Part shown: positions 1 to 32,678 of the stretch, piece after piece
How positions within the stretch are numbered: position 1 is the stretch's first letter
Layout: the number at the start of each line of letters is the position of its first letter
Assembly (NCBI GenBank): GCA_947380605.1
Contig: CANCRO010000025.1
Coordinates: 1-32,678 of the forward strand
Origin: Chitinophagaceae bacterium
Lineage (GTDB): Bacteria; Bacteroidota; Bacteroidia; Chitinophagales; Chitinophagaceae
Direction of reading: 5' to 3'
DNA length: 32,678 nucleotides
The notes under the pieces: model-generated
Databases searched by the model: none
The model's input: only the letters and a program-made list of their open reading frames with translations
What the model was told of the DNA's origin: nothing
Translations under genes and position numbers: made by a program

Positions 1-1
1 A

Positions 2-3000
2 GGTATAAATGACCATACCGCTGCAATTGGCGTTTGCGGAGTTATTGGAGGAGGAGCTCAGAATGATATGGATATTTTTTCAGGTAACCCTGGTGGAACA
101 TCAACGATACAATGGCAGGTTAGTCTTGATAATGGAGCTAATTGGATAACTGCTCCTGGACCAACCAGTACTACTCCTCAATATGTGCTAGATCCCCTTT
201 TTACATTTTATGAATCCTTTGCGGGTGTTTATCTTTTCAGAACGCTAATTACTGATAATGGTTGTACTGGGATAAGTAATAGTATTACTTTAACAGTTAC
301 AGGAATTTCAACATTAATTGGAGGAGTAATTGCTGGTAATCAAAGTTTTTGTTCAAGTGGAAATCCAATAGCATTTACTCAAACAACGGCGCCAACAGGG
401 GGAAGCACTTACACTTATCAATGGCAATCCTCTTTCGATAATATCAATTTTACAAATATAGTTGGCGTAATCACTAATTTATATGATCCTCCTGTTGTGG
501 CACAAACAACCTATTACAGAAGAATCGTTGTTTCAGGAGGCTGTAGTAAATTTAGTAATACCCTTATGGTAACAATTAATTCTCCAATAGTAATTAGCAG
601 TCAGCCAATTACTTCTAGTCTATGTTTGGGAGGCAACTCAACTTTTAATATCACTACCACTGGAACCTTACCAACATTTCAATGGCAGCTTAGTGTAACT
701 GGTATTGGAGGTGTTTATTCTAATGTAGTCAATTCAAGTATTTACGCTGGAGTAAATTCATCAACATTAAATCTTACTGTACCACCCCTTGGATTTGTTT
801 CAAATTTTTACAGAGTCTCTGTAATTGGAACCTGTAGTTCTGTTATTTCAAATTCGATTTCATTAAAATTGAGTAATGTTTGGATGGGAAGTATCAGCTC
901 TGATTGGAATGATAAAAATAATTGGTCAGATGGAATGCTTCCTTCAACCATTTGTTCAAATGTTTTGATAACCAATCAAATTAATCAGCCAATTTTATCT
1001 TCAACACCTGATGCGATTATTAATAATCTGATTATTGATCCTGGTGCTATTTTAACGGTTACGAATGCTACCTTAAAAATTGCAGGTGCTATTACCAATA
1101 ATGGTAGTTTGGATGTCAGCAAAGGTTCTCTTGATTTTAATGGAACGCTACCTCAAAATATTAGTGCTAATTTATTTTTAGGAAGTACTATAAAGAATCT
1201 AATGATAAGTAATGCATCTGGACTTTCCCTATCGAATGCATTGGGTAATCTAATGATTACAGGTGATTTAGCATTTGGAAAAGTAAATAATGCAACGCTC
1301 AATACTGGAGATAATATCGTGTTAGTTTCCAGTGCTAACGCAACCGCTAGAGTAACCGATATCACAAATAACGGAGCTAATGTTGGAAATAAATTTTCCG
1401 GGAAAGTAATTGTAGAGCGTTTTTTTCCTGCTCGACGTGCATGGCGTTTAGTAACTGCACCCCTTTCTGGAGCGGGATCTGTTTTTAATACTTGGCAAAA
1501 TAAAGGAGTGTATGAAGCAGGTAAAGGTACCTATGTTACTGGCCCCGCTGCAAATCTTCTTATTAATGGCTTAGATCCTAGTCCGCTGAATAATACTTCC
1601 TTAAAAACTGGATCATCCCTTTCAACTATTGCGAATACCTACACCACCAATTTGTCAACCGCTACTGGCAATTCAGATAATAAAGGATTTTTTATTTTTG
1701 TAAGGGGTGATAGAACTGCTAATAATTTAAATGTTAATTATAGTAATATCACTACATTAAAAAGTATAGGAAATTTACAAACGGGCGATCAGCAATTTAC
1801 TGCTTCCTCAATCGCTGGAGCTTTTACACTGATTGGTAATCCTTATGCAGCTCCTGTAGATTTCAGTAAGCTAGCTAGAACCAATCTGAATAATAGATTT
1901 TATGCATGGGATCCCTATTTAGGAAATGATCAAGGAGGATATGTAATTTTAGATGACATAGGAAATACTGGAACTTATACTGTAACGCCCGCCAGTCCTG
2001 GTGGACAAACGCAATTCATTCAATCAAGTCAAGCTATTTTTGTAGAGACTTTTTTAAATGGAAGCTCGGCTATAAAATTTACGGAAGTAGCAAAGTCTTC
2101 TTCAGCTCTTCCAGGAGGAGCTTTTATACCTCCTGTCCAAATTCAGTTTTTAAAAACCAATTTATTTTTGATCAATGATAATGGTGTAAACGCTCTGGCA
2201 GATGGAAATTTGGTTGAGTTTGATAATCACTATAGTGATAAAGTAGATGGACAAGATGCTATCAAATTAAGTAATGTCAATGAAACACTTAGTTTAAATA
2301 ATGGAGGTAGTTTATTAGCCATTAATCGAAGATCATCTGTTGCCACAAGGGATACAGTCAATTTAAATTTTTCAAGAAATCGACAGCGGAAATATCAATT
2401 TCAATTTGAAACAGGAAAATTGAAACAAGATAACTCGGTAGTTTATTTGGAGGATAAATTTTTGAATAAATTAACCCCTTTGATAGTAGATGGTATTTCT
2501 AAAGTTGACTTTGAAGTAAACTCCAATTTATTATCTGCTGCTAGTAACCGTTTTAGTATAATATTCAGTCCTGCTGTAAGTTTTAATAAGGTAAATGCAA
2601 CAATAAAAGCAAGTAATATACTGGTAGACTGGGAACTGAGTAACGAATTTAATATTAAGTCTTATGATGTTGAGCGTTCTAATGATGGAATAAGTTTTAC
2701 TAAGTTTGCGACCAATATTGCCTCAGGAAATAGGAACCAAAATGTTGCTTATAGTTGGCTTGATATTGAACCATTACCGGGTTATTATTATTATAGAATT
2801 AAAATCTTGAGCAATAATAATTTAGTTGTGTATAGTAAAATAGTTAAACTAAAAATTAATAAGTCTACTCCAGAAATATATGTTTTCCCTAATCCGATTA
2901 TTGAAAGTAATATTCAGCTACAAATGAATAATATGCCTCAGGGAATTTATTTATTAAAACTTGTAAATAATGTTGGACAGGTGATGGGTAACTATCAAGT

Positions 3001-3127
3001 TGCTCACACACAGAATAATTACACAGAAAATATTCATTTATTGAATCGATTGATTCCGGGTATTTATCAATTAGAGGTTACACACCCTAATCATAAAGTC
3101 AAGAAAATTACCATTAGCGCAGAGTAA
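2..3127 (+). CDS. Large secreted Ig-like-repeat protein with T9SS sorting tail (5' partial)
   Basis: The reading frame is open from the first bases of the window, so the gene begins upstream; the ATG at 68 is internal. About 1041 residues are visible. The first part has three Ig-like repeats of roughly 95 residues, each ending in a Gly-Cys or Thr-Cys plus Ser-Asn pattern and a beta strand (near bases 300, 580 and 870). A 'WMGSISSDWNDKNNW' segment (from about 882) and a beta-rich region like those of Bacteroidota surface proteins follow, then an FN3-like domain (about 2590-2860). The last ~85 residues begin 'VFPNPI' and match a type A Por secretion tail, which directs export through the type IX system and surface anchoring. 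An adhesin or matrix role is inference; no enzymatic motif was seen. A terminator follows directly. Confidence 0.8.
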   Translation, partial: GINDHTAAIGVCGVIGGGAQNDMDIFSGNPGGTSTIQWQVSLDNGANWITAPGPTSTTPQYVLDPLFTFYESFAGVYLFRTLITDNGCTGISNSITLTVTGISTLIGGVIAGNQSFCSSGNPIAFTQTTAPTGGSTYTYQWQSSFDNINFTNIVGVITNLYDPPVVAQTTYYRRIVVSGGCSKFSNTLMVTINSPIVISSQPITSSLCLGGNSTFNITTTGTLPTFQWQLSVTGIGGVYSNVVNSSIYAGVNSSTLNLTVPPLGFVSNFYRVSVIGTCSSVISNSISLKLSNVWMGSISSDWNDKNNWSDGMLPSTICSNVLITNQINQPILSSTPDAIINNLIIDPGAILTVTNATLKIAGAITNNGSLDVSKGSLDFNGTLPQNISANLFLGSTIKNLMISNASGLSLSNALGNLMITGDLAFGKVNNATLNTGDNIVLVSSANATARVTDITNNGANVGNKFSGKVIVERFFPARRAWRLVTAPLSGAGSVFNTWQNKGVYEAGKGTYVTGPAANLLINGLDPSPLNNTSLKTGSSLSTIANTYTTNLSTATGNSDNKGFFIFVRGDRTANNLNVNYSNITTLKSIGNLQTGDQQFTASSIAGAFTLIGNPYAAPVDFSKLARTNLNNRFYAWDPYLGNDQGGYVILDDIGNTGTYTVTPASPGGQTQFIQSSQAIFVETFLNGSSAIKFTEVAKSSSALPGGAFIPPVQIQFLKTNLFLINDNGVNALADGNLVEFDNHYSDKVDGQDAIKLSNVNETLSLNNGGSLLAINRRSSVATRDTVNLNFSRNRQRKYQFQFETGKLKQDNSVVYLEDKFLNKLTPLIVDGISKVDFEVNSNLLSAASNRFSIIFSPAVSFNKVNATIKASNILVDWELSNEFNIKSYDVERSNDGISFTKFATNIASGNRNQNVAYSWLDIEPLPGYYYYRIKILSNNNLVVYSKIVKLKINKSTPEIYVFPNPIIESNIQLQMNNMPQGIYLLKLVNNVGQVMGNYQVAHTQNNYTENIHLLNRLIPGIYQLEVTHPNHKVKKITISAE

Positions 3128-3158
3128 TTTTATAAATAAATTGCTTAACCATTTTATT

Positions 3159-3187
3159 AGCTGCCTTCTTTTGGAGGCAGCTTTTTT
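3159..3187 (+). terminator. Rho-independent terminator after the T9SS cargo gene
   Basis: An 8-bp perfect stem (AGCTGCCT at 3159-3166 and AGGCAGCT at 3175-3182) closes an 8-nt loop and runs into a T tract. It lies about 30 bases after the stop codon. Confidence 0.85.
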
Positions 3188-3522
3188 ATTGATAAGTTTA
3201 TCCTTGTTAATTAAGTGCCTTAAATGTAAATGATGAGCTGTATTTTTCTAATTTTAGGTAACTAGAAGGCAACCAAGGAATTAGCAAAATGAAGCCCGAT
3301 TTTAAGCATTGGTATATAAATATATAGTAATATATATGTGCAAAACATTTTCTTCTGCGTTAATAACTCCCCAGTGAATTCAACCCCTTTTCTTACCCCA
3401 TTCTCCTATATTTACTGACTTATATTGACATTTATAAATGTGGCGGTGAGTCTTATACATTAACAGTGCTGATCATTTACGGGTAACTTTTCAACAGCGT
3501 AACAAAATCAGTCATTTTTCTG
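3188..3522. other. Intergenic stretch without a recognisable gene
   Basis: This is the rest of the gap between the first terminator and the smc promoter candidate. It has an AT-rich tract at about 3310-3336 made of TA-type dinucleotides, and only very short open frames (for example 12 codons from 3290). I see no tRNA, repeat array or conserved RNA fold. Confidence 0.5.
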
Positions 3523-3530
3523 TAGGTTTG
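3523..3530 (+). promoter_or_regulatory. Candidate -7 promoter element for smc
   Basis: TAGGTTTG matches the Bacteroidota -7 consensus TAnnTTTG and lies 23 nt upstream of the smc GTG. No clear -33 TTG is seen at the expected distance, so this is a one-element call. Confidence 0.45.
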
Positions 3531-3553
3531 CCGTCCTACTAAATTATTGAATC

Positions 3554-6500
3554 GTGCGTTTAAAGAGTCTTGAAATTAAAGGATTTAAAAGTTTTGCCGA
3601 TAAAACTGTGCTTCATTTTGATGAGGGAATTACTGGTGTAATTGGACCGAATGGATGCGGTAAGAGTAATATTATTGATAGTATCCGATGGGTAATAGGT
3701 GAGCATAAAATTAGCAACCTTAGAAGTGAAAATTTGGAGAGCCTAGTTTTTAATGGTAGCAAAAGTCGTTCTGCATCAGGATTGGCAGAGGTAAGCCTTA
3801 CATTTGAAAATACAAAGAATTTACTTCCTACGGAATTTAATATGGTAACGGTTACCCGTAAGTATTATAAAAACGGAGAAAGCGAATATCGTCTGAATGA
3901 TGTAGCCTGTCGCCTTAAGGATATTCATAACCTCTTTATGGATACTGGTGTAAGTACCGACAGTTATGCTATCATTGAGTTGGGTATGGTGGATGATATT
4001 ATTAAAGACAAGGAAAACAGTCGCCGTAAAATGTTAGAGCAGGCTGCGGGTATTACTATTTACAAAACTCGTAAAAAAGAAGCCAAGCTAAAGTTGGATG
4101 CTACTGAACAGGATTTAGCGCGTATCGAAGATTTGCTTTTTGAGATTAATAATCAATTGAAGAGTTTGGAGAGTCAGGCTAAAAAAGCAGAAAAGTATTT
4201 TGAAATAAAAAAGGAATATAAAGACGTTACGATTGAATTAGCAAAGGCTTCGCTAGAAGGATTTAATGTAACCTATCGCGATCTTAATCAGCAGCAACAA
4301 GAAGAGGTAGATAAGCGAATTGAATTGGAAACTGCTATCGCAGTTGAAGATGCTGCAATGGAGCAAGAGAAATTGAGTTTTATAGCTCAAGAAAAAGCCT
4401 TGCAGGAAATGCAACATGCATTCAATGAATTGTTGAGTGAATTAAGAAGTAAAGAAAGTGATAAAAGTCTTACCGCTCAGCGTTTACAATATTTGAAAGA
4501 AAGAGAGACAAGCCTTAATGAATTCTTGCTTAAAGCAGGAGGGCAGTTGAAAGGATTAGATGAAAGTATTCAATTTACTAGTCTTCAAATAAAAGATGAT
4601 GAGGTTAAACTCGAAGAGTTAGAAGCTAAGTTGGAGGAATTGAAAAATGCCGTTGAAGATAAACGTAAAATTTTCGATGAAAAACGAAGCAGTATCGATA
4701 GTTTGCGTAGAGAAAATCAAGCGATACAAAGAAATCAGTTTGAGGCAGAAAAAAAAGTAGCTGTTGCTGATACGAGTATTCAAAATGTTCAAAGAACAAT
4801 TGCTCAAATCCAAGATGAAAAGACAGCGCGTCAGAGTCAACTTCAACAACTAGAGCAAGAGCGCAAAGAGAAATCCGAGGAATTAGAAGAGAAGAAAGTA
4901 GCTCTTCAGCAATTACAAGATCATCAAGAGTTTACTAAAGAACAAATATTTCAGACTCAAAGTATGCTCGAAGGACTTCGGTCTGAGTTGGCTGAAGAAA
5001 GTCGTAAGTTAGATAGCAAGAAGAATGAATATGCTTTGTTGAAAAGCTTGGTTGATTCTATGGAAGGTTATCCTGAAAGTGTAAAGTTTTTACATAAAAA
5101 TCCTGACTGGAATCATGAAGCTCCTTTGTTAAGTGACATCATGTACGTGAAGCCTGAATATAGAGCAGCTGTTGAAAACGTATTAGAGCCTTATCTTAAT
5201 TATTATGTAGTTAATAATTTGGAAGAAGGTTTGCAAGCTATCCACTTGCTAGACAATAATCAAAAGGGGAAAGCAAATTTCTTTTTACAAGATCAATTTA
5301 CAGGTTTCGAAAATTCTACTCAGCCCAATGGGACTATACCTGCATTAAGTGTAGTGGAAGTAGATGCTAAATACAGCCATCTTGCCAAACATCTATTAGG
5401 GAATGTTTTTATTGCTGAAAATGAAGAAGCAATAAAGAATAGTAATGGTGCGGTTGTATTAGAAAAAACAGGGAAATATGTAAAGGGTAAATATTCAATT
5501 ACTGGAGGAAGTGTAGGTTTATTCGAGGGTAAGAAAATTGGCCGTGCTAAAAACTTGGAAAAGCTAGTGGAAGAAATTAGTGCACAGGAAATAGTAGTGA
5601 ATGAATTAAAAGCAACAATTGAAATTCGCCACAATGAAGTAATTGCTTTCAATGAGCAGTTGAAAGATAATGCAATTAAGCAGACTCAACAAGATATCAA
5701 TAATGGAACCAATTTTGTTTTTAGTCTACAAAATAAAATTGAGAATCTTCATCATCTTGAAGAAACTAGTTCTCAAAGAATCGAAGAACTGCAACAACAG
5801 TTGGAGGCTAGTCAAGATGCCATTGCTAGTACTAGGGAAGAGCTAGAGAAATTGAATACCCAATTAGAAGAATTGACTGACAGAGTGCAGGTGGTAGAAC
5901 AGGACTATGCTTTGGCTGAACAAGAATATAATTTTTCAACAGCAACCTTCAATGAGGGAAACCTTCAGTTTACAAGGCAGCAAAGTAAATTAGTTTCTCT
6001 AAAACAGGAATTTGATTTTAAGAATGATCAATTGACTGACTTGAAATTGCAAATCGAAAATAGCTCAGTTCAGTTAACGGAGGCGGCTAGTAGCATTAAC
6101 GAAACTGCTGCGGCATTGGCTGATTTGGATGTTTTGCTAGTGTCCATGTTACAAAATAAAGAGGTTGAAGAGAAAAAATTAAATGAGGCAGATCAAGCTT
6201 ATTATAACTTACGTAGTGTATTAACTGCGAAGGAAGCTGAACTTCGTCAAAAGCAAAAATCGAAAGAGATCATTGATACTTTATTGAATGAAATAAAGGA
6301 TAAACTAACGGATCTTAAATTACAACTTGCTGGGATGAAGGAAAGACTGATGGTTGAATTTAAGATTGATCTAGATGAAATTATCAATGAACCAAGACTT
6401 GGAGATCAACCATTAGAAGAACTGCAAGAGAAGAATGATCGGATGAGAAAGCGCTTAGAAAATATTGGCGAAATTAATCCTACGGCGATCGAAGCGTATA

Positions 6501-7069
6501 CTGAAATGAAAAAGCGCTATGAGTTTATCATGGAGCAAAAAAATGATTTGGTAACGGCTAAGGATAGTTTGATGCAGACTATCCAAGAAGTAGAGGCAAC
6601 GGCAAATCAGCAGTTTCTTGATACCTTCAATAAGGTGAGAGAAAATTTCCAGAAAGTATTCCAAGCTTTGTTTACAGAAGATGATACAGCGGATATGATT
6701 TTGGTAGATCCAACCAATTTGGCTGATACAGGAATTGATATTGTTGCTAAGCCAAAAGGAAAACGTCCTTCTTCTATCGGGCAGTTGAGTGGTGGTGAAA
6801 AAACCTTGACAGCTACAGCCTTGTTATTTGCAATCTATCTTATCAAACCAGCTCCTTTCTGTATTTTGGATGAGGTGGATGCTCCATTAGATGATGCGAA
6901 TGTGGGTAAATTTACTAAAATGATTAAGCAGTTTAGTGAAAATAGCCAGTTCATCATCGTAACTCATAATAAGCAAACGATGAGTGCGGTGGACGTAATT
7001 TATGGAGTTACTATGCAGGAGCCTGGAGTGAGTAAATTGGTGCCAGTAGATTTTAGGTCTTTAAATTAA
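3554..7069 (+). CDS. smc: Chromosome segregation protein SMC
   Basis: SMC is the ATP-driven coiled-coil protein that organises and helps segregate the chromosome, normally with ScpA and ScpB (not in this window). The 1171-residue length fits. The N-terminal ATPase half begins 'RLKSLEIKGFKSFADKT' with Walker A GPNGCGKS at residues 31-38. Long coiled coils rich in Glu, Lys and Gln flank a hinge at roughly 504-670. The C-terminal half carries the signature LSGGEK near 1078 and Walker B 'CILDEVDAPLDD' near 1103. The start is GTG at 3554, which gives the family's usual N terminus; no ATG is placed as well. A strong terminator follows, so smc is probably transcribed alone. No truncation or frameshift is seen. 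Confidence 0.97.
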   Translation: MRLKSLEIKGFKSFADKTVLHFDEGITGVIGPNGCGKSNIIDSIRWVIGEHKISNLRSENLESLVFNGSKSRSASGLAEVSLTFENTKNLLPTEFNMVTVTRKYYKNGESEYRLNDVACRLKDIHNLFMDTGVSTDSYAIIELGMVDDIIKDKENSRRKMLEQAAGITIYKTRKKEAKLKLDATEQDLARIEDLLFEINNQLKSLESQAKKAEKYFEIKKEYKDVTIELAKASLEGFNVTYRDLNQQQQEEVDKRIELETAIAVEDAAMEQEKLSFIAQEKALQEMQHAFNELLSELRSKESDKSLTAQRLQYLKERETSLNEFLLKAGGQLKGLDESIQFTSLQIKDDEVKLEELEAKLEELKNAVEDKRKIFDEKRSSIDSLRRENQAIQRNQFEAEKKVAVADTSIQNVQRTIAQIQDEKTARQSQLQQLEQERKEKSEELEEKKVALQQLQDHQEFTKEQIFQTQSMLEGLRSELAEESRKLDSKKNEYALLKSLVDSMEGYPESVKFLHKNPDWNHEAPLLSDIMYVKPEYRAAVENVLEPYLNYYVVNNLEEGLQAIHLLDNNQKGKANFFLQDQFTGFENSTQPNGTIPALSVVEVDAKYSHLAKHLLGNVFIAENEEAIKNSNGAVVLEKTGKYVKGKYSITGGSVGLFEGKKIGRAKNLEKLVEEISAQEIVVNELKATIEIRHNEVIAFNEQLKDNAIKQTQQDINNGTNFVFSLQNKIENLHHLEETSSQRIEELQQQLEASQDAIASTREELEKLNTQLEELTDRVQVVEQDYALAEQEYNFSTATFNEGNLQFTRQQSKLVSLKQEFDFKNDQLTDLKLQIENSSVQLTEAASSINETAAALADLDVLLVSMLQNKEVEEKKLNEADQAYYNLRSVLTAKEAELRQKQKSKEIIDTLLNEIKDKLTDLKLQLAGMKERLMVEFKIDLDEIINEPRLGDQPLEELQEKNDRMRKRLENIGEINPTAIEAYTEMKKRYEFIMEQKNDLVTAKDSLMQTIQEVEATANQQFLDTFNKVRENFQKVFQALFTEDDTADMILVDPTNLADTGIDIVAKPKGKRPSSIGQLSGGEKTLTATALLFAIYLIKPAPFCILDEVDAPLDDANVGKFTKMIKQFSENSQFIIVTHNKQTMSAVDVIYGVTMQEPGVSKLVPVDFRSLN

Positions 7070-7117
7070 TTGGGTTCTAATTGTTGTGCTAACTTTGAAA
7101 GAAAATGATTTATAAAA

Positions 7118-7165
7118 TTGCATTAAAAAACCCAGCGTTTGCTGGGTTTTTTAATGCAACCATTC
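7118..7165 (+). terminator. Strong hairpin terminator after smc
   Basis: A perfect 19-bp inverted repeat (7118-7136 with 7141-7159) has a GTTT loop. The A-rich left arm and T-rich right arm make it symmetric and able to act in both directions. It separates smc from holA. Confidence 0.85.
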
Positions 7166-7212
7166 TTTAGTGTAATGCAAGCTTTATAATTATTTCAGAG
7201 CTTATTTTTTTG

Positions 7213-7220
7213 TAATTTTG
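7213..7220 (+). promoter_or_regulatory. Candidate -7 promoter element for holA
   Basis: TAATTTTG matches TAnnTTTG and ends only 7 nt before the holA ATG, implying a very short 5' leader. No clear -33 element was found. Confidence 0.5.
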
Positions 7221-7227
7221 AATTCAT

Positions 7228-8226
7228 ATGTCGGTAGAAAAAATTATAGGTGATTGGAAAAGGAAACTTTTTAAACCCATTTATTGGTTAGAAGGTGAGG
7301 AGGATTATTATATTGATCTACTGATGAATTATGCTGAGCATAAAATATTGCCAGAAAGTGAAGCTGGATTTAATCTTTCAATTTTTTACGGAAAAGATGC
7401 CAACTGGAGTGATGTAGTGAATGCTTGTATGCGTTACCCAATGTTTGCTGAAAAACAAGTGGTGCTTTTGAAAGAAGCACAGCAGATGAAAGATCTTGAA
7501 AAGCTTGAAAATTATATTAAGGCACCCCTTGCTTCTACCGTTTTCATTATTAGTCACAAAGAGAAAACGATTAATAAAACAACCAAGTTGGGTAAGTATG
7601 TTAAAAAGGAATGTGAACTTTTTAATTCTGAAAAAGTAAGAGATTATAAGTTGGTTGAATGGGTGACAGATTATTTGAAGTCACAAGATTTCACGATGAC
7701 TCCTAAAGCCATTCAATTGTTAACAGAACATTTAGGAAACGATCTCAGCAGGATAGTAAATGAACTCGAAAAATTAACGCTCAATATTGGTCAACGAAAA
7801 AGTATTACTGAAGATGATATTGAAAAATATGTAGGGGTTAGTAAAGAATACAATGCTTTTGAATTACAGGCTGCTATGAGTAAAAAAGATTTGGTAAAAG
7901 CAATGCAAATTATTCAATACTTTGAAAGTAATCCCAAAGCGGCGCCGATTCAATTGATACTACCTGCCTTATACGGTTTCTTTAGTAAGCTCTATGTTAT
8001 TTTTGGAATGGTAGATAAAAGTGAAGCAGCATTAAGACCTCTTTTTTATAATAATCCTTATGCGGTTAAAGAAGCACTTTCAACAATGAAAATGTATGGA
8101 TATGAAGGAATAGAAAGATCCTTACTATTGCTGCATGACTATAATTTAAAAAGCGTAGGAGTTAATAGTAACGGTACTTCAGATGCTTCTTTGTTGAAGG
8201 AGATGGTAGTAAAAATGATGGGATGA
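7228..8226 (+). CDS. holA: DNA polymerase III subunit delta
   Basis: HolA is the clamp-loader delta subunit, which opens the sliding clamp for loading at primed DNA. The 332-residue length and the layout fit the family: an N-terminal AAA-type domain starting with 'YWLEGEEDYYIDLL', a middle helical region containing 'LLTEHLGNDLSRIVNELEKL' (about 166-186), and a C-terminal collar domain. Like other delta subunits it has no Walker A motif. It lies alone between the smc terminator and the convergent ribF gene, with 35 bases to the end of ribF. The ATG at 7228 is supported by the promoter element just upstream. Confidence 0.9.
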   Translation: MSVEKIIGDWKRKLFKPIYWLEGEEDYYIDLLMNYAEHKILPESEAGFNLSIFYGKDANWSDVVNACMRYPMFAEKQVVLLKEAQQMKDLEKLENYIKAPLASTVFIISHKEKTINKTTKLGKYVKKECELFNSEKVRDYKLVEWVTDYLKSQDFTMTPKAIQLLTEHLGNDLSRIVNELEKLTLNIGQRKSITEDDIEKYVGVSKEYNAFELQAAMSKKDLVKAMQIIQYFESNPKAAPIQLILPALYGFFSKLYVIFGMVDKSEAALRPLFYNNPYAVKEALSTMKMYGYEGIERSLLLLHDYNLKSVGVNSNGTSDASLLKEMVVKMMG

Positions 8227-8261
8227 TCTAATAAGTAGGATGATCTATTTGGCTTAAAAAT

Positions 8262-9209
8262 TTATTCTCCTATATCCTTTAGTGAATCCAAAGCTGCTTG
8301 CTTGTCTATTTCTAATTGTTTTTTTAATTCGTCTAGTCCTGAAAATTTTTCTTCGCTACGTAAGTACTTTTTCAAGGTAATAGTAAGCGTTTCATCATAA
8401 AGGATTTGATCGAAGTCAAATAGATTCACTTCAATCGTTCTTTTATTTCCTTCTACTGTTGGTCGATACCCAATGTTCATCATACCGCCCTGTTGATTGA
8501 TTTTTAATTTTTCATTAGTCACCAAAACTGAATAAACGCCATTGCATGGAATGAGTTTATTTTCATCTATCATTTCAATATTAGCCGTAGGATATCCAAT
8601 GGTTCTGCCGAGTTGATTTCCTTTCACTACTTTACCAGTAAAATAATAATCATAGCTTAATAAATCATGAGCGTTTTTAATATCACCTTTTAAAAGAGCT
8701 TCTCTAATTTTGGTAGAGCTGATGGTTATTTTATTAAGCATATATCCTGGAATCTCTTTTACTTGATAGCCCCATTGCAGTGCCTTATCTTCCAATAACT
8801 GAAAGTCTCCTGTTCGATCTTTTCCAAAACGGTGGTCGTGTCCAATGATGATGGTATGAGGATGAAAAGTATTCACTAAAAAATCGGCGATATAGTCTTC
8901 CGCAGTCTGTTGGGCAAATTTTTCTGTAAAAGGAATGATTACAAGGTGGTCAATTCCATATTTTTCAAGTAAATTGATCTTTTCTTGAAGGGTATTCAGT
9001 AAGAAAATAGGGGTTTTATTGATCCCAATAATCTTACGTGGGTGGGGGTGAAAAGTGATGATGACCGTTTCGCCATTTACCTGTTTTGCTGCTGATTTCA
9101 TTAATTCTAGGATCTGCTGGTGCCCATAATGAACCCCATCAAAAGTGCCTATTGTGATTACTGAATGCTTGAAAATAGGTAGATCTTGTATATTGGTATA
9201 AACAGTCAT
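8262..9209 (-). CDS. ribF: Bifunctional riboflavin kinase / FAD synthetase
   Basis: RibF phosphorylates riboflavin to FMN and then adenylylates FMN to FAD in the cytoplasm. The 315-residue protein has the usual two domains. The N-terminal FMN adenylyltransferase domain has 'GTFDGVHYGH' at residues 21-30 (nucleotidyltransferase HxGH-type motif), 'GHDHRFGKDRTGD' near 126, and 'ISSTKIR' near 164. The C-terminal riboflavin kinase domain has 'GYPTANI' near 203 and ends with the usual helical tail. It is divergent from purM across an 81-bp region in which both genes have a TAGTTTTG element, and convergent with holA. No missing key residue was noticed. Confidence 0.95.
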   Translation of the reverse strand: MTVYTNIQDLPIFKHSVITIGTFDGVHYGHQQILELMKSAAKQVNGETVIITFHPHPRKIIGINKTPIFLLNTLQEKINLLEKYGIDHLVIIPFTEKFAQQTAEDYIADFLVNTFHPHTIIIGHDHRFGKDRTGDFQLLEDKALQWGYQVKEIPGYMLNKITISSTKIREALLKGDIKNAHDLLSYDYYFTGKVVKGNQLGRTIGYPTANIEMIDENKLIPCNGVYSVLVTNEKLKINQQGGMMNIGYRPTVEGNKRTIEVNLFDFDQILYDETLTITLKKYLRSEEKFSGLDELKKQLEIDKQAALDSLKDIGE

Positions 9210-9220
9210 ATAAATTTGTG

Positions 9221-9228
9221 CAAAACTA
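9221..9228 (-). promoter_or_regulatory. Candidate -7 promoter element for ribF
   Basis: On the minus strand this reads TAGTTTTG (TAnnTTTG consensus), 11 nt before the ribF ATG. The same element followed by CA stands in mirror orientation in front of purM. Confidence 0.5.
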
Positions 9229-9266
9229 CCTGAAAATTAATTAATGGATTATTGATAATTGAAATA

Positions 9267-9274
9267 TAGTTTTG
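9267..9274 (+). promoter_or_regulatory. Candidate -7 promoter element for purM
   Basis: TAGTTTTG matches TAnnTTTG and lies 16 nt before the purM ATG. It is the mirror partner of the ribF element at 9221-9228. Confidence 0.5.
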
Positions 9275-9290
9275 CAGTATAATTAATATC

Positions 9291-10472
9291 ATGAGTCTTT
9301 ATAATAAAAGAGGGGTTTCAGCCCAAAAAGAGGAAGTGCATGCAGCCACAAAGCATCTGGATCAGGGGCTTTATCCTAATGCATTTTGTAAAATATATCC
9401 TGATTATTTGGGTGGCGCGGATGATTTTGTTAGTGTGATGCACGCCGATGGTGCAGGAACCAAGAGTATTCTTGCCTATTTATATTGGAAGGAAACAGGA
9501 GATATCAATATTTGGAAGGGAATTGCACAGGATGCTATTGTAATGAATTTGGATGATTTACTTTGTGTTGGTGTGTATGACAGGATTGTTTTTAACTCTA
9601 CCATCGATCGCAACAAAACGATTATTCCTGGAGAAGTTTTGTCTCAGATAATTAATGGATCACAGCAATTATTCGATGAGCTAAAAAACTATGGAGTTAC
9701 TATTCATTATTTAGGTGGCGAAACAGCTGATGTGGGAGATGTAGTTAGAACCATTGCTGTAAACGGAACCATGACTTGTCGTTTTCCAAAAAGTAAAGTA
9801 ATCAGTAATGATAAAATAAAGGCAGGTGATGTAATTGTAGGACTTGCTAGTTTTGGTCAAGCTAGTTATGAAACGGAATATAATAGTGGCATTGGTAGTA
9901 ATGGACTTACTAGTGCAAGGCATGATGTGTTGAGTAAATTTTATGCGGATCATTTTAAGGAAAGTTACAATACTAGTTTACCCGAAGAAGTTGTTTATAT
10001 CGGAAAAAATAAACTCTCTGATTCGGTTTCATTTACTGAATACAATCAAACGATTACAACTACTATTGGTAAATTGATTCTCTCGCCTACACGCACTTAT
10101 GCGCCAGTTGTAAAGCAATTGTTAGAAAATCATTTTGATAAAATCCATGGATTAATTCATTGTAGCGGAGGGGGACAAACAAAGTGTATGAAATATCTTC
10201 CAGACAATTTCAGGATAGTAAAAGATAATTTATTTGATGCACCAGAAATATTTAAAATAATTCAGCAGAGCAGCGGAAGTAATAATAAAGAGATGTATGA
10301 GGTTTTTAATATGGGCTGTCGACTTGAAATATATTGTTCAGCTGAAGATGCAGAAATAATGATGGCTACCGCTCAATCATTTAATATTGAAGCAAGAGTG
10401 ATTGGTAGAGTAGAACCCAATGATAAAAAAGAATTGATCATTCAATTAAAAGAAGAAGAAATCGTGTATTAA
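9291..10472 (+). CDS. purM: Phosphoribosylformylglycinamidine cyclo-ligase (AIR synthase)
   Basis: PurM converts formylglycinamidine ribonucleotide and ATP to aminoimidazole ribonucleotide, the fifth step of purine synthesis. The 393-residue protein starts 'SLYNKRGVSAQKEEV', has 'DFVSVMHADGAGTKS' (about 46-60) and 'YLGGETADVGD' (about 140-150), and a C-terminal domain with 'GLIHCSGGGQTKCMKYLP' near 287. It is longer than the ~345-residue E. coli enzyme and somewhat divergent from it, so a PurM-like paralogue of the AIR synthase superfamily cannot be fully excluded. No other purine gene is nearby. ftsE follows after 43 bases with no terminator, so the two may be co-transcribed. Confidence 0.85.
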   Translation: MSLYNKRGVSAQKEEVHAATKHLDQGLYPNAFCKIYPDYLGGADDFVSVMHADGAGTKSILAYLYWKETGDINIWKGIAQDAIVMNLDDLLCVGVYDRIVFNSTIDRNKTIIPGEVLSQIINGSQQLFDELKNYGVTIHYLGGETADVGDVVRTIAVNGTMTCRFPKSKVISNDKIKAGDVIVGLASFGQASYETEYNSGIGSNGLTSARHDVLSKFYADHFKESYNTSLPEEVVYIGKNKLSDSVSFTEYNQTITTTIGKLILSPTRTYAPVVKQLLENHFDKIHGLIHCSGGGQTKCMKYLPDNFRIVKDNLFDAPEIFKIIQQSSGSNNKEMYEVFNMGCRLEIYCSAEDAEIMMATAQSFNIEARVIGRVEPNDKKELIIQLKEEEIVY

Positions 10473-10515
10473 AATAATGATCTCTTTGAATTTAAATACT
10501 TAAAAGCTATTTATT

Positions 10516-11202
10516 ATGTCTCAAGCAATCGTAGAATTAAAAAATGTAAATATTTACCAGAGTAGTTCTCTCATTTTAAGTGAGGTAAATATTTCTATCG
10601 ATAAAGGAGAGTTTGTTTACTTGGTAGGTAAAACGGGTACTGGGAAAAGTAGTCTTTTAAAAACATTATATGGTGATCTTACTTTAACAGAAGGTGAGGG
10701 GACTGTGGTTGGTTACAACTTGCGGGAATTAGATTGGAAGAAAGTACCTTTTCTTCGACGCAGTTTGGGAGTAGTTTTTCAGGATTTTCAATTATTAACC
10801 GATCGGAATGTAAATGAAAATTTGAAATTTGTTTTAAAAGCTACTGGCTGGAAAGATGAAAATTTAATGAATGAAAAAATTGCCGATGTATTGAATAAAG
10901 TAGGTTTAAAAACTAAGGGTTTCAAAATGCCTTTTGAAATGAGTGGGGGTGAACAGCAGCGCGTTGATATTGCTAGGGCATTATTAAATTCTCCCCGGTT
11001 AATTCTGGCTGATGAACCTACGGGTAACCTCGATCCTCAAACGAGCGATGAGATTATGCAGTTACTCTTTCATATTTCAAAAGATTATGGAACTGCTATT
11101 GTGATGGCAACTCACGATTATATGGTGATTAATAAGTTTCCTGCTAGAACGATCAAAACAGAAAGTGGGAAAGTAGTTGATAATGCTAGTATAACTCAAT
11201 AA
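10516..11202 (+). CDS. ftsE: Cell division ATP-binding protein FtsE
   Basis: This is an ABC-type ATPase of 228 residues, the usual FtsE length. In other bacteria FtsE works with the membrane protein FtsX at the division site to control peptidoglycan hydrolases. Visible motifs are Walker A GKTGTGKS (38-45), the Q-loop region '[10 protein letters not shown]' near 88, signature '[16 protein letters not shown]' near 140, Walker B '[12 protein letters not shown]' near 161, and the H-loop 'MATHD' near 198. FtsX is not adjacent. The LolD/MacB-type ATPases are close relatives, but the short form and 'FQDFQLL' fit FtsE best. It follows purM by 43 bases. Confidence 0.85.
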
Positions 11203-11315
11203 TCATTTTTTTCTATTGCTATTTAAGTAGTCTTTGTTCATACATGAAAAGAACTTAGTAATTATCTTGCATATATTATAAAATTATATTATACTTAGGG
11301 TATAATTCATTTTAT

Positions 11316-11816
11316 ATGCTTCACTTACCGAGTCTTACACCAAGCTATCTTACTCATCGTCCTTTATTTTTACCGATATTATGCCTATTAACCTTCTTTG
11401 GAAGTGTTACTGGGCTTGTATTTAACGGTGTTGGATATTTTAATGCCGAAACCTTGGTGAATAGGATTGCTTCTAAAAGTTCTAATAGTCGGCTGAGAGT
11501 ATTAGATTACTCCAATGGGGATTTAGCTACCCCTTTTATTCGCATTGGAAATATTACTGAAGCGAACTATAAGAAATTTTCCATTGGGGGAGCGGTTTCT
11601 TGTATACTTTGTTTGGTAGGTTCGGTATTGATGTATCGGGGAAAAAGAAATGGATTTTATTCATTGGTTTTGGGCGTTTTTTTTAACCTGATTTCTCATT
11701 TTCTTCTTTATGGGGATAATTTTGGGGCGATGGGCCTCTCCATGGTGGCTTCCATCATTGGACTTATTATAATCGTTTTATTCTCCTTACACCTAAAATA
11801 CCTTGAAGAGGAATAG
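11316..11816 (+). CDS. Small multi-pass membrane protein, unknown function
   Basis: The 166-residue protein has about four hydrophobic segments: 'LFLPILCLLTFFGSVTGLVF' (about 17-36), one near 91-107 after a polar loop that may face outward, and two from about 113 to the C terminus, which ends in a charged 'KYLEEE' tail. I do not recognise the family. It starts with ATG after an AT-rich stretch and is followed by a ~200-bp gap before rpsO. It is probably its own unit, since the 113 bases after ftsE show no clear element. Confidence 0.65.
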   Translation: MLHLPSLTPSYLTHRPLFLPILCLLTFFGSVTGLVFNGVGYFNAETLVNRIASKSSNSRLRVLDYSNGDLATPFIRIGNITEANYKKFSIGGAVSCILCLVGSVLMYRGKRNGFYSLVLGVFFNLISHFLLYGDNFGAMGLSMVASIIGLIIIVLFSLHLKYLEEE

Positions 11817-11965
11817 TTTATTTTGCCTCAGAAACAGTAGCTCCATTTACTCTCTAGACGAGTTCTAAAGGGAATTTTTATGTTCATTTTACACTAAAAT
11901 TCTCCTTAAACGGCTATTTTATATGAATTTTTGTCATCTGTTTCCTTAAATTGGATAATTTTTCC

Positions 11966-11973
11966 TACTTTTG
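11966..11973 (+). promoter_or_regulatory. Candidate -7 promoter element for rpsO
   Basis: TACTTTTG followed by CC matches TAnnTTTG. It lies 50 nt before the rpsO ATG, leaving a leader of about 45 nt where S15-type autoregulation could act; that last point is inference. Confidence 0.5.
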
Positions 11974-12023
11974 CCAGCTAGAAAAAAAGATAAATTAACA
12001 AAGACGTTATTAAAAACAAAGAA

Positions 12024-12296
12024 ATGCCGTATTTAACAATCGAAAAAAAAGCGAAAATTTTTACAGAATTTGGTGGTAAAGCCTCCAACACAGGTTCAAT
12101 TGAAGGTCAAATTGCCTTGTTGACTGAGCGTATTAATCATATTTCTGATCATCTTAAGGTGAACAAGCATGATTTTTCTTCACAAAGAGGATTGATGATG
12201 ATGGTTGGTCAAAGAAAGCGCCTACTTACCTATCTTAGTAAACATAATTTGACAGGCTATAGAGCATTGATTGAGAAATTAGGTCTCCGTAAATAA
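12024..12296 (+). CDS. rpsO: 30S ribosomal protein S15
   Basis: S15 is a primary 16S rRNA-binding protein of the small subunit. The 90-residue length is standard, and the sequence has the conserved segments '[21 protein letters not shown]' (split here: [10 protein letters not shown] then [11 protein letters not shown]), '[18 protein letters not shown]' and 'KRLLTYL'. The stop is followed by a terminator, and pnp lies downstream in the classical S15-PNPase gene order, though here with a terminator between them. Confidence 0.97.
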
Positions 12297-12321
12297 GCTC
12301 ATCTCCATGTTTAAATAATAA

Positions 12322-12361
12322 AATTCCCAACTATTTTTTCAACAGTTGGGAATTCTTTTTT
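12322..12361 (+). terminator. Terminator between rpsO and pnp
   Basis: An 11-bp perfect stem (AATTCCCAACT at 12322-12332 with its complement at 12344-12354) has an 11-nt T-rich loop and is followed by CTTTTTT. It could also be a site where read-through into pnp is adjusted. Confidence 0.8.
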
Positions 12362-12419
12362 ATTAAAATTTTTTACATGGAGTCAATGCATCTTTTCAAA
12401 ATATACAATTTAAATTTTT

Positions 12420-14549
12420 ATGAGTTTTAATATTCAATCAGAAACATTTGATATTGGTGGTGGCCGGATGGTAACCATCGAAACAGGTAAAATGGCTCGC
12501 CAGGCAGATGGAGCCATTACATTGCAACAAGGCAATTGTATTTTGCTAGCTACTGTTGTGGCTAATAAAGAACCAAAAGAAGGTCAAAATTTCTTTCCCT
12601 TATCAGTAGATTATCAAGAGAAATTTTCTTCAGCTGGTCGCGTACCAGGTTCATTTTTTAAGAGAGAAGCTCGTTTGAATGATTACGAAATCTTAACGAG
12701 TCGTTTAATTGATAGAGCATTGCGTCCATTATTTCCAGAAGATTATTTATGTGACGTTCAAGTATTAATTAGCTTGGTATCAAGTGATGCTGAAGTGATA
12801 CCCGATGCCCTTGCTTGTTTAGCAGCATCAGCAGCTTTAGCAGTTTCTGATATTCCTATTCAAGAAATTATTTCTGAAGTTCGTATTGGTAGAAAAAATG
12901 GTCAGTTCATTGTAAATCCTAGTCGTACAGAATTACCTGAATGTGATCTTGAATTTATCATTGCCGCTACAGAAAAAAATATCATGATGGTAGAAGGTGA
13001 GGCCAATGAGTGTTCTGAAGAAGATTTAGTGAAAGCAATTGAACTAGGACATGAAGCAATCAAAATTCAAATTAAAGCACAGCAGCGTTTAAGAGATAAG
13101 GTAGGTAGTACAACCAAAAGAGAGTATACCAAACCTTACCGCAATGAAGCGTTGAACGAAAAAATCATTGCATTTGCTCAAGATAAAACTCTTGGCATTG
13201 CTTCATCGGCTTCAGCAAAGCATGAGAGAAGTGATGCATTTGATGCATTAAAAAAAGAAGTAAAAGAATTTTTAGGCGATGAATTGCCTGCAGAAGATAA
13301 AGCCTTAATCGGTCACTATTTCGGTGAATTACAATATAATGTGGTAAGGGACATGATTCTTAGGGATAGAAAGCGTTTGGATGGAAGAGGTACAGAAGAT
13401 ATCCGTAACCTATCGATGGAAACCAATATTTTACCAACCCCTCATGGATCTTCTTTATTTACAAGGGGTGAAACTCAATCATTAACGACTGTTACATTTG
13501 GAACACCGTTGGATGAATTGTTGGTTGAATCAGCTTTTAAATCCGATTATACTAAATTTATTTTGCATTATAATTTCCCACCTTTTTCAACCGGTGAGGT
13601 AAAAATGATGCGTGGTGTTGGACGTCGTGAAGTAGGCCATGGTAATTTAGCTATGCGTTCTCTTAAAAAAATGATGCCTGGTGCTGAATATCCTTATACC
13701 GTTAGGGTAGTAAGTGATATTTTAGAAAGTAATGGTTCATCTTCTATGGCTACAGTATGTGCTGGTTCACTGGCTTTAATGGATGCTGGTGTGCCTATTA
13801 AAAAGCACGTTAGTGGTGTGGCAATGGGCCTTATTAAAAAAGAGGATCAATTTGCTGTGTTAACAGATATCTTGGGTGATGAAGATCATTTAGGTGATAT
13901 GGATTTTAAAGTAACTGGAACTCGTGATGGAATTTGTGGTGTACAGATGGATATTAAAGTAGATGGTTTAAGTATGGACATTATGCGTCAGGCATTGGAA
14001 CAGGCTCGCAAAGGTCGTTTACATATCCTTGATGCAATGTATGCTAGCATTCCTGCTCATAGAGATGATGTGAAACCACATGCTCCAAGAATGGTTAAAT
14101 TAACAATCGATAAAGAATATATCGGAGCTGTTATCGGACCAGGTGGTAAAGTAATTCAAGAAATGCAGCGTGAAACAGGTGCTACTATCAATATCGAAGA
14201 AGTAAACAATGTGGGTGAAGTAAGTGTATTCTCCGCTTCGAAAGAAAGTTTGGATAAAGCAGTTAGCTGGATCAAAGGATTAATTGCTGTGCCAGTAGTA
14301 GGAGATACTTATGAGGGGACCGTTAAGAGCATTAAAGAATTTGGTGCTTTTGTTGAATTTTTACCTAAAAAAGAAGGCTTATTGCATATCAGTGAAATTA
14401 GCTGGAAGCGTTTGGAAACCATGGACGGAATCTTTAAAGAAGGTGATCGTGTGAAAGTTAAATTGTTAGAGGTGGATCAACGTACTGGTAAATTTAAATT
14501 GAGTCGCAAGGTATTGATGCCAAAGCCGGATGCACAAGAAAAACCTTAA
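12420..14549 (+). CDS. pnp: Polyribonucleotide nucleotidyltransferase (PNPase)
   Basis: PNPase degrades RNA from the 3' end by phosphorolysis and is a main RNA-turnover enzyme in the cytoplasm. The 709-residue protein has the full layout: first RNase PH domain (from 'GGGRMVTIETGKMARQADG'), an all-helical linker, second RNase PH domain with 'FSTGEVKMMRGVGRREVGHG' (about 386-405) and the catalytic region 'GDMDFKVTGTRDG' (about 498-510), a KH domain with the GPGGK loop near 569, and an S1 domain from about 628 ('GTVKSIKEFGAFVEF'). The protein ends shortly after the S1 domain. A clear terminator follows. No anomaly was seen. Confidence 0.97.
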   Translation: MSFNIQSETFDIGGGRMVTIETGKMARQADGAITLQQGNCILLATVVANKEPKEGQNFFPLSVDYQEKFSSAGRVPGSFFKREARLNDYEILTSRLIDRALRPLFPEDYLCDVQVLISLVSSDAEVIPDALACLAASAALAVSDIPIQEIISEVRIGRKNGQFIVNPSRTELPECDLEFIIAATEKNIMMVEGEANECSEEDLVKAIELGHEAIKIQIKAQQRLRDKVGSTTKREYTKPYRNEALNEKIIAFAQDKTLGIASSASAKHERSDAFDALKKEVKEFLGDELPAEDKALIGHYFGELQYNVVRDMILRDRKRLDGRGTEDIRNLSMETNILPTPHGSSLFTRGETQSLTTVTFGTPLDELLVESAFKSDYTKFILHYNFPPFSTGEVKMMRGVGRREVGHGNLAMRSLKKMMPGAEYPYTVRVVSDILESNGSSSMATVCAGSLALMDAGVPIKKHVSGVAMGLIKKEDQFAVLTDILGDEDHLGDMDFKVTGTRDGICGVQMDIKVDGLSMDIMRQALEQARKGRLHILDAMYASIPAHRDDVKPHAPRMVKLTIDKEYIGAVIGPGGKVIQEMQRETGATINIEEVNNVGEVSVFSASKESLDKAVSWIKGLIAVPVVGDTYEGTVKSIKEFGAFVEFLPKKEGLLHISEISWKRLETMDGIFKEGDRVKVKLLEVDQRTGKFKLSRKVLMPKPDAQEKP

Positions 14550-14569
14550 GTTTATCTTTTAAATTATAC

Positions 14570-14598
14570 ACTCCGAAGATTTTTCTTCGGAGTTTTTT
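14570..14598 (+). terminator. Terminator after pnp
   Basis: A 10-bp perfect stem (ACTCCGAAGA at 14570-14579 and TCTTCGGAGT at 14584-14593) with a TTTT loop is followed by a T run. Confidence 0.88.
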
Positions 14599-14651
14599 GT
14601 AGTCAAAACTTTATAAAGGCAAGTACTTATATTGAAATATTAAAAAATAGC

Positions 14652-15470
14652 ATGAACTATCTGCAATTTGATTTTGAAATTCTGAACACTGAGCAATCGG
14701 AGCAATTGATAGCACTGTTATCTCAGCAAGGCTTTGAAGGATTTGAAGAGGTGCCTCCAATTGTAAAGGCTTTTATTGCTGAACAAGATTTTAAAGAAGA
14801 TGAATTTTTTGAGGTGATTGAATTGTTTGAGAAATTAGTTTATCAAAAATACACCGTTGAAAATATCAATTGGAATAAGCAATGGGAAGAGGGTTTTCAG
14901 CCGGTGCTGGTGAATGATTTTGTGGGAATAAGGGCAACATTTCATCCTCCTCTTGAAAAGGTACAGCATGAAATTATTATTACCCCCAAAATGAGCTTTG
15001 GTACGGGTCATCATGCAACTACCTTTATGATGATTCAACAGATGAAGGAGATTGATTTTAAAGGTAAAACAGTCTTGGATTTTGGAACAGGGACAGGTGT
15101 ATTAGCTATTTTGGCCGCTAAATTAGGCGCTGCTAATGTTTATGCTATTGACTATGATGAGTGGAGTATCACCAATACCATTGAAAATATTCAGCAGAAT
15201 GGAAGTTCAAATATTCGAGTCGCTCAATTAGCCACCCTTCCTTCTGGAGAAAAATTTGATATTATTTTGGCTAATATCAATTTGAATGTAATTTTAGATA
15301 ATTTAAAATCAATCGTATTGTCATCTATTTCAAATACTTATGTATTGTTAAGTGGATTTTTATTACAAGATGAAACGGAACTTAAAAGTTCTATCTCCGA
15401 AGCGGGCTTGCAGTATATTTCAACTTTAAATCGGGGCGATTGGATATTGATTTTGGCAAAGATGCCCTAA
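14652..15470 (+). CDS. prmA: Ribosomal protein L11 methyltransferase
   Basis: PrmA uses S-adenosylmethionine to trimethylate ribosomal protein L11. The 272-residue protein has the N-terminal substrate-recognition part with 'INWNKQWEEGFQPV', the family motif 'KMSFGTGHHATT' (about 113-124), SAM motif I 'VLDFGTGTGVLAI' (about 141-153) and 'ILANINLNVI' near 205, which is the NPPY-like position of this family. It lies between the pnp terminator and plsY, 79 bases before the plsY start. The start ATG gives a normal N terminus. Confidence 0.93.
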   Translation: MNYLQFDFEILNTEQSEQLIALLSQQGFEGFEEVPPIVKAFIAEQDFKEDEFFEVIELFEKLVYQKYTVENINWNKQWEEGFQPVLVNDFVGIRATFHPPLEKVQHEIIITPKMSFGTGHHATTFMMIQQMKEIDFKGKTVLDFGTGTGVLAILAAKLGAANVYAIDYDEWSITNTIENIQQNGSSNIRVAQLATLPSGEKFDIILANINLNVILDNLKSIVLSSISNTYVLLSGFLLQDETELKSSISEAGLQYISTLNRGDWILILAKMP

Positions 15471-15518
15471 TTGGCTAAACATTAGGGGGCTAAACTATCA
15501 TGGAAATCAAATTTTAGG

Positions 15519-15526
15519 TATCTTTG
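15519..15526 (+). promoter_or_regulatory. Candidate -7 promoter element for plsY
   Basis: TATCTTTG matches TAnnTTTG and lies 23 nt before the plsY ATG. No clear -33 element was found. Confidence 0.45.
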
Positions 15527-15549
15527 TAACTGAACCTACTAAGGAAATA

Positions 15550-16197
15550 ATGAACGAACTACTATTAATCGTTTTAGCCTATATCATTGGATCAATACCT
15601 ACTGCTTTAATCATAAGTAAAGCTTTTTTTCAAATTGACATTAGAGATTTCGGTAGTGGAAATATGGGTGCCACTAATACTTTTCGGGTATTAGGATCAA
15701 AGTATGGTACTATTGTGATGTTTTTCGATATCTTAAAAGGAGTTTTTGCTGTGGGCTTATATGTTTTTTTACCTCATTATCTGACCGACGAGTGGGACAG
15801 AACCAATTTGATGGTAGGACTTGGTTTAGCTGCAGTTATTGGCCATATATTTCCCATTTTTGCCCAATTTAGAGGAGGTAAGGGGGTTGCTACCTTATTT
15901 GGTATGATTTTAACTGTTCAGCCCGTAATAGCTGCAAGCTGTGTAGGCGTTTTCTTACTGGTTTTATTCCTTACTAGGTATGTCTCTTTGAGTTCAATTC
16001 TTGCTGGTTTAGCATTACCCATCTGTGTACTTTGGATTTGGAATGACGAAGTGATACTTTATAGAGTGTTTGCAGTACTTGTTTCTATAATGATTATTCT
16101 TACCCATCAAAAAAATATAGTCAAAATTTTGAAAGGGAATGAAAATAGAGTGCCTATTTTTAAAGCTAGGGATAAACGAAAACTCAATCGGAAATAA
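15550..16197 (+). CDS. plsY: Acyl-phosphate:glycerol-3-phosphate acyltransferase PlsY
   Basis: PlsY makes lysophosphatidic acid from acyl-phosphate and glycerol-3-phosphate in the inner membrane, the first acylation of phospholipid synthesis. The 215-residue protein is strongly hydrophobic, with about five to seven membrane segments. It carries the conserved loops 'YIIGSIPTALII' (11-22), 'DFGSGNMGATNTFRVLG' (33-49) and 'FRGGKGVAT' (near 107), and 'THQKNI' near the C terminus, which ends in a basic tail. Its acyl-phosphate partner PlsX is not in the window. Confidence 0.95.
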   Translation: MNELLLIVLAYIIGSIPTALIISKAFFQIDIRDFGSGNMGATNTFRVLGSKYGTIVMFFDILKGVFAVGLYVFLPHYLTDEWDRTNLMVGLGLAAVIGHIFPIFAQFRGGKGVATLFGMILTVQPVIAASCVGVFLLVLFLTRYVSLSSILAGLALPICVLWIWNDEVILYRVFAVLVSIMIILTHQKNIVKILKGNENRVPIFKARDKRKLNRK

Positions 16198-16261
16198 TCT
16201 CCCTCCAAAAATCTTACCATTTTATTAGGCTTTCAAATTACCTTGAATATTGGTTTGTAGG

Positions 16262-16269
16262 TAATTTTG
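16262..16269 (+). promoter_or_regulatory. Candidate promoter for the M48 lipoprotein gene
   Basis: TAATTTTG matches TAnnTTTG, and a TTG at 16243-16245 lies 16 nt upstream as a possible -33 element. The leader to the ATG would be about 40 nt. Confidence 0.45.
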
Positions 16270-16315
16270 ATCTTTCAATGGATACATCAAAATCATCAGA
16301 TAAATAGTATTAAAT

Positions 16316-17116
16316 ATGAGAAATTTACTGCCTATTTTATTATTTTCAGTGCTTTTTTATAGCTCTTGTACTACCAATGCGGTAACGGGTCGAAAGCAAT
16401 TGAATATATTGCCTGAAGGCCAACTTCAACAAATGGCACTTACTGAGTATAAAACATTCTTATCTCAAAGTAAAGTAGTTGCTAACCATACGAGTAATAA
16501 TGCAGAGATGTTTCGAAGGGTAGGAAGCAAAATAAGTAATGCCATTACCCAATATTATTCAAGTAAGGGAAAGTCTGAAATATTAGAGGGCTATAAGTGG
16601 GAATTCAATTTGGTAGATAATAAGGAAGTGAATGCCTGGTGTATGCCAGGAGGTAAAGTGGTTGTGTATACTGGATTACTCCCGGTTACCCAAAATGAAA
16701 CAGCATTGGCAATTGTACTAGGTCATGAGATAGCCCATGCGGTAGCCAGTCATGGTAATGAACGAATGAGTCAAGCACTGATAACCCAGGGAGTAGGTAT
16801 TGCCGGAGACGTCCTTACCTCTAATAATGGGAAGGTGAATAGTATTTTCAATGGAATATTTGGTCCAGGAAGTCAAATAGGTTTTCTTTTACCTAATTCG
16901 AGATTGCAGGAGTACGAGGCAGATCATTTTGGTTTAATTTTCGCTGCAATGGCTGGTTATAATCCTACTGAGGCTATCCCATTTTGGAAAAGGATGGCTG
17001 CAGCTAGTGGAAATCAAAATACCCCTGAATTTTTGACAACTCACCCCTCCGATGAAAATAGGATCTCCCGTTTACAGGGCTATATGGCTGAGGCTTTACG
17101 ATTTTATAAACCCTAA
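16316..17116 (+). CDS. M48-family zinc metallopeptidase lipoprotein
   Basis: This is a predicted periplasmic or outer-membrane lipoprotein of the LoiP/BepA-like M48 group, whose members remove damaged or misassembled envelope proteins. The 266-residue precursor has a hydrophobic signal with a likely lipidated Cys at 18 (context YSSC), then 'TNAVTGRKQLNIL', typical of this group. The zinc site is HEIAH at 137-141, with the third ligand Glu201 in 'EYEADHFG'. 'THPSDENRISRL' near the C terminus is also conserved in the group. There is no TPR domain, unlike BepA. A short terminator overlaps the stop codon. The substrate is unknown. Confidence 0.88.
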   Translation: MRNLLPILLFSVLFYSSCTTNAVTGRKQLNILPEGQLQQMALTEYKTFLSQSKVVANHTSNNAEMFRRVGSKISNAITQYYSSKGKSEILEGYKWEFNLVDNKEVNAWCMPGGKVVVYTGLLPVTQNETALAIVLGHEIAHAVASHGNERMSQALITQGVGIAGDVLTSNNGKVNSIFNGIFGPGSQIGFLLPNSRLQEYEADHFGLIFAAMAGYNPTEAIPFWKRMAAASGNQNTPEFLTTHPSDENRISRLQGYMAEALRFYKP

Positions 17117-17140
17117 TACCTTGATTTTTCAGGTATTTTT
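17115..17140 (+). terminator. Weak terminator after the M48 gene
   Basis: The arms AATACC (17115-17120) and GGTATT (17132-17137), extended by TGA/TCA with one bulged T, close a TTTT loop and run into a T tract. The left arm begins in the stop codon. Confidence 0.6.
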
Positions 17141-17235
17141 AAGCTAAATCATTGTAAATAGTGAGTTTTATGATGTTTTGTTAAAAATTAAAATTAAATT
17201 TGTGTTACTTTTTTAATCTGTTTCTTAGTTGACCA

Positions 17236-17304
17236 ATGAAAAATTCTTTAAACGATCGGTTGCTACGTCTAGATTATGTTTTTTATATTAAAATTGGTTT
17301 TTAA
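17236..17304 (+). other. Possible 22-codon upstream ORF
   Basis: An ATG at 17236 opens a 22-codon frame beginning MKNSLNDRLLRLDYVF. Its TAA (17302-17304) directly abuts the ATG of the next gene, in the same frame. It could be a short leader peptide coupled to the downstream start, or chance; there is no homology evidence. Confidence 0.25.
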
Positions 17305-17964
17305 ATGGAAGTATTAGCTCCGTCGCAGACTATATTAGAAAAACTGCAATTGAAGGATGAAAAGAATTTATTAATTCAAGGTTTACCGTCAACGGTAGAG
17401 AAGCAATTTGTGAAAATATCGTTTGCAAAAAACGTTACCCCCTTGCTTAAAGCTAGGAAAATTGAATTTGCCCTGGTATTTGCAATTAGTCATAAGCAAC
17501 TGAAGGATATTTTGACCGATGTAGTCCCCGCTTTGCATGATGAAGCGAAGCTTTGGGTTGCCTTCCCTAAGGCAGCATCTAAAATTGTAAGCGATTTGAC
17601 TAGAGAATGTAATTGGGAGTGCATTGCTCAATTTGGCTATGAAGAGGTGAATCTAATCACTATTGATAGTATTTGGACTGCCATGCGGTTTAAAAAATCC
17701 AATAGGAGTGTTAGTAAATCAGTAGTGATTGAAAAAAAAGTAAAGGAAATTAAAGACAGAACTATTTCCACACCTCCAGCATTGGAATTGTTGTTTACTA
17801 AAAATAAAGCGGCTAAAACTTTCTATGAGACCCTTTCATTTTCTGATAAAAATGAATATATCACTTGGATAGCAGGAGCTAAAAAAGAAACGACCAAAAT
17901 TGCTCGATTGGAGGCAACTATCTCTAAGTTAAACTACCTTAAAAGAAGTCCCTCTGAAAAATAG
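17305..17964 (+). CDS. OmdA/YdeI-domain protein with DUF3052-like N-terminal part
   Basis: The 219-residue protein appears to have two parts. Residues ~1-130 resemble the DUF3052 type of small domain ('LLIQGLPSTVEKQF', then 'IWTAMRFKK' at the end). Residues ~160-215 match the OmdA (bacteriocin-protection, YdeI/OmpD-associated) pattern with 'AKTFYETLSFSDKNEYITWI' and a following helix rich in Lys. A basic linker joins them. The molecular role of such proteins is poorly known, so I assign none. It ends 5 bases before the end of the convergent minus-strand gene. The N-terminal assignment is the less certain of the two. Confidence 0.65.
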   Translation: MEVLAPSQTILEKLQLKDEKNLLIQGLPSTVEKQFVKISFAKNVTPLLKARKIEFALVFAISHKQLKDILTDVVPALHDEAKLWVAFPKAASKIVSDLTRECNWECIAQFGYEEVNLITIDSIWTAMRFKKSNRSVSKSVVIEKKVKEIKDRTISTPPALELLFTKNKAAKTFYETLSFSDKNEYITWIAGAKKETTKIARLEATISKLNYLKRSPSEK

Positions 17965-17969
17965 GTGAA

Positions 17970-18485
17970 TTATTTTATTGCTGGAAAGACCACCCGTTTG
18001 GAAAGCCAGCTATCCTTAATTGGTATGATCCAGTTTTGCAGCAACTCTTTTTTATTGAGTACGGTGTTATTGAAATACAAGGTTTCAGCGTTTATAAATT
18101 CATTTTCGGCAGCATATCCTAGTTGAGATAAGGGTAGTAATTGAATTTTATCTTTAACGAAAAACGCTAATGTTTGCCTCTCAAAAAGTTGAACTTTAAA
18201 TTTCTCTTCAATTTCTTTCACTATTCTTACTGAGCTGTCTGTACTGCATCCACTTACTCCAGTAGCAGTTTCATCAGCCATTATTATAATAAATTGTCCG
18301 AAAAATAAATTTCCATATCCTTTTACAGTATCACCATGACTTTTCCAAGAGGCTACAAATTGCTCCAAAATGGTTTCTATTTCCAAGGCTTCACTCATTA
18401 AAAATAAACGGCTACTTTGGTAGATCCAGACTTTCGATGAATCATTAAATTCTTCAGGTATTTGATCTTGAAATTGAAGGTTCAT
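17970..18485 (-). CDS. Conserved protein linked to the CCG Fe-S gene, function unknown
   Basis: The 171-residue soluble protein has 'SSKVWIYQSSRLFLMSEALE' near the N terminus and a 'FIIIMADETATGVSGCSTDSS' region (71-91; conserved-looking Cys and Asp-Ser). Similar Bacteroidota proteins are, from memory, often labelled 'ABC transporter ATPase', but no Walker A, Walker B or signature motif is present here, so that label is not supported. It starts 6 bases after the stop of the upstream CCG-domain gene and is surely in the same operon, which suggests a role with that redox protein. Confidence 0.7.
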   Translation of the reverse strand: MNLQFQDQIPEEFNDSSKVWIYQSSRLFLMSEALEIETILEQFVASWKSHGDTVKGYGNLFFGQFIIIMADETATGVSGCSTDSSVRIVKEIEEKFKVQLFERQTLAFFVKDKIQLLPLSQLGYAAENEFINAETLYFNNTVLNKKELLQNWIIPIKDSWLSKRVVFPAIK

Positions 18486-18491
18486 AATATT

Positions 18492-19271
18492 TTATTGAAT
18501 GGATTGTGCAATTAATTCAGCTATATCTACCACCTGAACTTCTTCTTCTTTATTGCTATTTTTCACTCCATCGGTTAACATGGTGTTACAAAACGGACAA
18601 GCTGCAGCAATAATGGAGGCACCTGTTTGAATGGCTTCATTACTTCTTTCGAAATTAACTCTTGTTGCTCCTTTCTCTTCTTCTTTAAACATTTGTGCAC
18701 CACCAGCTCCGCAACATAAACCATTGCTTTTACATCGCTTCATTTCTACTAGTTCTGTGTCTAATGCTTCCAATACTTTCCGAGGGGCCTCATAAATATT
18801 ATTAGCTCTGCCTAAATAACAACTATCGTGGTAAGTGATTTTCTTCCCTTTAAAATCACCTTGTTCTTTCATGATAATTTTTCCTTCATCAATAAGTTGT
18901 TGAAGGAAACTAGCATGGTGGATTACTTCATAATTACCACCCAATTCAGGGTATTCATTTTTTAATGTATTAAAACAATGTGGACAGGCAGTAACTATTT
19001 TTTTTATTCCATAACCGTTTAAAACCTGGATATTCTGGTAAGCCATCATTTGAAACATAAACTCATTTCCTGCCCTTCTTGCAGGATCTCCTGTGCACAA
19101 TTCTTCTTTACCCAAAATAGCATACCGAATACCTACTTTGTGTAGGATGGTTGCAAATGCCTTGGTGATTTTTTGAGCTCTTTGGTCATAACTTCCTGCA
19201 CAACCTACCCAAAACAAAATATCAGGATTTTCACCATTCGCTGCCATTTCAGCCATTGTTGGAACATGCAT
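18492..19271 (-). CDS. CCG-domain (Fe-S)-binding protein
   Basis: This is a soluble cysteine-rich protein of the heterodisulfide-reductase B / GlpC / LutA type, likely passing electrons to or from a membrane Fe-S partner. With the start at 19271 it has 259 residues. It shows 'FWVGCAGSYDQR', 'ELCTGDPARRAGNEF' and 'ACPHCFNTLKNEYPELGG' in the first half. A full CCG motif follows in the second: 'HDSCYLGR', 'SNGLCCGAGGAQMF' and 'AACPFCNTML'. A longer frame opens at 19337, but the ATG at 19271 ('MHVPTMAEM') matches the family's usual N terminus, and a TACCTTTA promoter-like element lies inside the extra 22 codons. The probable membrane partner is at 22765-24087, separated by plus-strand genes. Confidence 0.85.
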   Translation of the reverse strand: MHVPTMAEMAANGENPDILFWVGCAGSYDQRAQKITKAFATILHKVGIRYAILGKEELCTGDPARRAGNEFMFQMMAYQNIQVLNGYGIKKIVTACPHCFNTLKNEYPELGGNYEVIHHASFLQQLIDEGKIIMKEQGDFKGKKITYHDSCYLGRANNIYEAPRKVLEALDTELVEMKRCKSNGLCCGAGGAQMFKEEEKGATRVNFERSNEAIQTGASIIAAACPFCNTMLTDGVKNSNKEEEVQVVDIAELIAQSIQ

Positions 19272-19471
19272 AATACTTTTCGTTTCAGTATGGTAAAGGT
19301 AGCAAAAAGTAGGGGTTTTCTTTACACCAGTGCTCATTGGTTATTTCGAAAATTTTACTCCTAGTCTTTTAAGTCGCTAAAACTAAAGCTCATTAATTGT
19401 ACTTAAGAGGTTCTCCCATTCTTAGGTGAGATAAATTTAACCCGTCCTTCTAATTGTTGCAGCTAAGGTGC

Positions 19472-19479
19472 TATTTTTG
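19472..19479 (+). promoter_or_regulatory. Candidate -7 promoter element for the ATP-grasp gene
   Basis: TATTTTTG matches TAnnTTTG and ends 7 nt before the ATG at 19487. It lies downstream of the alternative in-frame TTG at 19454, which argues against that earlier start. Confidence 0.5.
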
Positions 19480-19486
19480 TAACTCT

Positions 19487-20545
19487 ATGAAAAAGATTCA
19501 AATCTTCTTTGCTACTATTAAAAATTGGGAAGCTTGGCCTTTTAAATTGCTATATGCACCGATTTCTTTTTTTTGGATTTGGTACACCATCAAATCTGGT
19601 TATGTTTGGTTTTTTACTTCAAGTAATCCAAAAATAACTTTTGGTGGCATGGAAGGGGAACCTAAAAAAGAGATGTATGATTTATTACCCGCTCATCTTT
19701 ATCCTGCTACTTGTAATGTTATACCGAATGAAGATTTTTCAATCTTGCTAGACCGTTTGGTGAAATCTAAAATTGTTTTTCCTTTCATTGTAAAACCTGA
19801 AGTGGGTTGTCAGGGTATTTTGTTAAGAAAAATTGATAATGAGGAAGCCTTTAGAAATTATCATGCACAAATGCCTTGGGAATATATTGTTCAAAATTTA
19901 GTTACTTATCCAATGGAGGTGAGTGTCTTTTATATTCGCCATCCTAAATCAAAAAAAGGAATGGTGACTGGTTTTTTACATAAAATCCCTTTACAAGTGG
20001 TTGGTGATGGCTATCATAGTTTATCCTATCTGATTGAACAAAATAATAAGGGAGCCGGAAGAGTAGGTGAACTTTATAATAAACATAAGGATAATTGGGA
20101 CAAGGTATTGCCAGCAGGGGAAAAATATATGTTGAGTTATGCTGCTAATCATAATAGGGGAGCTCATTTTATCGATCTTAAGGATCATATTGATGATCAA
20201 TTAGTAACAATTTTTGATGAAATTAGCTTAGGGATAAATGATTTTTTTTATGGCCGGTACGATATCATGTGTAATAGTGTAGATGATTTTAAGGAAGGTA
20301 AAAATTTTACTATTTTAGAATTTAATGGTTGTGGGGCCGAGCCTAATCATTTTTATGATACGGGTTATACTTTACTGGGTGCCTATAAAGAAATACTTAA
20401 ACATTGGAAAGCCTTGTATGAAATAAGTAAATATAATCGTCAACAGGGTATTTTACCCTGGCCATTTTTGAAAGGTAAAATATTTTTAAAATCCGCTCGT
20501 GAGCAAATTTTGGAGATGAAAAAAGTGGATCAAACCATCGATTAG
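19487..20545 (+). CDS. ATP-grasp-like protein with hydrophobic N terminus
   Basis: The 352-residue protein has an ATP-grasp look: 'FPFIVKPEVGCQGILLRKI' (about 100-118) resembles the ATP-binding Lys strand and Gly loop, 'EYIVQNLV' near 133 the adenine-contacting strand, and 'ILEFNGCGAEP' (about 276-286) the Mg-binding Glu-x-Asn motif. ATP-grasp enzymes join a carboxylate to an amine or similar group through an acyl-phosphate; the substrate cannot be read here. The first ~50 residues are aromatic and hydrophobic ('LLYAPISFFWIWYTIKSGYV') and may sit on or in the membrane. It is followed after 34 bases by the next gene, probably as an operon. D-Ala-D-Ala-ligase-type fold is likely; the function is unknown. 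Confidence 0.7.
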   Translation: MKKIQIFFATIKNWEAWPFKLLYAPISFFWIWYTIKSGYVWFFTSSNPKITFGGMEGEPKKEMYDLLPAHLYPATCNVIPNEDFSILLDRLVKSKIVFPFIVKPEVGCQGILLRKIDNEEAFRNYHAQMPWEYIVQNLVTYPMEVSVFYIRHPKSKKGMVTGFLHKIPLQVVGDGYHSLSYLIEQNNKGAGRVGELYNKHKDNWDKVLPAGEKYMLSYAANHNRGAHFIDLKDHIDDQLVTIFDEISLGINDFFYGRYDIMCNSVDDFKEGKNFTILEFNGCGAEPNHFYDTGYTLLGAYKEILKHWKALYEISKYNRQQGILPWPFLKGKIFLKSAREQILEMKKVDQTID

Positions 20546-20579
20546 TTTTTATTAATTTTAGATTAGAATATTTTTTGGA

Positions 20580-21968
20580 ATGATAAAAAAAATGCTCCTT
20601 TTAATGTTAGTTGGTTTGATGCCAATTGTATTGTTGGCACAATATCAAATTAAAATAAAAGCAATTCGAACGGCAGATAGTGTTGCTTATTTTAGGGGAG
20701 CAGTATTCGATGACAAAAACTTTTTGGCAAAAGACACGATTCCTTTGTACAAAGGGAATTTTACTATTAAATATACTAAGTCTATAGTAGGCGGAGTTTA
20801 CTATTTCTATTTTCCAAAATCAAAGCAAAAAATTTATTTCATTATAGAAGATAGAGATAGTATTCAGTTTGAACTAAGCGGTTCTCATTATTTGGACTCT
20901 ATTTCAACCAATCTTTCTAAAAATAAAATTCTTTTAGATTATCAACGACTTGAAAATCGGTTAGCAAAGATTGATACTTTATACAATGCTGAATTGCAAC
21001 AAGGCAAGAAGTTTTCGGTTGTTCAAAAAGCGCTTTATTTTAAAGAAAAAACAGATGAATTAACCAACTTTAGACAAGCAGCACTAAAAAAATTAAAACC
21101 TGTAGATGCATTGTCTGTTTATTTTACTGCACTTAATTTAAAAGATAACCAGGTGCCTAATTTCAAAAATTTTGAAGGCAGAAAAGATTTTTTGAAGCAG
21201 TTTGCTATTGCCAATCCAAAGATGTTGTTTACTCCAATAGTTAAGGATCTTATTATGGACTACTTGACTTATTTTCCTAAACGAGCAGATTCAATTTGCA
21301 ATGGTATTGATTCAATTATAGCCAAAGTGGATTGTAAAACTAAGATTTATCCCTATGTAATGGACCTCTTTTCTAAAGTATTAAAAAGTAGAAATTTGGC
21401 AAATAATACTGAAGGGTATGTTTATTTTGTAGAAAAATATATTCAAAAATCAAAGTGTAAATTTCTTTCAGCAGAGGCAGAAAAGAAAGTATTAGCTGAA
21501 CTGGAAGTAATTAAAGCAATCAAGTTAAACGATACTTGTATAAATATTCTTCTTCCAGATAGTGTAGGAGTAGTTAAAAATTTGCATGAAATAGCAAAGG
21601 GTTTCGATTATACAGTAATCACCTTTTATGATCCTCAATGTGAGCATTGTCAGGTGGAGGTTCCTAAAATGGATAGTGTGATCAATTTATTAGCTCAGCA
21701 ATTAAATAAGCGTATCGGTGTTTATGCTATTTGCAATACTCCAGAAATATCGAATATTGAGTGGAAGCGTTTTATTAAAGACTACCGATTGGTTAATCAA
21801 TATACGCATGTAAAAATGGCGGCTAATTCTTTGGTCCGCAATGCTTATGATGCTTATTCCAACCCAGTATTTTTCCTTATTGATCAACAGGCAAAAATGG
21901 TCGCTAAAAAAATAAGCCCTTCTACATTAAGAAGAATATTGGTAACTCAACTTCAATTAGGAAAGTAG
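20580..21968 (+). CDS. Periplasmic thioredoxin-like protein with DUF4369-type N-terminal domain
   Basis: The 462-residue precursor has a signal peptide (cleavage probably after residue 20, '..VLLA|QY'). A DUF4369-like beta domain follows (about 22-115), then a helical middle region (115-330). The C-terminal TlpA/thioredoxin-like domain has the redox motif CEHC in 'YDPQCEHCQVEVPKM' (first Cys at about 354) and the cis-proline region 'NPVFFLI' near 429. Proteins of this layout reduce or rearrange disulfides in the periplasm of Bacteroidota, some in respiration-linked maturation; the target here is unknown. It lies 34 bases after the ATP-grasp gene. The lysine-rich composition is normal for the window. 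Confidence 0.8.
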   Translation: MIKKMLLLMLVGLMPIVLLAQYQIKIKAIRTADSVAYFRGAVFDDKNFLAKDTIPLYKGNFTIKYTKSIVGGVYYFYFPKSKQKIYFIIEDRDSIQFELSGSHYLDSISTNLSKNKILLDYQRLENRLAKIDTLYNAELQQGKKFSVVQKALYFKEKTDELTNFRQAALKKLKPVDALSVYFTALNLKDNQVPNFKNFEGRKDFLKQFAIANPKMLFTPIVKDLIMDYLTYFPKRADSICNGIDSIIAKVDCKTKIYPYVMDLFSKVLKSRNLANNTEGYVYFVEKYIQKSKCKFLSAEAEKKVLAELEVIKAIKLNDTCINILLPDSVGVVKNLHEIAKGFDYTVITFYDPQCEHCQVEVPKMDSVINLLAQQLNKRIGVYAICNTPEISNIEWKRFIKDYRLVNQYTHVKMAANSLVRNAYDAYSNPVFFLIDQQAKMVAKKISPSTLRRILVTQLQLGK

Positions 21969-22040
21969 ACATTTTTTAAAGAGTCTTTTTTATAGATTTA
22001 GTTTCATTTTTCTTTAATTTAAATCTTAGTAATTTTTAGT

Positions 22041-22069
22041 TTTGTGAAGATGAAGAAACTTTATCTTTG
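22041..22069 (+). promoter_or_regulatory. Two-element Bacteroidota promoter of the LysE-type gene
   Basis: TTTG at 22041-22044, a 17-nt spacer and TATCTTTG at 22062-22069 fit the -33/-7 consensus best of all promoters in the window. The GTG start codon follows after only 4 nt. Confidence 0.6.
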
Positions 22070-22073
22070 TTAG

Positions 22074-22736
22074 GTGATTAAATTCTTCCACATCTTTTTC
22101 TGGGGTTTACTGATTAGCTTCCTTGGTTCATTGCCTTTAGGAACCTTGAATGTAGCTGCTATGCAAATTGGCATTCAGGAAAGCGTTCAAAATGCCATCT
22201 GGTTTTCATTAGGTTCTTTGCTGGTTGAGATGGTTTATGTGCGTATCTCATTGGTTGGAATTGATTGGGTCAGAAAGCAACAGCGCTTGATGAAAGCAAT
22301 GGAATGGATTACTTTGACTATTATTCTGGCATTAGCAACGGGAAGTTTTATTGCTGCAATTAAGTCGGATGAGAACAGTAAAAATGTACTTTTAAATTTC
22401 AATTTGCATCGTTTTTATTTGGGTATGTTTATGTGCGCAATCAATCCTGTTCAGATTCCTTTTTGGTTTGGCTGGAGTACAGTATTGTTTTCGAAAAAAA
22501 TATTAAAGACTACTGCATTTGATTACAATAGTTATATAGTTGGCATAGGAATAGGCACCTTATTGGGAAACTGCGTTTTTATATTTGGTGGCAAATGGAT
22601 GGTTCAGCGAATTGCTAACAGCCAGCAATACCTTAACTGGGTGATTGGAGTTATTTTTACTTTAACTGCATTGATTCAATTGGTGAAGATGCTCAGAAAA
22701 AAAGATGCAGTGTCCAAGTTCTCTGAGGAGAATTAA
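22074..22736 (+). CDS. LysE-family exporter
   Basis: The 220-residue integral membrane protein has about six hydrophobic segments and the LysE-type N-terminal motif 'FLGSLPLGTLNVAAMQI' (about 18-34), with a Gly and Pro pattern shared with amino-acid exporters. The family exports amino acids and related small molecules; the substrate here is unknown. The GTG at 22074 gives the right N terminus, and no better ATG exists upstream (an ATG at 22050 meets a stop after 7 codons). The start is nearly on top of the promoter, so the mRNA is probably leaderless. It is convergent with the membrane Fe-S gene. Confidence 0.82.
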   Translation: MIKFFHIFFWGLLISFLGSLPLGTLNVAAMQIGIQESVQNAIWFSLGSLLVEMVYVRISLVGIDWVRKQQRLMKAMEWITLTIILALATGSFIAAIKSDENSKNVLLNFNLHRFYLGMFMCAINPVQIPFWFGWSTVLFSKKILKTTAFDYNSYIVGIGIGTLLGNCVFIFGGKWMVQRIANSQQYLNWVIGVIFTLTALIQLVKMLRKKDAVSKFSEEN

Positions 22737-22764
22737 AACTATATAAAAAAAGGTCTACTTCTAA

Positions 22765-24087
22765 TTAGCTTTCTTTATTTAAATCTTCCGTCCATTTATC
22801 TCGTTCCTCAGGACTAAACTTCCAAGGTGCAAAATTGTTTTCTATATTGCTAAACATACTATTCCATTCTTGGGGTGCATTACTGTCTTCCATAATTAGG
22901 GAGCGTCTTAATTCTAAAATAATGTCAAGCGGATTGATACTAACTGGACATTCTTCTACGCAGGCATTACAGGTAGTACAAGCTCTCAATTCTTCAACCG
23001 TTATATAATGCTGTAACAGTGTTTTTCCATCCTGTAAAAAGCTTTTATTATTATTTATGTTTTTACCCACTTCCTGCAGTCGATCCCTTGTATCCATCAT
23101 TATTTTCCTAGGACTTAAAAGTTTCCCTGTTTGGTTAGCCGGACATACCGAACTGCATCTACCGCATTCTGTGCAACTATACGCATCGAGTAAATTTTTC
23201 CAACTTAGATCAAAAACATCTTTAGCTCCGAATTGCATTACCGTAGATTCTCCTGATGGTGCAAGGGCAGGTTCCATCATATATTTTACTTCATTTTGCA
23301 CCAATGGCATATTGTCCATTTTACCATTGGAATATAGCCTAGCAAAATAGGCGTTAGGAAAAGCAAGGATTATATGAAGGTGTTTGCTGTAAGGTAAATA
23401 ATTTAAAAATGTAAAGATTCCAATAATATGCATCCACCAGCTGGTTCTTTCGATTGCAACTAAGGTGTTGATGGGTAAATCGCTAAAAATGGGAACTAGT
23501 AAACTTGAAATAATAAAATTTCCAGTATTTCTATAATGCTCATTTCCTTGAATTTGCAAAGAACGGTCTGATGCATTCATGATTAGAAATAAACTCATTA
23601 AAATAATTTCAGCGATTAATATATAATTCGCATCAGAACTGGGCCAACCATTGAGCTCCTTGCTAATGAATCGCTTTAATTTCAGGATGTTTCTTCTAAT
23701 AAAAAAAATAATACAAACCAAAATAACACCGATAGCTAGTAGCTCGAAAAAGTTAATTAGAAAGGAGTAGTAATTACCCAAAACTGCTAGAAATAATCGG
23801 TGATTACCCAATAATCCATCTAATACAATTTCTACAACTTCCAAATTAATAATGATGAATCCTAGGTAAATAATCAGGTGCATTACAGCAACGAGTTTAT
23901 TTTTAAACATCTTTTTTTGTCCCAATGCAAGTAAAAAGACGTTTTTCCATCTTTTGAAAGGTTGATCACTCAAGTCTTCAGACTTCCCTAAAAATATATT
24001 ACGTCGAATCCGAATCAAATTTTTTGTAAACAACCCTATGGCAATACAGGCAAAGGCTAAGAAAATAATTTGGGGTAAAAATTGCAT
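22765..24087 (-). CDS. Membrane-bound 4Fe-4S protein (HdrE/HdrC-like)
   Basis: The 440-residue protein has about five membrane helices in residues 1-250 with several histidines ('HLIIYLGF', 'HIIGIFTFL') that could hold heme. A cytoplasmic part carries two 4Fe-4S motifs: 'CTECGRCSSVCPANQ' near 302 and 'CTTCNACVEECPVSIN' near 367. This matches the Bacteroidota membrane Fe-S oxidoreductase thought to work with the CCG-domain protein, like GlpC or heterodisulfide-reductase subunits, in electron transfer to or from quinone. In many relatives the two genes are adjacent; here the CCG gene lies about 3.5 kb downstream on the same strand. The electron donor and acceptor are unknown. Confidence 0.85.
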   Translation of the reverse strand: MQFLPQIIFLAFACIAIGLFTKNLIRIRRNIFLGKSEDLSDQPFKRWKNVFLLALGQKKMFKNKLVAVMHLIIYLGFIIINLEVVEIVLDGLLGNHRLFLAVLGNYYSFLINFFELLAIGVILVCIIFFIRRNILKLKRFISKELNGWPSSDANYILIAEIILMSLFLIMNASDRSLQIQGNEHYRNTGNFIISSLLVPIFSDLPINTLVAIERTSWWMHIIGIFTFLNYLPYSKHLHIILAFPNAYFARLYSNGKMDNMPLVQNEVKYMMEPALAPSGESTVMQFGAKDVFDLSWKNLLDAYSCTECGRCSSVCPANQTGKLLSPRKIMMDTRDRLQEVGKNINNNKSFLQDGKTLLQHYITVEELRACTTCNACVEECPVSINPLDIILELRRSLIMEDSNAPQEWNSMFSNIENNFAPWKFSPEERDKWTEDLNKES

Positions 24088-24195
24088 ATGGTTTTATTAT
24101 ATAGCTAAGTTAATTATCTATGTTCAATTTTCAGAATTATATACAATTATTGAATAGTTGCTATAAATTCGTATAATTACTTATAATTTATTGAA

Positions 24196-24693
24196 ATGGC
24201 AGAGAAAAAATACATTTTAACAAAGGAGATAGCCGATAAAAAACTTCGTCGGATGGCTTTGCAGGTAGCGGAACAAAATTGTGATACTGACCAGTTGATA
24301 CTGATTGGAATCAAGGAAAATGGGATAGTGATTGCCCATAAAATTCGTACCTATCTAGAAGGTATTTTTAATGGAGAAGTTTTGGTGGTTGAACTTTCTT
24401 TAAATAAAAAGAAACCTACGCTGGTGAGTTTGGAACCCGCAATAGATTTTAATGAAAAGTCTATCTTACTGATAGATGATGTAGCCAATAGTGGAAGAAC
24501 GATGTTATATGCTTTAAAGCCATTATTAGAAACCTATCCTAAGAAAATTCAAACCTTAGTGATGGTAGAACGTACTCATAAATCTTTTCCAATAGATGTA
24601 GATTATGTGGGTGTTTCGATTTCTACTTCTCTAGATGAACATATTACTTTAGAGGTGGATGGAACTGAAGTAGGGGGTGCATGGTTGCAATAG
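24196..24693 (+). CDS. Phosphoribosyltransferase-family protein (PyrR-like)
   Basis: The 165-residue protein has the type I phosphoribosyltransferase fold signature, with the PRPP-binding motif 'ILLIDDVANSGRTML' (about 92-106). A 'GIKENGIVIAHKI' segment near 40 and 'VVELSLNKKKPT' follow the PyrR-like order. PyrR acts as an RNA-binding attenuator of pyrimidine genes and as a weak uracil phosphoribosyltransferase, but there is no pyrimidine gene here and the PyrR 'ITLYRDD'-type motif is replaced. I therefore call only the superfamily. The substrate could be a purine or a pyrimidine base. It is divergent from the membrane Fe-S gene. Confidence 0.75.
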   Translation: MAEKKYILTKEIADKKLRRMALQVAEQNCDTDQLILIGIKENGIVIAHKIRTYLEGIFNGEVLVVELSLNKKKPTLVSLEPAIDFNEKSILLIDDVANSGRTMLYALKPLLETYPKKIQTLVMVERTHKSFPIDVDYVGVSISTSLDEHITLEVDGTEVGGAWLQ

Positions 24694-24859
24694 CGCTTAT
24701 CCATTTCTTTTTGATTAATGGAATATAAAATTTGCTTTAAAAAATAGTGTCAGCTTTTATTACATGGCGCTGCTTGCTTCAATGAAAAATCAATATTAAT
24801 TTAGTAGGCTATCTATTTTTAAATCTAAATAATTATTTTTGAAGAAGTAAAATATAAAT

Positions 24860-26584
24860 ATGGATCAAATTATTCAACAAAAAATTGACCAGTGGATTTC
24901 AGGTAATTACGAACAGTCCGTAAAAGATGAAATTTTCCGTTTACAAAAAAATCATCCAGATGATTTAGCAGATGCCTTTTATAAAAATCTAGAATTTGGG
25001 ACAGGAGGGTTGAGAGGTATTATGGGGGTAGGAACCAATCGAATCAATAAGTATACCATAGGCATGGCTACACAGGGTTATGCTAATTATTTAAAAAAAT
25101 GTTTTGGTGAAAATATAACCGTTGCGGTTGCTCATGATTGCAGAAATAACAGTCGTTTTTTTGCTGAAACCACTGCCAGCGTTTTTGCTGCAAATGGTAT
25201 CAAAGTGTTTCTGTTTGAAGCACTTCGTCCAACTCCAGAATTGAGCTATGCGATTCGTCACTTAAAATGTCAGGGTGGAGTGGTTTGTACGGCTTCTCAT
25301 AATCCAAAGGAATACAATGGATATAAAGCTTATTGGGATGATGGTGCTCAGATGGTTGCTCCCCATGATGAAAATGTAATTAAGGAAGTTGAAAAAATAG
25401 CTACTGTAGACGATGTGAAATGGAGTGGAGGAGAAGCGAATATTGTGATTATTGGAAAAGATTTTGATGAAAGCTATTTAGCTATGGTGGCAGGTTTAAG
25501 CGTATATCCAGAAATATGTAAGGCTCAGCATGATCTTAAAATTGTTTATACTTCTATCCATGGAACGGGCATTACCCTAGTGCCTCAGGTATTAGCAAAA
25601 TTTGGTTTTGATAATATCCATATTGTTGATGAACAAAGAGTGCCAGATGGTAATTTTCCTACCGTAGTGTATCCCAATCCTGAAGAAAAAGAAGCCATGA
25701 GTATTGGACTGACCATGGCAAAACAATTGGATGCAGATATTTTGTTAGGCACTGATCCGGATAGCGATCGTGTAGCTATCGGTGTTAAAAATAATGAAGG
25801 AGAATGGGTTTTAATGAACGGCAATCAGACAGCCGTGCTAGCATTTAATTACCTCATTGAAGCTCGCAAGGCAAAGGGTATTGCGATGCCGAATGATATG
25901 GTGGTAAAGACGATTGTCACCACTGAAATGATTGATACAATAGCTAAATCAAATGAGGTAGCTTGTTATAATGTACTCACTGGTTTTAAATGGATTGCCG
26001 CATTAATAAAAGAAAAAGAAGGTAAGGAAAATTATATTATTGGTGGTGAGGAAAGTTTTGGATTAATGATAGGTAATCAAGTGAGGGATAAAGATGCAAT
26101 TAGTGCGGTTGCATTGTTATGTGAAATGGCTGCTTACGAAAAAAATAAAGGTAGAAGTTTGTATGCAAAAATGATTGATTTATATGTGCAGTATGGCATG
26201 TTCAAAGAAGATTTAATTAGCATCACTAAAAAAGGAATGAATGGGGCTGCTGAAATTGCTCAAATGATGCAGGGGTATAGAGATAATCCCCCCACCACCA
26301 TTGATGGAGTAGCGGTTGCTGAATTACTAGATTATGAATTGCAAATAGGTAAAAATTTACAGACTGGTAAAACTTGGAAAATTGATCTGCCTAAAAGTAA
26401 TGTGCTACAGTTTGTATTAAGCGATCGTACTAAAATTTCTGCACGACCTAGTGGAACAGAACCTAAAATAAAATTTTATTTCAGTGTGAATACAACACTT
26501 GATAATAAGGATGGATTTTTGGAAGCAGAAAAAATTTGTACTAATAAAATTGCAAGAATTGTAAGTGAAATTGGTTTACAATAA
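24860..26584 (+). CDS. Phosphohexomutase (phosphoglucomutase/phosphomannomutase family)
   Basis: The 574-residue enzyme moves the phosphate between C1 and C6 of a hexose phosphate, supplying sugar nucleotides or glycogen and polysaccharide synthesis. All four alpha-D-phosphohexomutase domains are visible: 'ASHNPKEYNGYKAYWDDGAQ' with the phospho-serine (about 145-164), the Mg loop 'GTDPDSDRVAIG' (about 296-307), the sugar-binding 'GGEESFGLM' (about 394-402) and the phosphate-binding 'RPSGTEPKIKFYF' (about 528-540). The length is that of the long bacterial type (PgcA-like), whose sugar preference cannot be read from sequence alone. It stands alone between two gaps of over 100 bases. Confidence 0.93.
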   Translation: MDQIIQQKIDQWISGNYEQSVKDEIFRLQKNHPDDLADAFYKNLEFGTGGLRGIMGVGTNRINKYTIGMATQGYANYLKKCFGENITVAVAHDCRNNSRFFAETTASVFAANGIKVFLFEALRPTPELSYAIRHLKCQGGVVCTASHNPKEYNGYKAYWDDGAQMVAPHDENVIKEVEKIATVDDVKWSGGEANIVIIGKDFDESYLAMVAGLSVYPEICKAQHDLKIVYTSIHGTGITLVPQVLAKFGFDNIHIVDEQRVPDGNFPTVVYPNPEEKEAMSIGLTMAKQLDADILLGTDPDSDRVAIGVKNNEGEWVLMNGNQTAVLAFNYLIEARKAKGIAMPNDMVVKTIVTTEMIDTIAKSNEVACYNVLTGFKWIAALIKEKEGKENYIIGGEESFGLMIGNQVRDKDAISAVALLCEMAAYEKNKGRSLYAKMIDLYVQYGMFKEDLISITKKGMNGAAEIAQMMQGYRDNPPTTIDGVAVAELLDYELQIGKNLQTGKTWKIDLPKSNVLQFVLSDRTKISARPSGTEPKIKFYFSVNTTLDNKDGFLEAEKICTNKIARIVSEIGLQ

Positions 26585-26696
26585 GATTGCAATTAGGTGA
26601 ATTAAAGCATCTTTATTTTATAAGGCGTCTCAAATGTTTTGTAGCATAAAGCGTATTAACTAGAAAAATTTATAAAATTAGTACTGAGGTGATCAT

Positions 26697-27353
26697 ATGA
26701 TAAAATACGAAGATACTTACCGACATAAGGGACTAAGAAAAAAATTAATTGATCTGCTTCGAGAAAAGGGAATCACAGATGAAGAGGTTCTTACTGCGAT
26801 GAATAATATTCCCCGTCACTTTTTTTTAGATAGTGCATTTGATGAGATCGCCTATGAGGATCGATCCTTTCCAATTAGCGAAGGACAAACCATTTCACAT
26901 CCCTACACTGTTGCTTATCAAACACAGTTATTACAAATAAAACCGTATGATAAAATATTGGAGATAGGAACTGGTAGTATCTATCAGGCAACTGTTTTGG
27001 CTGAAATGGGAGCTAAAATTTTCACTATCGAAAGGCATAAATTATTATTTGAAAAAACTAAAGAGTTTATTTTTAAAACAAAATATCCTAACCTCAAATT
27101 TTTTTATGGAGATGGATTTGAAGGACTACCTACTTATGCCCCTTTTGATAAAGTGATCATTACTGCGGCTGCCCCTGTAATTCCTCCTAAATTGATTGAG
27201 CAATTAAAAATAGGGGGTAAAATGGTGATACCCGTTGATGAAGGAGAACAACAGCGTATGCTTAGAATCACTAAAAATGAAGATGGCTCTATTAGTGAGG
27301 AGGCATTTGAACAATTTTCTTTTGTTCCAATGTTGACAGGAAAAAATGGCTAG
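26697..27353 (+). CDS. pcm: Protein-L-isoaspartate O-methyltransferase
   Basis: Pcm uses S-adenosylmethionine to methylate isoaspartyl residues in damaged proteins so that they can revert to aspartate. The 218-residue length fits. It has 'FPISEGQTISHPYTVAYQT' (about 60-78), SAM motif I 'EIGTGSIYQATVLAEMG' (89-105), 'FDKVIITAAAPVIPPKL' (about 150-166) and 'IGGKMVIPV' (about 173-181). Motif I departs from the usual EIGTGSGYQ: the last Gly is Ile95 (codon ATC at 26979). This may weaken binding or be tolerated. It is preceded by an ATG after 'gatcat' and shows no frame break. Confidence 0.85.
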   Translation: MIKYEDTYRHKGLRKKLIDLLREKGITDEEVLTAMNNIPRHFFLDSAFDEIAYEDRSFPISEGQTISHPYTVAYQTQLLQIKPYDKILEIGTGSIYQATVLAEMGAKIFTIERHKLLFEKTKEFIFKTKYPNLKFFYGDGFEGLPTYAPFDKVIITAAAPVIPPKLIEQLKIGGKMVIPVDEGEQQRMLRITKNEDGSISEEAFEQFSFVPMLTGKNG

Positions 27354-27440
27354 ATAATTAAAGATATAGTGAAATTGATTCTTCATTTGATGTATCGTCC
27401 CTAGATTAGCAAAATCGTATTCATTCCAATTACCTGAAGT

Positions 27441-27740
27441 ATGAAATTTTTTTCCAAAATCACTTTTATTTGCAATCTTAGTTTTTTAGTATTTATAGCC
27501 CTTAGTTTTATCGAGCTTTCTAATAAAAAGGCTAGTTCAGCAAATGGCATTTTACCCTTGCCTTTTATTACAGGCAGCTTAGTTATTTTAGGACAATTCG
27601 CTATTTTTTTGAATTTAATTTTTAATCTTATTACAGCGGTATTATTTATTTTTAAAAAACCACTTGCTATTGCTCAATGGTTAGTAATCGTTAATTTCCT
27701 ATTTTTATTAATTCAACTATATTATTTTTTAATCTATTAA
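27441..27740 (+). CDS. Small membrane protein, unknown function
   Basis: The 99-residue protein has about three hydrophobic segments: 'ITFICNLSFLVFIALSFIEL' near the N terminus (could be a signal anchor), a middle one (about 44-72) and one at the C terminus ('VIVNFLFLLIQLYYFLIY'). I do not recognise a family. The stop is 7 bases before the queuosine-precursor transporter ATG, so the two are almost certainly co-transcribed. Confidence 0.6.
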   Translation: MKFFSKITFICNLSFLVFIALSFIELSNKKASSANGILPLPFITGSLVILGQFAIFLNLIFNLITAVLFIFKKPLAIAQWLVIVNFLFLLIQLYYFLIY

Positions 27741-27747
27741 TAGTAAA

Positions 27748-28530
27748 ATGATACATAATATTTTAAAGGACAAGCCTACCAAATTGTTTATTTTTTTTAC
27801 TGCCTTTTTTGTAGCAAACGCACTCATTGCCGAATGTATAGGAGGTAAGATTTTTTCTCTTGAAAAGTTGTTAGGTTGGACTCCATCCAATTTTACTTTA
27901 TTCGGTCAAAAAAACCTTGCCTTTAACCTCACTTGTGGTGTTCTGTTGTGGCCGCTAGAGTTTGTGGTTACTGATATTGTCAATGAGTATTTTGGACCTA
28001 AGGCGGTCAAGAGAATTTCCTATACAGCAATTGCTTTAATTGCTTATGGATTCATTATGTTTTATTTTGCTATGGCAGTACCTCCAGCAGATTTTTGGTA
28101 TGGTACTGGAATAGCAGATGGTATACCTGATATGAGTAAGGCATTCAATGGTATTTTTGGACAGGGGATGTGGATTATATTCGGCAGTTTGTTTGCCTTT
28201 TTAGTAAGTCAGTTAGTTGATGTAACTGTATTTCATAAAATCAAGAAGCATACCGGTGAAAATAAAGTATGGCTGAGGGCAACAGGCTCTACTTTGATTT
28301 CTCAGTTAGTAGATAGTTTTATTGTACTCTTTATTGCCTTTAAAATTGGGAAAGATTGGAGCTGGCAATTGGTATTGGCTATCTGTTTAGTTAATTATGC
28401 CTATAAATTCACCATGGCTATTTTACTTACTCCTTTGATTTATTTGGTAGAGAAAAGAATCGAAAAATACTTAGGTGCAGAGACAGCTCATAAAATGAAG
28501 CAGGCTGCCATGGGTAAAGTAAATGAATAG
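27748..28530 (+). CDS. yhhQ: Queuosine precursor transporter (YhhQ/DUF165 family)
   Basis: This family imports queuosine precursors (preQ0, preQ1 or related bases) used to modify tRNA anticodons. The 260-residue membrane protein has about six hydrophobic segments and the DUF165 motifs 'EFVVTDIVNEYFGPKAVKR' (about 71-89), 'FLVSQLVDVTVFHKIKK' and 'TLISQLVDSFIVLFIAF'. The N-terminal region is longer than that of E. coli YhhQ, with a soluble-looking insertion after the first helix. No preQ1-type riboswitch was recognised upstream. It is convergent with the DUF2452 gene, with a single base between the stop codons. Confidence 0.85.
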   Translation: MIHNILKDKPTKLFIFFTAFFVANALIAECIGGKIFSLEKLLGWTPSNFTLFGQKNLAFNLTCGVLLWPLEFVVTDIVNEYFGPKAVKRISYTAIALIAYGFIMFYFAMAVPPADFWYGTGIADGIPDMSKAFNGIFGQGMWIIFGSLFAFLVSQLVDVTVFHKIKKHTGENKVWLRATGSTLISQLVDSFIVLFIAFKIGKDWSWQLVLAICLVNYAYKFTMAILLTPLIYLVEKRIEKYLGAETAHKMKQAAMGKVNE

Positions 28531-28531
28531 C

Positions 28532-29323
28532 TTATACCTCTATCCAAGTATGATCTGCTAATAGTTTTACTGGCGCTACAAATTTCTTGTAAGGGCCTGC
28601 CCCGCCTCCATATTCTTTCGAACTGATCAAAGAAAGTACATGGGAAGCATCTGCTTTTTCATATAAAAAATAGGTATGTCCTATTACAGGAACAAAACTA
28701 AGTTTAGCACCATAAATAATCATACTGAGCTCTTTACGCATCTGTATTTCCTGTGCTTGAATGGCCAATAATTCAATTTGTTTTCGAATTTGGTCAAGTT
28801 GCATATTCGTTTGCTCTTCCATTGCAGTAAGGGCCTTGTGACGAATGACACCTTCTTCCGTGGCTTTAATTACCGCCCCACTCACCGAAGTGGAATAGGG
28901 CATTACACTTAATTGCTTGTGGTATATTTCAGTATTGGAATAAGCAGTTCCATCCAACCGGTTGCCTTTTTGAATTACTTTTAAATATCCATTTGGCAGT
29001 AATTCATTGACAACGATTAGAATAGATTCTCCATTTTTTAAAAAATGAATTTCAAAATTCAAGGCGTCAATAAAAATCGCTTTTACTTCTTCAGCAATTG
29101 TTTTATCTTCAAATGGAACAGGGGCTCCATCTGAAAGTAGTTTGTAGGAAGAGTTGAATGCATTATTTTCAAGGGTTACCCAATTGATGCTGATGGAAAA
29201 CTCCTTTTTGTTGGAGGTCGTTTCAATTTTATAGATTCCAGATTTTGGCCTTTCGCCATATTCATAAGTGCCTTTTTCAGGAAATAACTGCCAAGAAGCA
29301 ATGAAATTATATAATTGAACCAT
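28532..29323 (-). CDS. DUF2452-domain protein with added N-terminal beta domain
   Basis: The C-terminal ~130 residues match DUF2452: 'PYSTSVSGAVIKATEEGVIR', 'AMEEQTNMQLDQIRKQIELL' (a helix likely to form a coiled coil), 'IYGAKLSFVPVIGHTYFLYE' and 'KLLADHTWIEV' at the end. The N-terminal ~130 residues are a separate beta-rich, lipocalin-like segment ('GTYEYGERPKSGIYKIETT', 'ISINWVTLENN'), with no signal peptide seen. DUF2452 has no known activity and I assign none. The 263-residue length is longer than the domain alone, so this is a two-domain form. Confidence 0.75.
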   Translation of the reverse strand: MVQLYNFIASWQLFPEKGTYEYGERPKSGIYKIETTSNKKEFSISINWVTLENNAFNSSYKLLSDGAPVPFEDKTIAEEVKAIFIDALNFEIHFLKNGESILIVVNELLPNGYLKVIQKGNRLDGTAYSNTEIYHKQLSVMPYSTSVSGAVIKATEEGVIRHKALTAMEEQTNMQLDQIRKQIELLAIQAQEIQMRKELSMIIYGAKLSFVPVIGHTYFLYEKADASHVLSLISSKEYGGGAGPYKKFVAPVKLLADHTWIEV

Positions 29324-29744
29324 AATAATTAGATGACTAAGATGATTGTATTACAAAAGAGTCAATCATTTTGTTTGTTTATTGGTAAGCCTTTTTTCAA
29401 AGGTAAGTCCATCTTTTATTTCTGTTTATAATTTAAAACAAGAAATTCTCCTATTTATATTACAATAATTTGCACTTTAAAATAAAATGCTGAAAATTCA
29501 GCCTGTTTAATTTAAAAAACTTATTGCTGTGAAGGAGATTGATAGGGAAAACCTTTTTGAAAATCGTATTTTTGTCTCCAATTACGAATACTTCATCTCC
29601 TTTCCCTGGGTTGTCTGCTTTATGAAATATTTGCAACTGTTTTCTTTTAAATTTACTATTGACTCTAAGTAATTTGAGAGAGGGGGTTTTTTTAGTGAAG
29701 AAGGGGATATAAAATTCTAATAGCGAATAGAAAATATTTAAAAA
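29324..29744. other. Intergenic region of ~420 bases with a lone promoter-like element
   Basis: I see no protein gene or RNA gene of known type here. A TATTTTTG element (TAnnTTTG) lies at 29567-29574, about 170 nt upstream of the next ATG. The only open frame after it is 15 codons (29619 onward, beginning MKYLQLFSF). The region could be a long leader or a small RNA, or simply spacer. Sequence just before 29745 is A-rich. Confidence 0.4.
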
Positions 29745-31298
29745 ATGCTTACTCGATTCACAGATTCTTTATTTCAACTAATTCAATCGCTTGAGAAAGC
29801 TGAAAAAAGAAATTTTAAGCTCTTTATTAAAAGGAGTTCTGGGAATGAAAATTTAAAAATTGTCGAACTATTTGATGCACTTGACAAATTGCATGAATAT
29901 GACGAAGCTGTTTTGCTTAAAAAACTTTCTTCTATTCGAAAACCTCAGTTATCCAATATCAAAGTACATCTCTATAAACAATTGTTAGCAAGTTTAAGGA
30001 TTTTAAAAAGTGCTGATAGTATTGATATGCAGCTCAATGAACAATTAGATCATGCTAGAATTTTGTATAATAAAGGGTTGTATTTACAGAGTTTAAAAAT
30101 TTTAGAAAAATTAAAAGAAACAGCGAAGCATCATAATAAATTTAATTTTTTAACACAAGTGATTTCTTGGGAAAAGAAAATTGAATCATTGCATATTTCA
30201 AGAACCATGCAGGATAGGGGGGAGCTTTTGTCCTCAGAAGCGGTGGAGGTAAACGCTAGGGTGGATATGGTTGCTAGGCTCTCTAATTTAGCGCTTCGCT
30301 TATATAGTTGGTATATTAAAAATGGTCATGCACGAAATGAAAAAGATGAAATTGGGGTGAAAAAATTCTTGAAAAGTAATCTTCCTGTTAATGCACATTT
30401 GCAAACAGGATTTTACGAAAGAATGTATTTATATCAAAGTTACTGTTGGTATGCTTTTATTCGACAAGATTTTTTAATGTACTATCGGTATGCTCAAAAA
30501 TGGGTGGCTATTTTTCATGAAAACCCTTTAATGATTAGAGTTGAAACTGGCTACTATATTAAAGGGCTTCATAATTTACTCAATGCTCATTTTGATTTAA
30601 AGAATTATCAAAAATTTGAAATTGATCTGCAGCATTTTAAAAAATTCTCAAAGACTTCGGTAGCTGTTCAACATGATAATCATCGGATTCAGACTTTTGT
30701 ATACATCACTAGTGCCTTAATCAATCAACATATTATGTTGGGTACTTTCGCTCAGGGTTTAAAGGAAGTTCCATTGATTGAATCTAAATTGAAAGAGTAT
30801 TCATTATTTCTTGATAGCCATCGAATATTAGTTTTCAATTATAAGATAGCTTCTTTGTATTTTGGAAATGGGGACTTTGATATCTCTATAGATTATCTTC
30901 AGAAAATTATTTATGGTAACGATTCATTGCGAGATGATTTGCAATGCTATGCCCGCTTAATGCATTTGATGGCACATTATGAATTAGGGAATTTTGAAAT
31001 TATAGATTCCCTCATACGATCGGTTTATCGATTTATGTCAAAAAAAGAAAATTTAACTATAGTAGAGCAGGAAATGTTTAAATTTTTGAGGAATTCTTTT
31101 CAAGTACATCGCCAAAAATTAAAACCAGCCTTTCAGGAATTACTGGTCAGTTTGAAGAAATTAGAAAAAAATCGCTTTCAAACTCGATCTTTTGCCTATC
31201 TAGATATTATTTCTTGGATAGAAAGTAAATTGATGGATAAGCCGATGAGTCAGGTTATTAATGAAAAGTATCTTCATCATAAGAAAAGAATTTATTAA
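29745..31298 (+). CDS. Helical-repeat (TPR-like) protein next to a radical SAM gene
   Basis: The 517-residue soluble protein is predicted almost wholly helical. It begins 'LTRFTDSLFQLIQSLEKAEKR' and has repeat-like helix pairs, for example 'HARILYNKGLYLQSLKILEKLK' in two parts (HARILYNKGLYLQSL, KILEKLK), 'SLYFGNGDFDISIDYLQKII' near 368, and 'YARLMHLMAHYELGNFEIID' near 405. These resemble tetratricopeptide-type repeats, which mediate protein contacts. There is no signal peptide, membrane helix or catalytic motif. The radical SAM gene starts about 112 bases downstream on the same strand with its own promoter-like element. A partner or scaffold role is inference from position only; I cannot name the family. 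Confidence 0.7.
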   Translation: MLTRFTDSLFQLIQSLEKAEKRNFKLFIKRSSGNENLKIVELFDALDKLHEYDEAVLLKKLSSIRKPQLSNIKVHLYKQLLASLRILKSADSIDMQLNEQLDHARILYNKGLYLQSLKILEKLKETAKHHNKFNFLTQVISWEKKIESLHISRTMQDRGELLSSEAVEVNARVDMVARLSNLALRLYSWYIKNGHARNEKDEIGVKKFLKSNLPVNAHLQTGFYERMYLYQSYCWYAFIRQDFLMYYRYAQKWVAIFHENPLMIRVETGYYIKGLHNLLNAHFDLKNYQKFEIDLQHFKKFSKTSVAVQHDNHRIQTFVYITSALINQHIMLGTFAQGLKEVPLIESKLKEYSLFLDSHRILVFNYKIASLYFGNGDFDISIDYLQKIIYGNDSLRDDLQCYARLMHLMAHYELGNFEIIDSLIRSVYRFMSKKENLTIVEQEMFKFLRNSFQVHRQKLKPAFQELLVSLKKLEKNRFQTRSFAYLDIISWIESKLMDKPMSQVINEKYLHHKKRIY

Positions 31299-31393
31299 TT
31301 CTTAGTTCGGCCCACTTCATTTCTTTCAATATTAATTATCTCTCCTTGTCATAGGGCCATAACTTAAAAGCAGGCCGTTTAATTATTAAGCAA

Positions 31394-31401
31394 TATTTTT
31401 G
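31394..31401 (+). promoter_or_regulatory. Candidate -7 promoter element for the radical SAM gene
   Basis: TATTTTTG matches TAnnTTTG and sits in a 6-bp inverted repeat (AAGCAA at 31388-31393, TTGCTT at 31399-31404), which could be an operator half-site pair. In-frame TTG codons follow at 31411 and 31420. Confidence 0.45.
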
Positions 31402-31419
31402 CTTTCTAAATTGAATCAT

Positions 31420-32678
31420 TTGAGTGCAACTGTTTATTTTATAACACCTCCATTTACACAGCTCAATACTCCTTATCCGGGAACTGCTTATTTGAAAGGG
31501 TTTCTAAATACTAAGGGTATTTCTTCTTTTCAATCTGATCTTGGAATTGAAGTAATGTTAGCTATTTTCTCGAAAGAGGGATTGCTGCATTTATTTGATT
31601 GTATTCAAAACGGTGAACAAAGGGAGCGGTCAGAAAATGCAGTTAGAATAATAGCGCTTCAAAATGATTATATCCAATCTATTGATGCGGTAATTCTTTT
31701 TTTGCAAGGTAAAAATCCTACACTCGCTCACTTGATTACTAAAAGAAATTATCTCCCAGAAGCAAGTCGCTTTGCTCAATTGGATGATTTAGTTTGGGCC
31801 TTTGGTAATATGGGTGTTCAAGATCGTGCCAAGCACTTAGCTACCATGTATCTAGAAGATTTGTCAGACTTGATTAAAGAATGTATTGATCCTCATTTTG
31901 GATTTAGTAGATATGCAGAAAGATTAGGAAGGTCAGCCAATAGTTTTGATGAACTATATGAGGCTATGCAACAACCTAATAGTTACATTGATGAGGTGCT
32001 ATTAAAAATTTTAAAAACTAAGATTGAAAATGTAAATCCGCTATTGGTAGCTATTTCAGTTCCTTTTCCTGGAAATTTATATGCTTCCTTGAGATGTGCA
32101 CAATGGATTAAAAAACATTACCCTTCAATTAAAGTAGCGATGGGTGGAGGCTTTGCCAATACAGAATTAAGGTCCTTGTCTGATGTTCGTGTTTTCGAAT
32201 TTTATGATTTCATTACTTTAGATGATGGTGAAGCACCCATTGAAAATTTGATCCATTATCTACAAGAAAAAATTCCAGTCACCTCTTTGAAAAGGTGTTT
32301 TACAATGGTGGATGGAAAATTAATTTATATCAATAATACCGCTTGTACTGATTATAAGCAGGGACAGGTGGGTACTCCCGATTACAGTGATTTTTTATTG
32401 GATCAATATATATCTGCTATTGAGATCGTTAATCCTATGCATAGCTTATGGAGTAATGGAAGATGGAATAAGCTAACCATGGCGCATGGTTGCTATTGGG
32501 GTAAATGTACTTTTTGCGATATTTCGCTAGATTATATTAAATTATATGAACCGATCACCGCCTCTTTGCTTTGCGATCGTATAGAGGAAATGATAGCCCA
32601 GACTGGAGAAAATGGATTTCATTTTGTTGATGAAGCAGCTCCTCCAGCGATTATGCGCGCGCTTGCCTTGGAAATTAT
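31420..32678 (+). CDS. Radical SAM protein with cobalamin-binding-type domain (3' partial)
   Basis: The frame is open from a TAA at 31387 to the end of the window (419 codons from 31420) and has no in-frame ATG before residue 46. The N-terminal 'SATVYFITPPFTQLNTPYPG' needs a TTG start, at 31420 or 31411. Residues ~1-40 and ~200-300 look like the Rossmann-type cobalamin-binding domain of B12-radical SAM enzymes ('LLVAISVPFPGNLYASLRCA', then 'VAMGGGFANTE'), split by ~120 helical residues; no DxHxxG motif was seen. The 4Fe-4S motif is 'HGCYWGKCTFCD' with Cys at 358, 363 and 366, spacing CX4CX2C rather than CX3CX2C. 'GFHFVDEAAPP' follows. The reaction is unknown. Confidence 0.8.
   Translation, partial: MSATVYFITPPFTQLNTPYPGTAYLKGFLNTKGISSFQSDLGIEVMLAIFSKEGLLHLFDCIQNGEQRERSENAVRIIALQNDYIQSIDAVILFLQGKNPTLAHLITKRNYLPEASRFAQLDDLVWAFGNMGVQDRAKHLATMYLEDLSDLIKECIDPHFGFSRYAERLGRSANSFDELYEAMQQPNSYIDEVLLKILKTKIENVNPLLVAISVPFPGNLYASLRCAQWIKKHYPSIKVAMGGGFANTELRSLSDVRVFEFYDFITLDDGEAPIENLIHYLQEKIPVTSLKRCFTMVDGKLIYINNTACTDYKQGQVGTPDYSDFLLDQYISAIEIVNPMHSLWSNGRWNKLTMAHGCYWGKCTFCDISLDYIKLYEPITASLLCDRIEEMIAQTGENGFHFVDEAAPPAIMRALALEI

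Follow-up and report, generated by a model that had tools for sequence, protein, structure and literature searches.

We read the gene at the 3' end of the window (the whole 32,678-nucleotide stretch of Chitinophagaceae DNA analysed here) as a member of a large, uncharacterised and solitary family of class B, or cobalamin (Cbl)-dependent, radical SAM enzymes, most likely a methyltransferase, and we put the probability of this reading at roughly two in three. A sequence-only reading of the same DNA had called the product a B12-type radical SAM protein, and both the Pfam assignment and the predicted fold agree with it. The full protein matches the Pfam Radical_SAM model (PF04055) with 40.5 bits, above the gathering score of 29.5 (E = 4e-10), over residues 362–521 of the 740-residue reading described below. 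The Pfam B12-binding model (PF02310) remains sub-threshold at 15–16 bits against a cut-off of 32.1, and neither DxHxxG, noted as absent in the initial reading, nor any other cobalamin-ligand motif occurs in the full 733-residue protein; the case for cobalamin binding is therefore one of fold and family similarity.

The reading frame leaves the window at its 3' end, and residues 371–733 are encoded on contig C42 of the same genome (C42:1–1092). The first 149 bases of that contig (C42:1–149) match the last 149 of the window exactly, and the stretch is found nowhere else in the genome. A truncated gene is ruled out by this unique overlap across the contig break, and a DNA repeat at the break by the fact that the only two matches in the genome are the overlap itself. 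The joined gene encodes 733 residues from the TTG codon at 31420, or 740 if it is read from an upstream TTG at 31399, which sits within a candidate promoter box (Table 1). At the position of the downstream start codon, 71 of 80 homologues have TTG, eight have ATG and one has GTG. The sequence TAnnTTTG is the consensus of the −7 element in Bacteroidota promoters. Of the 80 homologues, 62 have this box in the 60 nt before the start codon, compared with 3.4% of random 60-mers from the same loci, and it mostly lies 23–30 nt from that codon. Because the box is found close upstream in the window and in most homologues, the radical SAM gene probably has its own promoter, from which transcription would begin only ∼10–20 nt ahead of the start codon. 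The pairing of a conserved, rare TTG start with so short a probable leader is unusual and without explanation.

Table 1. Features of the radical SAM gene in the window (positions are those of the window; residue numbers follow the 733-residue reading).
Feature	Position	Strand	Basis
Probable Bacteroidota −7 promoter box TATTTTTG	31394..31401	+	26 nt upstream of start codon
5' part (aa 1–419) of 733-aa cobalamin-type radical SAM protein	31420..32678	+	TTG start, contig overlap, Pfam
Rossmann (cobalamin-binding-type) domain part 1, aa 1–40, conserved loop PPFTQLNTPYP	31420..31539	+	AlphaFold, fold match to OxsB/TsrM/MgmA, conservation
Helical insertion of ∼165 aa (aa 41–205) in Rossmann domain	31540..32034	+	Secondary structure of model, conservation by region
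Rossmann domain part 2 and linker, aa 206–335; near-invariant PFPG, GGGxxNTELR, LDxGE	32035..32424	+	OxsB fold match, conservation
Start of radical SAM domain, aa 336–419; runs to ∼aa 600 on contig C42	32425..32678	+	PF04055, OxsB alignment
[4Fe-4S]/SAM cluster motif C358-X4-C363-X2-C366 within HGCYWGKCTFCD	32491..32517	+	Conserved in 138/138 loci

The cluster motif is encoded by the codons TGC TAT TGG GGT AAA TGT ACT TTT TGC, which read C358 Y W G K C363 T F C366 directly from the DNA, as the sequence-only reading had proposed. The spacing is thus CX4CX2C and not the canonical CX3CX2C, a form that is not required for membership of the superfamily since accepted spacing variants exist. CX4CX2C is found at the equivalent place in all 138 homologous loci (135 distinct proteins) and CX3CX2C in none; it is kept down to 43% identity inside the family and also in a plasmid-borne relative of 23% identity. 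Its presence in every locus rules out a sequencing error and shows that the spacing is not peculiar to this genome, and a frameshift at the motif, discounted from the outset, is excluded on the same grounds. The homologues form a separate subfamily not covered by any NCBIfam model.

The further suggestion that the spacing itself points to undescribed chemistry found no support in the literature. CX4CX2C has been reported, in a sentence also mentioning GenK and Sis14, for GenD1, a Cbl-radical SAM methyltransferase of experimentally demonstrated activity (PMC4340712), CX7CX2C has been described for the polytheonamide and bottromycin methyltransferases (PMC5682303), and exceptions to the usual spacing ‘are not unusual’ according to a review that gives CX3CX2C for TsrM (PMC8992657). 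The lower axial site of the cobalamin is occupied by Arg in TsrM, by Asn/water in OxsB and by Trp in TokK (PMC8992657), so that absence of DxHxxG is likewise normal in the class. Since the spacing, the absence of DxHxxG and the extended N-terminus each have precedent in the class, a new chemistry is not warranted by these traits; what stands of the earlier interpretation is the B12-type radical SAM assignment, the conserved spacing, the distinct subfamily and the absence of an adjacent substrate gene. What is special about the family is that CX4CX2C, the lack of DxHxxG and the extended N-terminus are fixed together in one large family without an assigned function.

Placement in a family of known function was sought, with a negative result. 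The nearest NCBIfam models are TIGR03975, for RiPP maturation radical SAM C-methyltransferases (89.4 bits over residues 171–556 of the 740-residue reading; cut-off 281.85), and TIGR04479, the model for PhpK-family radical SAM P-methyltransferases (83.7 bits over residues 205–555, E = 9e-24; cut-off 600), and matches to both are seen in 31 of 31 aligned members even though the window protein falls far below either cut-off. An hhalign comparison of the family with three true TIGR03975 proteins gave a probability of 98.7% (E = 3.8e-16) over 334 columns with the Cys motifs aligned, and the profile alignment sets GCYWG---KCTFC opposite GCWWGEKSQCHFC, the CX7CX2C motif of a true TIGR03975 protein. 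The two groups share the same domain order, in which a Rossmann B12-type domain with an extended N-terminal part precedes the radical SAM domain, as well as the motif start GC[YW]W and 22% identity over the aligned columns. They differ in that all three true members checked have CX7CX2C where the window protein has CX4CX2C, in the position of the GG strand (residues 168–170 in the three true members, residue 241 here, marking a longer insertion in the window protein), and in the absence of a linked peptide gene from the window family. The likeness to PhpK is tempered both by its distant cut-off and by the lack of a conserved neighbour here. GenD1, a gentamicin A C-methyltransferase, is comparable by its published description: it shares the Cbl-dependent radical SAM class and the CX4CX2C spacing (PMC4340712), whereas it comes from an antibiotic gene cluster of Micromonospora. 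Searches of the PDB with the single sequence or the profile returned no credible relative (no match at E ≤ 0.01), literature searches for this protein family found nothing, and no relative was found on viral contigs.

The predicted structure places the protein among Cbl-dependent radical SAM enzymes. We modelled the closest complete homologue (L030, 87% identical) with AlphaFold from an alignment of 75 sequences, obtaining a mean pLDDT of 78 and a pTM of 0.76; this second model supersedes a first one built from 31 sequences (pLDDT 66), the core of which was poor. It shows an interrupted Rossmann domain followed by a radical SAM barrel and then a C-terminal domain, with the cluster loop (residues 338–372) at pLDDT <50. 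MgmA, TsrM, CysS and TokK are methylases and OxsB is not, while AprD4 is a radical SAM 1,2-diol dehydratase that is not known to use cobalamin. In VIA-align comparisons, residues 2–607 of the second model match OxsB with Z 17.1 over 383 residues, and most of residues 1–607 match AprD4 (Z 16.6, 396 residues), MgmA (16.6), TsrM (15.9), CysS (14.7) and TokK (14.0); plain Foldseek ranks TsrM, OxsB and MgmA at the top. Both domains of TsrM, OxsB, MgmA, CysS and TokK are predicted to superpose (Z 14–17 over 356–405 residues), although their identity to the window family is 11–16%. A partial TIM barrel follows the cluster loop in the second model, as seen for example in the match to MqnE (Z 13.0 over residues 336–591). 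The N-terminal domain, sub-threshold in Pfam, is recognised by its predicted fold as a Rossmann domain of cobalamin-binding type, and in the first, poorer model residues 2–333 already lay on the cobalamin domain of OxsB (Z 17.3, 2.5 Å, 174 residues).

That the cobalamin-type domain contains a long helical insertion had been proposed from sequence, and the second model shows it as a run of helices between strands E36–40 and E209–213. Near-invariant positions make up 10% of the insertion as opposed to 40% of the radical SAM domain, and within the insertion they include F94-L-Q96 and Y165-A-E167. Lower conservation than the core combined with such fixed positions fits a substrate-facing role, and the insertion probably contributes to the surface that binds the substrate. 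The C-terminal domain (residues 626–733) matches no Pfam family. With a strand followed by a helix, it could be similar to a RiPP recognition element; it is missing from the Parabacteroides distasonis, Vitreoscilla, Ideonella and f43 genomes examined, and is thus dispensable for the family as a whole.

If the methyltransferase reading is correct, the likeliest mechanism is the one used by class B radical SAM methyltransferases. C358, C363 and C366 would ligate the [4Fe-4S] cluster to which SAM binds, and the front Rossmann domain would bind methylcobalamin base-off, without a His ligand from the protein. One SAM would methylate cob(I)alamin, and a second, bound to the CX4CX2C cluster, would be reductively cleaved to a 5'-deoxyadenosyl radical. 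This radical would abstract hydrogen from the substrate, leaving a substrate radical that would then receive the methyl group of methylcobalamin. The substrate may be a metabolite, a lipid or a protein produced by genes located elsewhere in the genome instead of a co-encoded peptide. The methyltransferase reading is favoured because both of the nearest curated models, TIGR03975 and PhpK, describe methyltransferases, because the fold matches to cobalamin enzymes are methylases except for OxsB, and because GenD1 shares the CX4CX2C spacing. We count against it that AprD4 (Z 16.6) and the non-methylase OxsB score as high as the methylases do.

These two matches underlie the two alternatives that survive best, both of which we consider unlikely. 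The protein could bind cobalamin without being a methyltransferase and act on a small molecule as OxsB does, by rearrangement, ring contraction or oxidation, as the standing of OxsB as the top or tied-top structural match would suggest; against this, the closest families by sequence are methyltransferases, and methylation is the commonest reaction of characterised Cbl-radical SAM enzymes (PMC11659888). With about the same low likelihood, the Rossmann domain could be of B12 type and yet not use cobalamin, as in AprD4. The extent of the AprD4 match, the sub-threshold PF02310 score and the lack of DxHxxG are in line with such a protein, but real Cbl-radical SAM enzymes usually lack DxHxxG as well (PMC8992657), and no other curated family comes as near in sequence as TIGR03975 and PhpK.

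The gene neighbourhood offers no partner. Across about 100 loci and down to open reading frames of 30 residues, no neighbour keeps a fixed place beyond close relatives and no precursor peptide or RiPP gene is conserved, in keeping with the earlier remark that no substrate gene is adjacent. The 517-residue gene upstream (29745–31298) was considered as a functional partner and rejected, as it stands beside the radical SAM gene only in close relatives (L030, L031 and L055). Neither a cobalamin riboswitch nor another known RNA was found in the window, and nine homologous loci gave tRNAs only. The host genome encodes MetH and a further B12-binding protein, both above cut-off, from which it follows that the host uses B12. 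MetH is nearly universal among close relatives, and its co-distribution with the radical SAM gene is hence uninformative.

One gene association deserves mention. In several members of a genome family that we label f23 (L141, L184–L187 and L189), a cysteine-synthase-like gene and a cysteate-fatty-acyltransferase-like gene lie close by on the same strand, and in L141 and L184 the radical SAM gene directly follows the pair with short gaps. Cysteate synthase and the acyltransferase (CFAT) take part in making sulfonolipids in Chryseobacterium gleum (PMC11211663), and the radical SAM enzyme could accordingly act on the long-chain base or a precursor during sulfonolipid (capnine) biosynthesis. We regard this as very unlikely: differing genes intervene between the pair and the radical SAM gene in f23 sister genomes, the linkage is absent elsewhere, and the pathway published for sulfobacin B has four steps, with no radical SAM enzyme named among them (PMC11211663). 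Co-distribution gives no support either: almost every genome in the class has the acyltransferase-like gene, whether it carries the radical SAM gene or not, and genomes such as G123, G127, G173, G324 and G402 have the radical SAM gene but no acyltransferase-like gene above the cut-off. The gene pair is a lead, not evidence. Just as improbable is a TIGR03975-type RiPP C-methyltransferase with an overlooked precursor peptide, for although TIGR03975 is the closest curated model and shares the GC[YW]W motif start and the extended N-terminal region, the roughly 100 neighbourhoods hold no conserved small open reading frame, the spacing is CX4CX2C rather than CX7CX2C, and the score is 89 bits against a cut-off of 282.

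The family for which we propose Cbl-dependent methyl transfer is conserved and solitary, and ranges over Bacteroidota and some Betaproteobacteria. A scan of reference genomes yielded at least 592 confirmed relatives. Among the matches listed, the full-length relatives examined are 68–87% identical to the window protein and come mostly from Chitinophagaceae, with some from Flavobacterium, Emticicia and others; mean identity among 81 family proteins is ∼73%. Of 395 genomes from the phylum, 71 contain a profile match, which is weak and distant in five. Plasmid records add proteins of 49–56% identity from Aureibacter, Parabacteroides distasonis, Vitreoscilla filiformis and Ideonella dechloratans, and a Sinorhizobium protein of 23%. 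The last of these lies on a conjugative plasmid of Sinorhizobium meliloti (L164:7956–10040), has the same CX4CX2C spacing (GCYWNRCTFCD), and adjoins flavoprotein and 2OG-Fe(II) oxygenase genes in what looks like a small-molecule pathway. A homologue of ∼73% identity comes from a record titled Azovibrio restrictus, a betaproteobacterium (L087), compared with 49% for other betaproteobacterial homologues; the record is probably a mis-binned or mislabelled MAG. Within the window genus (relatives G001–G035), roughly 60% of genomes, some of them incomplete, carry the gene. It is therefore often gained or lost within the genus despite its strong sequence conservation.

The family is conserved and its enzyme class is known, with precedent for each trait, yet it lacks a curated model, a linked gene and a proposed substrate. 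More tentatively, the family may represent a phylum-wide B12-dependent radical SAM methyltransferase, with the CX4CX2C loop as a fixed family trait, that modifies a core constituent of many Bacteroidota, such as a lipid, cofactor, RNA or protein, in a way so far undescribed; we hold this broader view to be possible though doubtful. The many homologues are available for studying how a CX4CX2C loop holds its cluster, and the substrate, once found, would assign a widespread yet unexplained use of vitamin B12.
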